This document shows positions 1 to 64,000 of a stretch of DNA of 64,000 nucleotides, piece after piece. The notes under the pieces are model-generated. The model saw only the letters and a list, made by a program, of their open reading frames with translations. It did not search any database and was not told the origin of the DNA. Within the stretch, counting starts at the first letter, position 1. Each line of letters opens with the position of its first letter. Origin of the DNA: Streptomyces sp. NBC_00820 (lineage in GTDB: Bacteria > Actinomycetota > Actinomycetes > Streptomycetales > Streptomycetaceae); contig NZ_CP108882.1 of assembly GCF_036347055.1 (NCBI RefSeq), positions 5,684,501-5,748,500 on the forward strand. Reading direction: 5' to 3'. Position numbers and translations under genes: made by a program.

Positions 1-794
1 CGTCCGCCGTCCGCTGGGACCAGCGCGGCTGCGGGCGCTCCGCGCCGTCCGACGGCCCGTGGACGAGCGAGCGCTTCGTCGCCGATCTGGACGCCGTACG
101 ACGGCACTTCGGGATGGAGCGGATGGCGCTGCTGGGCCATTCCTGGGGCGCGCAACTCGCGTTGGGCTACGCACTGGCGCACCCGGAGCGGGTGAGCACG
201 CTGATCTACGTCTCCGGCACCGGCATCGGCCCGGACGCCGGCTGGCGCCCGGCCCACGAGGCGAACTTCGTCGCCCGGCTCGCCGACCACCCCCAACGCC
301 TCGCCCACTGGCGGGAACTGGCCGGCGTCGCCCCCGCCGCGCGCACCCCGGACGAGGAACGGGAACTGGCCGTCCTGCGCTGGTCCGCCGAGTTCGAGGA
401 CCGGGAGCGGGCCCTGGAGCTCGCCCGGCGCATGGCCGACCCGTGGTTCGGCGTCAACACCGCCTGCAACAGGGCCCTCAACCTGGAGCGCGAGCGCACC
501 TGGGGCACCCCCGCGCTGTACACCGCCTGCACCCGGCTCGACGTCCCCGCCCTGATCGTCGACGGGGAGCGGGACCTCCGCCCCCGCTCCGCTGTCGACT
601 CCCTCGCCGAAGCCCTGGCCCGCGCCCGCCGGGTGAGCCTCCCGGACGCGGGCCACCTGCCGTGGGTGGAGGACCCCGGGGGATTCCGGGACGCGGTGGT
701 GGGTGCACTCCAGGGCCTGCCGTCCGGCGCGGGCCGGCCCGGGCAGGCGGTGTTTTCCGGCCGGCTCCGGCAGGATCCGGAGGACAGGTTTTAA
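1..794 (+). CDS. alpha/beta hydrolase, 5' end outside window
   Basis: The reading frame is already open at base 3 and runs to the TAA at 792-794, so the N-terminus lies upstream of the window. The visible part starts with a DQRGCGRS motif, which is the oxyanion-hole/HGGPG-side signature of proline iminopeptidase-like hydrolases. The nucleophile elbow GHSWGAQ follows (Ser encoded near 142), then an acidic residue in VDGERD and the terminal His in DAGHLPWVE. These give a complete Ser-Asp-His triad. The fold and triad are secure, but the substrate is not: prolyl peptides, lactones or small esters are all possible. It ends 9 bases before the next gene on the same strand, so the two may be co-transcribed. 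Confidence 0.85.
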   Translation, partial: SAVRWDQRGCGRSAPSDGPWTSERFVADLDAVRRHFGMERMALLGHSWGAQLALGYALAHPERVSTLIYVSGTGIGPDAGWRPAHEANFVARLADHPQRLAHWRELAGVAPAARTPDEERELAVLRWSAEFEDRERALELARRMADPWFGVNTACNRALNLERERTWGTPALYTACTRLDVPALIVDGERDLRPRSAVDSLAEALARARRVSLPDAGHLPWVEDPGGFRDAVVGALQGLPSGAGRPGQAVFSGRLRQDPEDRF

Positions 795-803
795 CCTGAC
801 CGC

Positions 804-1346
804 ATGACCCCGCGCCCGCGCACCGTCCACACCGCCGATCTCGATGCCGCCGAACTCCGTTCCGTGCGCGCCCTGCTGGACGCGGCGTTCGACGGCGGCT
901 TCAGCGACGAGGACTGGGACCACGGCCTGGGCGGCCTGCACGTCCTGGTCCAGGACGACAGGGGGCCGGCCGCCCACGGCTCGGTGGTGATGCGGCGGAT
1001 GCGGCACCGCGGGCGCTGGCTGCGCACCGGATACGTGGAGGCCGTCGCCGTACGGGCCGACGTGCGCCGGACCGGGCTGGGCGGGCAGGTGATGGAGGTC
1101 GTCGAAGGGATCATCGACCGGGCCTACGACCTCGGCGCACTGTCCGCGAGCGCGCAGGGCGCCGCGTTGTACGCGTCCCGGGGCTGGCAGCGGTGGGGCG
1201 GCCGGGTGCACGGCCTCTCACCCGACGGGATCGTCCGCCTGGCGGAGGAGGAGGGGGGCATCCACCTCTGGCCGGCGCGCGCCGGGAGGCCGCTCGACCC
1301 CGAGCACGAGCTGGTCCTCGACTGGCGTGACGGCGACGTCGCCTGA
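804..1346 (+). CDS. GNAT acetyltransferase, AAC(2')-I-like
   Basis: A 180-residue GNAT protein. Its pattern HTADLD, LGGLHVLV, GYVEAVAVRADVRRTGLG, YDLGALSAS and LYASRGWQ, ending in a DWRDGDV-type C-terminus, closely follows the mycobacterial aminoglycoside 2'-N-acetyltransferase AAC(2')-Ic as I remember it. The acetyl-CoA pyrophosphate loop is the V-R-x-x-x-R-x-x-L-G segment near residues 78-88. The length also agrees with that family (about 180). Family members transfer acetyl from acetyl-CoA to the 2'-amino group of aminoglycosides, although chromosomal copies may have another physiological substrate. The gene begins nine bases after the hydrolase stop, with an AGGACAGG-like ribosome site about 16 bases upstream, which is rather far. 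Resistance is inferred, not shown. Confidence 0.8.
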   Translation: MTPRPRTVHTADLDAAELRSVRALLDAAFDGGFSDEDWDHGLGGLHVLVQDDRGPAAHGSVVMRRMRHRGRWLRTGYVEAVAVRADVRRTGLGGQVMEVVEGIIDRAYDLGALSASAQGAALYASRGWQRWGGRVHGLSPDGIVRLAEEEGGIHLWPARAGRPLDPEHELVLDWRDGDVA

Positions 1347-1352
1347 GGTACG

Positions 1353-2345
1353 TCAGTTCCTGCGGACCAGGATCTTCCCCGTGTTGCCCCCGCGCAGCAT
1401 CAGCAGGAACGCCTCCACGATCCGCTCGAAACCGTCCACCACCGTCTCGTCCAGCGCGAGCGCCCCGCTGCGCAGATGCGGCACGGCGAAGTCGTACAGC
1501 TCCTTCTGCGCGTCCATGTGGTCGCGCACCAGGAAGCCCTCGATCCGCAGGCTCTTCTCCACGACGTCCGCGTGGTCGAAGCGGACCGGCGGCGCGTCCG
1601 GGGTGTTGTACTGGGCGATCGTGCCGACGCGCACCACCCGGCCCCGGTCGCGCAGGGCGCCGACCGCCGCGCCGAGGTGGTCGCCGCCGACATTGTCGAC
1701 GAAGAGGTCGATTCCGGTGGGGGCGGCTTCGGTCAGGAGGTCCGCGACCGGGGCGCCGTGGTAGTCGAAGGCGGTGTCGTAACCGACCTTCTCCGTCAGG
1801 TACGTGACCTTCTCCGCCGACCCCGCGCTGCCGATCAGCCGGCCCGCGCCGAGCAGACGGGCGAAGCGGCCGGTGGCCGTGCCGACCCCGCCCGCCGCGC
1901 CGGAGACGAACACGTCCTCGCCCTCGCGCAGCCGGGCGATCCGGGTGAGGCCGACGTAGGCGGTCAGGCCCGTGCCGCCCAGCACGCCCAGGTAGGCCGA
2001 GAGCGGCACATCCGGGTGGTGGGGCAGGTGCCGCACCTCCTCGGGGCGGACCACGGAGTGGGTGCGCCAGCCATGCCGGTGGAGGACGATCTCGCCCTCG
2101 GGGAGCGCGGGTGTGCGCGAGGCGACGACCCGGCCGAGGGTGCGGCCCTCCAGCGGGGCGTTCAACTCGAACTGCCCGTCCATCATTTCGCGGTGGTACG
2201 GGTCCACCGACCAGTACAGGTTCTCCACCAGAGCCGTGCCGGGGGCCGGTTCGGGGACGGGGGACTCGGCGAAGCGGAAGTGGCCGGCGGTCGGGAGGCC
2301 GGTCGGGCGGGCGGTCTGCTGCACGGTGAGCGCGGTCTCGGTCAT
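1353..2345 (-). CDS. NADP-dependent MDR oxidoreductase (CurA-like)
   Basis: A 330-residue zinc-free medium-chain dehydrogenase/reductase. The N-terminal half has the LENLYWSVDPYHREMM pattern typical of NADP-dependent alkenal/curcumin reductase-like enzymes. The Rossmann half has GAAGGVGTATG (about residues 151-161) for NADP binding and VDNVGGDHL. No structural-zinc cysteines are seen. The start was set at the ATG at 2345 (MTETALTV); the frame stays open far upstream, but that extension has no family similarity. The gene is divergent from the LysR-family gene, with about 100 bp between them containing an inverted repeat, so control by that regulator is likely. The exact enone or quinone substrate cannot be told. 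Confidence 0.88.
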   Translation of the reverse strand: MTETALTVQQTARPTGLPTAGHFRFAESPVPEPAPGTALVENLYWSVDPYHREMMDGQFELNAPLEGRTLGRVVASRTPALPEGEIVLHRHGWRTHSVVRPEEVRHLPHHPDVPLSAYLGVLGGTGLTAYVGLTRIARLREGEDVFVSGAAGGVGTATGRFARLLGAGRLIGSAGSAEKVTYLTEKVGYDTAFDYHGAPVADLLTEAAPTGIDLFVDNVGGDHLGAAVGALRDRGRVVRVGTIAQYNTPDAPPVRFDHADVVEKSLRIEGFLVRDHMDAQKELYDFAVPHLRSGALALDETVVDGFERIVEAFLLMLRGGNTGKILVRRN

Positions 2346-2389
2346 GGCAGGGACCGTACGGAGGAATGCCCGGACCGGGCAGGGGGTTG

Positions 2390-2418
2390 GGCTCATGCAA
2401 CGCGGTGATCCATGAGCC
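2390..2418. promoter_or_regulatory. inverted repeat between divergent MDR and LysR genes
   Basis: GGCTCATG (2390-2397) and CATGAGCC (2411-2418) form a perfect 8-bp inverted repeat with a 13-base spacer, midway between the divergent oxidoreductase and LysR starts. The spacing is right for a LysR-type (T-N11-A-like) recognition dyad. Position and symmetry are seen directly; binding by the adjacent LysR protein is inferred. Confidence 0.5.
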
Positions 2419-2447
2419 GTCCTCATAGCAGCAGGTGGGAGTCCCCC

Positions 2448-3410
2448 GTGACCGCAGCCGACCTTGCCCCGCAGGAGCTGAGAATCCTCGTCGCAGTGGC
2501 CGACGAGGGCGGGTTCTCCGCCGCGGCCGGCCTCCTGGGGACCACCCAGTCCGCCGTCTCCCACGCCGTGCGCGGAGTCGAACGCAAGCTGGGTGCCGTG
2601 CTCTTCGAGCGCGGCCGGTTCGGCGCCCGGCCGACGCCGGCGGGGGAGCGGGCGGTTGCCCACGCGCGGCGCGTGCTGCGGATGCTCCAGGCGCTGGCCG
2701 CCGATGTCCGGGGCGCGGACACCGGCCAGGTCGCCGGACCGCTGCGCGTCGCCGCCTTCCGCAGCGCGGCCCTGTCCCTGCTGCCGCCCGCCCTGGAACG
2801 GCTCACCGCACGGCATCCGGATGTCGAGGTGAGTGTGAGCGTCGTACGGGAACTGGGCGCCGGCACCGCGGGAGAGGTCGCGCGGGGGCGGGCCGACCTC
2901 GGGATCGCCACCCTCGCCGACGGCGCGCCCCTGCCCGCCGGGCTGGTCGGGGACGTGCTGATGGAGGAGCCGTACGCCCTGGTGCACCCCGCCGGACACC
3001 CCGAACCGCGCCGACTGCCCCTGGTGGACTGGGCGGAGAACTGCGGCTCGTACACCCGGGACTGGTGGGCGGCCCAGGAGTGGATCCCGGCCGCGACCGT
3101 GACCGCCGAGGACGACGGCGCGGTGCTGGCGATGGTGGGCAGCGGCCTCGGCATGGCGATCATGCCCGCGCTCTCCCTCGCCGCCGCGCTCTCCTGCGTG
3201 CAGATCACCGACCTGGGGCCGCTGAGCCCGCACCGGTCCGTCGGGTACGTGACCACGCCCGAGCTGGCCGCCACCGGTGCCGTGCGCGCGCTCGTCCGTG
3301 AGCTGCGCGCCCTCCACCTTCGTACGGCCCCCCCTGCTCCGCTCTGGAAAGGCGCAGGTCACGGCGGTGTGATCCGGTCCGTCGTCTCAGATACTAGGAC
3401 GTCCGAGTAA
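2448..3410 (+). CDS. LysR-family transcriptional regulator
   Basis: A 320-residue LysR regulator. The N-terminal winged helix-turn-helix is clear (LRILVAVADEGGFSAAAGLLGTTQSAVSHAVRGVERKLGAVLFER, roughly residues 10-55). A periplasmic-binding-protein-like effector domain follows, with the usual VGSGLGMAIMPAL segment near the end. I chose the GTG at 2448 because AGGTGGGA lies 7 bases upstream; an in-frame ATG at 2412 has no comparable site. It is divergent from the MDR oxidoreductase and probably regulates that gene and itself. The inducer is unknown. It is followed by a hairpin at 3426-3459 that could end transcription. Confidence 0.9.
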   Translation: MTAADLAPQELRILVAVADEGGFSAAAGLLGTTQSAVSHAVRGVERKLGAVLFERGRFGARPTPAGERAVAHARRVLRMLQALAADVRGADTGQVAGPLRVAAFRSAALSLLPPALERLTARHPDVEVSVSVVRELGAGTAGEVARGRADLGIATLADGAPLPAGLVGDVLMEEPYALVHPAGHPEPRRLPLVDWAENCGSYTRDWWAAQEWIPAATVTAEDDGAVLAMVGSGLGMAIMPALSLAAALSCVQITDLGPLSPHRSVGYVTTPELAATGAVRALVRELRALHLRTAPPAPLWKGAGHGGVIRSVVSDTRTSE

Positions 3411-3425
3411 CTATGCAGACAGATA

Positions 3426-3459
3426 CGTTCGGCTCCCTTAGCGTGGAAGGAGCCGAACG
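3426..3459 (+). terminator. hairpin after LysR gene
   Basis: CGTTCGGCTCC at 3426-3436 pairs perfectly (11 bp) with 3449-3459 across a 12-base loop, 15 bases after the LysR stop. There is no T-run, as is usual for Streptomyces terminators. It could instead be a leader structure for the small gene at 3624. Confidence 0.6.
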
Positions 3460-3623
3460 ACTCGCTCGATCCAGCGAATGGCGGTCGTGATCCGAGCCCT
3501 GCGCAGGCAATCCCTGCGGGCCGGTCCGCCGTATCTGGGGGTACTCCCGCGCCCATTAGGCAGCGGAGGAGTCTCGCAACCCGCCCCAGCCGTGCTCCAG
3601 GTTTCCGAAGGAGTCGAATTCCC

Positions 3624-3755
3624 ATGGCCGAGACGACCAGCCGCCGCCGAGTCCGCCACGTGTCCCGCACGAACGAGACCGACCGCAAGAGCGCCGCCGC
3701 CGCCCTTCAGCGCGCCCTCGACCGCCGTGACAACGGCGGCTCCACCGGGCACTGA
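3624..3755 (+). CDS. 43-residue basic protein, unknown function
   Basis: A small gene too short for most callers. ATG at 3624 follows GAAGGAG (3607-3613) with a 10-base gap, and TGA is at 3753-3755. The product begins MAETTSRRRVRHVSRTNETD, continues with KSAAAALQRALDRRDNGG and ends STGH. The N-terminal third is very Arg-rich, and the middle should form an amphipathic helix. No cysteines, signal peptide or membrane segment are present. A good ribosome site, strong GC3 bias and its own strong terminator 30 bases later argue that it is real. It sits directly upstream of leuB in its own transcription unit. I do not recognise a function; the charge would fit RNA or DNA contact, but that is speculation. 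Confidence 0.65.
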   Translation: MAETTSRRRVRHVSRTNETDRKSAAAALQRALDRRDNGGSTGH

Positions 3756-3784
3756 GCCGGGGCCGGGAGCCGCACCACCCGCCG

Positions 3785-3811
3785 GTGGGCAGGACGCGCT
3801 GTCCTGCCCAC
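3785..3811 (+). terminator. terminator after 43-residue protein gene
   Basis: GTGGGCAGGAC (3785-3795) pairs perfectly with GTCCTGCCCAC (3801-3811) around a 5-base loop, 30 bases downstream of the small gene and 150 bases before leuB. This is an 11-bp GC-rich stem without a U-tract. Confidence 0.8.
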
Positions 3812-3962
3812 AGGACCGGCTCACCCGCCGCGCCGCACCCCGAAGCGGTCGACGCAGCGGCCGTGCGGGTGAACGCCGGGCGACGGGCTGCCGCCGACAC
3901 ACCGGGTGTCCGCATGCCGGACTCCCCATGTCATTCCCTGGGATGCGGAGTACGGTGCTGGC

Positions 3963-5006
3963 ATGTCGCGCAGCATCAATCTCGCAGTGATCCCCGGTGA
4001 CGGCATCGGCCAGGAGGTCGTGGCCGAGGGTCTCAAGGTCCTCTCCGCCGTCCTGCCGCAGGACGTGAAGCTGGAGACCAAGGAGTACGACTTCGGTGCC
4101 AGGCGGTACCGCGCCACCGGTGAGACCCTCACCGACGCCGACCTCGACGCCCTGAAGCGGCACGACGCCATCCTGCTCGGCGCGATCGGCGACCCCGGCG
4201 TCCCCTCCGGCGTCCTGGAGCGCGGCTTCCTGCTCAAGCTCCGCTTCGCCTTCGACCACCACGTCAACCTCCGTCCCTCGAAGCTGCTCCCCGGCGTCGC
4301 CACCCCGCTCGCCGGCCAGCCGGAGATCGACTTCGTCGTCGTCCGCGAGGGCACCGAGGGCCCCTACACGGGCAACGGCGGCACCATCCGCAAGGGCACC
4401 GAGCACGAGGTCGCCACCGAGGTCTCCGTCAACACCGCCTTCGGTGTGGAGCGCGTGGTCCGCGACGCCTTCGAGCGCGCCCAGGCCCGCCCCCGCAAGA
4501 AGCTCACGCTGGTCCACAAGAACAACGTGCTGACCTTCGCCGGGCACCTGTGGACGGACGTCTTCAACCGGGTGGCCGAGGAGTACCCCGAGGTCACCAC
4601 CGACTACGTCCACGTCGACGCGGCCACCATCTTCCTGGTCACCCAGCCCGAGCGGTTCGACGTGATCGTCACCGACAACCTCTTCGGCGACATCATCACC
4701 GACCTCGCCGCGGCCGTCTCCGGCGGCATCGGCGTGGCCGCCTCCGGCAACATCAACCCCAGCCGCGCGTTCCCGTCCATGTTCGAGCCGGTCCACGGCT
4801 CCGCCCCGGACATCGCCGGCCAGGGCAAGGCCGACCCCACCGCCACGGTCCTGTCCGTCGCCCTGCTGCTGCGCCACCTCGGCCACGACGCCGAGGCGGA
4901 CCGGATCGACGCCGCGGTCGCCGCCGACCTCACCGAACGGGCCGGCAAGCCGGCCCGTTCCACCTCCGAGATCGGCGACGCCCTCGCCGTACGCGTAGCC
5001 GGCTGA
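3963..5006 (+). CDS. leuB: 3-isopropylmalate dehydrogenase
   Basis: A 347-residue member of the isocitrate/isopropylmalate dehydrogenase family. It catalyses the NAD-dependent oxidation and decarboxylation of 3-isopropylmalate, the third committed step of leucine synthesis (EC 1.1.1.85). N-terminal [14 protein letters not shown] and the family signature [18 protein letters not shown] (about residues 230-247) are intact, as is the substrate Arg/Tyr region [12 protein letters not shown]. Start at ATG 3963: upstream codons in frame do not fit the family, and GGAG lies about 13 bases before. It stands alone here, away from leuCD at 45.5-47.5 kb. Isopropylmalate rather than isocitrate or tartrate specificity follows from the actinobacterial LeuB pattern and the leucine genes nearby. 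Confidence 0.96.
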
Positions 5007-5021
5007 CCCCGCGCTGCCTGC

Positions 5022-5056
5022 AAAGCCGCCGGGTCGCACCGCACCCGGCGGCTTTT
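5022..5056 (+). terminator. leuB terminator
   Basis: A 13-bp perfect stem, AAAGCCGCCGGGT (5022-5034) with 5043-5055, loop of 8, followed by TTTT. This is a classical intrinsic terminator 16 bases after leuB. Confidence 0.93.
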
Positions 5057-5316
5057 CCTGTGCGGCCGCCGGGTGTCACCATCGAACCCGGGGCCGCATT
5101 CACCCCGATTCCTTCCATCGCCACCCGCGCGCGATAATCGAACGCGGAGCCGCGATATGGGGAATGCTCGGACGTCCTCACTCCGGCCACGGGCCGTGCG
5201 GGCGTGAGCGCGGCCCGTCACCACAACCGGTGCTGCATCTTCCGGGGACACCCCCGGACCCCGGCCGAAAGACCGGAGCTGGCTCCGCCCACAGAGGAAG
5301 CGAAGGACTCCCCGTC

Positions 5317-6423
5317 ATGACGACGCCCACGATCGAGCTCAAGCCCTCCGCCCACCCGCTCGCCGCCGCGGAGCGGGAGGCGATCCTGGCCAACCCCGGA
5401 TTCGGCCGCCACTTCACCGACCACATGGTGACGATCAAGTGGACCGAGGGCCGCGGCTGGCACGACGGTCAGCTCGTTCCGTACGCGCCGATCCCGATGG
5501 ACCCGGCCACCAACGTCCTGCACTACGCGCAGGAGATCTTCGAGGGCCTGAAGGCCTACCGCCGGCCCGACGGCTCGGTCGCCACCTTCCGCCCCGACCA
5601 GAACGCCAGGCGTTTCCAGCGCTCCGCCAAGCGCCTGGCCATGCCCGAGCTTCCGGTCGAGACGTTCATCGAGGCCTGCGACCTGCTGGTGCAGCAGGAC
5701 AAGGACTGGGTGCCCGCGCACGGTGGCGAGGAGTCCCTCTACCTGCGCCCCTTCATGATCGGCACCGAGGTCGGCCTGGGCGTCAAGCCGTCCAACGAGT
5801 ACCTCTTCATCGTCATCGCCTCCCCGGCCGGCGCCTACTTCCCGGGCGGCGTGAAGCCGGTCTCCATCTGGGTCTCCGAGGACCGCGTCCGCGCCGTCCC
5901 CGGCGGCATGGGCGACGCCAAGACCGGCGGCAACTACGCCGCCTCGCTGCTCGCGCAGGCCGAGGCCGCCGTCAAGGGCTGCGACCAGGTCTGCTACCTC
6001 GACGCCGTCGAGCACAAGTGGGTCGAGGAACTGGGCGGCATGAACCTGTACTTCGTGTACGGGGCTGCGTCCAATGAAAAGCCGGTGATCGTCACGCCCA
6101 CGCTGACCGGCTCCATCCTGGAGGGCGTCACCCGCGACTCCCTGCTGGCCGTCGCCCGTGACCTCGGCTACCAGGCCGAGGAGGGCCGCGTCTCGGCCGA
6201 CCAGTGGCAGCGCGACTCCGAGAACGGCACCCTCACCGAGGTCTTCGCCTGCGGCACCGCCGCCGTGATCACCCCGGTCGGCACCGTGAAGCGGGACGGC
6301 GTCGAGTGGAAGCAGAGCGGCGGTGAGCCCGGCGAGGTCACCATGCGCCTGCGCCGCGCCCTCCTCGACATCCAGCGCGGCACCGCCGAGGACAAGCACG
6401 GCTGGATGCACGAGCTGGGCTGA
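5317..6423 (+). CDS. ilvE: branched-chain amino-acid aminotransferase
   Basis: A 368-residue fold-type IV PLP enzyme. It transfers the amino group between glutamate and the 2-oxo acids of Leu, Ile and Val (EC 2.6.1.42), the last step of synthesis and the first of breakdown. The PLP lysine is Lys202 in GDAKTGGNYAAS; EIFEGLKAYRRPDG and EELGGMNLYFVY are typical of class-I-like BCATs. Start at ATG 5317, after GAGGAAG and AAGGAC purine stretches; the frame is open upstream but that part is not conserved-looking. The 260 bases between the leuB terminator and this start have no clear riboswitch or leader peptide. The gene is a single unit with its own terminator. Confidence 0.96.
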   Translation: MTTPTIELKPSAHPLAAAEREAILANPGFGRHFTDHMVTIKWTEGRGWHDGQLVPYAPIPMDPATNVLHYAQEIFEGLKAYRRPDGSVATFRPDQNARRFQRSAKRLAMPELPVETFIEACDLLVQQDKDWVPAHGGEESLYLRPFMIGTEVGLGVKPSNEYLFIVIASPAGAYFPGGVKPVSIWVSEDRVRAVPGGMGDAKTGGNYAASLLAQAEAAVKGCDQVCYLDAVEHKWVEELGGMNLYFVYGAASNEKPVIVTPTLTGSILEGVTRDSLLAVARDLGYQAEEGRVSADQWQRDSENGTLTEVFACGTAAVITPVGTVKRDGVEWKQSGGEPGEVTMRLRRALLDIQRGTAEDKHGWMHELG

Positions 6424-6445
6424 CCCCCACCCGGCTCCCACCGCA

Positions 6446-6482
6446 CAGGGCCGCCCCGGACACCGCGTCCGGGGCGGCCCTG
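6446..6482 (+). terminator. ilvE terminator
   Basis: A 16-bp perfect GC-rich stem (6446-6461 with 6467-6482) with a 5-base loop, 23 bases after ilvE. No T-run. Confidence 0.92.
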
Positions 6483-6505
6483 CCGCGTCCCGGGGCGCCG
6501 ATCGA

Positions 6506-6522
6506 TTTGAGCAACACTCAAA
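6506..6522. promoter_or_regulatory. palindrome 1 upstream of urease-like operon
   Basis: TTTGAG-N5-CTCAAA, a perfect 6-bp inverted repeat with a 5-base centre. It shares the T-T-T-x-x-G/A-G...C-T-C-x-A-A-A layout with the larger palindrome at 6591-6613 and lies 85 bases upstream of it. It may be an operator for the TetR regulator encoded at the end of the operon (10779-11396). Confidence 0.5.
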
Positions 6523-6590
6523 CAAGCGTGCGGGGGTGACGTCGACGACCCTTCTGTTCGTCGAAGGCCCCTTCTGTTTCGCGGATACGA

Positions 6591-6613
6591 CGTTTAGAGT
6601 GACGCTCTAAACG
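6591..6613. promoter_or_regulatory. palindrome 2, probable TetR operator
   Basis: CGTTTAGAG (6591-6599) and CTCTAAACG (6605-6613) form a perfect 9-bp inverted repeat with a 5-base centre, ending 26 bases before the GTG of the first urease gene. Size, symmetry and position overlapping the likely promoter are typical of TetR-family operators. The AT-rich half-sites stand out in this GC-rich DNA. Confidence 0.65.
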
Positions 6614-6639
6614 TATGTGAGGCAAAGAGGTGCCGCGTC

Positions 6640-7428
6640 GTGCGACTGACCCCCACCGAACGTGACCGGCTGCTGCTCTTCGGGGCCGCCGAGCTGGCCC
6701 GGGCCCGCCGGGCGCGCGGCCTCAGGCTGAACGTGCCGGAGGCGACCGCGCTGATCGCGGACACCGTCTGCGAGGCCGCCCGGGACGGCCGGCGGCTCGC
6801 GGAGGCCATCGAGGCGGCTCGCTCGGTCCTCGGCCCGGACGACGTGCTGCCGGGGGTCGCCGACGTGGTCACCGAGGTGCACGTCGAGGCCGTCTTCGAC
6901 GATGGCTCCCGGCTCGCGGTGGTCGCCGACCCCATCGGAGGCGGCCTCGGTGACCGGGCACCGGGCGCGCTGCTGCCCGGCCCGGAGCACGCCGACCCCG
7001 CGCCCGTCCGCCGGCTCACGGTCACCAACACCGCCGCCGTGCCCGTCTCCGTCACCTCCCACTTCCACTTCTTCGAGGCCAACCCGCGGCTCGACTTCCC
7101 CCGCGAGCGCGCCTACGGCATGCGGCTGGCCGTACCCGCCGGATCCTCGGTGCGGTTCGGGCCGGGTGAGAGCGCCGAGGTCGGCCTCGTACCGATCGGC
7201 GGCGAGCGGATCGCCATCGGCTTCGCCGGCCTGGTCGACGGACCGCTGGACGCGCCGGGAGCCCGGGAGGAGGCCCTGCGCAGGGCCGCCGCGTGCGGAT
7301 ACCTGGGGGCCGGAGACCCGGGGCCCGGACATCCGGGTGCCGGACGCCCGGCGGTTGACGGCCTGGCGGCCGATGACCCCATGGCCGATGATCTGGCGGC
7401 TGAAGGCCTGGAGGGCGAGGGCCGGTGA
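6640..7428 (+). CDS. ureAB: urease gamma-beta fusion subunit
   Basis: A 262-residue protein joining urease gamma and beta in one chain. Residues 1-100 match gamma (MRLTPTERDRLLLFGAAELAR, LNVPEATALIADTV). About 120-210 match beta (VTSHFHFFEANPRLDFPRERAYGMRLAVPAGSSVRFGPGE, then LVPIGG and GFAGLVDG). The C-terminal 50 residues are a low-complexity Gly/Ala/Asp tail not found in standard subunits. Gamma-beta fusions occur naturally, for example in Helicobacter UreA. GTG start with AAAGAGG 9 bases upstream; the stop overlaps the ureC start by 4 bases. No urease accessory gene (ureD, E, F, G) is in the operon, so nickel loading would need products from elsewhere. Confidence 0.92.
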   Translation: MRLTPTERDRLLLFGAAELARARRARGLRLNVPEATALIADTVCEAARDGRRLAEAIEAARSVLGPDDVLPGVADVVTEVHVEAVFDDGSRLAVVADPIGGGLGDRAPGALLPGPEHADPAPVRRLTVTNTAAVPVSVTSHFHFFEANPRLDFPRERAYGMRLAVPAGSSVRFGPGESAEVGLVPIGGERIAIGFAGLVDGPLDAPGAREEALRRAAACGYLGAGDPGPGHPGAGRPAVDGLAADDPMADDLAAEGLEGEGR

Positions 7429-9107
7429 ATCCGTACGAGTACGCCGCCACCCACGGCCCCCGCGCCGGCGACCGCGTCAGGCTCGGCGACTCGGGGCTGG
7501 TGATCCGCGTCGAGTCCGACGCGCAGAAGCACGGCGACGAGTTCCTGGCCGGCTTCGGCAAGACCGCCCGCGACGGACTGCACCTCAAGGCCGCCGCCGT
7601 CCGCGACACCTGCGACGTCGTGATCAGCAACGTCGTCGTGATCGACGCCGTCCAGGGCATCCGCAAGGTGTCCATCGGCATCCGCGAGGGCCGCGTCCAC
7701 GCGATCGGCCGGGCCGGCAATCCCGACACCCTGGACGGGGTGGACGTCGTCGTCGGCACCGGCACCTCGATCGTCTCCGGCGAGGGGCTCATCGCCACCG
7801 CCGGGGCCGTCGACACCCATGTGCACCTGCTGTCGCCGCGCATCATGGAGGCCTCCCTCGCCTCCGGGGTGACCACGATCATCGGGCAGGAGTTCGGCCC
7901 GGTGTGGGGCGTCGGCGTCAACTCCCCCTGGGCGCTCAGGCACACCTTCAACGCCTTCGACGCCTGGCCGGTCAACATCGGCTTCCTGGGCCGGGGTTCG
8001 TCCTCCTCGCCGGCCCCGCTGGTCGAGGCGCTGGCCGAGGGCGGCGCCTGCGGGTTCAAGGTGCACGAGGACATGGGCGCCCACACCCGCGCCCTGGACA
8101 CCGCGCTGCGGGTCGCCGACGAGCACGACGTCCAAGTGGCCCTGCACAGCGACGGGTTGAACGAGTGCCTGTCTGTCGAGGACACCCTGAGCGTCCTCGA
8201 CGGCCGCACGATCCACGCCTTCCACATCGAGGGCTGCGGCGGCGGTCACGTGCCCAACGTGCTGAAGATGGCCGGCGTCCCGAACGTCATCGGCTCCTCC
8301 ACCAACCCCACCCTGCCCTTCGGCCGGGACGCGGTCGCCGAGCACTACGGCATGATCGTCTCCGTCCACGACCTCAAGACCGACCTGCCCGGCGACGCCG
8401 CCATGGCCCGCGACCGCATCCGGGCCGGCACCATGGGCGCCGAGGACGTGCTGCACGACCTCGGAGCCATCGGCATCACCTCCTCCGACGCCCAGGGCAT
8501 GGGCCGCGCGGGCGAGACGGTCCGCCGTACGTTCGCCATGGCGGGCAAGATGAAGGCCGAGCTGGGCCCGCTGGAGGGCGACGGCGAGGGCGACGACAAC
8601 GCCCGCGTCCTGCGCTACATCGCCAAGCTGACCATCAACCCGGCCATCGCGCACGGCCTCTCCCACGAGGTCGGCTCGATCGAGACCGGCAAGCTCGCCG
8701 ACATCGTGCTGTGGCGCCCGGAGTACTTCGGCGCCAAACCGCAGCTCGTCCTCAAGGCCGGCTTCCCGGCGTACGGCGTGACCGGCGACCCCAACGCCGC
8801 CACCGACACCTGCGAACCCCTCGTGCTGGGACCGCAGTTCGGCGCGTACGGGGCCACGCCCGCCGACCTCTCCGTCGCGTTCGTCGCCCGCGCCGCCCTC
8901 GACCAGGGCCACGACACCCTGCCCACCCGGCGCCGCCGGGTCGCCGTGCGCGGCACTCGCGGCATCGGCCCCGCCGACCTGCGGCTGAACGCCCGCACCG
9001 GCGCGGTCGACGTCGACCAGCGCACCGGCCTGGTCACCCTCGACGGCGACCCGCTGCGCTCCGCGCCCGCCGACTCCGTCGCCCTCAACCGCCTCTACTT
9101 CCTCTAG
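7425..9107 (+). CDS. ureC: urease alpha subunit (divergent)
   Basis: 560 residues. By ungapped comparison with Klebsiella urease (constant offset of 5), the nickel ligands are present: His132 and His134 (DTHVH), Lys212 for carbamylation (GFKVHED), His241, His267 and Asp355 (TSSDAQ). The flap catalytic His is His315, and Arg331 and His214 are also kept. The flap cysteine next to the catalytic His (Cys319 in Klebsiella) is Val314 here, and the following residue is Asp rather than His. The active site therefore looks capable of hydrolysis, but the mobile flap is unusual. GTG start overlaps the upstream stop. With agmatine deiminase next door, a role in guanidino or ureido nitrogen release is plausible. 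Confidence 0.92.
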   Translation: MNPYEYAATHGPRAGDRVRLGDSGLVIRVESDAQKHGDEFLAGFGKTARDGLHLKAAAVRDTCDVVISNVVVIDAVQGIRKVSIGIREGRVHAIGRAGNPDTLDGVDVVVGTGTSIVSGEGLIATAGAVDTHVHLLSPRIMEASLASGVTTIIGQEFGPVWGVGVNSPWALRHTFNAFDAWPVNIGFLGRGSSSSPAPLVEALAEGGACGFKVHEDMGAHTRALDTALRVADEHDVQVALHSDGLNECLSVEDTLSVLDGRTIHAFHIEGCGGGHVPNVLKMAGVPNVIGSSTNPTLPFGRDAVAEHYGMIVSVHDLKTDLPGDAAMARDRIRAGTMGAEDVLHDLGAIGITSSDAQGMGRAGETVRRTFAMAGKMKAELGPLEGDGEGDDNARVLRYIAKLTINPAIAHGLSHEVGSIETGKLADIVLWRPEYFGAKPQLVLKAGFPAYGVTGDPNAATDTCEPLVLGPQFGAYGATPADLSVAFVARAALDQGHDTLPTRRRRVAVRGTRGIGPADLRLNARTGAVDVDQRTGLVTLDGDPLRSAPADSVALNRLYFL

Positions 9108-9118
9108 GGAGCCACGAC

Positions 9119-10162
9119 ATGACCACCCCGGCAGCCGACGGCTTCCGCATGCCCGCCGAATGGACCCCGCACGAGCGGACCTGGATGGCGTGGCCCGGCC
9201 CCAACCCCACCTTCGCCGACCCCGACGGCCTCGCCGCCGCCCGCCGCGCCTGGGCCTCGGTAGCCCGAGCCGTCCGCCGCTTCGAGCCGGTCACGGTCGT
9301 GTGCGGACCTGGGCAGTCGGCGGAGGCGGGCCGGCTGCTCGGGCCCGGCGTCGACACCGTCGAACGCGCCCTGGACGACGCCTGGATGCGCGACATCGGC
9401 CCCACCTTCCTCACCGACGGCAAGGGCGGACTGGCCGCGGTGGACTGGACGTTCAACGGCTGGGGCGCCCAGGAGTGGGCGCGCTGGGAGCACGACGCCG
9501 AGATCGCCGGGTACGTCGCCGGCCTCGCGGGCGCGAGGACGTACGCCTCGAAGCTGGTCAACGAGGGCGGCGCGATCCACGTCGACGGCGAGGGCACCGT
9601 CCTGCTGACCGAGACGGTCCAGCTCGGCCCCGAGCGCAACCCGCACCGGACGAGGCAGGAGGTCGAGGCGGAGATCCACGCCCACCTCGGCACCCGCAAG
9701 GCGCTCTGGCTGCCGCGCGGCCTCACCGCCGACTACCCTCCGCACGGCTTCGGCACCCTCGGACACGTCGACATCGTCGCCGCCTTCGCCGGCCCCGGCG
9801 TCGTCGTCGCCCACCACCAGCCGGACCCGGCCCACCCCGACCACGAGATCACCCGGGAGGTCATCGGCATCCTCCGGTCGGCGACCGACGCCCAGGGCCG
9901 CCCCCTGGAGGTCGTGGAGGTGCCCGCCCCCACCGTCCTGGAGGCCGACGGCCACTGGGCCGACTACTCCTACATCAACCACTACCTCTGCAACGACGGC
10001 GTCGTCCTCTGCGCCTTCGACGACCCGCGCGACGAGACCGCCGCCGCGATCTTCCGCAGGCTCTTCCCCCGGCGCACGGTCACCCTGGTGGACGCCCGCC
10101 CCGTCTTCGCGGCCGGCGGCGGCATCCACTGCGTCACGCAGCAGCAGCCGAGGGTCCGGTGA
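9119..10162 (+). CDS. aguA: agmatine deiminase
   Basis: A 347-residue pentein-fold guanidino hydrolase. It converts agmatine to N-carbamoylputrescine and ammonia (EC 3.5.3.12). The family hallmarks are in order: AWMRDIGP (Asp92), NGWG, KLVNEGGAIHVDGEGT (Glu149), GHVD (His216) and the catalytic Cys338 in GGGIHCVTQQQP near the C-terminus. ATG at 9119 follows AGGGAG that overlaps the ureC stop region, with 11 bases between the genes. Its stop overlaps a possible GTG of the next gene. Placement with urease-type subunits suggests a pathway recovering nitrogen from agmatine, though N-carbamoylputrescine amidohydrolase is not in the window. Confidence 0.94.
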   Translation: MTTPAADGFRMPAEWTPHERTWMAWPGPNPTFADPDGLAAARRAWASVARAVRRFEPVTVVCGPGQSAEAGRLLGPGVDTVERALDDAWMRDIGPTFLTDGKGGLAAVDWTFNGWGAQEWARWEHDAEIAGYVAGLAGARTYASKLVNEGGAIHVDGEGTVLLTETVQLGPERNPHRTRQEVEAEIHAHLGTRKALWLPRGLTADYPPHGFGTLGHVDIVAAFAGPGVVVAHHQPDPAHPDHEITREVIGILRSATDAQGRPLEVVEVPAPTVLEADGHWADYSYINHYLCNDGVVLCAFDDPRDETAAAIFRRLFPRRTVTLVDARPVFAAGGGIHCVTQQQPRVR

Positions 10163-10209
10163 CGGCGCACGGCACCGCGGTGACGGCCGGCGTCGGGTAC
10201 AACGTACGA

Positions 10210-10782
10210 GTGAACGTACTGGTCTGTGCCGCCTGCGGCCACCACCTCACCGAGCCGCTGCGCCCCCTGCCCGAGCTGCCGCCGCGCCCGGCGGACGGGC
10301 TGACGGTCGACGTGCCGGTGGCCCCCGACGGGCTGACGGTCGACGTGCCGGTGGACCCCGACGGACCGGCGGACGACGTGCCGGTGGCCCCCGACGGCGC
10401 GTCGCACGCCCCTTCCACCGTGCCGCGCGGCGCCTACGCAGTGGACCCCGAGCCGTGCGGCGCTCCCTTCGTGCCGTACCCGGATCCGGAGCGGGTGGAG
10501 TCCGCGGTTCCCGGTGGGCGCGGGGGCGCCCCCGACGGCCCAGGCCGTCTCGTGTCCGCCGGGCCCCGCGACACCCTGGTCGTGCACCCCGAGGACAGCG
10601 CGGCGTTCCTGGCACGCGACCCCGCCTCCCGGGGGACGGGGTGCTGCGGCGAATCCGGAACGGAGGGGCCGAACAGGGTGTGCGGCGGGTGCGGTGCCCC
10701 GGTGGCGACGCTCTTCAGCGAGTGCTACGGCCCCTACGAGATCCACTTCCTGCCCGACGCCGTACGGACGGTCCCCGCATGA
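10210..10782 (+). CDS. zinc-ribbon-like protein, unknown function
   Basis: About 190 residues from the GTG at 10210 (MNVLVCAACGHH). An alternative GTG at 10159 overlaps the agmatine deiminase stop and would add 17 residues. An N-terminal C-x2-C (CAACGHHLTEPL) and a C-terminal CGGCGAPVATLFSECYGP resemble the two knuckles of a split zinc ribbon. In between lies a Pro/Asp/Val-rich spacer made of three 11-residue repeats (DGLTVDVPVAP and variants). It ends in ATGA overlap with the TetR gene, so it belongs to the operon. I do not recognise a named family; a metal-binding or adaptor role is only a guess. Confidence 0.7.
   Translation: MNVLVCAACGHHLTEPLRPLPELPPRPADGLTVDVPVAPDGLTVDVPVDPDGPADDVPVAPDGASHAPSTVPRGAYAVDPEPCGAPFVPYPDPERVESAVPGGRGGAPDGPGRLVSAGPRDTLVVHPEDSAAFLARDPASRGTGCCGESGTEGPNRVCGGCGAPVATLFSECYGPYEIHFLPDAVRTVPA
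10294..10392 (+). repeat. three in-frame 33-bp tandem repeats
   Basis: Units at 10294-10326, 10327-10359 and 10360-10392. The first two differ at one base and the third is more diverged. Each encodes an 11-residue DGLTVDVPVxP-type block in the spacer of the zinc-ribbon-like protein. This is likely expandable low-complexity coding sequence. Confidence 0.85.
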
Positions 10783-11396
10783 GCCCGACCTCGTCCCCCC
10801 GCCGCCGCACCCCCGCCCCGCCCCGCGAGGAGGTCCTCGCCGCCGCGATGGACATGATCGCCGAGCGCGGTCTGGAGAAGCTGACCATGGCGGGGCTGGG
10901 CCGTGAGGTGGGGATGAGCAGCGGGCATCTGCTCTACTACTTCCGCTCCAAGGACGAACTCCTGCTCCAGGCCCTGGAGTGGAGCGAGGGCCGGCTGGGC
11001 GCGGAGCGGGGCCGCCTGCTGGCGCGGGCGGGCAGCGCGCGCGAGCGGCTGGCGGCGTACGTCGACCTGTACGTCCCCGACGGCCACGGCGACCCGCACT
11101 GGACGCTGTGGCTGGAGGTGTGGAACCGCTCGCGCGAGGCCGGTGACGACGCCCGCGAGCGGCAGGCCGCCATCGAGGGCGCCTGGCACCGCGACCTCGT
11201 CGCCCTGATCGCCGAGGGCGTCTCGCGCGGCGAGTTCCGCGTCGTCGACGCCGACCGCTTCGCCACCCGGCTGCGCGCGCTCCTCGACGGCTTCTCCATC
11301 CACGTGGCCGTCGGCCTGCGCGGCACGGACCAGGAACGGGTGACGGCCCACGTGCGGGAGTTCCTCGCCGACGCGCTGTTCACGCCGGACGCCTGA
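10779..11396 (+). CDS. TetR-family regulator
   Basis: A 205-residue TetR/AcrR regulator. The helix-turn-helix is MAGLGREVGMSSGHLLYYFRSKDELL (about residues 35-60), preceded by the usual helix REEVLAAAMDMIAERGLEKLT. The ligand domain contains WTLWLEVWNRSRE, a pattern I associate with BetI-like/TetR_C_6 members. The start ATG overlaps the previous stop (ATGA), making it the last gene of the urease-agmatine deiminase operon. It is the natural candidate for binding the palindromes at 6506 and 6591 and so for feedback control of the operon. The effector could be agmatine, a polyamine or a related guanidino compound; this is inferred from context only. Confidence 0.9.
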   Translation: MSPTSSPRRRTPAPPREEVLAAAMDMIAERGLEKLTMAGLGREVGMSSGHLLYYFRSKDELLLQALEWSEGRLGAERGRLLARAGSARERLAAYVDLYVPDGHGDPHWTLWLEVWNRSREAGDDARERQAAIEGAWHRDLVALIAEGVSRGEFRVVDADRFATRLRALLDGFSIHVAVGLRGTDQERVTAHVREFLADALFTPDA

Positions 11397-11480
11397 ACCC
11401 CGCGCCCCGGCTGGAGGGTCCAGGGCCCCCTCCCGTCCCTCCCGTCCACCGGGTGGGTCGCCCGAGCCCGCATCCTGAGA

Positions 11481-11652
11481 CGGACAGTGAGGTGAAGGGC
11501 ACTCTGTGCCAGACTGCCCTTCGTGCTCTCGTTCGCCATGATTATGGGCAGCAGGCGCGCCGGTCCGCAGTGACCACCTCGCACGACCAGGTGCGGGTGG
11601 CACCGTCGTCCTCGACCCGCGCGCAGACCTCTCGCACCCGCGAGGGGTTTTT
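11481..11652 (+). promoter_or_regulatory. cimA leader with attenuator-type terminator
   Basis: Mutually exclusive pairings are visible. Segment 1-2: 11574-11584 with 11591-11600 (10 bp, one bulged T). Segment 2-3: GCGGGTG 11593-11599 with CACCCGC 11635-11641. Segment 3-4: 11628-11635 with 11640-11647 followed by TTTTT, an intrinsic terminator. An alternative fold at 11593-11620 resembles a T-box antiterminator: GCGGG, then TGGCACC as a bulge, then TCG/CGA and CCCGC. CGGAC 11481-11485 can close with GTCCG 11563-11567. A 16-codon ORF (GTG 11523 to TGA 11573, with one rare Ile ATT codon) ends just before segment 1. Control by Ile or tRNA supply is inferred. Confidence 0.65.
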
Positions 11653-11758
11653 CGTTTTCCGGCCCACCTACAGCCGGAGGCGTGGCGCGAGGGACCATGG
11701 AGGACGGTGGAGCCGGTCATCCGGTAAGACCGATTTTTCCGACAGGAGCCTTCAGACC

Positions 11759-13369
11759 ATGACGGAAACCAGCGAACTCGACGATTCGTTCCACGTCTTC
11801 GACACCACGCTGCGCGACGGCGCGCAGCGCGAGGGCATCAACCTCACGGTCGCGGACAAGCTGGCCATCGCACGGCATCTGGACGACTTCGGCGTGGGAT
11901 TCATCGAGGGCGGCTGGCCCGGCGCGAACCCCCGGGACACCGAGTTCTTCGCCCGTGCCCAGCAGGAGATCGACTTCCGGCACGCCCGGCTCGTCGCCTT
12001 CGGCGCCACCCGCCGCGCGGGTGCCAGGGCCGCCGACGATCCGCAGGTCAAGGCGCTCCTGGACTCGGGCGCCCCGGTGATCACGCTGGTGGCCAAGGCG
12101 CACGACCGGCATGTGGAGCTGGCCCTGCGCACCACCCTGGACGAGAACCTGGAGATGGTCCGCGACACGGTCTCCCACCTGTGCGCGCAGGGCCGCCGGG
12201 TCTTCGTCGACTGCGAGCACTTCTTCGACGGCTACCGCGCGAACCCGGAGTACGCCAAGGCGGTCGTCCGTACGGCCGCGGAGGCCGGCGCGGACGTCGT
12301 CATCCTCTGCGACACCAACGGCGGCATGCTCCCCGCCCAGATCCACGCGGTCGTCGCGACCGTCCTCGCCGACACCGGCGCCCGGCTCGGCATCCACGCC
12401 CAGGACGACACCGGCTGCGCGGTCGCCAACACCCTCGCCGCCGTCGACGCGGGCGCCACCCACGTGCAGTGCACGGCCAACGGCTACGGCGAGCGCGTCG
12501 GCAACGCCAACCTCTTCCCGGTCGTCGCCGCCCTGGAGCTGAAGTACGGCAAGAAGGTCCTGCCCGACGGGCGGCTGCGCGACATGACCCGCGTCTCGCA
12601 CGCCATCGCCGAGGTCGTCAACCTCACCCCCTCGACCCACCAGCCCTACGTCGGCGTCTCCGCCTTCGCGCACAAGGCCGGCCTGCACGCCTCCGCGATC
12701 AAGATCGACCCCGACCTGTACCAGCACACCGACCCCGCCCTGGTCGGCAACACCATGCGCATGCTCGTCTCCGACATGGCCGGCCGCGCCTCGGTCGAGC
12801 TGAAGGGCAAGGAACTCGGCATCGACCTCGGCGGCGACCGCGAGCTGATCGGCCGGGTGGTCGACCGGGTCAAGGAACGCGAGCTCAAGGGCTACACCTA
12901 CGAGGCCGCGGACGCCTCCTTCGAGCTGCTGCTGCGCGCCGAGGTGCAGGGCAAGCCGCTGAAGTACTTCGAGGTCGACTCCTGGCGGGCGATCGTCGAG
13001 GACCGCCCCGACGGCACCCACGCCAACGAGGCCACGGTCAAGCTGTGGGCGATGAGCGAGCGCATCGTCGCCACCGCCGAGGGCAACGGCCCCGTCAACG
13101 CCCTCGACCGGGCGATGCGCGTGGCCCTGGAGAAGATCTACCCCCAGCTCGTCAAGCTGGACCTGGTGGACTACAAGGTCCGCATCCTGGAGGGCAAGCA
13201 CGGCACCCACTCCACCACCCGGGTCCTGATCTCCACCAGCGACGGCGCGGGCGAGTGGTCCACGGTCGGCGTGGCGGACAACGTCATCGCCGCCTCCTGG
13301 CAGGCACTCCAGGACGCCTACACCTACGGCCTGCTGCGCGCCGGGGTGGAGCCGGCCGCCGCCCAGTAG
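11759..13369 (+). CDS. cimA: (R)-citramalate synthase
   Basis: A 536-residue homologue of 2-isopropylmalate/homocitrate synthases, of the CimA type. It condenses acetyl-CoA with pyruvate to give (R)-citramalate, an entry to isoleucine via 2-oxobutyrate (EC 2.3.3.21). The TIM-barrel begins at FDTTLRDGAQREGIN (Arg19, Asp20), with ILCDTNGG, GIHAQDDTGCAVANTLAA (metal His) and QCTANGYGERVGNANL. The C-terminal LeuA-type regulatory domain runs from about residue 400 (LKYFEVDSWR, THSTTRVLI). Length and the TYEAADASFELLL linker fit CimA rather than LeuA. The start ATG has AGGAG 10 bases upstream. It is preceded by a structured leader and stands as a single gene. Specificity between citramalate and isopropylmalate is by family resemblance. 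Confidence 0.88.
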   Translation: MTETSELDDSFHVFDTTLRDGAQREGINLTVADKLAIARHLDDFGVGFIEGGWPGANPRDTEFFARAQQEIDFRHARLVAFGATRRAGARAADDPQVKALLDSGAPVITLVAKAHDRHVELALRTTLDENLEMVRDTVSHLCAQGRRVFVDCEHFFDGYRANPEYAKAVVRTAAEAGADVVILCDTNGGMLPAQIHAVVATVLADTGARLGIHAQDDTGCAVANTLAAVDAGATHVQCTANGYGERVGNANLFPVVAALELKYGKKVLPDGRLRDMTRVSHAIAEVVNLTPSTHQPYVGVSAFAHKAGLHASAIKIDPDLYQHTDPALVGNTMRMLVSDMAGRASVELKGKELGIDLGGDRELIGRVVDRVKERELKGYTYEAADASFELLLRAEVQGKPLKYFEVDSWRAIVEDRPDGTHANEATVKLWAMSERIVATAEGNGPVNALDRAMRVALEKIYPQLVKLDLVDYKVRILEGKHGTHSTTRVLISTSDGAGEWSTVGVADNVIAASWQALQDAYTYGLLRAGVEPAAAQ

Positions 13370-13397
13370 TGAACGGCACGGCGGGTCCGCGGCCGGG

Positions 13398-14003
13398 TCA
13401 GGGGGCCCGCCAGACGTTGTCGTAGGCGTCCTCCTCGATCCGGTGCCGCTGGCGCACGCCCTCCAGCTCGGTCAGGGCCTCGCCGACGGCGGCCAGGACG
13501 GTCACCACCGAGTCGTCCGCGATCTCCTCGGGGTCCACCGGCGGGGGGTCCTCGATACCGAGCGCGTCCGCGAGGCCCACCAGGACCGGTTCGCGCGCGG
13601 CCCAGCGGTCGGCCGCGCGGCGCCGGGCCGGTGAGTCCGGGGGCGAGGCGGGCGCGGAGCGCCGGCGCAGCCAGTGCCGGCGCGTCCCGGCCGGCTGCTC
13701 CTGTTCCTCCAGAGCGGTGGCGTAGGCGTCGGCCAGGCCGCGTCCGCGCCGCCACAGCCAGTCCTCGACCGTCTCGTACGGCGTCTGCCGGACGAGGGAC
13801 GCCGCCGCCCCGTCCAGCAGGACGTCACCCGTGACGCGCTCGGCGGACGGGACGACACGGTCGTCCTCCACCACGAGCGCGCCGACCTCCAGGAGGTCGA
13901 GGAGCTCCGCGCCGGCGAGGGCGAGAGACAGGTCGCCCTGGGCCGGACGGCTCGCGGGCGGGGCGTCCAGGGCGACGATCAGCAGATCCTGGGGTGTGGT
14001 CAT
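13398..14003 (-). CDS. GPP34 (Golgi phosphoprotein 3)-family protein
   Basis: A 201-residue protein of the GPP34 family, which in eukaryotes binds PtdIns4P on Golgi membranes and in Streptomyces occurs in several copies of unknown role. N-terminal TPQDLLIVALDAPP, the ALAGAELLDLLEVGALVVEDDRVV block and the repeated ADDSVVTVLAAVGEAL helices match the family pattern I know. The central segment is Arg/Pro-rich and acidic toward the end. It is convergent with cimA, 28 bases apart, and transcribed away from the glycosidase genes. No signal peptide; a cytosolic, membrane-peripheral location would be expected. Confidence 0.8.
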   Translation of the reverse strand: MTTPQDLLIVALDAPPASRPAQGDLSLALAGAELLDLLEVGALVVEDDRVVPSAERVTGDVLLDGAAASLVRQTPYETVEDWLWRRGRGLADAYATALEEQEQPAGTRRHWLRRRSAPASPPDSPARRRAADRWAAREPVLVGLADALGIEDPPPVDPEEIADDSVVTVLAAVGEALTELEGVRQRHRIEEDAYDNVWRAP

Positions 14004-14275
14004 CTACGGCTCCCGATGGCATGGCTCGGCACGGCCCCACACCACCACCATGTCGTCCGGGCGGCCGATCCGCAGCATGACCGCCGAAGCGGGTCCGCGA
14101 GCACGACCGCCGAATCCGCGCGCTCACTTCGCCGAGGCACCGCGGCGGCAGGGTGCCGAGCACCTTCGCGCGCGGCCCCTCCTCGCCGGCCGCCCACCGC
14201 CGCCCACCGCCGCCCCCGGGCCACGGCTCGGGAGCGGCGGTGCGGACGGAGCGCGGCCTGCCGGCAGGCACCGGC

Positions 14276-16144
14276 CTACTGCAGGTGCCACTTCTGGTTG
14301 GCGGCCCCGGTGCACGACCAGATCTGGGCGCGGGCCCCGTTCGCCGACGAGTTGTCCGTGACGTCCAGGCACTTGCCGGCGGCGCTGTTCACGACGTCAC
14401 CCGTGGCGGCGTTGTACGACCACCGCTGGGCCCCGGTTCCGTTGCACCCGTACAACTGCACCTTCGCCCCGTCCGCCGTCGAACCGGCCGTCACGTCCAG
14501 GCACTTGCCGAGCCCCTGCACGGACCCGTCGGCCTGCACGGTCCACGTCTGGGCCGCGGTGCCGTTGCAGTCGTAGAGCTGCACGGCCGCGCCGTCGGTG
14601 CTCGAACCGCCCGCCACGTCCAGGCACTTGCCGGCCAGGCCCACGAGGGAACCGCTCTGCCCGACGCCGCCCGACGGGGTGCCGGACCAGGTGAAGGTCG
14701 CGGAGGTCTTCCCCGGCAGGGAGTAAGTGGCGTGCTGCGAGCCCCAGTCGATGGTGACCGTCCGCGCCGAGGACGACCCGTTGTAGGCGATCAGGGCCTT
14801 GCTGCCGTCCGGATTGCGCCATGCCACGTTGGGCACGGTGGTGGACGCCGTGGAGGCGATGCGCTGGGCGCCCGGCCGGACGAACTTCGTCAGGTGTCCC
14901 ATGTCGTAGTACTCGACCGTGTAGTCCACGGTCCCGCCGCGCGCGTCGCCGTTGTGCACGGTGACCAGGCCGGTGCAGGTGCCGCAGCCGCCGTTGTGCG
15001 GGCCCATGTTCTGGTCCACCGCCAGCGACCACTTGGTCACCGACTTCGCCCAGTTGCGCGTGTAGTCGATGATGTTGGACATGTCCTCGTGCTGCTGGTC
15101 GGCGATCCAGGTGCCGCCGGAGTGTTCGGTGCCGAAGGCGTCGAGGCCCGGGTACTGGTTGTGGACGGTGGTCTGCTTGGCGATGTCACCGCCGTAGCCG
15201 TGCCAGGCGATCCCGCCGAAGTTGGGGTGGTTGCGGACGGCCGGGTCGTCCACGGTCTGGGCGGCGTAGGAGTCGTAGGAGTCCCAGTTCCAGTCGTGCG
15301 CGAGCACCTTCGCCGGAAGGCCCGCCGCCTGGAGCCTCGGCAGCAGCTCGCTCTTGGTGAAGTAGGCCAGCCCGCTCGCGTTCCAGCTCATGGAGGGATA
15401 GCCCGAGCAGCAGGTCGGCTCGTTCTGCGCGGTGACGTACGAGACCTTGACGCCCTGGGCCTGGTAGGCCTGGAGGTACTTCACGAAGTACGCGGCGTAG
15501 GCCCCGTAGTCCTCCGCCTTCAGCCAGCCGCCGTTGAGCGAACCGCTGTCCTTCATCCAGGCCGGAGCCGTCCACGGCGACGCCATCACGGTCAGCGACG
15601 GGTTCAGCTGGAGAGCCTGTCTCGTCAGCGGGGCCACGTCGGCGAGGTCGTGTGCGAGGGAGAACCTGGCCAGATCCGGGTCGCTCTGGCCGGCCGGCAC
15701 GTCGTCGTACGTGTAGCCGGAGCGCGCGAGGTCCGAGGCGCCCATCGGGTTGCGCAGGAAGGACAGCCCGATCCCGTCCGCCGGCGAGAACAGCTTGCGC
15801 ATGGTCGCGTCCCGCGTCGCCTGCGACAGTGCTCCGCTGCTGTTCAGCAGCCATGCCGCGGTGTCCGTGAAGGACGCGCCGCCGCCGGTGAAGGTCTGGT
15901 ACCGGGTGTTCTCGTCGACGGTGATGTTCTCGCCGGTGCCACCGGTCCCGGACTGGAAGGCGAACGGCGTCTGCGCCTGGAGTCCGCGCACCACATGCCG
16001 TCCGGCGGAGTCGTCGGTGGTGGTGAGCCAGGCCGTCACCTGCTCGCCGGCCGCGTGCGCGGTGGGGATGCCCAGGGTCGTCAGCCCGGCGGTGGTCAGC
16101 AGCCCGGCCAGTAGCAGCCGGGCCGCGCGCAGGGGTCGTCTCAT
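14276..16144 (-). CDS. secreted GH30-family glycosidase with ricin-type lectin domain
   Basis: 622 residues. Residues 1-31 are a Sec signal peptide (basic start, hydrophobic core, AHA-A cleavage site). The catalytic domain (about 32-490) shows the GH30 pattern TFTGGGASFTDTAAW, LSFLRNPMGASD and PWTAPAWMKD. The acid/base is Glu242 (TAQNEPTCC) and the nucleophile Glu340 (FGTEHSGG). A C-terminal CBM13/ricin-B trefoil (about 500-622) has three Q-x-W repeats (QTW, QRW, QKW) and GKCLDV motifs. Beta-1,6-glucanase or glucosylceramidase-type activity is typical for such enzymes. It is divergent from a GH3 enzyme, suggesting joint use of a beta-glucan. Downstream, GCCTGCCGGCAGGC at 14256-14269 is a perfect palindrome; the rest of the 270-base gap is empty. 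Confidence 0.9.
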   Translation of the reverse strand: MRRPLRAARLLLAGLLTTAGLTTLGIPTAHAAGEQVTAWLTTTDDSAGRHVVRGLQAQTPFAFQSGTGGTGENITVDENTRYQTFTGGGASFTDTAAWLLNSSGALSQATRDATMRKLFSPADGIGLSFLRNPMGASDLARSGYTYDDVPAGQSDPDLARFSLAHDLADVAPLTRQALQLNPSLTVMASPWTAPAWMKDSGSLNGGWLKAEDYGAYAAYFVKYLQAYQAQGVKVSYVTAQNEPTCCSGYPSMSWNASGLAYFTKSELLPRLQAAGLPAKVLAHDWNWDSYDSYAAQTVDDPAVRNHPNFGGIAWHGYGGDIAKQTTVHNQYPGLDAFGTEHSGGTWIADQQHEDMSNIIDYTRNWAKSVTKWSLAVDQNMGPHNGGCGTCTGLVTVHNGDARGGTVDYTVEYYDMGHLTKFVRPGAQRIASTASTTVPNVAWRNPDGSKALIAYNGSSSARTVTIDWGSQHATYSLPGKTSATFTWSGTPSGGVGQSGSLVGLAGKCLDVAGGSSTDGAAVQLYDCNGTAAQTWTVQADGSVQGLGKCLDVTAGSTADGAKVQLYGCNGTGAQRWSYNAATGDVVNSAAGKCLDVTDNSSANGARAQIWSCTGAANQKWHLQ

Positions 16145-16304
16145 GGAGCGCCGTCCCTTCGGGAGGTGGGGGTGGGGAGGCGTGCGAGCCGTGAGTCAAT
16201 GACGGCTCGGCGGGCGCGTCAAGAGGTCGCGCATTCAGGAAGCGAACGCACAACGGCCGTGTTCCGGACGCCAGTTGAGCGCGCACCACTTCTGACGTGA
16301 ACTC

Positions 16305-16334
16305 TTGACGGCATCATGAGCCCCGAGTTAACTC
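16305..16334 (+). promoter_or_regulatory. possible promoter and GAGTTAACTC palindrome for GH3 gene
   Basis: TTGACG (16305-16310) and TAACTC (16329-16334), 18 bases apart, are an acceptable sigma-70-like pair about 65 bases before the GH3 start. GAGTTAACTC (16325-16334) is a perfect 10-bp palindrome overlapping the -10 and could be an operator shared with the divergent GH30 gene. Confidence 0.4.
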
Positions 16335-16354
16335 ACGCCGTGATCTAAGTCATG

Positions 16355-16386
16355 AGTGAATCGAGAGCCCAGTGAATCAAGAGCCA
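16355..16386 (+). repeat. 16-bp tandem duplication in the GH3 leader
   Basis: AGTGAATCGAGAGCCC (16355-16370) is followed directly by AGTGAATCAAGAGCCA (16371-16386), 14 of 16 bases the same. It lies just before the ribosome site of the GH3 gene and creates a spurious upstream GTG at 16372. Confidence 0.8.
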
Positions 16387-16398
16387 AGGGAAGGGTCC

Positions 16399-19300
16399 AT
16401 GCGAAGAACCGCCCTGCTCGCCTCCGCCGCTCTGCTGACCGCACTGCTCCCGCTGACCGCCGTCGCCACCGCCTCCGGTGCCGACGACCCGCCCCCCGTG
16501 CCCGTCGACCGCTTCGAGGGCGAGGTCCCCTTCGCCGCCCAGCCCGCCGAGGGCATCTTCACCTGGGGCGGCGACGCCGACGACCCGCCCGCCCTGGAAC
16601 TGGCGGACCGCCCCGACGCCCCGGAGGGCGCCAAGGTCCTCACCGGCACCTACGACATCAGCGGCTACGGCGGCTTCACCCACGACTTCGCCGCCGGTGA
16701 ACCGGCCCACGACTGGTCCGCGCACCAGGGCATCCGCTTCTGGTGGGACGGCCAGGACAGCGGCAGGAAGCTCGCCTTCGAGATCAAGGACGGCGGCGCG
16801 AACGGCGAGGCGTCCGAGCTGTGGACGACGTCCTTCACCGACGACTTCACCGGCTGGAAACAGATCCTGATCCCGTTCACCGACTTCACCTACCGCACGG
16901 ACTACCAGCCCGTCGGCGGCATCGACCACGTCCTCGGACTCACGCAGATGTGGGGATACGCCCTCACCCTCCCCGTCGGCCTCAAGGGCCGCTTCGCCAT
17001 GGACGACGTCGAGCTGTACGGCAGGGCGGACCAGTCGCTGCGCGCCTCCGTCACCGCCGACTCCGCCGTCCACCCGGTGAAGGAGGGCGGCACGGCCACG
17101 CTGAAGGTCACCGTGGCCACCACCGGCGCGGCGCCCCTCGACGACCCCGTGACGGTCACCTACGCGACCGGCGGCGGCACCGCCGAACCCGGCAAGGACT
17201 ACACCCCCGCCTCCGGCACCCTCACCTTCCCGGCCGGTACCGCCTCCGGGGCCTCGCGGACCATCCGGGTCGCGACCCTCAAGGACAAGGCCGCCGAGCC
17301 CGCCGAGACCGTCCCGGTCGCGCTCACGGTGACCGGCGCCAAGGCCCCCGCCGAGATGCCGCAGGTCGTCATCGACGCCCACGGGCTGCCGTACCTGGAC
17401 ACGAAGCTGCCCGTGAAGAAGCGGGTCGCGGACCTCCTCGGCCGCCTGTCCCTGGCGGAGAAGGCCGGCCAGATGACCCAGGCCGAGCGCGGCGCGGTCG
17501 GCACGGGGGACGACATCGCGGCCTACGGCCTCGGCTCACTGCTCTCCGGCGGCGGTTCGACACCCACGCCCAACACCCCCGAGGCCTGGGCGAAGATGAT
17601 CGACGCCTTCCAGCTCCGGAGCCGGGCCACCCGCTTCCAGATCCCGCTTATCTACGGCGTCGACGCGGTCCACGGCCACAACAACCTGGTCGGCGCCACG
17701 GTCATGCCGCACAACATCGGCATCGGAGCCACCCGGGACCCCGCACTCGCCGAGAAGGCCGGGGCGGTGACGGCCGCCGAGGTCCGGGCCACCGGCATCC
17801 CCTGGGACTTCGCGCCCTGCCTGTGCGTGAGCCGCGACGAACGCTGGGGCCGCTCCTACGAGTCCTTCGGCGAGGACCCGGCGCTGGTCGAGTCCATGGA
17901 GACCGTCATCCAGGGCCTGCAGGGCCGGGCGGACGGCAGGGACCTGAGCCGTGACGACAAGGTCCTCGCCACCGCCAAGCACTTCGTCGGTGACGGCGGT
18001 ACCGCGTACGGCTCCTCGACCACGGGCTCCTACAAGACCGACCAGGGCGTCACCAAGGTCACCCGCCAGGAGCTGGAGGCCGTCCACCTGGCACCGTTCG
18101 GCACGGCCGTCGACCGGGGCGTCGGCACGGTCATGCCGTCGTACTCCTCCCTGGACGTCATCGGTGACGGGCAGGGCCCGGTGAAGATGCACGCCCGCGC
18201 CGACATGATCAACGGCGTCCTCAAGGGCCGCATGGGCTTCGACGGCTTCGTCATCAGCGACTGGAACGCCATCGACCAGCTCCCCGGCGACTACGGCTCC
18301 CACGTGCGCACGTCCGTGAACGCGGGCGTCGACATGATGATGGTCCCGTACACCTACAAGGACTTCACCAAGACCCTGACCGACGAGGTCCGGGCCGGAC
18401 GGATCAGCGAGCGGCGGATCGACGACGCCGTCTCCCGCGTCCTCACCCAGAAGTTCAGGCTGGGCCTCTTCGAGCACCCGTACGCCGACACCAGTGGCGC
18501 CGCCGCGATCGGCTCCCCGGCGCACCGGGCCGTGGCCCGCCGCGCCGCCGCCGAGTCGCAGGTGCTGCTGAAGAACTCCGGCGGGCTGCTGCCGCTGAAG
18601 AAGAGCCAGAAGGTGTACGTCGCCGGGTCCAACGCCGACGACATCGGCAACCAGAGCGGCGGCTGGACCGTCACCTGGCAGGGCTCCTCCGGGAACATCG
18701 TCCCCGGCACCACCGTCCTGCAGGGCATGCGCGAGGCGGGCGGGAACGTCACGTACTCCAAGGACGCCTCCGCCCCGACGAACGGCTACGACGTGGGTGT
18801 GGTCGTCGTCGGCGAGACCCCGTACGCCGAGGGTGTCGGCGACGTCGGCAACGGCCCCGCCCACACTCTGACGCTCTCGGCCGCCGACCAGGCCGCCGTC
18901 GACAAGGTGTGCGCGGCCATGAAGTGCGCGGTGCTGACCGTCTCCGGGCGCCCCCAGCTGATCGGCGACCGGCTCGGCGACGTCGACGCGCTGGTGGCCT
19001 CCTGGCTCCCCGGCACCGAGGGCGAGGGCGTCGCCGACGTCCTGTACGGCAAGCGGCCCTTCACCGGGCAGCTCCCCGTCACCTGGCCCCGGTCCGAGGC
19101 CCAGCTGCCGATCAACGTGGGCGACGCGTCGTACGACCCGCAGTTCCCGTACGGCTGGGGCCTGACCACGCTCACCCACGTGCCGGACGGCGGCGCGGCC
19201 ACGCTGCGCGCGCTCGGCAAGGCCGCCGCGGTGGCCGAGCGGGCCGGCGCCGACCGGACCGGGCGGGAGCTGGTCACCAAGGCGCGGCTGATCGTTCAGC

Positions 19301-19425
19301 GCAAGGCCGGGCAGCGGATCACCGAGGCGCTGGCGGGGCCCTTCGCCGACGCCGACAACGCGCTGCTGACCGGCCGGTACGGAGAGGCGGTGCGGAAGCT
19401 GACGGAGGCGTACCGGGCGGCCTGA
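16399..19425 (+). CDS. secreted GH3 beta-glucosidase-like enzyme with N-terminal CBM and Calx-beta domains
   Basis: 1008 residues from the ATG at 16399 (AAGGG just upstream; an earlier GTG at 16372 gives a poor signal peptide). Residues 1-33 form a signal peptide. Next comes a CBM11-like jelly roll (about 40-205: FWWDGQDSGRKLAFEIKDGG, WKQILIPFTDF). A Calx-beta domain follows (about 210-315: VTYATGGGTAEPGKDYTPASG), then the GH3 N-domain with LIYGVDAVHGHNN and KHFVGDGGT. Asp621 in GFVISDWNAID is the expected nucleophile. The GH3 C-domain follows (VLLKNSGGLLPL, PQFPYGWGL). An extra C-terminal helical segment of about 80 residues ends the protein. Likely an exo-acting beta-glucosidase on soluble glucans outside the cell. 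Confidence 0.92.
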   Translation: MRRTALLASAALLTALLPLTAVATASGADDPPPVPVDRFEGEVPFAAQPAEGIFTWGGDADDPPALELADRPDAPEGAKVLTGTYDISGYGGFTHDFAAGEPAHDWSAHQGIRFWWDGQDSGRKLAFEIKDGGANGEASELWTTSFTDDFTGWKQILIPFTDFTYRTDYQPVGGIDHVLGLTQMWGYALTLPVGLKGRFAMDDVELYGRADQSLRASVTADSAVHPVKEGGTATLKVTVATTGAAPLDDPVTVTYATGGGTAEPGKDYTPASGTLTFPAGTASGASRTIRVATLKDKAAEPAETVPVALTVTGAKAPAEMPQVVIDAHGLPYLDTKLPVKKRVADLLGRLSLAEKAGQMTQAERGAVGTGDDIAAYGLGSLLSGGGSTPTPNTPEAWAKMIDAFQLRSRATRFQIPLIYGVDAVHGHNNLVGATVMPHNIGIGATRDPALAEKAGAVTAAEVRATGIPWDFAPCLCVSRDERWGRSYESFGEDPALVESMETVIQGLQGRADGRDLSRDDKVLATAKHFVGDGGTAYGSSTTGSYKTDQGVTKVTRQELEAVHLAPFGTAVDRGVGTVMPSYSSLDVIGDGQGPVKMHARADMINGVLKGRMGFDGFVISDWNAIDQLPGDYGSHVRTSVNAGVDMMMVPYTYKDFTKTLTDEVRAGRISERRIDDAVSRVLTQKFRLGLFEHPYADTSGAAAIGSPAHRAVARRAAAESQVLLKNSGGLLPLKKSQKVYVAGSNADDIGNQSGGWTVTWQGSSGNIVPGTTVLQGMREAGGNVTYSKDASAPTNGYDVGVVVVGETPYAEGVGDVGNGPAHTLTLSAADQAAVDKVCAAMKCAVLTVSGRPQLIGDRLGDVDALVASWLPGTEGEGVADVLYGKRPFTGQLPVTWPRSEAQLPINVGDASYDPQFPYGWGLTTLTHVPDGGAATLRALGKAAAVAERAGADRTGRELVTKARLIVQRKAGQRITEALAGPFADADNALLTGRYGEAVRKLTEAYRAA

Positions 19426-19485
19426 GCCCACCCGCACCCTCCTCCGGTATGACCGCTTAGGGGCTGGTTCGGGTAGCTTCGAAGC

Positions 19486-20871
19486 ATGAAGGCCGTCTCG
19501 TGGACCCGAAGCCTCCCGGCCCTGCTGCTGGCCGTACTCGCGCTGGTCGTCCTGACCGCGCTCGCCCCCGGCGCGAGCGCGGTCACCGGCGTCTCCACGA
19601 TCGCCCAGGCCCTGCGCAAGGGACCGGTCTACGTCGATCCGGCGGCCTCCGGGCAACTGTCCGCAGCCGAGGCCAAGGTGCTCGCCGAACGGATCAAGCA
19701 CGCGAACAAACCCCTGTTCATCGCGGTCCTGCCGGCGGGCTACCCGACGAAGGACCTCCTGCCCAAGGTGCGCGCCGCCACCGGCGTCACGGGCCTGTAC
19801 GGCATCCGCGTCGGCGACCTCTTCGGCGCCCGTTCCGACCGCTCGGTCATGTCGAAGACGGCCGCGCAGAACCTGGTGGCCAGCGTCCAGGGCGAGGACG
19901 CCAAGGCCCAGCTCACCGACTTCACCGACCGTGCCCTGGCCAACATGGGCGGCCACGCGCCCGCGAGCTGGAGCGGCTCCGTGGACGGCAAGGGCGAGGG
20001 GGTGTCGACGACCGCCCTGATCGTCGCGGGCGCGGTCGTGGTGGCCGGCGGCGTGGGCGCCTACACGCTGGTCCGCCGCAGCCGCCGCCGGCGCGAGGAG
20101 GAGCAGCGGGCCGCGCTGGACCGGCTGCGCGTGGTGGTGGACGAGGACATCACCGCCTTCGGCGAGGAACTCGACCGGCTGGACTTCCACCCGGCCGAGC
20201 CGCGCGCCGACGACGCCATGCGCGCGGACTACGAGCGCGCGCTGGACTCCTACGAGAACGCCAAACGGCGCATGACCGAGGCGCGCAGACCGGAGGACGT
20301 CCGGGTGGTCACCGAGGCGCTGGAGGACGGCCGCTTCTCCCTCGCCCTGCTGGCCGCCCGCCGCACGGGACGCGCCCTGCCGGAGCGGCGTCCGCCCTGC
20401 TTCTTCGACCCGCGCCACGGCCCGTCCGTGACCGACGCCACCTGGACCCCGGCCGGCGGCAGCTCCCGGGAGGTCCCGGTCTGCGCCGCGGACGCGACCC
20501 GGCTGGCCGACGGCCGCGACCCGGCGATCCGCGAGGTCGACTCCGACCACGGCCGCCGCCCCTACTGGGACGCGGGCCCCGCCTACGGTCCCTGGGCCGG
20601 CGGCTACTTCGGCGGCGGCATCCTCCCCGGCCTCCTCGTCGGCACCCTTCTGGGCAGCGCGATGGCCACCCCGTCCTACGCGGCCGACTACGGCTCCGGC
20701 TACGGCGACTTCGGCGCCGGCGGCTACGAGGGCGGCGACGTCTCCGGCACCGACTTCGACCCCGACGACTTCAGCGGCGGCTTCGGCGGCGGCGACGGCG
20801 GCGGCGGTTTCGGCGGGGACTTCGGCGGTGGGGACTTCGGTGGCGGAGGGGATTCCGGCGGCGGATTCTGA
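19486..20871 (+). CDS. TPM-domain membrane protein with Gly-rich tail
   Basis: 461 residues. A signal peptide or anchor (1-32) precedes a TPM-type extracytoplasmic domain (about 35-165: VYVDPAASGQLSAAEAKVLAERI, LFIAVLPAG). A transmembrane helix at about 174-196 (ALIVAGAVVVAGGVGAYTL) is followed by an Arg-rich stop-transfer. A cytoplasmic coiled segment (200-290) follows, and the last 60 residues are very rich in Gly, Asp, Phe and Ser (GGDFGGGDFGG type). TPM proteins elsewhere are linked to membrane-protein quality control or repair, for example photosystem II. The role in Streptomyces is not known to me. No clear ribosome site precedes the ATG, so the message may be leaderless. Confidence 0.8.
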   Translation: MKAVSWTRSLPALLLAVLALVVLTALAPGASAVTGVSTIAQALRKGPVYVDPAASGQLSAAEAKVLAERIKHANKPLFIAVLPAGYPTKDLLPKVRAATGVTGLYGIRVGDLFGARSDRSVMSKTAAQNLVASVQGEDAKAQLTDFTDRALANMGGHAPASWSGSVDGKGEGVSTTALIVAGAVVVAGGVGAYTLVRRSRRRREEEQRAALDRLRVVVDEDITAFGEELDRLDFHPAEPRADDAMRADYERALDSYENAKRRMTEARRPEDVRVVTEALEDGRFSLALLAARRTGRALPERRPPCFFDPRHGPSVTDATWTPAGGSSREVPVCAADATRLADGRDPAIREVDSDHGRRPYWDAGPAYGPWAGGYFGGGILPGLLVGTLLGSAMATPSYAADYGSGYGDFGAGGYEGGDVSGTDFDPDDFSGGFGGGDGGGGFGGDFGGGDFGGGGDSGGGF

Positions 20872-20949
20872 CACCGCGCGCGGCCGCCGTCCGGCCGCGG
20901 CTGGCTGACCGGGACGCAGGCCCGGGCGCCACAGCGCACGGGCGCACGA

Positions 20950-20989
20950 GCGCCCGCCCTCCCTTTTCGGGGGAGTGGAGGGCGGGCGC
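20950..20989. terminator. bidirectional terminator between TPM and YceI genes
   Basis: GCGCCCGCCCTCC (20950-20962) pairs perfectly with 20977-20989 around a 14-base loop containing TTTT. It lies between two convergent genes and can serve both. Confidence 0.85.
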
Positions 20990-21025
20990 GCTCGGGGTGC
21001 GGGCGCCGGCAGGGGCGCCGCAGGC

Positions 21026-21625
21026 TCATGCCTGCTTGATGGCCGAGATGTCGAAGTTCAGCTTGATCTTGTCGGAGACGAGGACGCCACCGGTCTCCAG
21101 GGCCGCGTTCCAGGTCAGGCCCCACTCGGAGCGCAGGATCTCGCTCTTGCCCTCGAAACCGACGCGCTCGTTGCCGAACGGGTCCTTCGCCGCGCCGTTG
21201 AACTCCAGGTCGATGGAGATCGGCTTGGTCACGCCGAGGATGGAGAGGTCGCCGGTGATGCGGTAGTCGTCGCCGCCCAGGTGCTCCGCCTTGGTGGAGC
21301 GGAAGGTCATGACCGGGAACTCGTCGGTCTTGAAGAAGTCCGCGGACTTCAGGTGGCCGTCACGGTCGGCGTTGCCGGTGTCGATGCTGTCCATCTGGAC
21401 GTCGAGGGTGGCGGTGGACTTGGCGGGGTCGGAGCCGTCGAGGTGCAGCGTGCCGGTGAAGTCCGTGAAGCCGCCCTTGACGTTGGTGACCATGGCGTGG
21501 CGGGCCACGAAGCCGATCGTGGTGTGCGCGGGGTCGAGGATGTAGTCGCCGGTCAGCGCGGAGAGGTCCGCGCCGGGCACGGCGGAGGTCTGAGGGGCGC
21601 TTTCCTTGCGGCCGAAGATACCCAT
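21026..21625 (-). CDS. YceI-family lipid-binding-like protein
   Basis: 199 residues from the ATG at 21625, which has AAGGAGC 5 bases upstream; the longer frame to 21715 is not conserved-looking. The YceI beta-barrel pattern is clear: ALTGDYILDPAHTTIGFVARHAMVTNVKGGF, then STATLDVQMDSIDTGNADRDGHLKSADFF and the LGVTKPISIDLEF segment. Family members bind polyisoprenoids or other amphiphiles in the barrel. There is no signal peptide here, so this is a cytosolic form, as in many actinobacteria. A MarR-type palindrome lies at 21703-21716, within the probable promoter, suggesting induction by a phenolic or oxidant signal. Confidence 0.9.
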   Translation of the reverse strand: MGIFGRKESAPQTSAVPGADLSALTGDYILDPAHTTIGFVARHAMVTNVKGGFTDFTGTLHLDGSDPAKSTATLDVQMDSIDTGNADRDGHLKSADFFKTDEFPVMTFRSTKAEHLGGDDYRITGDLSILGVTKPISIDLEFNGAAKDPFGNERVGFEGKSEILRSEWGLTWNAALETGGVLVSDKIKLNFDISAIKQA

Positions 21626-21702
21626 GAGGTGCTCCTTGGGAAGGTCTGTGAAGGGTGGGGGACGGACACGGCCCGGTACGACGAGACCGTGCCCCGGAGT
21701 CT

Positions 21703-21716
21703 GTTGAACGTTCAAC
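21703..21716. promoter_or_regulatory. 14-bp palindrome, MarR-type operator candidate
   Basis: GTTGAACGTTCAAC is a perfect 14-bp palindrome about 80 bases upstream of the YceI start. TTGAACGTTCAA-like sequences are typical MarR-family operators. No MarR gene lies in this window. Confidence 0.55.
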
Positions 21717-21906
21717 GAAACCGACGGTTACGACCGTAGACCCATTCCGTTCGATTTTCAACATCATCCGCAACGTGTTTTCAAGATAACCCACAGTAAC
21801 CACGTACGCCCTCTGGCGGACGCGCGTAGATCTCGGGCACCATCTGCATGCACCACCTGCACAGCCGCCCCACAGGACGCTCGGCCAACCGCAGGAAGGG
21901 TCCCCC

Positions 21907-22401
21907 ATGAAGTTCCGCTCCGCCGTGACCGCGCTCGCCCTCGTCGTCGCCCCCGGCGTCGCCGTGGTCGGCACCGCCACCGACGCCTTCGCCGTCACCA
22001 AGATCAGCCAGGCCACCGCCGAATCGATGTTCCGCTCGTCCGGCATCACCTGGTCGTCGTCGGGTGGCTGCACCAACCGCAACAACTCCACCTGCACGTC
22101 CTTCGACCAGCTCAACCTCGCCACCGCGCAGGGAGCCCAGACCCTGAAGAGCGCCAGCGGCTGCGCTCTCAACATCACCGGCGGCACCGAGACCGGCCAC
22201 GCCTCCGGCACCTACTCGCACTGGAACGGCTACAAGCTCGACTACAGCAAGAACACCTGTATCACCAACTACATCAAGAACAGCTTCACTTACATCGGTC
22301 TGCGCGGCGACGGCTACCCGCAGTGGCAGGCCGCCTCCGGCAACCTCTACGCCGACGAGGGCAGCCACTGGGACGCGACGTACTACACCTGCGGCTGCTG
22401 A
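21907..22401 (+). CDS. small secreted M15-like (DD-peptidase-fold) protein
   Basis: 164 residues with a clear Sec signal peptide (1-29, ending DAFA-V). The mature part has six cysteines (SGGCTNRNNSTCTSF, SGCALN, NTCITN and the terminal TCGC), so it is disulphide-rich. The segment GTETGHASGTYSHWNGYKLD, followed near the end by DEGSHWDATYY, resembles the zinc-binding H-x6-D...H arrangement of M15 hedgehog/DD-peptidases. That would make it an extracellular metallopeptidase acting on cell-wall peptides. The match is by pattern only and the chain is short for the family. AGGAAGGG sits 6 bases before the ATG. It ends 25 bases before the PL8 lyase and may be co-expressed with it. Confidence 0.7.
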   Translation: MKFRSAVTALALVVAPGVAVVGTATDAFAVTKISQATAESMFRSSGITWSSSGGCTNRNNSTCTSFDQLNLATAQGAQTLKSASGCALNITGGTETGHASGTYSHWNGYKLDYSKNTCITNYIKNSFTYIGLRGDGYPQWQAASGNLYADEGSHWDATYYTCGC

Positions 22402-22426
22402 GACGGGAGGGGTGGTGACCGGTGAC

Positions 22427-24886
22427 ATGAGCCCGACCGGATCGACCCGCCGCGCACTGCTGCTGGCCACCGCCCTCACGGCTGCCCTGGGCCCCCCGGC
22501 CCAGGCGGCCCCCGCCGGCGCCGCCGGCCGCGGGGTTCCCGCGGACCCGGGCGACGCGTACGACACTCTGCGCCGACGCTGGCTCGGCATCGCCCTCGGC
22601 GCGGGGTACGACCCGACCGCCGAGCCGTACGCCTCCCGCCTCGCCCGACTGGGCGCGCTGGCCCGCGACTTCCGCGCCACCATGGACCCCGCCGCGGCCT
22701 CCCTCTGGCCCGGCCACCCCTTCGACCCGCCCGCCGGCATCACCTTCAGCTACAACCGCCTGTGGACCATGGCCCAGGCCCACGTCCAGCCCGGCACCGG
22801 CTCGACCGGCGACGACGGCCTCCTCGCCGACGTGCTCCGCGGCCTCGACCATCTCTCCGCCACCGTCTACCACCCCGCCGCCGTCCCCTACGGCAACTGG
22901 TGGGAGTGGCAGATCGGCAGCCCCCGGCTGCTCATGGACATCACGGCCGCGCTGTACGACCGCCTCGGCGACGCGCGCGTCGCGGCCGCCTGCGCCGCCG
23001 TCGACCACTTCATCCCCGACGCGATGCTCACCGACTACTCCGGCACCTCCACCGGCGCCAACCGCGTCGACCTGTGCCGCTCGGTCGTCCTGCGCGGCAT
23101 CCTCGGCCGCGCCGGCGACCGCGTCGCGCTCGCCCGGGACGCCCTCTCGCCGGTCTTCCCGCACGTCACCCGGGGCGACGGCCTCTACGCCGACGGATCC
23201 TTCGTCCAGCACACCTGGGTCGCCTACTCGGGCACCTACGGCCAGGTCCTCCTCGACGGCCTGGGGCGGCTGTTCGCCCTGCTCGCCGGATCACCGTGGG
23301 AGGTCACCGATCCCGCCCGGCGAAACGTCCTCGACAGCGTCGAAGGCGCCTACGCCCCCCTGATCCACGACGGGTTGGTGATGGACTGCGTCAACGGCCG
23401 CGCCATCAGCCGGGGTTACCTGCTCTCCGACGACCTGCACATCATGCGCGGCGACCACTACCACGGGCAGGCGCTGATCGCCGCGATCGCCCTGCTCGCG
23501 GACGGCGCGAGCGAGGCCGAGCGGGAGCGGTGGCACGGCATGGTGAAGGGCTGGGCCGAACGCGACACCGTCACGCCGCTGCTGACGGCCGATCAGTTCG
23601 GCGTCGCCGAGCTGGCCCGGCTGCGGGCCATCGCCGACTCGGCCGTACCCGCGCGCCCCGAACCCCTCGGGCACCGCCTCTTCCCTGCCATGGACCGCGC
23701 CGTCCACCGCGGACCCCGTTTCACCGCGTCCCTCTCCCTGGCCAGCGACCGCATCGCCCACTACGAGTGCGGCAACGGCGAGAACCCGCGCGGCTGGCAC
23801 ACCGGCTCCGGCATGCTCTCCTGGTGGCCGAAAGGGCGCGGCGGCCGGTCCGGCGGGTCCGGCAGTTCCGGTGGGTCGGGAGGCTCAGGCGGGTCGGGAG
23901 GCTCAGGCGGGTCAGGCGGGGCAGGCGGGTCCGGCCGGTCCGGCCGGACCGATCAGTACACGGACTGGTACTGGCCCACCGTCGACTGGTACCGGCTGCC
24001 CGGCACCACCGTCTCGACCAAACGCCTCGCCGACCGGGCCGGCGGCGAATGGGGCGCCCCCAAACCCGACGTCCGCTGGGTCGGGGGCACCACCGACGGC
24101 ACGTACGCGGTCGTCGGCCAGGACCTGAAGGGCCTCGATTCCACGCTCCGGGCCCGCAAGTCCTGGTTCTTCCTCGACGACGCCGTCGTCTGCCTCGGCG
24201 CCGGGATCACCTGCGCGGACGGCGTCCCCGTGGAGACGGTCGTGGACAACCGCAATCTGGGCGAGAACGGCACCCAGGCGTTCACGCGCGGCCCCCGCTG
24301 GGCCCACCTGGAGGGCCACGGCGGCTGGCTCCTGCCCCACGGCGGCGATCTGCGCACGCTGCGCGAGGACCGCACCGGTTCCTGGTCCGACATCAACACC
24401 ACCAGCACCACCGAGCGCCGCACCCGCCGCTGGCAGACCCTGTGGCTCGACCACGGCACCGACCCGGCCGACGCCGCCTACCTCTACGTCCTGCTTCCCG
24501 GCGCCTCGCGCGCCGAGGTCGCCGCACGCGCCGCCGACCGCCACTGGCTGACCGTCCTCGCCAACGACGCCCGCGGGCAGGCCGTCACCGTGCCCGCCCT
24601 GGGTCTGACGGCCGCCGTCTTCTGGCGGAACGGTACGGTGGGGGACCTCACGGCATCGGCCGGCGCGAGCGTGCTCGTCCGGCGCAGGGGCCGGACCGCC
24701 ACCCTGTGCGTCAGCGAGCCGCCCCGCACGGGCGCGCCGCTGGAGATCGTCTGGGACCGTCCGGTGCGCTCGGTCCGCCGGGCCGACGACACCGTGGAGG
24801 TCCGGTCGGCGGGCAGCCGTCTGAGGCTCCTTGTCACTCCGGGGATGGCATGTGCCACCCACGAATGTGAGGTCACTCTCAGGTGA
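22427..24886 (+). CDS. PL8-family polysaccharide lyase (hyaluronate/chondroitin/xanthan lyase type)
   Basis: About 819 residues from ATG 22427; GTG codons at 22412 and 22415 are closer to the GGGAGG site, so the start is uncertain. The signal peptide has a TRRALLL twin-arginine look. The alpha/alpha-toroid holds YGNWWEWQIGSPR and the catalytic triad Asn212 (GANRVDLC), His262 and Tyr271 (QHTWVAYSGTYGQ). The N-to-H and H-to-Y spacings (50 and 9) equal those of pneumococcal hyaluronate lyase. The beta-sandwich part follows WPTVDWYRLPGTTV. Unusually, a Gly/Ser-rich segment (about 471-509) interrupts the normally short link before that motif. It cleaves uronic-acid polysaccharides by beta-elimination; the exact polymer is not clear. 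Confidence 0.9.
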   Translation: MSPTGSTRRALLLATALTAALGPPAQAAPAGAAGRGVPADPGDAYDTLRRRWLGIALGAGYDPTAEPYASRLARLGALARDFRATMDPAAASLWPGHPFDPPAGITFSYNRLWTMAQAHVQPGTGSTGDDGLLADVLRGLDHLSATVYHPAAVPYGNWWEWQIGSPRLLMDITAALYDRLGDARVAAACAAVDHFIPDAMLTDYSGTSTGANRVDLCRSVVLRGILGRAGDRVALARDALSPVFPHVTRGDGLYADGSFVQHTWVAYSGTYGQVLLDGLGRLFALLAGSPWEVTDPARRNVLDSVEGAYAPLIHDGLVMDCVNGRAISRGYLLSDDLHIMRGDHYHGQALIAAIALLADGASEAERERWHGMVKGWAERDTVTPLLTADQFGVAELARLRAIADSAVPARPEPLGHRLFPAMDRAVHRGPRFTASLSLASDRIAHYECGNGENPRGWHTGSGMLSWWPKGRGGRSGGSGSSGGSGGSGGSGGSGGSGGAGGSGRSGRTDQYTDWYWPTVDWYRLPGTTVSTKRLADRAGGEWGAPKPDVRWVGGTTDGTYAVVGQDLKGLDSTLRARKSWFFLDDAVVCLGAGITCADGVPVETVVDNRNLGENGTQAFTRGPRWAHLEGHGGWLLPHGGDLRTLREDRTGSWSDINTTSTTERRTRRWQTLWLDHGTDPADAAYLYVLLPGASRAEVAARAADRHWLTVLANDARGQAVTVPALGLTAAVFWRNGTVGDLTASAGASVLVRRRGRTATLCVSEPPRTGAPLEIVWDRPVRSVRRADDTVEVRSAGSRLRLLVTPGMACATHECEVTLR
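23841..23949 (+). repeat. Gly/Ser-coding tandem repeats inside PL8 lyase
   Basis: An 18-bp unit GGGTCGGGAGGCTCAGGC occurs at 23873-23890 and 23891-23908, with a variant at 23909-23926, inside a longer run of GGS/GSS codons. The reading frame stays open on both sides, so this is a translated insertion, not a break. Confidence 0.9.
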
Positions 24887-25040
24887 CTGCTTTGTGGCAC
24901 CCCTACAACGTTGACGCCCGTTGAGCAGTCGGAACGGCTGCATGTTGTTGTGGTTCTGTTCAGTCGTACCAGGAAAACGCTCCGGAGACTGTACGGAGTC
25001 GACGGCTGGCATTCCGCGGTGCTCTTCGTAAGGTCACTAC

Positions 25041-26636
25041 ATGACCGTTTTGGAAGAGACGAAGGGTGAGCCGACCGGCGAGCCGGCGGACGCGCGCGGA
25101 CGGGTCGCCGAGCTGCACGAGATCCGTGCGCAGGCCGTGGCAGGTCCCAGCGAGAAGGCGACCCAGGCGCAGCACGCCAAGGGCAAGCTGACGGCCCGCG
25201 AGCGCATCGAGCTGCTCCTGGACCCGGGTTCCTTCCAGGAGGTCGAGCAGCTGCGCCGGCACCGGGCGACCGGTTTCGGCCTCGAGGCGAAGAAGCCGTA
25301 CAGCGACGGTGTCATCACCGGCTGGGGCACGGTGGAGGGCCGCACGGTCTTCGTCTACGCCCACGACTTCCGGATCTTCGGCGGCGCGCTGGGCGAGGCC
25401 CACGCCACCAAGATCCACAAGATCATGGACATGGCCATCGCGGCCGGCGCGCCCCTGGTCTCCCTGAACGACGGCGCGGGCGCCCGTATCCAGGAGGGCG
25501 TCTCCGCCCTCGCCGGTTACGGCGGCATCTTCCAGCGCAACACCAAGGCCTCGGGTGTCATCCCGCAGATCTCCGTGATGCTCGGCCCCTGCGCGGGCGG
25601 TGCGGCCTACAGCCCCGCCCTGACGGACTTCGTCTTCATGGTCCGCGAGACCTCGCAGATGTTCATCACCGGTCCGGACGTCGTCAAGGCGGTCACCGGC
25701 GAGGAGATCACCCAGAACGGCCTCGGCGGCGCCGACGTGCACGCCGAGACCTCGGGTGTGTGCCACTTCGCCTACGACGACGAGGAGACGTGCATCGCCG
25801 AGGTGCGCTACCTCCTGTCGCTGCTGCCGCAGAACAACCGCGAGAACCCGCCCCGGGCGGAGTCCTCCGACCCGGTGGACCGCCGCAGCGACGTCCTGCT
25901 CGACCTGGTCCCGGCCGACGGCAACCGCCCGTACGACATGGCCAAGGTCATCGAGGAGATCGTCGACGACGGCGAGTACGTCGAGGTCCATGAGCGCTGG
26001 GCCCGCAACATCATCTGCGCGATGGCCCGCCTGGACGGTCAGGTCGTCGGCATCATCGCCAACCAGCCCCAGGTCCTCGCCGGCGTACTGGACATCGAGG
26101 CGAGCGAAAAAGCTGCGCGCTTTGTCCAGATGTGTGACGCTTTCAATATCCCGATCGTCACCTTCCTGGACGTCCCCGGGTTCCTTCCCGGTGTCGACCA
26201 GGAGCACGGCGGAATCATCCGTCACGGCGCGAAGCTCCTCTACGCCTACTGCAACGCGACCGTGCCGAGGATCTCGCTGATCCTGCGCAAGGCCTACGGC
26301 GGTGCCTACATCGTCATGGACAGCCAGTCCATCGGCGCCGACCTGACCTACGCCTGGCCGACGAACGAGATCGCCGTCATGGGTGCGGAAGGTGCGGCCA
26401 ACGTCATCTTCCGCCGTCAGATCGCCGAGGCCGAGGACCCCGAGGCGATGCGGCAGAAGATGGTCAAGGAGTACAAGGCCGAGCTCATGCACCCGTACTA
26501 CGCGGCGGAGCGCGGCCTGGTGGACGACGTGATCGACCCCGCCGAGACCCGCGAGGTCCTGATCAAGTCCCTGTCGATGCTGCAGACGAAGCACGCCGAC
26601 CTGCCCTCGCGCAAGCACGGCAACCCCCCGCAGTAA
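25041..26636 (+). CDS. accB: acyl-CoA carboxylase carboxyltransferase (beta) subunit
   Basis: 531 residues, a carboxyltransferase of the biotin-dependent acyl-CoA carboxylase family. It transfers CO2 from carboxybiotin (on an AccA-type subunit, not in this window) to acetyl-CoA or propionyl-CoA, giving malonyl- or methylmalonyl-CoA for fatty acid and polyketide synthesis. Crotonase-like N and C halves are seen: LNDGAGARIQEGV with GPCAGGAAYSPAL, and DVPGFLPGVDQEHGGIIRHGAK with RKAYGGAYIVM. The specificity residue is Ile424, the AccB type; PccB enzymes have Asp there (known from the S. coelicolor enzymes). Followed by accE 58 bases downstream. The 154 bases upstream, after the lyase gene, show no clear terminator. 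Confidence 0.94.
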   Translation: MTVLEETKGEPTGEPADARGRVAELHEIRAQAVAGPSEKATQAQHAKGKLTARERIELLLDPGSFQEVEQLRRHRATGFGLEAKKPYSDGVITGWGTVEGRTVFVYAHDFRIFGGALGEAHATKIHKIMDMAIAAGAPLVSLNDGAGARIQEGVSALAGYGGIFQRNTKASGVIPQISVMLGPCAGGAAYSPALTDFVFMVRETSQMFITGPDVVKAVTGEEITQNGLGGADVHAETSGVCHFAYDDEETCIAEVRYLLSLLPQNNRENPPRAESSDPVDRRSDVLLDLVPADGNRPYDMAKVIEEIVDDGEYVEVHERWARNIICAMARLDGQVVGIIANQPQVLAGVLDIEASEKAARFVQMCDAFNIPIVTFLDVPGFLPGVDQEHGGIIRHGAKLLYAYCNATVPRISLILRKAYGGAYIVMDSQSIGADLTYAWPTNEIAVMGAEGAANVIFRRQIAEAEDPEAMRQKMVKEYKAELMHPYYAAERGLVDDVIDPAETREVLIKSLSMLQTKHADLPSRKHGNPPQ

Positions 26637-26694
26637 CCGACCCGGACCGGCCGCGGTGACTCCGCGGACTTCTCTCTCACGGAGACTGACACCC

Positions 26695-26883
26695 ATGAAC
26701 CTGCCTGACATCCGCGTCGAGAAGGGCCTCGCCGACCCCGAGGAAGTCGCCGCCATCACGGCCGTCCTCCTCGCCCGCGCCGCCGCCCAGCCGGCGCCCC
26801 CGGCCCACCGCGGCCGCCCCAGGGCCGGCTGGCGCCGCCTGGAGCGCGAGCCCGGCTTCCGCGCCCCGCACAGCTGGCACTGA
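26695..26883 (+). CDS. accE: acyl-CoA carboxylase epsilon subunit
   Basis: 62 residues beginning MNLPDIRVEKGLADPEEVAA and ending WRRLEREPGFRAPHSWH. This is the typical layout of actinobacterial AccE: an N-terminal strand/helix I-R-V-x-x-G-x-x-x-x-E-E-x-A-A, a Pro/Ala linker and a Trp-containing tail. Epsilon subunits bind the beta hexamer and raise carboxylase activity. GGAG lies about 10 bases before the ATG. It forms an operon with accB and is closed by a very strong terminator 8 bases after its stop. Short, but the context makes the identity firm. Confidence 0.92.
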   Translation: MNLPDIRVEKGLADPEEVAAITAVLLARAAAQPAPPAHRGRPRAGWRRLEREPGFRAPHSWH

Positions 26884-26890
26884 GTTCTGA

Positions 26891-26937
26891 CAACACCACG
26901 GCCCCGCTCTCCCAGGGAGAGCGGGGCCGTGGTGTTG
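26891..26937 (+). terminator. accBE terminator, 23-bp stem
   Basis: 26891-26913 is the exact reverse complement of 26915-26937, a 23-bp perfect inverted repeat with essentially no spacer (the practical loop is a few bases). It is among the longest stems in the window and directly follows accE. Confidence 0.95.
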
Positions 26938-27010
26938 GTGCGCCCAGGGTGGTCCGGCCGCGGGCGCCGAGTCGCGTACGCCGGCCCGGACGCGGGCCCG
27001 GACGCGACCC

Positions 27011-27039
27011 GGCCCCCGAACCGCATGGGTTCGGGGGCC
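27011..27039 (-). terminator. terminator of first conservon operon
   Basis: GGCCCCCGAACC (27011-27022) pairs perfectly with 27028-27039, loop of 5. It lies 24 bases beyond the cvnD stop on the minus strand. Confidence 0.8.
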
Positions 27040-27062
27040 GAGGTCACAGATCGCGGGGCGTC

Positions 27063-27644
27063 CTACCGCAGGCGGGCCATGAGTGCGTGTTCCACCAGGG
27101 TGATGAGTGCGCTCTTGGCGTCCGCGCGGTGGCGGGCGTCCGTGGTGATGATGGGGGTGTCGGGGCCGATCTGGAGTGCCTCGCGGACCTCGTCGGGCTG
27201 GTACGGCTGGCTGCCGTCGAAGCCGTTGAGGGCGATGACGAAGGGGAGGCCCGAGTTCTCGAAGTAGTCGACCGCGGGGAAGCAGTCGGCGAGGCGTCGG
27301 GTGTCGACCAGGACGATGGCACCGATGGCGCCGCGGACGAGGTCGTCCCACATGAACCAGAAGCGGTCCTGTCCGGGTGTACCGAAGAGGTACAGGATCA
27401 GGTCCTGGTCCAGGGTGATGCGGCCGAAGTCCATGGCGACCGTGGTGGTCTTCTTGTCCCCGGTGTGGGTGAGGTCGTCGATGCCCGCCGAAGCGGACGT
27501 CATGACGGCCTCGGTACGCAGCGGGTTGATCTCCGAGACCGCCCCGACGAACGTGGTTTTGCCCACGCCGAAGCCGCCCGCCACCACGATCTTCGCGGAC
27601 GTGGTGGAGCGGGAAGGCCCTCCGCTAGAGCTTGCGAAGTCCAC
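27063..27644 (-). CDS. cvnD: CvnD, Ras-like GTPase of conservon (first copy)
   Basis: 193 residues. Small GTPase fold with P-loop GGFGVGKT (23-30), a switch II-type FGTPGQDRF and an NGFD in place of NKxD. It is the G-protein component of a conservon, in which CvnA (membrane sensor), CvnB, CvnC and CvnD form a complex compared with eukaryotic GPCR systems. The ATG lies within the end of cvnC (20-base overlap). From residue 16 to the C-terminus it is identical to the second cvnD at 32359-32934, and the DNA is identical over 535 bases (27065-27599). Only the first 15 codons differ. Confidence 0.95.
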   Translation of the reverse strand: MDFASSSGGPSRSTTSAKIVVAGGFGVGKTTFVGAVSEINPLRTEAVMTSASAGIDDLTHTGDKKTTTVAMDFGRITLDQDLILYLFGTPGQDRFWFMWDDLVRGAIGAIVLVDTRRLADCFPAVDYFENSGLPFVIALNGFDGSQPYQPDEVREALQIGPDTPIITTDARHRADAKSALITLVEHALMARLR

Positions 27645-28194
27645 TGAGCACCCTTTCGAGCAAAGTCACGGCTGGCTGGCCACCGGCGTTCTCGTCGCCG
27701 CCGGGCTGATGGATGGCGACCAGGCCCGCCTCCGCCAAGTCGGCGACGAGGATCCTGGCCACGCCGAGGGGGATCGTGAGCAGGGCCGAGACCTCGGCCA
27801 CCGACTTGATCTCCCGGCACAGGTTGCAGATCCGCTGATGCTCGGGCAGCTGGCCCTGCATCTGATGCGGCTGCGCGGTGGTGTGCACCAGTGCCTCGAT
27901 GGCGAGCTGGTAGCGCGGGCGAGTCCGGCCGCCGGTCATGGCGTACGGACGCACCAAGGGGTTGCTGGCTCCCGCCGGAGCGGGCGTCGGCTCACGGCGC
28001 TGCGGCTGCACAGGCTGGATCCGAGGTGCCGCCGGCTGGTCGTACGGCGAGGGGCCGGGGCCCTGCGGTGCGTACGGCTGCTGGTGGCCAGGGGCGGAGG
28101 GGAAGTTGTACGGGTTCGCCGAGCCGTCGTTCTGACCCTGAGCAGGGCCGTACGACCAATTGCCCGAAGACGAACCGCCTGGGGGTGTTGCCAC
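27625..28194 (-). CDS. cvnC: CvnC, DUF742 protein (first copy)
   Basis: 189 residues, GTG start with GGAGGAG 4 bases upstream. The C-terminal half is the DUF742 domain, a winged-helix-like fold: LVRPYAMTGGRTRPRYQLAIEALVHTT, then EHQRICNLCREIKSVAEVSALL and GVARILVADLAEAGLV. The N-terminal 80 residues are Pro/Gln/Tyr-rich and presumably disordered; the second cvnC lacks most of this extension. The stop overlaps the cvnD start. In studied conservons CvnC binds the other soluble partners; DNA binding is suggested by the fold only. Confidence 0.93.
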   Translation of the reverse strand: MATPPGGSSSGNWSYGPAQGQNDGSANPYNFPSAPGHQQPYAPQGPGPSPYDQPAAPRIQPVQPQRREPTPAPAGASNPLVRPYAMTGGRTRPRYQLAIEALVHTTAQPHQMQGQLPEHQRICNLCREIKSVAEVSALLTIPLGVARILVADLAEAGLVAIHQPGGDENAGGQPAVTLLERVLSGLRKL

Positions 28195-28288
28195 TTTCTC
28201 CTCCTCCGACTGTGCCGGGCACCCATCGCTGTGGAGCCGCGTCCCGAAACCTTACGGCCCAGGGACGCGAACACGCACCGTTCGATTG

Positions 28289-28711
28289 CTAGTTGAGAAG
28301 GCTTCCCTGGAGCTCCGCACGGAGATCCGGGGTGAGGACCGTGCCCGCGCGGTCCACCAGAAGGGCCATCTCGTACCCAATGAGGCCGATGTCCGCTTCC
28401 GGGTGGGCCAGAACCGCGAGCGCGGAACCGTCGGATACGGACATGAGGAAGAGGAATCCTCGCTCCATCTCCACAACCGTCTGGTTCACGGCGCCTCCCT
28501 CGAAGATCCGAGAGGCGCCCGCCGTCAGCGACGTCAGACCGGATGCGACGGCCGCGAGCTGGTCGGCGCGGTCGCGGGGGAAGCCTTCGGACATCGCCAG
28601 AAGGAGTCCGTCGGCGGAGACCACCACCGTGTGGGACACCCCCGGGGTGTTGTCCACGAAGTTGGTGATCAACCAGTTCAGGTTCTGTGCCGCCTGGCTC
28701 ATCGGGCTCAC
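28289..28711 (-). CDS. cvnB: CvnB, roadblock/LC7 protein (first copy)
   Basis: 140 residues, a roadblock/LC7 fold (NLNWLITNFVDNTPGVSHTVVVSADGLLLAMSEG, GASRIFEGGAVNQTVVEMERGFLFLMSVSDGSALAVLA). GTG at 28711 is preferred, with AGGAG 7 bases upstream and starting 1 base after the cvnA stop; an internal ATG at 28702 is possible. Roadblock proteins often act on small GTPases, so CvnB probably modulates CvnD and links it to CvnA. The second cvnB (33425-33847) is nearly the same protein with scattered substitutions, unlike the exactly identical cvnD pair. A gap of about 95 bases separates it from cvnC. Confidence 0.94.
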   Translation of the reverse strand: MSPMSQAAQNLNWLITNFVDNTPGVSHTVVVSADGLLLAMSEGFPRDRADQLAAVASGLTSLTAGASRIFEGGAVNQTVVEMERGFLFLMSVSDGSALAVLAHPEADIGLIGYEMALLVDRAGTVLTPDLRAELQGSLLN

Positions 28712-28712
28712 A

Positions 28713-31700
28713 CTAACGCTCCTGGTTGTAGGTGCTGTCAGGGCCGAAGCCCTGGCCGTTCGTTTCACTGCCTGCGTTGCGTCCGCGCTGGACACCTCGA
28801 CGCAGGTTGCTCAGCCTGCCCCGGACGTCCTCCGGGGCACGGGAGACCTGGGGGCCCCCCTGAGGGGTGCTCTCGGCGGTGCCCTCGACCAGGTTGGCCT
28901 TGGGTACCCGCCGCGGCAGACCGGAGGAGGTGACCCCGCCCGCCTTGGGCTTCCGCAGCTGCGAGGCCTGCTGCCAGCGCTCGTCGTTGGCCGAACGCCA
29001 GTCGCTGTCACCGTCGTTGCCCGGGGTGTTGCCCGGTGCGGGAGCCGGCGTCTCCGGCCGCACAGGTGCCGCACCGTTCGAGCCGCTCACGCCGTTGGAA
29101 CCGCTCCCCAGCGAACCGCGGCGGGGCAACCCGGAGTCGGTCATCCGGTGGGGGGCGGAAGGGGACGGTCCCGGTCGGTCGAAGCCTACGCGGTTCCGCT
29201 CGTTCACGTCACCGGCCTGCGACGATTCCGTTTCCGGAGCGTACTGGGCCGGGTGGCCGTTCTGGAAACCGGCCTCGTTCTGGAAGCCGTTCTGCTGCGG
29301 CCAGTCGTCCTGCGCCGGCTCCGCGAACGCGGGGTCGGGGTAGCCGCCGCCGTTGGCCTGGAAGCCGTCGTTCTGCGGCAGCCCGCCGTTCGGAGCGAAG
29401 TACTGGTCGTCGTAGGGCTTTTCGTACGACCCTTCGTACGACGCCTGACCCTGCTCCTGGTACGGCTGCTGCGGCTGCTCCTGGTACGCCTGCTGCCCGT
29501 CGAAGGCACCGGGCTGCGCCGGCTGCGCGGTGTACCCGGTGGTGCTGCCGTCGTAGCCGGCCCGCTGCGCGTCGAACTCGTCCGGGTACGCCTGCTGCGG
29601 GTTCTCGGACTGCTCGTGACCCGGGGACCCCAGGGCGGCACGGCGCTCTTCACGCAGCAGCGAGCGGCCGACCGGGTCCAGGTCACGGATGTCGTCGGGG
29701 ACCTCGTAGCGGCTGTCGTCGAAGCCCAGTTCGGCGGCGGTACGCAGCGGAGGCTGCTGCTGCTGTTGCTGCTGCTGGCCGAAGTTCTCACCCTGGAACT
29801 TCTGTTCCGGGATGATCTGGGAGACGGTGAACTCCTCGCGGTCCAGCGCCACGTCGCCGCCACCACCGTGCGTGATCGCGTCCGGCAGCATGACCAGGGA
29901 GGTCGTACCGGCCTGCTCGCCCGAGGGGCGCAGCTGGACGCGGATGCCGTGCCGGTCGGACAGCCGGCCGACCACGAACAGGCCCATGCGCTGGGAGATC
30001 GCGGCGTCCACGGTCGGCGGGTTGGCCAGCTTGTGGTTGATGTCCGCGAAGTCCTCGGCCGTGAGGCCGATGCCCTTGTCGTGGATCTCGACCATCACGC
30101 GGCCGTCGGGGAGACGGGTCGCGGTGACGCGGACCTTGGTCTGCGGGGAGGAGAACGTGGTGGCGTTCTCCAGCAGCTCGGCCAGCAGGTGCACGAGGTC
30201 GGTCACGGCACGGCCGTGGATCTCGGCGTCGGGGACACCGGAGAGCTCGACGCGCTCGTACTGCTCCACCTCGGAGGAGGCGGCGCGCAGGACGTCGACC
30301 AGCGGGACCGGCTGGTCCCAGCGGCGGCCCGGCTCCTCGCCGGCGAGGACCAGGAGGTTCTCGCCGTTGCGGCGCATACGGGTCGCGAGGTGGTCCAGCT
30401 TGAAGAGGTTCTCCAGCTGGTCCGGGTCGGCCTCGTTGTTCTCCAGGTCGGTGATCAGGGTCAGCTGGCCCTCGATCAGGGACTGGTTGCGGCGCGACAG
30501 GTTGGTGAAGATCGCGTTGATGTTGCCTCGCAGCAGGGCCTGCTCGGCGGCGAGACGGACCGCCTCGCGGTGGACCTGGTCGAAGGCGCGGGCGACCTCG
30601 CCGATCTCGTCCTTGGTGTGGATCGGGATCGGGGTCACCCGGGTGTCGACCCGGCCCGGGTCGGTACGGGAGAGCTGGTCCACCAGCATCGGCAGACGCT
30701 GCTCGGCGATGCCGAAGGCGGCGTTGCGCAGCTGGCGCATCGAGCGGCTCATCTGGCGGGCCACGGTGCCGGCCAGGAAGAAGGCGAGGAGCAGGGCGAG
30801 CACGACGGCCGCACCGGTGATGAACGCCGAGGTCTTGGCGTCGTCGGCGATGCCGGAGGCCTCGGTCACGGCCTTGTTGGCCATGTCCGTCTCGATCGAG
30901 CTGTACGCGTCGAACTTGAGGGTGTTGACCGCCCACCAGTTGACCGGGGTGATGCCCTGCGTGACCGCGAGCTGCTGGCGCTCCGTGGGGTCCGTGGTCT
31001 TCAGCGAGGCGAGCGCGATCACCATCGCCTGCGGGTTGGACGGCGGCGGAACGAAGTTCGGGTCCTTGGCCTTGGCCTGCCTGGCCAGCGCCGCGGCCTT
31101 GGCCTCGACGTCCTTCTTCTCCGCTTCGAGCCGGTCCGCGTCGGCCTGGGTGCCACCGCCGAGGTACTCCTCGGAGGCGATGCCCTCCAGGTACGCGTAG
31201 GAGGCGAGGGCCGTGCGCTGGCTGGTCAGACCAGGCTGGTCCGGGCCCGGCTTGATCAGCATGTGCATACCGATCGAGCGTTCCAGGGACAGCGCGGCCT
31301 TGGTCAGCGAGATGGCGTAGACGGTGCGGCCGTAGGAGGTGATGTTGCCCGTGCCCAGACCCAGCTCGTTGGCGAACTCCATGAGCGGGTGGGCGATCTT
31401 GACGTAGCCCTCCTCGGTCTGCACACCGGGGAGATTCGTCGTGTACGCCAGCTGGCGCAGCGTCCGCAGCTGGGGCTCCGTGTCACCGAACAGCTTCAGT
31501 CGGCGGTCCAGGCCGGCGGTGTGCGGCGCGTCCTGCGCGACCCGGTGGAAGTCCGCGGCGGCCTTGTCGGTCCTGGCGCGGATACCGATGACCGACTTCT
31601 TGTCCTCGGCGGTCTCCAGCTTGCCCTTCAGCAGGTACTGAGCGGTCATGTCCCGCTCGTTGTACAGCTGGTTGGCATAGGTAAGAGAGGCCTGAACCAG

Positions 31701-31979
31701 GCGCGCGGTCTTCTCCGCGTCCTGCGCGTCCTGCCAGGTGTCGATCGAGCTCTTCACCTGGAAGCCGCCCATGACCAGGCCGACCACCACGGGTATGAGC
31801 AGGATCGCGTTCAGGCGGGTCGGCACTCTCCAGTTGCGCGGGGAGAAGCGGCCACCGCTGGAAGCGGGGGGTTCCGCCGGCTCCGAACCGGGTACAACCG
31901 GACTGGGCGCCGCAGCGCGCGGCGGCGGGGTGAAGTTGCCCCGTGCCGACGGCTCGGGACCGTTCTTGCTTCGCCTCAC
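28713..31979 (-). CDS. cvnA: CvnA, nitrate/nitrite-sensor-like membrane kinase-homologue (first copy)
   Basis: 1088 residues from GTG 31979 (MRRSKNGPEPSARGNFTPPPR, the usual start of such proteins); the frame is open to 32297 but without a good site. Two transmembrane helices (about 56-74 and 385-406) frame an extracellular NIT-type helical sensor. A HAMP segment, a dimerisation helix with LDHLATRMRRNGENLL and a GHKL ATPase follow: N-box LLENAT (about 601-606), HDKGIGL (633-639) and MGLFVVGRL. The last 370 residues are Gln/Gly/Pro/Tyr-rich and low complexity. It is the receptor part of the conservon; whether it phosphorylates anything is unsettled. First gene of a four-gene operon (A-B-C-D). 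Confidence 0.94.
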   Translation of the reverse strand: MRRSKNGPEPSARGNFTPPPRAAAPSPVVPGSEPAEPPASSGGRFSPRNWRVPTRLNAILLIPVVVGLVMGGFQVKSSIDTWQDAQDAEKTARLVQASLTYANQLYNERDMTAQYLLKGKLETAEDKKSVIGIRARTDKAAADFHRVAQDAPHTAGLDRRLKLFGDTEPQLRTLRQLAYTTNLPGVQTEEGYVKIAHPLMEFANELGLGTGNITSYGRTVYAISLTKAALSLERSIGMHMLIKPGPDQPGLTSQRTALASYAYLEGIASEEYLGGGTQADADRLEAEKKDVEAKAAALARQAKAKDPNFVPPPSNPQAMVIALASLKTTDPTERQQLAVTQGITPVNWWAVNTLKFDAYSSIETDMANKAVTEASGIADDAKTSAFITGAAVVLALLLAFFLAGTVARQMSRSMRQLRNAAFGIAEQRLPMLVDQLSRTDPGRVDTRVTPIPIHTKDEIGEVARAFDQVHREAVRLAAEQALLRGNINAIFTNLSRRNQSLIEGQLTLITDLENNEADPDQLENLFKLDHLATRMRRNGENLLVLAGEEPGRRWDQPVPLVDVLRAASSEVEQYERVELSGVPDAEIHGRAVTDLVHLLAELLENATTFSSPQTKVRVTATRLPDGRVMVEIHDKGIGLTAEDFADINHKLANPPTVDAAISQRMGLFVVGRLSDRHGIRVQLRPSGEQAGTTSLVMLPDAITHGGGGDVALDREEFTVSQIIPEQKFQGENFGQQQQQQQQPPLRTAAELGFDDSRYEVPDDIRDLDPVGRSLLREERRAALGSPGHEQSENPQQAYPDEFDAQRAGYDGSTTGYTAQPAQPGAFDGQQAYQEQPQQPYQEQGQASYEGSYEKPYDDQYFAPNGGLPQNDGFQANGGGYPDPAFAEPAQDDWPQQNGFQNEAGFQNGHPAQYAPETESSQAGDVNERNRVGFDRPGPSPSAPHRMTDSGLPRRGSLGSGSNGVSGSNGAAPVRPETPAPAPGNTPGNDGDSDWRSANDERWQQASQLRKPKAGGVTSSGLPRRVPKANLVEGTAESTPQGGPQVSRAPEDVRGRLSNLRRGVQRGRNAGSETNGQGFGPDSTYNQER

Positions 31980-32280
31980 TCGACCAACAACCTCTCGGCG
32001 GGTCGGCACCTTCGACGTGCCGCAGTCTCTCAGAGCCCGTTCTGGCATCGACGACTCAGTACGTCGTTGACCAATGGGCGGTTCAGGCATTCCAGCACGT
32101 GGACCAGCGCAGTTCCAAACAGTGGAGAGCGCGAGGTCGTGCCCTTGTAAGTCCCAGATAAAACGGTCATAAAGAGCGAGCCACGCCAAATGGCGGGGCG
32201 TTTGTGCGCGGACAGGCACCACGCGACCGCGTCGCGTGGTGATCCTCGCCCGATTCCTCTGCCGAACTGTTATGAACACC

Positions 32281-32314
32281 GGAGCCGACCGTGTCAAAGG
32301 CCACAGTCGGCTCC
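32281..32314 (-). terminator. hairpin between the two conservon operons
   Basis: GGAGCCGAC (32281-32289) pairs with GTCGGCTCC (32306-32314), 16-base loop, 45 bases past the second cvnD stop. The 380-base gap 31980-32358 otherwise holds only the upstream region of the first cvnA, including an AT-richer stretch around 32150-32175 that may carry its promoter. Confidence 0.55.
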
Positions 32315-32358
32315 AGGTTCTCTACGGCAACTGCCTTACGGCACGTCCCACTTGACTG

Positions 32359-32934
32359 TCACCGCAGGCGGGCCATGAGTGCGTGTTCCACCAGGGTGAT
32401 GAGTGCGCTCTTGGCGTCCGCGCGGTGGCGGGCGTCCGTGGTGATGATGGGGGTGTCGGGGCCGATCTGGAGTGCCTCGCGGACCTCGTCGGGCTGGTAC
32501 GGCTGGCTGCCGTCGAAGCCGTTGAGGGCGATGACGAAGGGGAGGCCCGAGTTCTCGAAGTAGTCGACCGCGGGGAAGCAGTCGGCGAGGCGTCGGGTGT
32601 CGACCAGGACGATGGCACCGATGGCGCCGCGGACGAGGTCGTCCCACATGAACCAGAAGCGGTCCTGTCCGGGTGTACCGAAGAGGTACAGGATCAGGTC
32701 CTGGTCCAGGGTGATGCGGCCGAAGTCCATGGCGACCGTGGTGGTCTTCTTGTCCCCGGTGTGGGTGAGGTCGTCGATGCCCGCCGAAGCGGACGTCATG
32801 ACGGCCTCGGTACGCAGCGGGTTGATCTCCGAGACCGCCCCGACGAACGTGGTTTTGCCCACGCCGAAGCCGCCCGCCACCACGATCTTCGCGGAGGTGG
32901 TGGTCCGGCCCGAGTCAGAGCTTGCGAAGTCCAC
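32359..32934 (-). CDS. cvnD: CvnD, Ras-like GTPase of conservon (second copy)
   Basis: 191 residues. Identical in protein and DNA to the first cvnD over its C-terminal 176 codons (32361-32895 matches 27065-27599 base for base). Only the N-terminal MDFASSDSGRTT differs, as does the stop codon (TGA here, TAG there). P-loop GGFGVGKT and FGTPGQDRF are the same, so both conservons must signal through a GTPase with identical switch and effector surfaces. It overlaps the end of cvnC by 20 bases. Confidence 0.95.
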   Translation of the reverse strand: MDFASSDSGRTTTSAKIVVAGGFGVGKTTFVGAVSEINPLRTEAVMTSASAGIDDLTHTGDKKTTTVAMDFGRITLDQDLILYLFGTPGQDRFWFMWDDLVRGAIGAIVLVDTRRLADCFPAVDYFENSGLPFVIALNGFDGSQPYQPDEVREALQIGPDTPIITTDARHRADAKSALITLVEHALMARLR

Positions 32935-33313
32935 TGAGCACCCTTTCGAGCAGCGTCACATCCGGAGCGCCGCCGTTGTTCTCGTCGCCACCAGGCTGGT
33001 GGATGGCGACCAGGCCGGCCTCGGCGAGGTCGGCCACCAGGATCCGGGCCACGCCGAGCGGCATGGTCAGCAGCGCGGAGACTTCCGCGACCGACTTGAC
33101 CTCGCGGCACAGGTGGCAGATGCGCTGATGCTCCGGGAGCATCCCGATGAGCGCTGCCGGGTCGGCCGTGGTGCTGATCAGCGCCTCGATGGCGAGCTGA
33201 TAGCGCGGCCGGGTCCGGCCGCCGGTCATCGCGTACGGACGTACCAGCGGCTGGTCGCCCTCATCGCCGTACGGTTCCGCGTACGGATCATGAGAGGCGG
33301 TGGGCGGGGTCAT
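32915..33313 (-). CDS. cvnC: CvnC, DUF742 protein (second copy)
   Basis: 132 residues. DUF742 domain with QPLVRPYAMTGGRTRPRYQL, PEHQRICHLCREVKSVAEVS and GVARILVADLAEAGLV. It is shorter than the first copy because the Pro/Gln-rich N-terminal extension is almost absent (about 20 residues before the domain). ATG at 33313 with an AGGATTC-type site. The stop lies inside cvnD. The 110-base gap to cvnB upstream (33314-33424) is G/T-rich on the + strand and shows no separate gene. Confidence 0.93.
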   Translation of the reverse strand: MTPPTASHDPYAEPYGDEGDQPLVRPYAMTGGRTRPRYQLAIEALISTTADPAALIGMLPEHQRICHLCREVKSVAEVSALLTMPLGVARILVADLAEAGLVAIHQPGGDENNGGAPDVTLLERVLSGLRKL

Positions 33314-33424
33314 GAATCCTCCGGGCGGGACAGCAAGTTGGTCAGTCGTGCCGTCTGACGGGGCCGGTGGGGGGATTGTGGCGGCCGGACGGTGGTTTTG
33401 TGAGGTGGGTGGTGCCGGGGCGGG

Positions 33425-33847
33425 TCAGTGGAGCAGACTGCCTTGGAGCTCGGCGCGCAGATCCGGCGTGAGCACCGCACCCGCACGGTCGACGAGCAGC
33501 GCCATCTCGTAGCCGACGAGACCGATGTCGCACTCGGGGTGGGCCAGGACCGCGAGGGACGACCCGTCCGAGACGGACATGAGGAAGAGAAAGCCGCGCT
33601 CCATCTCGACGACGGTCTGCGCCACACTGCCGCCCTCGAAGATCCGGGAGGCCCCGGCCGTCAACGAGGTCAGCCCGGACGCGACCGCCGCCAGCTGGTC
33701 GGCGCGGTCCCGCGGGAAGCCTTCGGACATCGCCAGCAGGAGGCCGTCGGCGGAGACCACCACCGTGTGCGACACCCCAGGGGTGTTGTCCACGAAGTTG
33801 GTGATCAACCAGTTCAGGTTCTGTGCCGCCTGGCTCATCGGACTCAA
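33425..33847 (-). CDS. cvnB: CvnB, roadblock/LC7 protein (second copy)
   Basis: 140 residues. The start is a TTG at 33847, immediately after the cvnA TAG, with AGGAG 7 bases upstream, the same arrangement as the GTG start of the first copy (both give MSPMSQAAQNLNWLI). Roadblock fold as in the paralogue; differences are scattered (GGSVAQ for GGAVNQ, HPECDIGLVG for HPEADIGLIG). It presumably regulates or anchors the CvnD GTPase. Confidence 0.93.
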   Translation of the reverse strand: MSPMSQAAQNLNWLITNFVDNTPGVSHTVVVSADGLLLAMSEGFPRDRADQLAAVASGLTSLTAGASRIFEGGSVAQTVVEMERGFLFLMSVSDGSSLAVLAHPECDIGLVGYEMALLVDRAGAVLTPDLRAELQGSLLH

Positions 33848-36800
33848 CTAACGCTCCTGCTGGTGAGTGGGGCTCGGGAAGCTGCCGGTCTGGCCGCTGC
33901 CGGCCTGACGGCCCTGAGCGATGCCCCGACGGAGATTGGTCAGACGGCCGCGTACGTCATCGGGCGCACGCGAGACCTGCGGACCGCTCTGTTGCTGCTG
34001 TTGCTGCTGTGCCTGGCCCGGGACGAGGTTCGCCTTGGGCACCCGGCGCGGAAGGCCGGAGGTCGTGATGCCGCCCGCCGCGGGCTGCCTGACGCGCTCC
34101 GCCTGCCGGACGAGTTCGTCGTTCGGAGAGGTGCGCCAGGAGCCGGTGGGGGAGGCGGAACGCTGCGGAGCGGGCGCGGATGCGGCCGCCTGCGGCGTCT
34201 GCTGCTGCGGAGCCGGAGCGGCCGCCTGCTGCTGCTCGGGCGGGGCGCCGTGGAACCAGTTGGTCTCCAGCGTGTCGTACAGCGGGGTACGGCCGTCGCC
34301 CTGGCTCGGAGCCGGCGGCAGCGCGTATCCGTCGCCCGGGCGGCCCTGGGTGTCGGGACGCTGCGGGGCGGCCGGGCGCTGGGCGCCGAAGTCGCCGTGA
34401 CCGCCCTGCTGCGGCCGCTCGTACTGGCCGGTGTGCGCGGGGTTCTGGGGCTGGTTCTGAGCCTGGCGGCCGGGCAGCGCGTGCTGTCCCGTGGAGCCGG
34501 CGTCGTAACCGTTGCCGTTGCCGTTGCCGTTGCCGTACGCCTGCGGAGTCGCGTACTGGCCCGTGTGGTGCTGCTGCTCCTGCGGGGCCGCGTACTGCCC
34601 GGTGTGGTGCTGCTGCTCCTGCGGAGCCGCGTACTGGCCGGTGTGCTGCTGGCCCTGCGCGGCGCCGTACTGGCCCGTGTGGTGCTGCTGCTCCTGCGGG
34701 GCCGCGTACTGGCCCGTGTGCTGCTGCTGGCCCTGGTGTCCGGGCGCCGGCGTGCCGAAGAGGTCGGGGCGCTGGAACTGGCCGCTGTTGTCCTGCTGGT
34801 CGAACTGACCGTTGCCCTGCTGGGTGCCGGGACGCTGGAACTGGCCGGTGTCCTGGGGGCTGTTGTAGCCGTTCAGGTCCTGCCGGGCGAACTCGCCCGT
34901 GGCGGCCTGGTCCTGCCCGGAACCGATGCGGGGCATCTCCGCGGTCGCGCCCGGACCCTGGCGGTCGTCGACGCGCGGCATGCGCCCGGTGCGCGCCGGG
35001 GCCTGCTCGTCATGGCCGCGCGGGGCGTCCAGCGAGGCACGCGAGACCGGGGCCTGGGCGTTGTCGCCCCACTCCGGGGTGCGCGACTGCGGGGTACCAC
35101 CGGGCAGTTCGGCCCGCGGGCCGCCACGCGGCGGCAGCTGGGGCTGACGGCTCTGGTCGGCGGCGCCACCGCGCTGCGCGGCCGGGCCGCGGCCGCCGAA
35201 GGCGTCCTGCTGCGACCCACCGGGGTTCGCGGCCTGCATGCCCTGCGAGGCACCCGGCGCCTGACCGGCGCCGAAACCGTTCGTACCGGCGGGACCGGAG
35301 CGGCCCTGCTGGGGCGCGGCGGGACCCTGCTGGTTACGGGCACCGCCCGGACCACCCTGCCGGCCGCCCTGGCCGGTGCCGGGCAGCGCGGCCCGGGGAC
35401 CCTGGCCCGCACCGACCTGGCCGCGGGGACCGGGACCGGAACCGAGCAGTCCGCCGCCGGCGGGCGCACCGCCGAGGGTGCCGCCCGGGGCGCCGCCCTT
35501 ACCGCCGTTGTTGCGGCGGGCGGCGGCGGCACCGGCCGCGGCCTGCGCGGCGGCGGGGCCACCGCCGGACCCGGGCATGCCGGGCTTGCCCGGAGCGGGT
35601 TTCTTGCCGCCCTGGGCCACGTCGACGGGCAGCATGACCAGCGCGGTCGTACCACCGGAGTCGGACGGGCGCAGCTGGATGCGGATGCCGTGGCGCTGCG
35701 ACAGACGACCGACCACGAACAGACCCATGCGGCGGGAGACCGACACGTCCACGGTGGGCGGCGCGGCGAGGCGCTCGTTGATCGCGGCGAGGTCCTCGGG
35801 GGACAGACCGATACCGGTGTCGTGGATCTCGATCAGCACGCGGCCGTCGGGCAGCGCGTGACCGGTGACCTTGACCTTGGTCTGCGGCGAGGAGAAGGAG
35901 GTGGCGTTCTCGAGCAGCTCGGCGAGGAGGTGCACGAGGTCGTTGACCACGCGGCCGGCGACCTCGGTGGTCGGCACGGAGGCCAGCTCGATGCGCTCGT
36001 ACTGCTCCACCTCGGACGCGGCGGCGCGGAGCACGTCGACCAGCGGGACCGGACGGGTCCAGCGGCGGCCGGGCTCTTCACCCGCGAGGACGAGGAGGTT
36101 CTCACCGTTACGGCGCATACGCGTCGCGAGGTGGTCGAGCTTGAAGAGCGAGGACAGCTGGTCCGGGTCGGCCTCGCGGGACTCCAGTTCGGAGATGAGC
36201 GAGAGCTGACGCTGGATGAGGCCCTGGGAACGGCGCGAGAGGTTGGTGAACATCGCGTTGACGTTGCCCCGCAGCAGGGCCTGCTCGGCGGCGAGACGGA
36301 CCGCCTCGCGGTGCACGTCGTCGAAGGCCGAGGCCACCTGGCCGATCTCGTCCCGGGAGTGCACACCGACCGACTCCACGGACGTGTCGACGTCCTGCGG
36401 GTCGGACTCGGACAGCTGCTTGACCAGCTCGGGCAGACGGTCCTGGGCGACCTTGGTGGCCGTCTCCTGGAGCCGGCGCAGCGAGCGGATCATGGAGCGC
36501 GCCACGACGAAGGCGCCGACCAGCGAGACGCCCAGCACCAGCAGGATCAGCGCACCGGAGATGATGGCTTCCTGCTCGGAGGTGGCCTTCAGCTCGCGGG
36601 CCTTCTGCTCCATCTGCTCCAGCAGCTGGCGCTCGATGTTCTTCATCTGCTGGATCTTGCTGGTGCTGTCGTCCACCCAGTCCAGGTACGAGCGGTCCGG
36701 CTGACTGGCGAGGCCGTTGCGGTCGTTGAGGACGCGCTGCGCGTACTTGTCCGCGGACTTGATCGTCGGGTTGGTCCCGTCGATCGGCTGGAGGGTCTGC

Positions 36801-37765
36801 TCGGCGTTCTGGGCGGTGTAGATCTGCCGGAAGATGTTGAGTTCGGAGCCCTCGCTGTCGTACGCCGACTGGCCGTACAGACGGTCGTTCTCGGAGAGCT
36901 TGCCGGTGGTGGTGTTGTTGGCGGGCAGGGCCGCGGCGATGACGGCGCGCTGTACCGACGCGTATTCCTTGGCCGTGGAGAAGGCCGACAGGGCGCGGGT
37001 GCGCTGGATCATCTCGGGGTTGCTGGACGCCTCGGCCATGTCCTGGGACAGGCCGATCAGCTGGGTGATCAGCCGGTGGTAAGCCTCGACCGTCTGCGTC
37101 GAGTTCTGCGGCGAGGAGTAGGCGTCGTGGCGGATCCGCTGGAGGTTGTCCAGCTGACCGACCAGGCCGACCAGGGTGTCGCGGACACCCTGGAGGTTGC
37201 CGTCCTTGCTGGCCGCGTCGATGCCCTCGGCGGCCGACTGGAAGTTGTCCTTGGCGCGGTCGGTCTTCTGCCGCAGGCCCTTGATGGAGTAGTTGTTCGC
37301 CGTCAGGCCGTGGCTCAAGGGGCCGGCCGACTGGTCGCGCTCGTCCTGCAGCGCGGCGGCCAGCTCGGTGGCCTGCGTGGTCATCTCCGTCAGCAGCTGC
37401 ATGTTGTCGAGCTGCTGAATGTCGTTCATGGAGTCGCCGATACGCAGCGCACCCAGTGAAGTGGCCGCGACCACGGGGAGCGCCAGCAGCGACACCAGGC
37501 GCGTGGAGATGCGCCAGTTGCGCAGTGCCATGCGTGAACCCGGGCCGGGCACCCCCTTGGCGGCACTCGTGGCCGACGGTGGACTCACCGGCCCGGAGGC
37601 ACCCGCCGTGGCGGATATGCCGGCGCGCCCGGAGCGTTCGCCGCCGTCACCGGACGGGGTCGGACCCGGGCTCTGGGCGTGCTGGGGCGAGGAGCCGCGG
37701 TCGGTCCCGCCGTGCGGCTCCGGCTCTGCCGAAGCGCTGCCATCCCTCTTGAAACGTCCCTGCAC
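33848..37765 (-). CDS. cvnA: CvnA, membrane sensor with very long Gln/Gly-rich tail (second copy)
   Basis: 1305 residues from GTG 37765 (GAGG 11 bases upstream). About 85 disordered N-terminal residues, a transmembrane helix (90-108), an extracellular NIT-like helical domain, a second transmembrane helix (400-422), HAMP, the LDHLATRMRRNGENLL helix and a GHKL ATPase domain (N-box LLENAT about 616-622) are seen. A tail of nearly 600 residues follows, rich in Gly, Gln, Pro and Ala. It contains several HTGQYAAPQEQQ repeats and an NGNGNG run. The short conserved blocks LPRRVPKANLVPG and APDDVRGRLTNLRRGI close the tail, as in the first CvnA. Receptor of the second conservon, with clearly different sensor sequence, so a different signal. 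Confidence 0.94.
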   Translation of the reverse strand: MQGRFKRDGSASAEPEPHGGTDRGSSPQHAQSPGPTPSGDGGERSGRAGISATAGASGPVSPPSATSAAKGVPGPGSRMALRNWRISTRLVSLLALPVVAATSLGALRIGDSMNDIQQLDNMQLLTEMTTQATELAAALQDERDQSAGPLSHGLTANNYSIKGLRQKTDRAKDNFQSAAEGIDAASKDGNLQGVRDTLVGLVGQLDNLQRIRHDAYSSPQNSTQTVEAYHRLITQLIGLSQDMAEASSNPEMIQRTRALSAFSTAKEYASVQRAVIAAALPANNTTTGKLSENDRLYGQSAYDSEGSELNIFRQIYTAQNAEQTLQPIDGTNPTIKSADKYAQRVLNDRNGLASQPDRSYLDWVDDSTSKIQQMKNIERQLLEQMEQKARELKATSEQEAIISGALILLVLGVSLVGAFVVARSMIRSLRRLQETATKVAQDRLPELVKQLSESDPQDVDTSVESVGVHSRDEIGQVASAFDDVHREAVRLAAEQALLRGNVNAMFTNLSRRSQGLIQRQLSLISELESREADPDQLSSLFKLDHLATRMRRNGENLLVLAGEEPGRRWTRPVPLVDVLRAAASEVEQYERIELASVPTTEVAGRVVNDLVHLLAELLENATSFSSPQTKVKVTGHALPDGRVLIEIHDTGIGLSPEDLAAINERLAAPPTVDVSVSRRMGLFVVGRLSQRHGIRIQLRPSDSGGTTALVMLPVDVAQGGKKPAPGKPGMPGSGGGPAAAQAAAGAAAARRNNGGKGGAPGGTLGGAPAGGGLLGSGPGPRGQVGAGQGPRAALPGTGQGGRQGGPGGARNQQGPAAPQQGRSGPAGTNGFGAGQAPGASQGMQAANPGGSQQDAFGGRGPAAQRGGAADQSRQPQLPPRGGPRAELPGGTPQSRTPEWGDNAQAPVSRASLDAPRGHDEQAPARTGRMPRVDDRQGPGATAEMPRIGSGQDQAATGEFARQDLNGYNSPQDTGQFQRPGTQQGNGQFDQQDNSGQFQRPDLFGTPAPGHQGQQQHTGQYAAPQEQQHHTGQYGAAQGQQHTGQYAAPQEQQHHTGQYAAPQEQQHHTGQYATPQAYGNGNGNGNGYDAGSTGQHALPGRQAQNQPQNPAHTGQYERPQQGGHGDFGAQRPAAPQRPDTQGRPGDGYALPPAPSQGDGRTPLYDTLETNWFHGAPPEQQQAAAPAPQQQTPQAAASAPAPQRSASPTGSWRTSPNDELVRQAERVRQPAAGGITTSGLPRRVPKANLVPGQAQQQQQQQSGPQVSRAPDDVRGRLTNLRRGIAQGRQAGSGQTGSFPSPTHQQER
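34551..34735 (-). repeat. in-frame repeats coding HTGQYAAPQEQQ in CvnA tail
   Basis: Four to five copies of a 36-39 bp unit encode HTGQYAAPQEQQ and shorter variants (HTGQYGAAQGQQ). Next to them, 34510-34534 is a GTTGCC hexanucleotide run coding NGNGNGNG. All remain in frame, so these are expandable protein repeats, not CRISPR. Confidence 0.88.
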
Positions 37766-38208
37766 TAGCGTCGCAACCTCTGGACCAGGCGCCCCTCCGC
37801 GTGAACGAAGGGACACGGTGTCGGCGTCGTGGAGAGCGCCCTGAATACGCCCACCAAATGCTCTTGAGTGGCCGGCGCAGCTTCCCCCAGCCCGCCGCCA
37901 CTCGGCGCTGCGTTGCGCCCCCTGCGCGCCGGCTCGATGCCGCGGCGGTCCGAGGAATTCCAGCACAGTGCCGGATCTCCAACAAGGGCCGTGGCCCGAG
38001 CTGTGCTGTCTGTCACAGGCGGTGAGGGGGGTGTAACCGAACGTAGAAGCTTTTCCGGTCGAAAAGGGGGCGTTCCTCTGCGAGTCGCCGCGCGGTGACA
38101 GGTGTCCCAGTCGCCATGATCAGGAGCGGAATGATGGCTTCAGTGGCCCAATGTCCGTTTCGTTGCGGAGGGTTGCGAGTCGGAATTGACCGGTTTGTTC
38201 GCGCGGGC

Positions 38209-38222
38209 GTGAGCAAACTCAC
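38209..38222. promoter_or_regulatory. GTGAG-N4-CTCAC palindrome between cvnA and small gene
   Basis: A perfect 5-bp inverted repeat (38209-38213 with 38218-38222) in the 557-base divergent gap 37766-38322. It resembles, imperfectly, BldD-type inverted repeats. CTTTTC-N5-GAAAAG at 38050-38066 is a second palindrome in this gap. I see no gene in 37766-38322. Confidence 0.35.
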
Positions 38223-38259
38223 ATGTAGATCAAGGGCAGTTCACGGCTCTGGCGGGGAA

Positions 38260-38289
38260 TTGGATGTTTAGCCTGACGCTTTACAGGAT
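38260..38289 (+). promoter_or_regulatory. probable promoter of small ANPRRT gene
   Basis: TTGGAT (38260-38265) and CAGGAT (38284-38289), 18 bases apart, form a plausible vegetative Streptomyces promoter. An AGGACGAC ribosome site (38301-38308) and the GTG at 38323 follow at suitable distances. Confidence 0.5.
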
Positions 38290-38322
38290 GACCTGATCTG
38301 CCGAGCCCACAGGACGACAACG

Positions 38323-38514
38323 GTGAAGACGACGATGATGTTCCGCAACATAGCCAACCCGCGGCGCACGACGCTGGCGCACCTCGAGGACGCCGACGAG
38401 CTGCAGACGCCCGCGCTGCCGGAGCACTCCGTCGACCTGCCGGCCCAGACCGCCAACCCGCGGCGCACGATCCTCATGGAGATCCCGGCCGGCGTCGGCG
38501 CCGCCGCCGAGTAG
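38323..38514 (+). CDS. 63-residue protein with duplicated ANPRRT motif
   Basis: GTG start with AGGACGAC upstream; internal ATGs at 38335 and 38338 are alternatives. The N-terminal part is MKTTMMFRNIANPRRTTLAH and the C-terminal part TANPRRTILMEIPAGVG, with a Leu/Asp/Glu/Pro linker. The motif ANPRRT occurs twice, and the DNA copies GCCAACCCGCGGCGCACGA at 38353-38371 and 38452-38470 are identical and exactly 99 bases apart. No cysteine, signal peptide or membrane helix is present. It has its own likely promoter and a strong terminator 22 bases after the stop, so it is an independent gene, divergent from the second conservon. I do not recognise it; a processed peptide or small regulatory protein are both possible. 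Confidence 0.72.
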   Translation: MKTTMMFRNIANPRRTTLAHLEDADELQTPALPEHSVDLPAQTANPRRTILMEIPAGVGAAAE

Positions 38515-38535
38515 CCGAACGCCCCGCACGGCCCG

Positions 38536-38591
38536 CGAGCGCGGCCCGGAGATCACGCACCAGCGACGATCTTCCGGGCCGCGCTCGTTTT
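38536..38591 (+). terminator. terminator of small ANPRRT gene
   Basis: CGAGCGCGGCCCGGA (38536-38550) pairs perfectly (15 bp) with 38573-38587, followed by TTTTCG. Confidence 0.9.
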
Positions 38592-39409
38592 CGACGCACT
38601 TCGCCGACAGTGGGAGATGTCGCCGCCGTGCAGTAGGAGATGTCGCCCGCCGAGGTGACGCTCACCGGCTTTCCGGCGGCGCGACTCCCGCCCAGGACCC
38701 GGCGCCCGACCGCGCGGCGGGTTTCGCTTCGGGGCCGGGCGCCTGTGACGACAGGCGGATATCCGTGGAACGCGGCGCTTTCCATGTCCTATATCCCGTA
38801 CTTCCGTACCGGCGGTCCGGCGCGGCGGCCGGAGTGGATTTCACCGGCACGGAAAGTCCGGCCCTCTTCCCGCGGTCCCGGGCCGGAATGTACTGCGCCG
38901 AGCCGGTGACCTCGTATTTCCGTGCCGCCGCGGTGGTGGGCCGGGACGGGGCCGGTAGGCGCGGTCGCCTCTCTGTGTACTCGGGGGAGTACTGGACGAG
39001 GGGGACGCGGGGGTGGGGGTGGCGTCCGCCGGACGGGCGGAGCCCGGGGCCGCGGCCTCCCGCTCCGGCCGGGTGTACGCCGCAGGAGCCGCTCCTGCCG
39101 CGGCGGCGGCCGCCGTACGCGTCCCGGCGGCGAAGGCGCCGAGTTTCCGGGATACCCGCATGGAATTCCCTTCCCCTTACCGTTCCGGTCGGCGTGCCCG
39201 GGGTGATCCCGGGGTCGGTATCCGTCCTGATCGGCAGCGGTTTCAGGCGGAGATCCGGCCGAAACCTCCGGAATTCGGAATTCGGCCGGACCCGTTTCCG
39301 AGGCCCCGAAATCCCCGGCGCCACGCCGTACCGACCGAACGGCGAGCGGTCCGACCGGTTAACCTGGGGCGTCAGTAAGCCGGTTCTCAGTGAGAGGCGC
39401 AAGGATCCC
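38592..39409. other. 818-base stretch without a supported gene
   Basis: Several open frames exist on both strands, but none has a ribosome site, a consistent third-position GC pattern or recognisable protein motifs. Base composition is patchy, with many short palindromes (GTACTC-N4-GAGTAC around 38977-38992; overlapping GGAATTC elements around 39270). A direct repeat CAGTGGGAGATGTCGCC at 38608-38624 recurs with one change at 38631-38647. The end of the stretch should hold the promoter of the FAH-gltX unit. Confidence 0.6.
38608..38647. repeat. 17-bp direct repeat pair
   Basis: CAGTGGGAGATGTCGCC (38608-38624) and CAGTAGGAGATGTCGCC (38631-38647), a 23-base period (about two helical turns), just downstream of a terminator. 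This could be a protein-binding site with two equal half-sites on one DNA face. Confidence 0.6.
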
Positions 39410-40195
39410 GTGCGCATCGCCAGGTTCTCCATCGACGGGAACGTCGCCTTCGGCGCGGTCGAGGGCGACAAGCAGGACGAACTCGTCCTCGACATCATCA
39501 AGGGCATTCCGTTCGCGGACCACGAGCTGTCCGGGACGAAGGTGCCGCTGAGCAAGGTCAGACTGCTCCCGCCGGTCCTCCCCAACAAGGTCGTGGCCTT
39601 CGGCCGCAACTACGGCGACCACGCCAAGGAGCTGGGCAACGAGGTGCCCGAGGCCCCGTTCGCCTTCTTCAAGCCGTCCACCTCGGTGATCGGCCCGGGC
39701 GACGCGATCCAGTACCCGTCCTTCACCACGGACCTGCAGTACGAGGCCGAGCTGGCCGTCGTCATCGGCCGCATGTGCCGCGAGGTCCCGCGCGAGCGCG
39801 TCAAGGACGTCATCCTCGGCTACACCTGCGCCAACGACCTGACCGCCCGCGACGTGCAGAAGCGCGAGAAGCAGTGGGCCCGCGCGAAGGGCTTCGACAC
39901 GGCCTGCCCGCTCGGCCCCTGGGTCGAGACGGACCTCGACCTCGCCCGCGCGAACGACCTGACGATCCAGCTCACCGTCAACGGCGAGCAGCGCCAGCTC
40001 GGCAGCACGAGCGAGATGATCACCCCCATCGAGGACCTGATCGTCAACATCTCCGAGGCGATGACCCTGCTCCCGGGCGACGTCATCCTCACCGGCACCC
40101 CCGCAGGGGTCGGCTCCCTGCACGTCGGCGACGAAGTCGCCGTCACCATCGAAGGCATCGGCACTCTCACCAACAAGGTTGTAAAGCGTGGCTAG
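39410..40195 (+). CDS. fumarylacetoacetate hydrolase-family protein
   Basis: 261 residues from GTG 39410 ([15 protein letters not shown]) with AAGGAT upstream; the longer frame to 38765 is not credible. FAH fold: [32 protein letters not shown], and the metal-binding acidic residues in [26 protein letters not shown] and [11 protein letters not shown] follow. Family members hydrolyse or decarboxylate oxaloacetate-, acylpyruvate- or hydroxymuconate-like acids with Mg2+. The gene overlaps gltX by 8 bases, an arrangement I recall as conserved in Streptomyces. An acylpyruvase or oxaloacetate decarboxylase role is more likely than aromatic degradation, since no aromatic pathway genes are near. Confidence 0.9.
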
Positions 40196-41672
40196 CGCAC
40201 CAGGCACCCCCGTACGCGTCCGTTTCTGCCCGTCCCCCACCGGTAACCCCCACGTGGGCCTGGTCCGCACCGCCCTGTTCAACTGGGCGTTCGCGCGGCA
40301 CCACCAGGGCACGCTGGTCTTCCGCATCGAGGACACCGACGCGGCCCGCGACTCCGAGGAGTCGTACAACCAGCTGCTGGACTCGATGCGCTGGCTCGGC
40401 TTCGACTGGGACGAGGGCCCCGAGGTCGGCGGCCCGCACGCGCCCTACCGCCAGTCGCAGCGCATGGACATCTACAAGGATGTCGCCCAGAAGCTCCTGG
40501 ACGCCGGTCACGCCTACTACTGCTACTGCTCCCAGGAGGAGCTGGACAGCCGCCGCGAGGCCGCCCGCGCCGCCGGCAAGCCCTCCGGCTACGACGGCCA
40601 CTGCCGCGACCTGAGCGCCGCCCAGGTCGAGGAGTACAAGGCCCAGGGCCGTGAGCCGATCGTCCGCTTCCGCATGCCGGACGAGACGATCACGTTCACC
40701 GACCTGGTCCGCGGCGAGCTGACCTTCACCCCGGAGAACGTCCCGGACTACGGCATCGTGCGCGCCAACGGCGCCCCGCTGTACACGCTCGTCAACCCGG
40801 TCGACGACGCCCTGATGGACATCACCCACGTCCTGCGCGGCGAGGACCTGCTCTCCTCCACCCCGCGCCAGGTCGCCCTGTACAAGGCGCTGATGGAGCT
40901 GGGCATCGCCCAGCGGGTCCCGGACTTCGGCCACCTGCCGTACGTGATGGGCGAGGGCAACAAGAAGCTCTCCAAGCGCGACCCGGAGTCGTCCCTCAAC
41001 CTCTACCGCGAGCGGGGCTTCCTGCCCGAGGGTCTGCTCAACTACCTGTCCCTGCTGGGCTGGTCGCTCTCGGCGGACAAGGACATCTTCTCGATCGAGG
41101 AGATGGTCGCGGCCTTCGAGATCTCCGACGTGAACCCCAACCCGGCGCGCTTCGACCTGAAGAAGTGCGAGGCGATCAACGCCGACCACATCCGGATGCT
41201 GGACGTGAAGGAGTTCACCGAGCGCTGCGCCCCCTGGCTGAAGGCCCCCTTCGCCCCCTGGGCGCCGGAGGACTTCGACGAGGCCAAGTGGCAGGCGATC
41301 GCCCCGCACGCCCAGACGCGTCTGAAGGTCCTCTCCGAGATCACCGACAACGTCGACTTCCTCTTCCTGCCCGAGCCGGTCCTCGACGAGGCGAGCTGGG
41401 CGAAGGCGATGAAGGAGGGCTCGGACGCACTGCTGCGCACCGCCCGCGAGAAGCTGGACTCCGCGGACTGGACGTCGGCGGAGTCCCTCAAGGAGGCCGT
41501 CCTGGCCGCCGGTGAGGCCCACGGCCTGAAGCTCGGCAAGGCCCAGGCCCCGGTCCGGGTGGCCGTCACCGGCCGCACGGTCGGCCTGCCCCTGTTCGAG
41601 TCCCTGGAGATCCTGGGCAAGGACACGACGCTGGCCCGCATCGACGCGGCGCTGGCCAGGCTCGCCGCGTAA
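40188..41672 (+). CDS. gltX: glutamyl-tRNA synthetase
   Basis: 494 residues, class I aminoacyl-tRNA synthetase. The HIGH-type motif is [10 protein letters not shown] (16-24), and the KMSKS-type motif is KLSKR (260-264). A zinc-site-like YCYCSQEEL...GHC cluster (112-139) sits in the connecting peptide. The C-terminal anticodon-binding domain is helical, as usual. In actinobacteria lacking GlnRS this enzyme charges both tRNA-Glu and tRNA-Gln with glutamate, the latter then amidated by GatCAB; that is general knowledge, not shown here. The start GTG overlaps the FAH gene. The five Glu/Gln tRNA genes lie 1 kb downstream. Confidence 0.97.
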
Positions 41673-41703
41673 CCGAAAACATCGGACACCGTCCGACGAC
41701 GTC

Positions 41704-41739
41704 GAGGGGCGGCACCCGGAGCACCGGGTGCCGCCCCTC
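41704..41739 (+). terminator. gltX terminator
   Basis: A 16-bp perfect stem (41704-41719 with 41724-41739) with loop AGCA, 31 bases after gltX. Confidence 0.92.
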
Positions 41740-41841
41740 ACGCATGCCGCCGTTCGGGCGCCTCCGGGAGCCGCCCCGGCCGCGGGCGTGAGATCCACTG
41801 ATTCCCGGACGGGCCCCGCGTGCCCGCGTTACCGTCGGATC

Positions 41842-42573
41842 ATGAGCATCCGAGCCGTGGTCTGGGACGTCGACGACACGCTGTTCGACTACACGAGCGC
41901 GGATCGCGAGGGGATGCGCGCCCACCTCGCGGTGGAGGGCCTGCTCGACGGGTACGGCGGCCCGGAGCGGGCCGTCGTCCGCTGGCGCGCGGCCACCGAC
42001 CTGCACTGGGCGCGGTTCGCGGCCGGCGGGAACACCTTCGAGGGACAGCGCCGCGACCGGGTGCGGACGTTCCTGGACGCGGAGCTGACCGACGACGAGG
42101 CCGACGCCTGGTTCCAGCGCTACCTCGGCCACTACGAGGCCGCCTGGAGCGTGTTCCCGGACGTGCTGCCCGCCCTGGACGCCCTCGCCGCCGGCTACCG
42201 GCACGCGGTGCTGTCCAACTCCAGCCTGACGGTCCAGGAGCGCAAGCTGCGCACCCTGGGTCTGCGCGACCGCTTCGAGACCGTGCTGTGCGCCGCCGAG
42301 CTGGGCGTCTCCAAGCCGGAGGCCGGTGCCTTCCTGGCGGCCTGCGCGGCGCTGGAACTGCCTCCGCACGAGGTGGCGTACGTCGGCGACCACCCGGAGA
42401 TCGACGGGCGCGGGGCCGCCGACGCCGGGCTGCTGTCGGTGTGGATCGACCGCGGCCGGCCGTACGAGGAGGGGGCCGGCGGACCCTCCGCGCACCGGAT
42501 CACGAGCCTCGCCGAACTCCCCGCGGTCGTCCGTGCGGATACCCGTTTTGGAGCCCCGTCCACCTTCGGGTAA
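41842..42573 (+). CDS. HAD-superfamily hydrolase
   Basis: 243 residues. Motif I is DVDDTLFDYT (Asp9 nucleophile), motif II VLSNSS, motif III Lys in GVSKPEAGAF and motif IV VGDHPEIDGRGAADAG. A helical cap between motifs I and II makes it a C1-type HAD, like phosphoglycolate or epoxide-hydrolase-type phosphatases. Start ATG 41842; the frame is open upstream through the gltX terminator and so not coding there. Substrate unknown. It lies alone between gltX and the tRNA cluster. Confidence 0.9.
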   Translation: MSIRAVVWDVDDTLFDYTSADREGMRAHLAVEGLLDGYGGPERAVVRWRAATDLHWARFAAGGNTFEGQRRDRVRTFLDAELTDDEADAWFQRYLGHYEAAWSVFPDVLPALDALAAGYRHAVLSNSSLTVQERKLRTLGLRDRFETVLCAAELGVSKPEAGAFLAACAALELPPHEVAYVGDHPEIDGRGAADAGLLSVWIDRGRPYEEGAGGPSAHRITSLAELPAVVRADTRFGAPSTFG

Positions 42574-42666
42574 TGTTCTTCCTGCGCCGAGGGAAACGGG
42601 CCGAAAGGGCCGGAACCCGAGGAGCAAACTAGAACGAGATCCCCCGCACAGGGGCTTGAGTTCCAG

Positions 42667-42738
42667 TGGCCTATGGTGTAATTGGCAGCACGACTGATTC
42701 TGGTTCAGTTAGTCTTGGTTCGAGTCCAGGTAGGCCAG
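42667..42738 (+). tRNA. tRNA-Gln (CUG)
   Basis: Acceptor TGGCCTA (42667-42673) pairs with TAGGCCA (42731-42737), discriminator G. The anticodon CTG is at 42700-42702, and the T-arm GGTTCGAGTCC is intact. No CCA is encoded. First of five clustered tRNAs. Confidence 0.96.
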
Positions 42739-42777
42739 CTCGCAGAGCTCATCTGCAGTCGCGGATCACATCCGCAA

Positions 42778-42850
42778 GCCCCCGTTGTGTAGCGGCCTAG
42801 CACGCTGCCCTCTCAAGGCAGTAGCGCCGGTTCGAATCCGGTCGGGGGTA
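42778..42850 (+). tRNA. tRNA-Glu (CUC), copy 1
   Basis: Acceptor GCCCCCG (42778-42784) pairs with CGGGGGT (G1-U72 wobble), discriminator A at 42850. The anticodon loop CTCTCAA gives anticodon CTC at 42812-42814. The anticodon stem is CTGCC/GGCAG, where the other two copies have CCGCC/GGCGG. No CCA encoded. Confidence 0.96.
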
Positions 42851-42881
42851 CTGGTTCCGATCTTGTGTCGGGATCGCTAGG

Positions 42882-42954
42882 GCCCCCGTTGTGTAGCGGC
42901 CTAGCACGCCGCCCTCTCAAGGCGGTAGCGCCGGTTCGAATCCGGTCGGGGGTA
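42882..42954 (+). tRNA. tRNA-Glu (CUC), copy 2
   Basis: Same fold as copy 1; anticodon CTC at 42916-42918, anticodon stem CCGCC/GGCGG. No CCA encoded. Confidence 0.96.
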
Positions 42955-42974
42955 CGACTGGTCTAAACCATCAT

Positions 42975-43046
42975 TGGTCTATGGTGTAATTGGCAGCACG
43001 ACTGATTCTGGTTCAGTTAGTCTTGGTTCGAGTCCAGGTAGACCAG
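42975..43046 (+). tRNA. tRNA-Gln (CUG), copy 2
   Basis: Acceptor TGGTCTA pairs with TAGACCA, so it differs from the first tRNA-Gln by a compensated C-G to T-A pair. Anticodon CTG at 43008-43010. No CCA encoded. Confidence 0.96.
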
Positions 43047-43074
43047 CTCGGACCTGCGGAAACGCAGAGTCCAG

Positions 43075-43147
43075 GCCCCCGTTGTGTAGCGGCCTAGCAC
43101 GCCGCCCTCTCAAGGCGGTAGCGCCGGTTCGAATCCGGTCGGGGGTA
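43075..43147 (+). tRNA. tRNA-Glu (CUC), copy 3
   Basis: Identical in sequence to copy 2; anticodon CTC at 43109-43111. Followed 7 bases later by a strong terminator, closing the tRNA unit. Confidence 0.96.
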
Positions 43148-43153
43148 CGCAGA

Positions 43154-43187
43154 CCGAAGGCCCTCCACTCAGGTGGAGGGCCTTCGG
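43154..43187. terminator. terminator of tRNA cluster, shared with MerR gene
   Basis: CCGAAGGCCCTCCAC (43154-43168) pairs perfectly (15 bp) with 43173-43187, loop of 4. It lies between the last tRNA and the convergent MerR gene and can serve both directions. Confidence 0.92.
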
Positions 43188-43189
43188 CG

Positions 43190-43834
43190 TTACTCGAAGC
43201 CGTAGCGCCGCGCCGACTCCTCCTCCTGCGCCAGCCGGTGCAGCGCCCGCAGCATCGGCTCGACGAGGACCGTGCCGAGCACCGCGGTCTCCACCTTCTC
43301 CGCCTCCGACGGACGCCGCTCCACGTGGTCGAGGTCCAGCACCGCCGCCCGGTGCATCAACTGCGCGTACGACACGAGCAGTTCCGCGTCCCAGTCGTAG
43401 CCGACCCGGCGCAGCGCGGCCAGCGCCACCACCAGGGAACGGTAGGCGGGGGAGATGCTGGTGAGCTGCTCCGCGTTCGTCCAGCCCAGCGTCCGGAGCA
43501 GCTCGTCCGCCTCCTGGTGCGCCGTCCGGACGTGAACGTCGTCCTCGTCCGGCTCCGGCACCTGCGGCAGCGCCCACAGGGCCGCACCCAGGCGGACCGT
43601 CCGGCCCAGCGAGTCGTCGTCGACGTGTCCCAGGACCTCCCGGACCGTCGCCACCGGCAGCCGGCCGACCTGGATCATCGCGCGCACCAGCCGCAACCGC
43701 CGCAGGTGCTCCTCGTCGTACTCCGCCGTCGTCGTGTTGATCTGGTGGCCCGGGGCCAACAGCCCCTCGCGCAGGTAGTACTTGATCGTCGCGGTGGACA
43801 CACCGCTGCGTCTGCTCAGTTCGGCGAGCCGCAT
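43190..43834 (-). CDS. MerR-family regulator
   Basis: 214 residues from ATG 43834. The N-terminal MerR winged helix is MRLAELSRRSGVSTATIKYYLREGLLAPGHQ, followed by YDEEHLRRLRLVRAMIQVG and a dimerisation helix. The C-terminal domain (about 90-214) is helical without the metal-binding cysteines of classic MerR proteins. It is divergent from a DUF4188 gene, with a perfect palindrome between the two starts, so it most likely controls that gene and itself. Confidence 0.9.
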   Translation of the reverse strand: MRLAELSRRSGVSTATIKYYLREGLLAPGHQINTTTAEYDEEHLRRLRLVRAMIQVGRLPVATVREVLGHVDDDSLGRTVRLGAALWALPQVPEPDEDDVHVRTAHQEADELLRTLGWTNAEQLTSISPAYRSLVVALAALRRVGYDWDAELLVSYAQLMHRAAVLDLDHVERRPSEAEKVETAVLGTVLVEPMLRALHRLAQEEESARRYGFE

Positions 43835-43849
43835 CTCTTGCGCCCTTCT

Positions 43850-43870
43850 TTGGATAGGAGCACTATCCAA
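43850..43870. promoter_or_regulatory. operator palindrome between MerR and DUF4188 genes
   Basis: TTGGATAG (43850-43857) and CTATCCAA (43863-43870) form a perfect 8-bp inverted repeat with a 5-base centre, 16 bases upstream of the MerR start and 43 bases upstream of the divergent start. Confidence 0.7.
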
Positions 43871-43913
43871 GCATGCCCGCACGGCGGGCGCCGCTCACCG
43901 ACGAGGGGGAGTC

Positions 43914-44456
43914 ATGTTCCGCAACCGGATCACTCGCGGGCGCACCACCGCCGACGCCACGGGTGAGGTGGTCGTCCTGCTGATCGGCATGCGCGTCAAC
44001 CGCTTCTGGGCGGTGCACCAGTGGGTGCCCGTGATGCTGGCGATGGTCCGCATGCTGGAGGAGCTGCGCCGGGCCCCGGAGCGGGGACTGCTCGGCCGGG
44101 TCCTGCTGACCGCGTCGCCGCGGACCTACTACGTCGTGCAGTACTGGGAGTCCAAGGAGAAGCTGTACGCCTACGCGAGCGCCCCGGACGCTCTGCACCA
44201 CAGGATGTGGTCCCTGATCAACCGCGAGGAGCGGGCCGGGAAGGTGCGGGGGCACGTGGGGATATGGCACGAGGCGTACGTCGTGCCGGAGGGGGCGTAC
44301 GAGGCCGTGTACGGCGACATGCCGGCGTTCGGGCTGGCGGCGGCGCACGGGCAGGTCCCGTTGGAGCGGCGGGGCCGGTACGCGAAGGACCGGTTCGCCC
44401 ATCGGTCGGGGGAGGGCTCCCAGGGTTCGTCCGACCGGTCCGTGCTCCGGGGGTAG
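43914..44456 (+). CDS. DUF4188 / monooxygenase-like family protein
   Basis: 180 residues; ATG 43914 after GAGGGGGAG. The pattern VVVLLIGMRVNRFWAVHQWVPVMLAMVRMLEEL, VQYWESKEKLYAYAS and HVGIWHEAYVVPEGAYEAVYGDMP is that of DUF4188, a ferredoxin-like dimeric alpha-beta-barrel group near heme-degrading monooxygenases and phenylacetaldoxime dehydratase. Its position divergent from a MerR regulator suggests inducible detoxification. Catalytic activity is not established. Confidence 0.83.
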   Translation: MFRNRITRGRTTADATGEVVVLLIGMRVNRFWAVHQWVPVMLAMVRMLEELRRAPERGLLGRVLLTASPRTYYVVQYWESKEKLYAYASAPDALHHRMWSLINREERAGKVRGHVGIWHEAYVVPEGAYEAVYGDMPAFGLAAAHGQVPLERRGRYAKDRFAHRSGEGSQGSSDRSVLRG

Positions 44457-44495
44457 TTCCGGAGGCAGCCTCCCGGGCGTAGGTCACCCGCAGGG

Positions 44496-44531
44496 GAAAG
44501 GGCCTGCCGCGGCGTTGAGGCCGGCCCTTTC
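44496..44531. terminator. hairpin between DUF4188 gene and ndgR
   Basis: GAAAGGGCC (44496-44504) pairs with GGCCCTTTC (44523-44531), 18-base loop, between convergent genes; usable in both directions. Confidence 0.75.
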
Positions 44532-44552
44532 GCGGGGTGGGGATCGGGGGTG

Positions 44553-45269
44553 TCAGCCCGAGCGGCGCAGGGCCTCCGACAGGCGGGCCGCCGAGTCGAT
44601 GACCGCCTGGGCGTGCATGCGGCCCGGGTGTCGGGTCAGGCGCTCGATGGGACCGGAGACCGAGACGGCGGCCACCACACGGTTGGACGGGCCGCGCACC
44701 GGCGCCGAGACCGACGCGACGCCCGGCTCGCGCTCGCCGATGGACTGGGCCCAGCCGCGCCGCCGTACGCCCGACAGGGCCGTCGCCGTGAAGCGGGCAC
44801 CCTGCAGGCCGCGGTGCAGACGCTCGGGCTCCTCCCAGGCGAGCAGGATCTGCGCCGAGGAGCCCGCCTTCATGGTCAGCGTGGAGCCGACCGGCACGGT
44901 GTCCCGCAGGCCGGACAGCCGCTCCGCCGCGGCCACGCAGATCCGCATGTCGCCCTGCCGGCGATAGAGCTGCGCGCTCTCGCCGGTGATGTCCCTGAGG
45001 TGGGTGAGCACCGGGCCGGCCGTGGCCAGCAGGCGGTCCTCGCCCGCCGCGGCGGCCAGTTCCGACAGGCGCGGTCCGAGGATGAACCGGCCCTGCATGT
45101 CACGCGCCACCAGGCGGTGGTGTTCCAGGGCCACGGCCAGCCGGTGGGCCGTGGGTCGTGCCAGTCCGGTGGCCCCGACCAGACCCGCGAGGGTGGCCGG
45201 ACCGGACTCCAGGGCGCTCAGGACAAGGGCTGCCTTGTCCAGAACGCCGACGCCGCTACTGTTGTCCAT
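44553..45269 (-). CDS. ndgR: IclR-family regulator of leuCD (NdgR/AreB type)
   Basis: 238 residues from ATG 45269 (MDNSSGVGVLDKAALVLSALE). IclR winged helix-turn-helix (TLAGLVGATGLARPTAHRLAVALEHHRLV) and the effector domain (VGSTLTMKAGSSAQILLAW, VAAVSVSGPIERL) are present. Position divergent from leuCD and sequence pattern match NdgR of S. coelicolor and AreB of S. clavuligerus. These are reported to control leuCD and other amino-acid genes in response to nitrogen or amino-acid supply. The upstream frame extends to 45410 but overlaps the divergent promoter. It presumably binds in the 200-base intergenic region. Confidence 0.93.
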   Translation of the reverse strand: MDNSSGVGVLDKAALVLSALESGPATLAGLVGATGLARPTAHRLAVALEHHRLVARDMQGRFILGPRLSELAAAAGEDRLLATAGPVLTHLRDITGESAQLYRRQGDMRICVAAAERLSGLRDTVPVGSTLTMKAGSSAQILLAWEEPERLHRGLQGARFTATALSGVRRRGWAQSIGEREPGVASVSAPVRGPSNRVVAAVSVSGPIERLTRHPGRMHAQAVIDSAARLSEALRRSG

Positions 45270-45468
45270 GCAACGATACTCACGTCTCACTCTGTGAAAC
45301 GCAAGTTCAATTTTCCGTGGAACGCGCCACCCTTGGAACACACAGCGGCCCGCATATGGACGGGTCCGGCGGTGGGTGCCCGGAATCGCCGGATTCAGAG
45401 GCGTGGGCACCCCTTCCTCAAGATCTCTAGTTGCGTCGGCGTGCGCATGGCCGGCCGGAGGGAAAGCG
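45270..45468. promoter_or_regulatory. ndgR-leuC divergent regulatory region
   Basis: Contains TCAC-TCT-GTGA (45287-45297), close to the ndgR start, and a GGGTGCCC/GGGCACCC hairpin (45374-45381 with 45405-45412) in the leuC leader. The TTCAATTTTCC stretch (45306-45316) is unusually AT-rich. NdgR/AreB is the expected binder; the exact site cannot be fixed by eye. A GGAGGGAAAG ribosome site for leuC ends the region. Confidence 0.5.
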
Positions 45469-46896
45469 ATGGGTAGGACACTCGCGGAGAAGGTCTGGGA
45501 CGACCATGTCGTCCGGCGCGCCCAGGGCGAGCCCGACCTCCTCTACATCGATCTGCACCTGCTGCACGAGGTGACCAGCCCGCAGGCCTTCGACGGTCTG
45601 CGGAAGAACGGCCGTCGCATCCGCCGCCTCGACCTCACCCTCGCGACCGAGGACCACAACACCCCGACCCTGGACATCGACAAGCCCATCGCCGACCCCG
45701 TCTCCCGCACCCAGCTGGAGACGCTGCGCAAGAACTGCGCCGAGTTCGGGGTGCGGCTGCACCCGCTGGGCGACGTCGAACAGGGCGTCGTCCACGTGGT
45801 GGGACCCCAGCTGGGCCTGACCCAGCCCGGCACCACCGTCGTCTGCGGCGACTCGCACACCTCCACGCACGGTGCCTTCGGCGCGCTGGCGTTCGGCATC
45901 GGCACCTCCCAGGTGGAGCACGTGCTGGCCACCCAGACGCTGCCGCTGGCCCGCCCGATGACCATGGCGATCACGGTCGAGGGCGAGCTGCCCGACGGCG
46001 TGACCGCCAAGGACCTGATCCTGGCGATCATCGCGAGGATCGGCACCGGAGGCGGCCAGGGCTACATCCTGGAGTACCGCGGCCCCGCCATCGAGAAGCT
46101 CTCGATGGAGGCGCGGATGACCATCTGCAACATGTCCATCGAGGCCGGTGCCCGCGCGGGCATGATCGCCCCCGACGAGACCACCTTCGCCTACCTCCAG
46201 GGCCGCCCGCACGCCCCCGAGGGCGCCGACTGGGACGCCGCGGTGGAGCACTGGAAGACCCTGCGCACCGACGACGACGCCGAGTTTGACGCCGAGGTCG
46301 TCATCGACGCCGCCGAACTGTCGCCGTTCGTCACCTGGGGCACCAACCCCGGCCAGGGTGCGCCGCTTTCGGCCGCCGTCCCCGACCCGGCTTCGTACGA
46401 AGACGCTTCGGAGCGCCTGGCCGCCGAAAAGGCCCTGGAGTACATGGGGTTGGAGGCCGGGCAGCCGCTGCGCTCCATCAAGGTGGACACCGTCTTCGTA
46501 GGCTCCTGCACCAACGGCCGGATCGAGGACCTGCGAGCCGTCGCCGCGGTCCTGGGGGGCCGCAAAGTCGCCGACGGCGTACGGATGCTGGTCGTCCCGG
46601 GCTCCGTACGGGTCGGTCTGCAGGCCGTTTCCGAGGGCCTGGACGTGGTCTTCAAGGAGGCCGGCGCCGAATGGCGGCACGCGGGCTGCTCGATGTGTCT
46701 CGGCATGAATCCCGACCAGCTGGCCCCGGGCGAGCGCTCCGCCTCCACCTCCAACCGCAACTTCGAGGGCCGGCAGGGCAAGGGTGGCCGCACGCACCTG
46801 GTGTCGCCGCAGGTCGCGGCCGCCACCGCCGTCCTGGGCCACCTGTCCGCGCCCGCCGACCTGACCGACGCCCCCACGCCCGCTGGAGTCCGCTGA
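45469..46896 (+). CDS. leuC: 3-isopropylmalate dehydratase large subunit
   Basis: 475 residues of the aconitase superfamily. With LeuD it isomerises 2-isopropylmalate to 3-isopropylmalate (EC 4.2.1.33) in leucine synthesis. The [4Fe-4S] ligands are Cys347 (VGSCTNGR), Cys407 and Cys410 ([11 protein letters not shown]); [31 protein letters not shown] is intact. Start ATG 45469 is set by GGAGGG 7 bases before. Its stop is 2 bases before the leuD start, a translationally coupled operon divergent from ndgR. Confidence 0.97.
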
Positions 46897-46898
46897 CC

Positions 46899-47492
46899 AT
46901 GGAAGCCTTCACCACCCACACCGGCCGGGCCGTCCCGCTGCGCCGCGGCAACGTCGACACCGACCAGATCATCCCTGCTCACTGGCTCAAGAAGGTGACC
47001 CGGGACGGATTCGAGGACGGACTCTTCGAGGCGTGGCGCAAGGACGACTCCTTCGTCCTCAACCGCCCCGAGCGGCAGGGCGCCACGGTCCTGGTCGCCG
47101 GCCCCGACTTCGGCACCGGCTCCTCCCGCGAGCACGCCGTCTGGGCGCTGCAGAACTACGGCTTCAAGGCCGTGATCTCCTCCCGTTTCGCGGACATCTT
47201 CCGTGGCAACTCGCTGAAGAACGGGCTGCTCACGGTGGTGCTCGACCAGAAGGTCGTGGACGCGCTGTGGGAACTGACCGAGGACGACCCGCAGGCGGAG
47301 ATCACCGTCGACCTCCGGGACCGCGAGGTGCGCGCCGAAGGCGTCACCGCCTCCTTCGAGCTGGACGAGAACTCCCGCTGGCGGCTGCTGAACGGCCTGG
47401 ACGACATCTCCATCACCCTCCAGAACGAGGCCGACATCGCCGCTTTCGAGGCCAAGCGGCCCGCTCACAAGCCGCGGACGCTCCAGGACTGA
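46899..47492 (+). CDS. leuD: 3-isopropylmalate dehydratase small subunit
   Basis: 197 residues, the swivel-domain partner of Leu[21 protein letters not shown] (16-35) and [17 protein letters not shown], which carries the Ser-Arg-Glu substrate loop, are typical. It begins 2 bases after leuC, and a strong terminator follows 69 bases after its stop. Confidence 0.97.
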
Positions 47493-47560
47493 CCCGCGAC
47501 GGCCCCGGCCGGGCCGGTCCGCCGCTTCGGACCGTCGGGTTTCGGCCACCCAACACTCCC

Positions 47561-47600
47561 GCTGTACCCCCGATCGCCACGATTGGGGGTACAGCTGTTT
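47561..47600 (+). terminator. leuCD terminator
   Basis: 47561-47576 pairs with 47580-47595 (16 bp with one G-T) around a 3-base loop, followed by TGTTTT. Confidence 0.92.
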
Positions 47601-47779
47601 TCGCGTCCGGACGGCCCCGGGCGCGCCGCGCGGAGCGCTCAACTTCCCACGTTAAGAAGGCGGTTGCCGGGGTACGCGACTGTTGGGCCCTTGGCGCCCC
47701 AAAGGCCCGGGAGAGGCCGCAACGGCGGCAGTTGCCCCCTGCGCAGGCGACAACTCGCCCCAGATGGCACAATCTGTGC

Positions 47780-48010
47780 ATGGAACACGACGGCCAACTC
47801 CAGCTCTATGCGGCAGTCGCGGACCAACTGAAGGAAGCGCACACAAGAGTGCGCGCACTGCAAGTCCCGGAGGGCGTACGGATGGCGCTGACCCGGAAGC
47901 TGCTGGTCATTACGGCCGCGGCCAAGCACGATCTCGCCGACGCGGCAAGGCGTCTCGAACGGTTCACCGCTGACCTCGACGAGGGTCGACTCCCCGAAGA
48001 GGGCCGCTGA
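47780..48010 (+). CDS. small helical protein, unknown function
   Basis: 76 residues beginning MEHDGQLQLYAAVADQLKEA. The whole chain reads as two amphipathic helices (VADQLKEAHTRVRALQVPEG; RKLLVITAAAKHDLADAARRLERFTADL). No Cys, signal or membrane segment. CACAAT at 47768-47773 lies just 7 bases before the ATG and could be a -10, so the message may be leaderless; there is no ribosome site. It sits between leuCD and hupS, an arrangement I recall from other streptomycetes. Function unknown to me. Confidence 0.82.
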   Translation: MEHDGQLQLYAAVADQLKEAHTRVRALQVPEGVRMALTRKLLVITAAAKHDLADAARRLERFTADLDEGRLPEEGR

Positions 48011-48146
48011 ACAGTCCGAGGCAACCGAATCCGTTGCGGCACAAGGGTGATAAGCCCGTTTCGTGTTTGATTTGCGGTATATATCTGCCTAACGTGCGAA
48101 AAAGCTTGAACACTTTCGTTCTGGCGATGTCTCCGAAGGGGAAGAC

Positions 48147-48809
48147 GTGAACAAGGCGCAGCTCGTAGAAGCGATTGCCGACAAGATGGGCGGCCGCCAG
48201 CAGGCCGCCGATGCTGTCGACGCGGTCCTGGACGCCATCGTCCGCGCCGTCGTCGCGGGCGACCGGGTCTCGGTCACCGGCTTCGGGTCCTTCGAGAAGG
48301 TGGACCGCCCCGCCCGTTACGCCCGCAATCCCCAGACGGGCGAGCGTGTTCGGGTCAAGAAGACGTCTGTGCCGCGCTTCCGTGCCGGTCAGGGCTTCAA
48401 GGACCTGGTGAGCGGCTCGAAGAAGCTTCCGCGGGGCGGCGAGGTCGCCGTGAAGAAGGCGCCCAAGGGCAGCCTGACCGGCGGTGCTTCCGCGACGGTC
48501 AAGAAGGCCGCGGCCAAGAAGGCCACCAAGGCCGCCGCCGCGAAGAAGACGGCCGCCAAGAAGGCGACGCCGGCGAAGAAGACCACGGCCGCCGCCAAGA
48601 AGGCCGCCACCAAGGCCGTGGCGAAGAAGACCACCGCCAAGAAGGCCACGGCGACCACCAAGACCACCGCCGCGAAGAAGACCACCGCCAAGAAGGCGAC
48701 GGCCAAGAAGGCTCCGGCGAAGAAGGTCACCGCCAAGAAGGCACCCGCCAAGAAGTCGACGGCGCGCAAGACCACCGCCAAGAAGGCCACCGCCCGCAAG
48801 GCGTCGTAA
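48147..48809 (+). CDS. hupS: HU-family DNA-binding protein with histone H1-like tail
   Basis: 220 residues. Residues 1-92 are a standard HU domain ([66 protein letters not shown]). Residues 93-220 are a Lys/Ala/Thr-rich tail of repeated KKA/KKT units. This is the HupS architecture of Streptomyces, involved in spore nucleoid compaction; HupA lacks the tail. GTG start with GAAGGGGAAG upstream. The tail coding region is built of AAG-GCC-type repeats. A terminator follows 24 bases after the stop. Confidence 0.96.
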
Positions 48810-48833
48810 CGTCACCAGGGCACTCACGCGCCG

Positions 48834-48862
48834 GGCCGGACTCCCTTGAGGAGCCCGGCCCG
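48834..48862 (+). terminator. hupS terminator
   Basis: GGGCCGG-A-CTCC (48834-48845) pairs with GGAG-C-CCGGCCC (48851-48862), one A-C mismatch, 5-base loop, 24 bases after hupS. Confidence 0.75.
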
Positions 48863-48874
48863 CGGCGTGCGTGG

Positions 48875-49003
48875 CCCGGAAAAGCCGGGAAAACCAGGAG
48901 ATCCGGGAAACCGGGAGATCCGGGAAACCGGGAAAACCAGGGGAGTCCTGGAGCCCTGGCTCTGGAGCTCTGGAGGTCCAGAAGGCCTGGAGGCCCAGAA
49001 GGC
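48875..49003. repeat. purine-rich tandem repeats downstream of hupS
   Basis: GATCCGGGAAACCGGGA occurs twice in tandem (48901-48917, 48918-48934) with partial copies on both sides. It is followed by a CTGGAG/CTGG-rich run to about 49003. The stretch is strongly purine-biased on the + strand and lies between the hupS terminator and the 3' end of the minus-strand gene. No coding sense is seen. Confidence 0.8.
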
Positions 49004-49010
49004 TTGAGGG

Positions 49011-49214
49011 CTAGAAGGTCTGGAGTGTCACGAGGGTGATCCGGGCGGTCGCGCCCTCCCCCTCCGTCTCGATCCGCACCCGCTGTCCGGGCCGCAGCAG
49101 CCTGAGCCCGCCCGCGTCGAACGCGCTCGCGTCGAAGGGCACCGGGGTGCCGTCGTCGAGCAGCACCTGTCCACTGCGCGTCTCGGGGTCGTACGTGTAT
49201 GCGGTCGCCTGCAT
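49011..49214 (-). CDS. 67-residue beta-rich protein, unknown function
   Basis: 67 residues beginning MQATAYTYDPETRSGQVLLD. The pattern of strands (SGQVLLDDGTPVPFDASAF, LRPGQRVRIETEGEGATARITLVTL) resembles a small OB/cold-shock-like barrel, with R-x-G-x-V-L-L-D-D-G-x-x-x-x-F comparable to the start of CSD proteins, but RNP motifs are absent. It starts 9 bases after the cofC stop on the same strand, so it is co-transcribed with cofC. Function unknown. Confidence 0.78.
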   Translation of the reverse strand: MQATAYTYDPETRSGQVLLDDGTPVPFDASAFDAGGLRLLRPGQRVRIETEGEGATARITLVTLQTF

Positions 49215-49223
49215 GACGGCAGC

Positions 49224-49862
49224 CTACTGCCCGGCGATCGCCAGCCGCGCGCTCACCGCCGCCGTGCGCGGGCCCACCCCGAGCGTCAGCGCCGCCCGCA
49301 GATCGGCGCCGGTGTCCACGTCCTGCCGTACCGAGTCGACGCCGGCCAGTTCCAGTTCCCTCGCCCCCGAGGCCCGGTGCCGGGCGCGGGAATCGGCGCC
49401 GAAAACCGGACGCAACGCGTGACCGGGGGTCGCCGCGAGCAATGTGGTGCCGAGTGCGGCGGCGTCCGGGAGAAATGCGCGCGGGAATTCGGCGGATGCT
49501 TTCAGAACCCGGGACAATTCCAGCGGGCGCAAGGCCGGCAGGTCGGCGTTCAGCGCCGCCACGGGAGCGCGGGGCCGCAGGGAGCGCACCACGGCCTCTC
49601 CGTGCGCCAGCGCGGCGTTCAGGCCGGTTCCGGGAGTGTCCGGGACGATCCGGGCGCCCAGCGCCGCCAACTCACGGCCGGCCAGCTCGTCGTCCGTGAC
49701 GACCGCCACATCCGCGACGTCGGCGCAGCCCAGTGCCGCGGCCACCGTGTCCTGCGCGAACGCGAGGACTAACCGCGGGCGCACCCCGTCCGAAGCGGTG
49801 TCCGCAAGCCTGCTCTTGGCCCGCGACAGAGGCTTCAGGGGGATGACCAAGGTCCACTGCAC
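49224..49862 (-). CDS. cofC: phospholactate/phosphoenolpyruvate guanylyltransferase (F420 synthesis)
   Basis: 212 residues of the CofC/FbiD family. It couples GTP to 2-phospholactate or phosphoenolpyruvate, giving the activated side chain for coenzyme F420. N-terminal WTLVIPLKPLSRAKSRLAD (nucleotide-binding loop), VTDDELAGRELAALGARIVPDTPGTGLNAAL and LNADLPALRP are characteristic. A single F420 gene here is not unusual; the others are elsewhere in Streptomyces genomes. Divergent from plsC across 176 bases. Confidence 0.93.
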   Translation of the reverse strand: MQWTLVIPLKPLSRAKSRLADTASDGVRPRLVLAFAQDTVAAALGCADVADVAVVTDDELAGRELAALGARIVPDTPGTGLNAALAHGEAVVRSLRPRAPVAALNADLPALRPLELSRVLKASAEFPRAFLPDAAALGTTLLAATPGHALRPVFGADSRARHRASGARELELAGVDSVRQDVDTGADLRAALTLGVGPRTAAVSARLAIAGQ

Positions 49863-50038
49863 CGGCGTACCGTCCCTCTCTCTCGGCGCCCATTGTCACC
49901 CGGTCCTTCCGGTGGCGCCGGTGGCGGGGCGTACCGTGTTCTCGACAGACCGGCGGCCTGGGGCGACACTTGTGCGGCCCCTCGGTGGCCTCCCGTCCGA
50001 GGTGACAAGCCCTTGAGGCCCTAGAGGAAGGTGTCCGC

Positions 50039-50845
50039 GTGCCCCGCCGCAGAATCGGCTTCTGGTACCGCTTGGCCGCGGTGATCTGCAAACCACCGCT
50101 GGTGGTTCTGATCAAGCGGGACTGGCGTGGAATGGAGCACATGCCGGCCGAGGGTGGATTTATCACCGCGGTGAATCACAATTCCCACGTGGACCCGTTC
50201 GCCTACGCGCACTATCAGTACAACACCGGCCGGGTTCCGCGATTCCTGGCGAAGAGCGGCCTTTTCAGGAAGGGATTCGTCGGTGCCGCGATGCGCGGCA
50301 CCGGACAGATCCCCGTCTACCGCGAGAGCACGGACGCGCTCAGCGCTTTCCGGGCCGCCATCGACGCCGTGGAGCGCGGCGAGTGCGTCGCCTTCTACCC
50401 CGAGGGCACCCTGACCCGCGACCCGGACGGCTGGCCCATGACGGCCAAGACCGGCGCCGCCCGCGTGGCGCTGCAGACCAAGTGCCCGGTCATCCCGGTC
50501 GCCCAGTGGGGCTGCAACGAACTGCTGCCGCCCTACGCCACGAAGCCCCACCTCTTCCCGCGCAAGACCCACCGTGTCCTCGCCGGCCCGCCGGTGGACC
50601 TCTCCCGGTTCTACGACCGGGAGATGACCGCCGAGGTCCTCAAGGAGGCCACCGAGGTCATCATGGCCGCCGTCACCCGCCAGCTGGAGGAGATCCGCGG
50701 CGAGAAGGCGCCCGAGACGCCGTACGACCCGCGCCGCGAGCGGATCGAGCAGCGCCGCCGCACCCAGGCGCAGACGGAGGCGCAGGCACAGGCGCAGGTG
50801 CAGGCGCAGGCGCAGGCCAAGCAGCCGGAAGGGCAGGGTAAGTGA
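50039..50845 (+). CDS. plsC: 1-acyl-sn-glycerol-3-phosphate acyltransferase
   Basis: 268 residues. PlsC-type acyltransferase motifs: NHNSHVDPFAY (H-x4-D catalytic block, about 45-55), the GQIPVYRES substrate motif, FYPEGTLTRD and VIPVAQWG. It adds the second acyl chain to lysophosphatidate in phospholipid synthesis. N-terminal FWYRLAAVICKPPLVVLI is a membrane-associating segment. The C-terminus ends in a charged, Gln/Ala-repeat tail (TEAQAQAQVQAQAQAK). GTG start with GAGGAAGG 8 bases before. It overlaps gpsA by 4 bases, giving a glycerophospholipid operon. Confidence 0.93.
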   Translation: MPRRRIGFWYRLAAVICKPPLVVLIKRDWRGMEHMPAEGGFITAVNHNSHVDPFAYAHYQYNTGRVPRFLAKSGLFRKGFVGAAMRGTGQIPVYRESTDALSAFRAAIDAVERGECVAFYPEGTLTRDPDGWPMTAKTGAARVALQTKCPVIPVAQWGCNELLPPYATKPHLFPRKTHRVLAGPPVDLSRFYDREMTAEVLKEATEVIMAAVTRQLEEIRGEKAPETPYDPRRERIEQRRRTQAQTEAQAQAQVQAQAQAKQPEGQGK

Positions 50846-51861
50846 GCAACCCGGACAGGCCGGTCAAAGCAGCCGTCTTCAGCGCCGGTTCGTGGGGCAC
50901 GTCCTTCGCCATGGTGCTCGCCGACGCCGGGTGCGACGTCACCCTGTGGGGACGCCGCACCGAGGTCGTGGAGGCGATCAACACCACCCGGACGAACCCC
51001 GACTACCTGCCCGGCGTCGAACTGCCGGAGAACATCCGGGCCACCGCCGACCCCGCCGAGGCCGCCGCGGGCGCCGACTTCACGGTCCTGTCCGTGCCCT
51101 CCCAGACCATGCGGGACAACCTCGCCGAGTGGACCCCGCTGCTCGCCCCTGGCACCGTGCTGGTCTCCCTGATGAAGGGCGTCGAACTCGGCTCGACCAT
51201 GCGGATGAGCGAGGTCATCGAGGACGTCACCAAGGTCGGCGCCGACCGCATCGCGGTGGTCACCGGACCCAACCTGGCCCGCGAGGTCGCCGCCCGCATG
51301 CCCGCCGCCGCCGTGGTCGCCTGCACCGACGAGGCGGTCGCCCAGCGGCTCCAGGCCGCCTGCCACACGCCGTACTTCCGGCCGTACACCAACACCGACG
51401 TGATCGGCTGCGAACTCGGCGGCGCGGTCAAGAACGTCATCGGCCTCGCGGTCGGCATCGCCGACGGCATGGGCCTGGGCGACAACGCCAAGGGCTCGCT
51501 CATCACGCGCGGCCTCGCCGAGACCACCCGGCTCGGCATGGTGCTCGGCGCCGACCCGCTGACGTTCTCCGGACTCGCCGGACTCGGCGACCTGGTGGCC
51601 ACCTGCTCCTCGCCGCTGTCCCGCAACCACACCTTCGGCACCAACCTCGGCAGGGGCATGACCCTCGAGGAGACCATCGCGGTCACCAAGCAGACCGCCG
51701 AGGGCGTCAAGTCCTGCGAGTCCGTTGCGGATCTGGCCCGCCGGCACGGAGTGGAGATGCCGATCACCGAGACGGTCGTGGACATCGTGCACGAGGGCAA
51801 GCCGCCGGCGGTCGCCCTCAAGGAGCTGATGTCGCGCAGCGCGAAGCCCGAGCGACGCTGA
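50842..51861 (+). CDS. gpsA: glycerol-3-phosphate dehydrogenase [NAD(P)+]
   Basis: 339 residues. It reduces dihydroxyacetone phosphate to sn-glycerol 3-phosphate, the backbone for plsC upstream (EC 1.1.1.94). Nucleotide loop FSAGSWGTSFAMVLAD (13-28; Ser in place of the first Gly of GAGSWGT), MKGVE, GPNLAREVA, and the catalytic Lys in GGAVKNVIGLAVGIADGMGLGDNAK. GLGDLVATCSSPLSRN is intact. GTG start overlaps the plsC stop. Confidence 0.96.
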   Translation: MSNPDRPVKAAVFSAGSWGTSFAMVLADAGCDVTLWGRRTEVVEAINTTRTNPDYLPGVELPENIRATADPAEAAAGADFTVLSVPSQTMRDNLAEWTPLLAPGTVLVSLMKGVELGSTMRMSEVIEDVTKVGADRIAVVTGPNLAREVAARMPAAAVVACTDEAVAQRLQAACHTPYFRPYTNTDVIGCELGGAVKNVIGLAVGIADGMGLGDNAKGSLITRGLAETTRLGMVLGADPLTFSGLAGLGDLVATCSSPLSRNHTFGTNLGRGMTLEETIAVTKQTAEGVKSCESVADLARRHGVEMPITETVVDIVHEGKPPAVALKELMSRSAKPERR

Positions 51862-51920
51862 GCCACCCGGCGCGGCCGACGCTGGGCCAGGGCTCTACCA
51901 GCGGGTACGCTCAACGCGAT

Positions 51921-53078
51921 ATGAGCACCGAGAACCTCCCCCAGAGCCCTGAGCAGCCGTCTCGGAAGCCGCGTGTGGCCGTCGTGTTCGGCGGACGCAG
52001 CTCCGAGCACGGGATCTCCACGGTCACCGCCGGCGCTGTTTTGAACGCCATCGACCGGACCAAGTACGACGTCCTGCCGATCGGCATCACCCGGGAAGGC
52101 CGCTGGGTGCTGACGGCCGACGAGCCGGAGCGCATGGCCATCACCGACCGCCGGGTGCCCGCCGTCGAGGAACTGGCGGAGTCCGCCGAGGGCGCCGTGG
52201 TGCTCCCCGTCGACCCCGCCGTCCGCGAGGTCGTCTACAGCGAGCCGGGTTCCGTGCCGAAGGCTCTCGGCGAGGTCGACGTGGTCTTCCCCGTCCTGCA
52301 CGGCCCGTACGGCGAGGACGGCACCCTCCAGGGCATGCTGGAGCTGTCCGGAGTGCCCTACGTCGGCGCGGGTGTGCTCGCCTCGGCCGTCGGCCAGGAC
52401 AAGGAGTACATGAAGCGGGTGTTCACCTCCTTCGGGCTGAAGGTCGGCCCGTACGTGGTGATCCGGCCCCGCGAGTGGGCCCAGGACGAGTCCGCCGCCC
52501 GCAAGAAGATCATCGACTTCGCCGGCGAGCACGGCTGGCCGCTGTTCGTGAAGCCCGCGCGCGCCGGCTCCTCGATCGGCATCACCAAGATCGACGACCT
52601 TTCCGGCCTGGACGAGGCCATCGCCGAGGCCCAGCGCCACGACCCGAAGATCATCGTCGAAGCCGCGATCCGCGGCCGCGAGATCGAGTGTGGCGTCCTG
52701 GAGTTCGAGGACGGCCCGCGCGCCTCCGTCCCGGCCGAGATCCCGCCGCCTGACGCGCACGCGTACTACGACTTCGACGCCAAGTACATCGACTCCACGC
52801 CCGGCATCGTCCCGGCGCCGCTCACCGCCGAGGAGACCGCCGAGGTACGGCGGCTCGCGGTCGAGGCGTTCGACGCGACCTCCTGCGAGGGCCTGGTCCG
52901 CGCGGACTTCTTCCTCACCGAGGACGGCGAGTTCGTGATCAACGAGGTCAACACGATGCCCGGCTTCACGCCGATCTCGATGTACCCGAAGATGTGGGAG
53001 GCCACCGGCATCGCCTACCCGGAGCTGGTGGACCGCCTGGTGCAGGCCGCCCTGCGGCGCTCGACCGGGCTGCGCTAA
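51921..53078 (+). CDS. ddlA: D-alanine-D-alanine ligase
   Basis: 385 residues, ATP-grasp. It joins two D-Ala for peptidoglycan (EC 6.3.2.4). VAVVFGGRSSEHGIS, LHGPYGEDGTLQGMLEL, KPARAGSSIGI and the C-terminal NEVNTMPGFTPISMYPKMW (metal ligands) are present. The omega-loop has YYDFDAKY with the Tyr expected for a D-Ala-D-Ala enzyme rather than the His of VanA-type D-Lac ligases. It starts 59 bases after gpsA, probably in the same operon. Convergent with the lipoprotein gene 112 bases downstream; a GC-rich partial dyad around 53088-53145 may end transcription. Confidence 0.96.
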   Translation: MSTENLPQSPEQPSRKPRVAVVFGGRSSEHGISTVTAGAVLNAIDRTKYDVLPIGITREGRWVLTADEPERMAITDRRVPAVEELAESAEGAVVLPVDPAVREVVYSEPGSVPKALGEVDVVFPVLHGPYGEDGTLQGMLELSGVPYVGAGVLASAVGQDKEYMKRVFTSFGLKVGPYVVIRPREWAQDESAARKKIIDFAGEHGWPLFVKPARAGSSIGITKIDDLSGLDEAIAEAQRHDPKIIVEAAIRGREIECGVLEFEDGPRASVPAEIPPPDAHAYYDFDAKYIDSTPGIVPAPLTAEETAEVRRLAVEAFDATSCEGLVRADFFLTEDGEFVINEVNTMPGFTPISMYPKMWEATGIAYPELVDRLVQAALRRSTGLR

Positions 53079-53190
53079 CCCGCTTCCGGGGCCGGCGGCC
53101 GTCCGCGCGTCCGCCGTGGCCGGCCGCGCGGCTCCCCGCGCCCCGGGGCACTGCCCACGGACCCGCCGGTACCGCGTGGTCGGCGCATGG

Positions 53191-53706
53191 TCAGCGCATG
53201 GAGGCGATCCCCTCGGGGATCGCCTTCTTCACGGCCGGGGCCAGGTCGATGAGCACCTCGGAGCTGTCGTCCGGGCCGGACAGTTCCTTCGCCAGGGTCA
53301 CCTGCACATAGGCCCGCCGGCCCGCCGTGGTGAACTGCCAAGACCCGTCGTCGTGCTTCTCCATCAGCCAGTCCACGCCGTCGACGCCGCCGCCGATCGC
53401 GTTCGGGTCATCGCCCTGGGCCACCTTGCCGTCGATCATCTTCGGCGGCCGGACGATGCCGCAGCGCAGTATGATCGCCGGGCCTCCCCAGCCCGCCGTG
53501 TAGACGGACCGGGGCCTGGGGTCGTCGCGGCGTTCGCCGTCCACCTTCCCGGGCAGTTCCCGGTGCAACTGACGGCACAGGGGTGCGGTCCTGGCGTCGG
53601 GACGGGGAACCGCGACCGTGGCGTCGTCTGCCGAGGAGCAGCCCGCGACCGCGATCAGCAGGGCGGGCGCGAGCAGGGCGAGCGACCGGTGACGGAAGAT
53701 GTTCAC
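53191..53706 (-). CDS. DUF3515 lipoprotein
   Basis: 171 residues. The lipoprotein signal peptide has basic MNIFRHRS, a hydrophobic core and lipobox VAGC with Cys23. The mature domain has LCRQLHRELPGKVDGERRDDPRP, GWGGPAIILRCGI and VDGVDWLMEKHDDGSWQFTTAGRRAYVQV, typical of DUF3515, with a probable Cys pair. Extracytoplasmic, membrane-anchored. Role unknown, possibly cell envelope. Downstream of the Lrp-type gene on the same strand, 20 bases apart. Confidence 0.88.
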   Translation of the reverse strand: MNIFRHRSLALLAPALLIAVAGCSSADDATVAVPRPDARTAPLCRQLHRELPGKVDGERRDDPRPRSVYTAGWGGPAIILRCGIVRPPKMIDGKVAQGDDPNAIGGGVDGVDWLMEKHDDGSWQFTTAGRRAYVQVTLAKELSGPDDSSEVLIDLAPAVKKAIPEGIASMR

Positions 53707-53726
53707 CGGCCAAGGGTAGACGGGGG

Positions 53727-53960
53727 CTACAGATGCACGACCGGACAGGTCAGGGTGCGCGTGATGCCGTCCACTTGCTGGACCTTCGCGACCACCATGC
53801 GGCCGAGGTCGTCGACCGTGTCGGCCTGGGCGCGCACGATGACGTCGTAGGGACCCGTCACGTCCTCGGCCTGGATGACTCCGGGGATCTTGCCGATCGT
53901 CTCGGCGACGGTCGACGCCTTGCCGACCTCGGTCTGGATCAGGATGTACGCCTGTACCAC
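53727..53960 (-). CDS. stand-alone Lrp/AsnC effector (RAM) domain protein
   Basis: 77 residues starting at GTG 53960 (MVQAYILIQTEVGKA) with GGAGG 4 bases upstream. It is only the ligand-binding RAM domain of Lrp/AsnC regulators (GPYDVIVRAQADTVDDLGRMVVAKVQQVDGITRTLTCPVVHL), without the N-terminal helix-turn-helix. Such single-domain proteins oligomerise and bind amino acids; they may modify full-length Lrp proteins. Upstream in-frame sequence to 54077 is not conserved-looking. Divergent from thiL. Confidence 0.9.
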   Translation of the reverse strand: MVQAYILIQTEVGKASTVAETIGKIPGVIQAEDVTGPYDVIVRAQADTVDDLGRMVVAKVQQVDGITRTLTCPVVHL

Positions 53961-54125
53961 GGAACCTCCAGGGCGGCCACGAGGATCATGTGGGGAAAAG
54001 GAACGCCACGGTATCGCGTCGCCGCTCCCCGCGGGGAGACCTGCGGGGAGCGGGCTTGCGCGCCAGGGTGCAGGCACGAAAGAAGTTGACGGTCACCTCG
54101 ACCGTATCGGGGACACTGAAGAGGC

Positions 54126-54176
54126 GCGACCGGGCTCGCACCGGTACAGAGGCGACCGGGCACGCACCGGCACAGA
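54126..54176. repeat. 25-bp direct repeat upstream of thiL
   Basis: Units at 54126-54150 and 54152-54176 differ at two positions and are spaced 26 bases apart. They end 15 bases before the thiL start, so they could form part of its promoter or leader. Confidence 0.75.
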
Positions 54177-54190
54177 AGGGGCTTGAGGCA

Positions 54191-55156
54191 ATGAAGGGCA
54201 CAGTGGGTGAGCTGGGTGAGTTCGGGCTCATCAGGGAGCTGACCTCACGTCTCACCACCACCCCGGCGGTCCGGGTCGGCCCGGGTGACGACGCCGCGGT
54301 GGTCGCCGCCCCCGACCGCCGGGTGGTGGCCAGCACCGACATCCTGCTGGAGGGACGGCACTTCCGCCGCGACTGGTCCACGGCGTACGACGTCGGGCGC
54401 AAGGCGGCGGCGCAGAACCTCGCGGACATCGCGGCCATGGGCGCCGTACCGACCGCGCTGCTGCTCGGCCTGGTCGTCCCGGCCGAACTGGCGGTCACCT
54501 GGCCCACCGAGCTGATGGACGGCCTGCGCGACGAGTGCCAGGTCGCCGGTGCCAGTGTGGTCGGCGGGGACGTCGTACGCGGCGACACGATCATGGTGTC
54601 GATCACCGCGCTCGGTGATCTGCGGGGCCAGGAACCGGTGACCCGCGGCGGAGCCCAGCCGGGCGACCTCGTGGCCGTCACCGGCTGGCTGGGCTGGTCC
54701 GCGGCGGGCTACGCGGTGCTCTCCCGCGGTTTCCGCTCGCCGCGCGCCTTCGTGGAGGCCCACCGGCGCCCCGAACCGCCGTACCACGCGGGCCCGGCGG
54801 CCGCGGGGCTCGGCGCGACCGCGATGTGCGACGTGAGCGACGGGCTGATCGCCGACCTCGGGCACATCGCCGAGGCCAGCAAGGTGCGCATCGACATCCG
54901 GTCCGGCGCGATCGACATCCCCACGCAGATGAACGACATCGGGCAGGCCGTCGGTGTCGACCCGATGCAGTGGGTGCTGACCGGGGGAGAGGACCACGCG
55001 ATCGTGGCCACCTTCCCGCCGGACACCAAACTCCCCGCCCGCTGGAAGGTCATCGGCGAGGTGCTCAACCCCTCGGCGCTGCCTCAGGTGACCGTCGACG
55101 GGGCACCCTGGACCAGCAAGGGCGGCTGGGACCACTTCGGAGACATAGAGTCGTGA
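54191..55156 (+). CDS. thiL: thiamine-monophosphate kinase
   Basis: 321 residues of the PurM/ThiL superfamily. It phosphorylates thiamine monophosphate to the diphosphate (EC 2.7.4.16). [31 protein letters not shown], the Asp-rich metal site, [36 protein letters not shown] and [15 protein letters not shown] are all in place. ATG 54191 after TTGAGGCA; the frame is open upstream to 53990 but unlikely to be used. Stop overlaps thiD by 4 bases. Confidence 0.95.
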
Positions 55157-55959
55157 TACCCCGTGTACTGACCGTGGCCGGCTCGGACTCCGGCGGAGGC
55201 GCCGGCATCCAGGCCGACCTGAAGACGATGCTCGCGCTCGGCGTGCACGGGATGAGCGTGATCACCGCCGTGACCGCGCAGAACTCCGTGGGCGTACAGG
55301 GCGCCTGGGAACTGCCCGTGGAGGCGGTGCGGGCGCAGTACCGCAGCGTCGTGGACGACATCGGCGTGCAGGCCGTGAAGACCGGCATGCTGGCCTCGGC
55401 CGAACTGGTCGAGGCGGTCGCCGAATTGATCTCCGGCACGGACGTGCCGACCGTGGTGGACCCGGTGGGCGTCTCCAAGCACGGGGACCCGCTGCTCGCG
55501 GCCTCCGCGCTGGACTCGGTCCGTGACCGGCTGCTGCCGGTGGCGACCGTGGCCACCCCGAACCTGGACGAAGTGGTCCAACTCACAGGTGTCCGGGTCG
55601 AATCGGAGCGTGATCTGCCGCGGGCCGCGGCTGCCGTGCTGGCCTATGGGCCGCGCTGGGTGCTGATCAAGGGCGGTCATCTCCCCGGCGAGGCCGTGGA
55701 CCTGCTCACCGACGGTTCCGAGGAGCACTGGCTGAGGGCACCCCGGCACGACAACCGGCACACCCACGGCACGGGCTGCACGCTCGCCTCGGCGATCGCC
55801 TCGGGTCTGGCGAAGGGGCGTTCCGTGCCGGAGGCGGTCAGGGAGGCCAAGGAGTACGTCACCGGGGCGATCGCCGCCGGGTTCCCGCTGGGAGCGGGGA
55901 TCGGGCCGGTGGATCACGGGTGGCGGTTCAGGCCGGGCGGGGATCCCGCGGGGACGTGA
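55153..55959 (+). CDS. thiD: hydroxymethylpyrimidine (phosphate) kinase
   Basis: 268 residues, ribokinase-like. It phosphorylates HMP and HMP-P for thiamine synthesis (EC 2.7.1.49/2.7.4.7). [39 protein letters not shown], the [15 protein letters not shown] segment and [19 protein letters not shown] (anion hole and catalytic Cys) are clear. GTG start overlapping thiL, so the two thiamine genes are coupled. Confidence 0.95.
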
Positions 55960-56127
55960 GCCCGCGGGGACGTGAGCCTGTGAGTGTGTGAGCCCGCAGG
56001 GGCGTGAGCCCTCGGGTGTGTGGCTTTTTGGGCGCGGTGGACCGGACGACCGGTCTGCCGCGCCTACGTATGGCCGGACGCGCGCACGCACGCGCGTGGC
56101 CCAGGTGCGGCCGGTCGCCAACTGGCG

Positions 56128-56240
56128 GGCGCGGCCGTATGCGTGGGCACGGCCGTATGCGTGGGCACGGCCGTGTGTACGGGCGCGGTGGTGTGCACGG
56201 GCACGGTGGTGTGCGTCGGTACCGGCCGTGTGCGGGTACG
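56128..56240 (+). repeat. 18-bp tandem repeats between thiD and rpmB
   Basis: Five clear units starting GGCACGGCCGTATGCGTG-like at 56128, 56146, 56164, 56182 and 56200, decaying after 56218. The period keeps a reading frame open on the + strand (VCVGTA-type hexapeptides), but no start site or function is evident. The rest of 55960-56308 holds GTGAGCC-rich sequence right after thiD and the rpmB terminator; I see no gene there. Confidence 0.85.
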
Positions 56241-56242
56241 GC

Positions 56243-56273
56243 AAAAAGCCGGCCCACCGTGAGGTGGACCGGC
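56243..56273 (-). terminator. rpmB terminator
   Basis: GCCGG-C-CCACC (56248-56258) pairs with GGTGG-A-CCGGC (56263-56273), loop GTGA. On the minus strand it is followed by TTTTT (56243-56247), 36 bases after rpmB. Confidence 0.9.
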
Positions 56274-56308
56274 TCAGTGCGGCGAACCAGCAGTGGCCGC
56301 GCTGTACG

Positions 56309-56494
56309 TCAGCGCGAGACCTTGCCGGCCTTGATGCACGAGGTGCAGGCGTTCACGCGCTTCGGCGTCCCGCCGACCACGGTACGCACACGCTGGATGT
56401 TCGGGTTCCAGCGGCGCGGCGTACGGCGGTGCGAGTGCGAGATGTTGTTGCCGAAGCCCGGCCCCTTGCCGCAGACGTCGCAGTTGGCAGCCAC
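56309..56494 (-). CDS. rpmB: 50S ribosomal protein L28, zinc-ribbon (C+) type
   Basis: 61 residues beginning [20 protein letters not shown], with [16 protein letters not shown] and [10 protein letters not shown]. Two C-x2-C pairs (Cys5/Cys8 and Cys50/Cys53) make it a zinc-binding L28, as opposed to the cysteine-free paralogue that Streptomyces expresses under zinc limitation. Monocistronic with its own terminator; divergent from the DhaL gene across 258 bases. Confidence 0.96.
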
Positions 56495-56752
56495 GGGTCA
56501 CTCCAAAGACTTCAGATGCACTTACGGTTGATCCCGGCATGCCGGGACCGAGATCCGAAGATCTATGACCTTTAGTGGCGTTGCCAGGGGGAATGGCCCG
56601 ACCGAGATCGGGCAACCGGAGCAGCATACAACGGCTGCTTCCGTACAACGAAACTACCATGTCGGCGCAGGCTTCTGCTCCCGGCCCTCTTCCGGAGGAC
56701 GCCGCCGCTCGGTCTACGCTGCGTCCACGTCCAGCCACTCAGGGAGGCGCAG

Positions 56753-58561
56753 GTGGCGCAGGTGCCGCAGACATTCCTCGATGCTCTCGCGGTGCGCACC
56801 TGGTGCGTTCTGGCACTCGGGGCGCTGGGGCGGGCGCGCGAGGAGATCGACGCGATCAACGTCTACCCCGTCGCCGACGGGGACACCGGGACCAACCTCT
56901 ACCTGACCCTGGAGTCGGCGGCGACCGCAGTGGAGGCGGTGTTCGCCGGGTACGAGACGGGCACGGGCCGCCCCTCGCTCGCGGACGCCGTGCACGCGAT
57001 GGCCCACGGAGCGCTCATCGGGGCCCGGGGCAACTCCGGGACGATCCTCGCGCAGCTGCTGCGGGGGATGGCGCAGGTGCTGGCCGCGGAGGGCGCCGCG
57101 GGAACAGGGCGCGCAGAGGACACCGAGGACGCCGAAGACAGCGAGGACACCGTGGGCACCCGGCGTGCGGGTGACGCGCCTCACGTCGACGGTGCGGGTC
57201 TGGGTCTGGCCCTGCGGCATGCCGCCGACTCTGCCCGTGAGGCCGTGGCCCACCCGGTCGAGGGCACGGTCCTGACGGTCGCCTCCGCCGCGGCGGACGC
57301 CGCCGAGCGGACCGAGGGCGACTGCGGGACGGTCGCGAGGGCCGCCTACGAGGGCGCCTGGACCGCCCTGGCGGCGACGCCGGGCCAGTTGCCGGCGCTC
57401 AGGCGGGCCGGAGTCGTGGACGCGGGCGGGCGGGGACTCGTGGCGGTGCTGGGGGCACTGGTGGAGGCGGTCACGGGGGAAGCGGTCGCGGAGGAGGCGC
57501 CGGGAGCGACGGCCGCGCGGCCGCCGGAGGACTCCGCCGCCGCCTCCACGGCATCCGCCGCCGCTTCCCTGGCCGCCCACGCGCGCGTGGGCGACGTTTC
57601 CGGACCGGCGGACCTCTGCGCCGACGGCACCGGGGCGAGCGGCCCGGCCTTCGAGGTGATCTATCTCCTCGAAGCCGGTGACGAGGCCGTGGCGCGGCTG
57701 CGGGAACGGCTCGACGCCCTCGGCGACTCCCTCGTCGTGGTCGGCGGCGACGGGCTCTGGAACGTCCACGTGCACGTCGACGACGCCGGTGCCGCCGTAG
57801 AGGCGGGGATCGAGGCGGGGCGTCCGTACCGGATCCGGATCACGCACTTCGGTCCCGGCGACGTGCACACCGGCGGTGAGCGGCCGCCGCGCGAGCGCGT
57901 CCAGCGGGCCGTCGTCGCCGTCGTACCCGGCGAGGGCCTGGCCGGGCTGTACACGGAGGCCGGCGCGACCACGATCCTGGCCCGCCCCGGGGAGCCGCCC
58001 GCCGGCGGCGAACTGGTGCAGGCCCTGCGGCGGGCCCACGCGCGCGAGGTCGTCCTGCTGCCCAACGACGCCGAACTGCGCCTCACGGCCGCGGCGGCCG
58101 CCGAGCAGGCCCGCGCCGAGGGCATCCGGGTCGCCCTGATCCCGACCCGCTCGGCGGTCCAGGGCATCGCCGCGCTCGCCGTGCACGAGCCGGAGCGGCG
58201 CTTCGACGAGGACGTCGTCCAGATGACCTCCGCGGCGGGCGCCACCCGGTACGCCGAGGTCGTCGTCGCCGAACGCCAGGCCTGGACGTCGGCCGGCATC
58301 TGCCAGGCCGGTGACGTCCTCGGCCTCATCGACGGCGACGTGGCCGTCATCGGCCCGGATGTCATCAGCACCGCCGAGACCGTCCTGGACCGCATGCTCC
58401 GGGCGGGCGGCGAGCTGGTCACCCTCGTCACCGGCGACGAGACCCCCGAGACCGTCGCCACCCACCTCGAAACCCGGGTCCGCGAGACCTACCTGGCCGT
58501 GGACACCGTGGTGTACCGGGGTGGACGGCAGGGAGCGCTGCTCCTCATCGGCGTGGAGTGA
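56753..58561 (+). CDS. DAK2/DhaL-domain and DegV-like protein (FakA-type)
   Basis: 602 residues from GTG 56753 (GGGAGG 5 bases before). The N-terminal DhaL/DAK2 domain has the Mg-ADP Asp cluster INVYPVADGDTGTNLYLTLESA and GARGNSGTILAQLLRGMAQVL (about 35-110). The C-terminal half (about 390-602) is a DegV/EDD-like segment with LLPNDAELRLTAAAAAEQA and GICQAGDVLGLIDGDV. This is the layout of FakA, the ATP-binding half of bacterial fatty-acid kinase, which needs a separate FakB (not in this window). An acidic Glu/Asp-rich insertion (about 122-135) interrupts the DhaL part. Adjacent to recG and rpmB, as in many Gram-positive genomes. Confidence 0.9.
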   Translation: MAQVPQTFLDALAVRTWCVLALGALGRAREEIDAINVYPVADGDTGTNLYLTLESAATAVEAVFAGYETGTGRPSLADAVHAMAHGALIGARGNSGTILAQLLRGMAQVLAAEGAAGTGRAEDTEDAEDSEDTVGTRRAGDAPHVDGAGLGLALRHAADSAREAVAHPVEGTVLTVASAAADAAERTEGDCGTVARAAYEGAWTALAATPGQLPALRRAGVVDAGGRGLVAVLGALVEAVTGEAVAEEAPGATAARPPEDSAAASTASAAASLAAHARVGDVSGPADLCADGTGASGPAFEVIYLLEAGDEAVARLRERLDALGDSLVVVGGDGLWNVHVHVDDAGAAVEAGIEAGRPYRIRITHFGPGDVHTGGERPPRERVQRAVVAVVPGEGLAGLYTEAGATTILARPGEPPAGGELVQALRRAHAREVVLLPNDAELRLTAAAAAEQARAEGIRVALIPTRSAVQGIAALAVHEPERRFDEDVVQMTSAAGATRYAEVVVAERQAWTSAGICQAGDVLGLIDGDVAVIGPDVISTAETVLDRMLRAGGELVTLVTGDETPETVATHLETRVRETYLAVDTVVYRGGRQGALLLIGVE

Positions 58562-58564
58562 GCG

Positions 58565-58610
58565 GAGCCGCCGTACCGGCCGGATCCGTAAGGTGCCGGA
58601 CCGGCGGCTC
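58565..58610. terminator. terminator between FakA-like and TPR genes
   Basis: GAGCCGCCG (58565-58573) pairs with CGGCGGCTC (58602-58610), extended inside by CCGG/CCGG after a 2x2 mismatch. It lies between convergent genes. Confidence 0.75.
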
Positions 58611-58643
58611 TCCTCTCACCAGCGCGGTCTCACCACCGCGGTC

Positions 58644-61600
58644 TCACCGCTCCGGCTCGGGCAGGCCGAGCAGCCGGGCGGCCTCCGCCCGGCGCGCCTG
58701 GGCGGTCTCGTCGTCGGCCTCCGGGCCCTCGTGGGCGTCGTAGGCGGCGAGCACACCACGCGCGCGTGCCGCCGCCTCGGCGGTACGGCCGAGGTCCGCC
58801 GCCAGCCGGCCCGCGGCGAGATCCGCGCCGGTACGGCCGTGCAGGCCGTCCGCGCCCAGTTCGCCGAACAGCTCCGCCGCGCGGTCCATCTGGACCAGCG
58901 CCGCCTCGAACGCCGCCCGGATCGCCCCGTCTTCGGTCTCGTCGACGACGGAGTGGGCCAGCAGATCGCCGAACTGGCGGTGTGTGTTGCCGAGTTCGGC
59001 GGTCAGCTGCTCCCGGGTCACCGGGTCGGCGGTGTCCTCCAGCGCGCGCTCGCACGCGCTTGTCGCGTCCGCCATCAGCTTCCGCGCGCCCTCCGCTCCG
59101 GCGTCCCCGCGCAAGCCCAGCCAGGCGCGGGCCCGCACCGAGCGGACGAGGAAGTGCGGGTTGCCCAGCTCCCGCCACAGCTCGCTCGCCCGCGCGTACG
59201 CCTGGTCCGCCTCCTCCAGCAGGCCGGCGTTGCCCAGGGACTCGGCGGCGAGGTGGGCCAGCGTGGCGTGGTCCTGCTGCTCGGGCCAGTGCCGGGCGAC
59301 CTCGGCGGCCCGGAGCCGGTGCTCGGCGGCCGCCCGGTGCTCGCCCAGCTCGCTCAGGCAGTCCCCGAGCCACCACCGCGCCTGTACGACCATCCCGTCG
59401 CCGTGCGTCTCGGCGGACAGGTCGGGCAGCGCCGACTCCAGCACCTCGGCGGCCTCCGCGCACCGCCCCTGGCGCAGCAGGAACCCGCCCAGCTGGTGTC
59501 GCGCCCAGGCGCCCAGCGTGGCGCTCTCGCCCGCCTCGTCGGCCCAGTGCGCCGCCTCCAGCGCGTGCTCCGCCGCTTCCCCGGCCGCGCCCCGGGCGCC
59601 GGTCACCTCGGCGAGCTGCAGGTGCAGCTGGGCCCGCCCGGCCGGCTCCACGTACGGTCCGCCGTGCTCCAGCGCAGCCCGCAGCGCCCGTTCGGCCTCG
59701 GCCGGATCGGTGAGGTGGGACAGCGCGGCGATCCGCACCTCGTACTCCAGCGCGAACCACGGCAGCCCGGCGGCCACGTACCGGGCCGCGGCCTCCCGGA
59801 ACAGCCGTCCCGCCCGCGGTACGTCCCCGGACCGCTCCGCCAGCTCGCCCAGCATCGCCCGCGCCTCGGCTCCCCGGGCCGCCAGCCGCACGTCGTCACC
59901 GGCCACACCGGCCACACCGGCCACACCGGCCACACCGTCCACGAGCGCCAGCACCTCACGGACCGCCCGCTCGGCCTCGACCAGCTCATCGAGTGCCTCC
60001 GGGCCCCCGGCGTGCGCGTCCGTGCCCGTCCCCGAGTCGCCGGGGCGGGTCGCCTCCGACTCCGGGGGGCTGTCCTGGACGCGTCGCATCAGTACGCGGG
60101 CGCGGCTCATCAGGACCGATGCCGTCTGGCGGACTCCGGTGGCGTCCGCGGCGTACAGGGCCAGCGTCTCGTCGTAGAGGCCGTCGACCGCCGCGCGGGC
60201 GGCGTCCACGTCACCGGCGAGGGCGCGTATGTACGCGCCGCGCGCGCGGGCCGCCAGTGCCTCACCGGGGTCGCCCGCCTCCGCGTACAGCGCGGCGGCC
60301 CGGTCGAAGAGGGGGATGCCCTCGGGGCCGAGGGACATCGCCTCGTGGTCGGCGATCGCCGCGCGGTCGCGAGGGTCGAGATCGGTGCCCTCGGCGGCCC
60401 GGGCGACCGCCGCCCAGGCCTCCAGGGCGTGCGGGCTCAGGGTGTCCGCGAGGCGGCGAGCCTCGGCGAGCAGGGCGGGCAGCCCGGACTCCGCCGACGG
60501 GGCCTCGGGCGCCGGAGCGGGCGGGTTCACCTGAGCCGGGGCCGGAACCGACTGTACCGGCCGTACCGTCCGTACGCCCAGCGGCAGCCGGTCCACCAGT
60601 GGGCGCTGGGCCATCCGCGCGCGGACGCGGTCGCCGACGGACGACGTGCCGTTGCGGTCGTCGAACCGCCCGGCCAGCTCCAGGGTCCGCTCGCGCGCGT
60701 GGGCCGCGAGTTCGCCCGCGGTCCAGGTCCGTCCCGCGGGCCCCGGCACCCGCTGTCCGCCCAGGCCCAGCCCGGTCAGGCGGTCCATCAGCAGGGTCAC
60801 CGCGGCCAGGAAGTCCATCAGACTGCGCGGCTGCCCGGCGTCCGTGAAGTACGCGGGCCGCTCGGCGAGCAGCTCCAGGCCGCGCGCCTCGTTGCCGGTC
60901 AGGGCGCAGAACTCCACGTGGTCCGTGTAGGCGCCCCGCATGCTCTCCATGGGCCGCACCAGACGGAAGCCGCGCAGGTGGTGGGCGCGGGCCTCGTCCC
61001 GGCGCTCCAGGCGCAGCAGGGGCGCCAGCGAGGAGGCGAGGACGGTGTGCGGCTCGTGCGCGCAGCTGTACTCGCCCTCCAGCACCGGCCGCCACAGCTC
61101 CAGCGCCTTGGCGTCCCGGCCGAGCTCGGCCTGCCAGCCGCCCTGCCCGTGCAGCTCGCAGGCGTGGCAGTCGGCCATCTGGTCCCGGTCCGCGGCCAGC
61201 CACGCGGCGTACGCCCGCTCCGCCCGCGCCCGGTCCCCGACGTGCTGGGCCACCCCGAACTCGGCGCTCCGCACGGCCCGTTCGGAATACCCGGCGATCC
61301 GGTAGCGGTGCTCCATCTCGGCGAGCCACTTCTCGATCGAGGCGAGCGGGATGTGCGGCTGGTCCAGCATGCCCGCCGAGACCCACTTGAAGGCCCAGTG
61401 CAGGGAGTGCGCCTCGTACTCGTCGAAGTCGGCGGGCCGTTCGTCCCACATGCGCAACAGCCGCGCGAAGGGCACGAACAGGCGGTCCTTCTCGGAGCTG
61501 TAGTTGTAGACCTTCAGCTGATGCCCGAGCGCCTCGATCACGGCGAGCGGGATCTCCAGCCCCTCGGCCGCGGTCAGCAGCTCCTCCGCGCGCGCGTTGC

Positions 61601-61676
61601 GGGCCGGTCCCTCGGGCCGCTCGGAGTTCTCCGCCATGGCCCGGCGCAGCGCGTCGAAGTCCGTGATCCCGGTCAT
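58644..61676 (-). CDS. large TPR-like repeat protein, partner of HSP90 gene
   Basis: 1010 residues, almost wholly alpha-helical with Ala/Leu/Arg/Glu-rich helix pairs typical of tetratricopeptide repeats. Examples are LFREAAARYVAAGLPWFALEYEVR, EEADQAYARASELWRELGN and FEAALVQMDRAAELFGELG in the last 450 residues. The N-terminal half (to about 330) is a separate helical module with several Cys/His. A Pro/Ala-rich linker lies around 380-400, and a four-fold GVA repeat (VAGVAGVAGVAG) near 580. ATG overlaps the HSP90 stop (ATGA), so they form an operon. TPR proteins are classic HSP90 co-chaperones in eukaryotes; a bacterial equivalent is suggested by this pairing but not proven. Confidence 0.85.
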   Translation of the reverse strand: MTGITDFDALRRAMAENSERPEGPARNARAEELLTAAEGLEIPLAVIEALGHQLKVYNYSSEKDRLFVPFARLLRMWDERPADFDEYEAHSLHWAFKWVSAGMLDQPHIPLASIEKWLAEMEHRYRIAGYSERAVRSAEFGVAQHVGDRARAERAYAAWLAADRDQMADCHACELHGQGGWQAELGRDAKALELWRPVLEGEYSCAHEPHTVLASSLAPLLRLERRDEARAHHLRGFRLVRPMESMRGAYTDHVEFCALTGNEARGLELLAERPAYFTDAGQPRSLMDFLAAVTLLMDRLTGLGLGGQRVPGPAGRTWTAGELAAHARERTLELAGRFDDRNGTSSVGDRVRARMAQRPLVDRLPLGVRTVRPVQSVPAPAQVNPPAPAPEAPSAESGLPALLAEARRLADTLSPHALEAWAAVARAAEGTDLDPRDRAAIADHEAMSLGPEGIPLFDRAAALYAEAGDPGEALAARARGAYIRALAGDVDAARAAVDGLYDETLALYAADATGVRQTASVLMSRARVLMRRVQDSPPESEATRPGDSGTGTDAHAGGPEALDELVEAERAVREVLALVDGVAGVAGVAGVAGDDVRLAARGAEARAMLGELAERSGDVPRAGRLFREAAARYVAAGLPWFALEYEVRIAALSHLTDPAEAERALRAALEHGGPYVEPAGRAQLHLQLAEVTGARGAAGEAAEHALEAAHWADEAGESATLGAWARHQLGGFLLRQGRCAEAAEVLESALPDLSAETHGDGMVVQARWWLGDCLSELGEHRAAAEHRLRAAEVARHWPEQQDHATLAHLAAESLGNAGLLEEADQAYARASELWRELGNPHFLVRSVRARAWLGLRGDAGAEGARKLMADATSACERALEDTADPVTREQLTAELGNTHRQFGDLLAHSVVDETEDGAIRAAFEAALVQMDRAAELFGELGADGLHGRTGADLAAGRLAADLGRTAEAAARARGVLAAYDAHEGPEADDETAQARRAEAARLLGLPEPER

Positions 61677-63520
61677 CGGTGACCGTCCTCCCCGTGTGTG
61701 GCCCATTCCAGGAGGCCGATGAACGCCCGGTTCAGCAGCGCCGAGTCGGCCGGCCGGAGCGGCCGCTGCGCCATCAGCAGCGCTTGCCCGTACAGCGACT
61801 CGGTCGCGGTGCCGATCAGTTCGGCGTCCCGCAGCGAACTGATCCTGCGGATCAGCGGGTTGAGATGGTTGAGCACCAGACGCGCGCGCGGGGCGCTGCC
61901 GCGCAGCGAGCCCAGGATGCCCGCCCACAGGTCGTCGGCCCGCTCCTCGGCCTCCGCCCGCGCCTGCTCGTGCCGGGCCGCCCGGTCGTCCAGGTGCAGC
62001 GCGGGCACGGACAGCGGATGGAACGCGCGCAGTACGACGTCACAGCCCAGCGGGTCCAGCTTCGCGCGCGCGGCCGCCAGGAAGCCGGACAGCGCCAGCT
62101 CCTCGGCCGGGTCGACCGCGTCCAGGTGCGCGGTCACGGTGTCCGCGTCCAGCTCGGCGACCACCGTCCCCGGCCGCACCGACGGCAGCGCTTCGACCAG
62201 CTCGCTGTCGTACGTGTAACCGCCGTTGACCACCCCGACGCCCTGCGCGGAGGCGATCGGCGCGACCTGCCGGTACTCCTCGACCGTCCGCGTGAAGTGC
62301 ACCACCGGGTGCCGCTGCGCGAACTCCTCCAGGGACAGCTGCCCGTCGGTGGTCTCGAACGGCAGCCACGGCAGCATCGTGCGCAGCATCTCGCCGTCGT
62401 GCCGGGCCAGGGACTTCACGCCCAGGTGGTGCACGGCGAGGAACGCGGCCAGCCGCTCCGGATCACCCGCCGCGAGCCCGGTCAGCCAGGACCGGATCCG
62501 CTCGCCGAGGGCCTCCCGCACGGCGGCGAGGGTCTCGTCCTCGTACAGCGACTCGCGCGAGGCCGTGGGCCGCAGGCTGTCGGTGTCCAGCACGCAGCGC
62601 ACGAAGAACGCCCAGTCGGGCAGCAGCTGTTCGGCCCGCTCGGTGAGCAGCATGCCCTTCAGATGCACCCGGTGCGTGGCCCGCTGTGCCGGGCTGACCG
62701 CCGCCGGCAGCACGTACGCCACCCCGCGGATCCCGGCGAGCGGCACGTCCAGGCCGATCGAGTCCAGCGGCGTGAAACCGAACAGCTCGCGGCAGTGCCC
62801 GGCCAGCGCCACCCTGCGCGCGGCGGGAGAGGGATACGGGCGGTCCCAGGGCGCCGGGAGGTCCGTGACCGCCTCACCGTCCACCTGGACGTCGTACGGC
62901 AGCAGCGAGCCGAAGTCCCGCGCCAGGGCGCGCACCCGCTCGGGCGCCAGCCACTGCGCCGCGCCCGGCCGCGCCACCAGGTGCACGGTGGTGCCCGGCT
63001 CGGTGCGGGCCGAGTCCGGGAGCGTGCGGACGGTGTAGGAGCCGTCGTCGCTCGCCGTCCACTCCACCGGCGGCGCCCCGGGCTCACGGGCGCTGCGGCT
63101 GACCACCCGGATGCGCTCGGCGACCACGAAACAGGCCAGCAGCCCGATGCCGAACTGGCCCAGGAAGTCGGACCGGGCCTCCTGGAGGCCCTCCGCCCGC
63201 TTGGAGCTGCGGCCGATGGTCGCCAGCAGGCTGTGCACGTCCTGCTCGGTAAGCCCGACGCCGCTGTCCTCCACCCGCAGCGCGGCGCCCCCGTCGGACG
63301 CCGCGTACAGCCGCACCCGCGCCGGGGCACCGGGCTCCAGGGACCGCCGGGCGGTGATGGCGTCCACGGCGTTCTGCAGCAGCTCGCGCAGGTAGACCTT
63401 GGGACTGGAGTACAGATGATGGGAGAGCAGGTCCACCAGACCGCGCAGGTCGACCTGGAACGTATGAGGTGTCTGGGGGGCCTGGGATGACTGGGATGAC
63501 TGTGAGGTCTGGGAGTCCAT
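61673..63520 (-). CDS. HSP90-family (HtpG-like) ATPase
   Basis: 615 residues. The GHKL ATPase domain carries the HSP90 layout: YLRELLQNAVDAI (Glu47 catalytic, Asn50 metal), VEDSGVGLT (Asp85), and GQFGIGLLACFVVAERIRV (Gly-rich lid). The middle domain follows with VHLKGMLLTERAEQLLPDWAFFVRCVLDTDSLRPTASRESL, an HSP90 motif. The C-terminal part is shorter and divergent from HtpG; this actinobacterial subgroup is separate from classical HtpG. The first 20 residues are a Ser/Gln-rich stretch. First gene of a two-gene operon with a TPR protein, divergent from recG. Confidence 0.92.
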   Translation of the reverse strand: MDSQTSQSSQSSQAPQTPHTFQVDLRGLVDLLSHHLYSSPKVYLRELLQNAVDAITARRSLEPGAPARVRLYAASDGGAALRVEDSGVGLTEQDVHSLLATIGRSSKRAEGLQEARSDFLGQFGIGLLACFVVAERIRVVSRSAREPGAPPVEWTASDDGSYTVRTLPDSARTEPGTTVHLVARPGAAQWLAPERVRALARDFGSLLPYDVQVDGEAVTDLPAPWDRPYPSPAARRVALAGHCRELFGFTPLDSIGLDVPLAGIRGVAYVLPAAVSPAQRATHRVHLKGMLLTERAEQLLPDWAFFVRCVLDTDSLRPTASRESLYEDETLAAVREALGERIRSWLTGLAAGDPERLAAFLAVHHLGVKSLARHDGEMLRTMLPWLPFETTDGQLSLEEFAQRHPVVHFTRTVEEYRQVAPIASAQGVGVVNGGYTYDSELVEALPSVRPGTVVAELDADTVTAHLDAVDPAEELALSGFLAAARAKLDPLGCDVVLRAFHPLSVPALHLDDRAARHEQARAEAEERADDLWAGILGSLRGSAPRARLVLNHLNPLIRRISSLRDAELIGTATESLYGQALLMAQRPLRPADSALLNRAFIGLLEWATHGEDGHR

Positions 63521-63676
63521 CGTCGCAGCGCCGGTGGGGGGAAGCAGCGTTCGGCGCGGGGTCGGGCGGTCCGGATGGGGCGGTGACCGCGGGGATGGCC
63601 GGAGCGCGCCATCCTAGGCCCGGAACAGCGCACCCGACCAGGAGTTTCCCAGACAGGTACGGGAGGCGCGCGCCTC

Positions 63677-63800
63677 GCACGGGACCTGCCACGGGACCTC
63701 TCGCGGGACGCCTCCCAGGACCCGGCAGGGGAGTCGGCTCAGGACCCGGCTCGGGACCCGCCACCGACACGGGTACGGCACGACAGGACCCGTCCGCGGG
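63677..63800. repeat. degenerate GGGACC repeats upstream of recG
   Basis: RGGACC-type hexamers recur at roughly 12-base steps (CGGGACC, CGGGACC, CGGGACG, CAGGACC, CAGGACC, CGGGACC, CAGGACC) between the HSP90 and recG starts. Part of the divergent region 63521-63836; no gene is apparent in it. Confidence 0.6.
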
Positions 63801-63836
63801 GGAGCGTGTGCGCCATTGTCGGTGCCGTGGTGTGCA

Positions 63837-64000
63837 ATGGATCTCGTGCCCGCACTGCGAGAACCCCTGAAACAGCCGCTGAAGTCAGTGCTCGGCCCCG
63901 CCACCGCGAAGGTGATGGCCGAGCACCTCGGCCTGGACACCGTCGGCGACCTCCTGCACCACTACCCGCGCAGATACGAGGAGCGGGGCCAGCTCACCCA
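63837..64000 (+). CDS. recG: ATP-dependent DNA helicase RecG, 3' part outside window
   Basis: The first 54 codons are visible, starting MDLVPALREPLKQPLKSVLG. They continue through VMAEHLGLDTVGDLLHHYPRRYEERGQLT, the start of the RecG wedge domain (L-x-x-H-Y-P-R-R-Y-x-x-R). RecG remodels stalled replication forks and Holliday junctions. The start ATG at 63837 has no good ribosome site. Identity rests on this short but very typical N-terminus and on the gene order. Confidence 0.9.
   Translation, partial: MDLVPALREPLKQPLKSVLGPATAKVMAEHLGLDTVGDLLHHYPRRYEERGQLT

Follow-up and report, generated by a model that had tools for sequence, protein, structure and literature searches.

What keeps one gene of a four-gene operon identical in two neighbouring copies when other genes of the same operons have drifted apart? 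The stretch of 64,000 nucleotides analysed here (the window) raises this question, as it carries two conservons in tandem whose cvnD genes share a long identical block. Both operons lie on the minus strand; the downstream, low-coordinate operon is called copy 1 and the upstream operon copy 2. On this strand the order is A2-B2-C2-D2-A1-B1-C1-D1, head to tail and in the same direction, with the following features:

27063..27644, minus strand: cvnD copy 1, small GTPase of 193 aa, GTG start overlapping cvnC (open reading frame; Pfam PF03029, E 1.2e-34)
27065..27599, minus strand: identical block, copy 1 (downstream operon), exact maximal match to 32361-32895
27600..27644, minus strand: codons 1-15 of cvnD copy 1, not part of the block; VDFASS common to both copies, then a differing linker (alignment)
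27627..27662, minus strand: 36 nt at the cvnC stop/cvnD start, identical to 32917-32952 (alignment)
27625..28194, minus strand: cvnC copy 1, DUF742 (PF05331, E 2.2e-40)
28289..28702, minus strand: cvnB copy 1, roadblock, start set at the ATG of MSQAAQ by inspection (PF03259, E 1.3e-25 for the longer open reading frame 28289-28795)
28713..32297 (limits of the open reading frame), minus strand: cvnA copy 1, sensor kinase-like with NIT and HATPase_c, HAMP below its cut-off (Pfam)
32359..32934, minus strand: cvnD copy 2, 191 aa, GTG start overlapping cvnC (open reading frame; PF03029, E 1.2e-34)
32361..32895, minus strand: identical block, copy 2 (upstream operon), exact maximal match to 27065-27599
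32896..32934, minus strand: codons 1-13 of cvnD copy 2, not part of the block; VDFASS common to both copies, then a differing linker (alignment)
32915..33313, minus strand: cvnC copy 2, DUF742 (PF05331, E 5e-39)
33425..33838, minus strand: cvnB copy 2, roadblock, start set at the ATG of MSQAAQ by inspection (PF03259, E 4.4e-27 for the open reading frame 33425-33847)
33848..37966 (limits of the open reading frame), minus strand: cvnA copy 2, sensor kinase-like with NIT, HAMP and HATPase_c (Pfam)

Each operon thus encodes the full set of a conservon according to Pfam, namely a CvnA with an ATPase domain, a roadblock CvnB, a DUF742 CvnC and a Ras-like GTPase CvnD, four proteins that would together make up a GTP-regulated complex, and in gene order and domains both resemble the conservons of S. 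coelicolor (cvn1-cvn13). PF03029 scores above its cut-off in both CvnD proteins; weaker matches of CvnD copy 1 are TIGR00231 small_GTP, below its cut-off, and a Rab-18 match with E 0.005. Two further observations were made around the pair. A carboxyl transferase gene (PF01039) at 25041-26636 on the plus strand converges on it, and tandem 39-nt repeats at 34501-34774 encode a Gln/His-rich repeat in the C-terminal tail of CvnA copy 2.

Direct comparison confirmed the base-for-base identity that the initial annotation had reported for the two cvnD stretches: 27065-27599 and 32361-32895 agree at 535 of 535 bases, and the match is maximal, with no extension at either end. It had also described the neighbouring genes as diverged, and cvnC indeed differs at 65 of 333 and cvnB at 61 of 411 aligned positions (15-20%). 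In the same register without gaps, identity in the flanks of the block drops to chance level, and a gapped alignment recovers a further identical run of 36 nt, 27627-27662 and 32917-32952, at the cvnC stop and cvnD start. Read in gene direction, both copies consist of these shared 36 nt, a short linker of unequal length and the 535-bp block. The 36-nt identity lies outside the block and is perhaps kept for translational coupling.

The abrupt ends ascribed to the block hold for the stop codon, where the identity ends with the T and the copies part at the second base (TAG in one, TGA in the other). The start was said to fall inside codon 16; it is the first base of codon 16 in the 193-codon copy 1 and of codon 14 in the 191-codon copy 2, and the adjoining mismatch falls on the third position of the preceding codon. 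The borders are a length-variable linker on one side and unrelated downstream sequence on the other. Since borders vary among genomes and fall where homology thins, no special device is required to explain the abrupt ends in the window.

Chance does not explain the identity. At the median divergence of the cvnD pair in our sample, a simple calculation with independent sites gives a probability of about 2e-17 for zero differences in 528 nt. Ten other cvnD-like matches in the window genome, which is a single contig of 8,106,388 bases, are at most 79% identical to the block. When 10 of the 12 cvnD matches of this genome were compared over 480 nt without gaps, different genes agreed at 44-82% of positions, the identical pair apart; one gene that stayed at 44-46% throughout is probably out of register.

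For a comparison across Streptomyces we used the best 80 loci of 286 relatives, ranked by the copy-1 sensor, and 76 more; 60 of these 156 fetched loci were chosen for one cvnD resembling the block of the window (top of a similarity-ranked list), and the same species may occur twice across the two locus sets. Including the window, 157 loci were available, from which 22 without a cvnD core pair, four of odd lengths and two exact duplicates were removed, leaving 129 distinct loci (124 usable for cvnB). The cvnD core comprises 528 nt. Loci L167-L183 were fetched later and stand outside the 129; ten of these 17 gave a comparable cvnD pair. Synonymous differences between orthologues were taken from 400 random pairs each.

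The two cvnD cores of a genome differ along a continuum from 0 to 73 of 528 nt (median 37, 129 loci including the window). The window is the sole pair with zero differences, and ten other loci have 2-6, so that 11 of 129 have six or fewer; all lie in contigs of more than 5 Mb. The ten pairs fetched later differ by 2, 3, 7, 28, 28, 40, 48, 70, 74 and 80 of 528. Tracts are patchy, with identical runs beside diverged stretches in many genomes, and a weighted permutation marked the longest identical run as longer than expected in 41 of 128 loci (P<=0.01), or in 64 of 128 with P<=0.05. Besides the window, all pairs converted over nearly the full core retain at least two differences, mostly within the last 12 nt, and in three of the four such loci displayed the linker is the same in both copies (L096, L103 and L109; not L117). 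One locus stands somewhat apart: in L098 (G012, a single 9.0-Mb contig) the cvnD that precedes cvnA copy 1 reaches no more than 70% identity to the query, and within the fetched stretch nothing ahead of that cvnD matched CvnB or CvnC at the score used. Its upstream operon looks diverged or rearranged.

Synonymous sites separate cvnD from its neighbours in the operon. The median paralogue difference of cvnD is 0.218, compared to 0.310 (copy 1) and 0.333 (copy 2) between orthologues. For cvnB the paralogues differ by 0.451 versus 0.368 and 0.411 for the orthologues, and for cvnC by 0.459 versus 0.300 and 0.366. At these sites the paralogue is nearer than any sampled orthologue for cvnD in 36 of 129 genomes (the window and 35 others), for cvnB in 6 of 124 and for cvnC in 1 of 129; counted by raw differences, the cvnD figure is 29 of 129. 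FastTree trees give the same picture, with same-genome sisters in 35 of 129 genomes for cvnD (29 with support of at least 0.9), 6 of 124 for cvnB (three with such support) and none of 129 for cvnC. The cvnC tree splits by copy without a single misplaced sequence in the 129 genomes (branch support 0.76); by this split and by the spread of the sensors through the genus, the pair is older than the species compared. The two cvnD copies thus cluster within the genome in part of the sample, which was the pattern that the initial annotation had proposed to look for, and are not sisters in the other 94 of 129 genomes. The recent gene conversion suggested there is well supported by the contrast between cvnD (35 and 36 of 129 by tree and synonymous sites) and cvnC (none and one).

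Non-synonymous differences are 0.108 between CvnC paralogues versus 0.024-0.026 between orthologues, 0.034 versus 0.014-0.019 for CvnB and 0.020 versus 0.018-0.022 for CvnD. As a side observation, cvnB is strongly homogenised in L123, L166, L136 and L142 (4, 8, 18 and 18 of 390 nt differ), and in these four loci cvnC, which lies between cvnB and cvnD, is not.

Judged by these comparisons, the locus is to be read as a case of concerted evolution that recurs, is mainly confined to cvnD and proceeds by gene conversion within the chromosome, and not as one of selection at the DNA level or of recent duplication. The history that we consider very probable is that of two old tandem conservons with recurrent exchange of cvnD, and of a recent conversion over the whole shared core in the window strain. 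The two operons would repeatedly swap cvnD by homologous recombination without crossover, presumably of the RecA type, and in the window strain a recent tract would have covered the whole shared cvnD core. Such a tract would stop where homology stops, at the linker after the cvnC/cvnD overlap on one side and at the unrelated downstream sequence on the other. The nearest orthologue of the window cvnD is 30 nt away, while for the cvnC copies of the window there are orthologues with synonymous differences of just 0.07 and 0.10; the conversion is therefore of recent date relative to the separation from the closest species sampled.

In the window one copy is overwritten and the flanks are kept, as each copy has its own linker and flanks; which copy was the donor is read from majority sites. 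Among the 25 neighbours of the window by similarity of the CvnA1 sensor, no site is strictly diagnostic at 70% in both copies, so that the direction rests on 25 sites at which the majorities of the two copies differ. The window is copy-1-like at 19 of these, copy-2-like at four and like neither at two. The log-likelihood is -128.8 with copy 1 as donor and -152.0 for the reverse. Downstream copy 1 thus probably overwrote upstream copy 2, the recipient retaining the 13 codons at its start. Among 11 further genomes whose copies differ by 2-10 nt, the copy-2 cvnD is likewise nearer to the copy 1 of the neighbours than to their copy 2 in ten (the exception is L160), a tally slightly inflated by the somewhat faster divergence of copy 2 between species (0.333 vs 0.310). 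A conversion bias from copy 1 to copy 2 across genomes is likely, if short of proven.

Why cvnD is the gene that is homogenised is a separate matter. Homogenisation may itself be selected, either since a second, slightly different GTPase would interfere in the complex of the partner system or since dosage is needed; we regard this as a serious possibility, at a little under an even chance. It would agree with what stays specific to a copy. No column fully separates the copies in CvnD (0 of 176) or CvnB (0 of 130; 124-129 genomes), and four do so in CvnC, at positions 35, 37, 51 and 63 of a core of 85 residues (129 genomes); at three of these the residue of each copy is fixed in 90% or more. 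Some copy bias is present in CvnD all the same, for instance at residue 176, which is Lys in 43 of 129 copy-2 and 0 of 129 copy-1 proteins. In each of the 129 genomes the copies differ at 12 or more sites in the middle part of the cvnC core and again at 12 or more in its 3' part. This includes L096 and L123, whose copies agree over the initial 75 nt of that core and are only 2 and 5 nt apart in cvnD. Altogether, four genomes have these first 75 nt identical between copies and 30-42 differences in the remainder; in two of the four the same stretch equals the copy-1 orthologue of another genome, which makes it weak evidence alone. Interference and balance were proposed as drivers of homogenisation in a passage of a published survey (PMC6053082).

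Sequence similarity alone could, however, set the rate. The frequency of conversion, cvnD before cvnB before cvnC, follows similarity, so that a homology-driven and a selection-driven reading both fit, and the higher conservation of the CvnD protein would be enough to maintain strong homology and so promote conversion, with no need for a functional reason. Also, the CvnB paralogues, with their non-synonymous difference above that of the orthologues, are not simply one protein.

With moderate confidence, then, CvnD and largely CvnB appear exchangeable between the systems, and CvnA and CvnC copy-specific. More weakly, the swap may be tolerated because CvnD, and largely CvnB too, serve both systems, with CvnC and the CvnA sensor holding system identity, and a GTPase pool shared by two receptors is plausible. 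A study of Ras-like GTPases in prokaryotes mentions, in one passage, adjacent duplicated conservons, one of them having lost its GTPase gene (PMC4316618), which fits one GTPase serving two systems. Going further, the locus could encode one branched circuit, in which the receptors CvnA1 and CvnA2 and copy-specific CvnC proteins share a single pool of interchangeable CvnD (and nearly of CvnB) that is kept by conversion under selection against interference, and in which the never-homogenising CvnC residues mark the distinction between branches. We consider this circuit possible and rather unlikely.

An artefact would be a quite different explanation of the identity: reads of two similar cvnD copies could have been merged by the assembler and the consensus written twice. 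Drafts do have difficulties here. At least one cvnD copy was cut, gapped, fragmented or absent in 20 of the best 80 loci of 286 relatives, and several of the broken loci lie in contigs of about 5 kb that span from one cvnD to the other. Polishing could also have erased a few true differences in the window; the other near-full converters all keep some. The window genome, however, is one 8.1-Mb contig, and the ten loci with 2-6 differences in contigs above 5 Mb show similar pairs. Merging is not expected to make two copies identical if they were as far apart as the cvnC pair, and breakage is in itself the expected effect of near-identical copies, because such repeats disrupt short-read assembly. 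The collapsed repeat that the initial annotation had itself put forward as a possible refutation is thus very unlikely. Draft assemblies are therefore poor evidence on exactness, and samples of drafts probably under-count converters; a caution for practical use is that Streptomyces drafts are often broken at the cvnD repeat.

A tandem duplication in the recent past of the window's lineage, either of the whole operon or of just cvnD, would account for the tandem layout and is hardly tenable otherwise: the copy-1 sensor of cvnA was found in 290 and the copy-2 sensor in 296 of 296 genomes, cvnC splits by copy with none misplaced in 129 genomes, and both cvnD genes of the window follow a cvnC of their own and have a linker of their own. 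Purifying selection acting on cvnD as DNA or RNA, a nucleotide-level form of the strong selection for one shared GTPase raised earlier, can be dismissed in spite of the very conserved protein (paralogue non-synonymous difference 0.020), since orthologous cvnD genes differ at about 31-33% of synonymous sites between species (0.31-0.33 in random species pairs; the nearest orthologues of the window are about 0.20 away from it) and the sequence itself is thus free to change.

Duplicate GTPase genes held nearly identical by conversion are known from tufA and tufB, which encode EF-Tu, as stated in a passage of PMC1780047. The cvnD pair resembles them in this respect and differs in that tufA/tufB encode one translation factor, whereas cvnD is mainly the sole homogenised gene of a four-gene signalling operon and its homogenisation is incomplete across the genus. 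Wang and Chen (2018) list 26 long-lasting concertedly evolving prokaryotic genes (PMC6053082). As described in the main text of that survey, paralogues are recurrently closer than orthologues, synonymous sites included, which is also found for cvnD; unlike those genes, cvnD is homogenised within a pair of operons that are diverged elsewhere. This main text contains neither "Streptomyces" nor "GTPase", and cvnD might yet appear in the gene tables or supplements. Our literature searches found no report of cvnD homogenisation in conservons ("conservon" with "gene conversion"; cvnD1, cvnD2 and cvnA1), and a search for concerted evolution in Streptomyces returned nothing on conservons by title. The cvnD pair is a newly documented case of a known phenomenon, with a testable implication for signalling.

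S. coelicolor has 13 conservons, between which cross talk has been proposed and is hard to dissect, and interactions of the Cvn9 proteins have been reported, both according to parts of PMC8510531. A natural, repeated swap of the GTPase with much else kept apart hints at which parts are exchangeable, and it names the separating CvnC positions as candidates. In S. coelicolor, CvnA2 is SCO5540 and CvnA1 is SCO5544, as given in a passage of PMC9739842, a spacing that fits the tandem of the window. If gene order is conserved, cvn1 of S. coelicolor (SCO5544) would correspond to the upstream operon of the window, copy 2.

A crossover between the cvnD copies should delete one cvnA-B-C set. In the genome G139 (L178) the copy-1 sensor of cvnA is absent, and a single cvnD of this type was found, behind cvnC copy 2. 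Its downstream flank is the one that follows cvnD copy 1 in relatives, and the gene is chimeric compared with six relatives, with 3 of 3 copy-2-like sites in the 5' part and 8 of 9 copy-1-like sites in the 3' part. We do not claim G139 as the product of such a deletion, as a collapsed draft assembly explains it equally. All six of 296 genomes without the copy-1 sensor are drafts of 60-1300 contigs. In three of the five others (L198-L200) the contig with cvnA copy 2 begins within cvnD, shortly beyond the cvnC end, or at that end, and in L201 and L202 this contig is broken elsewhere.
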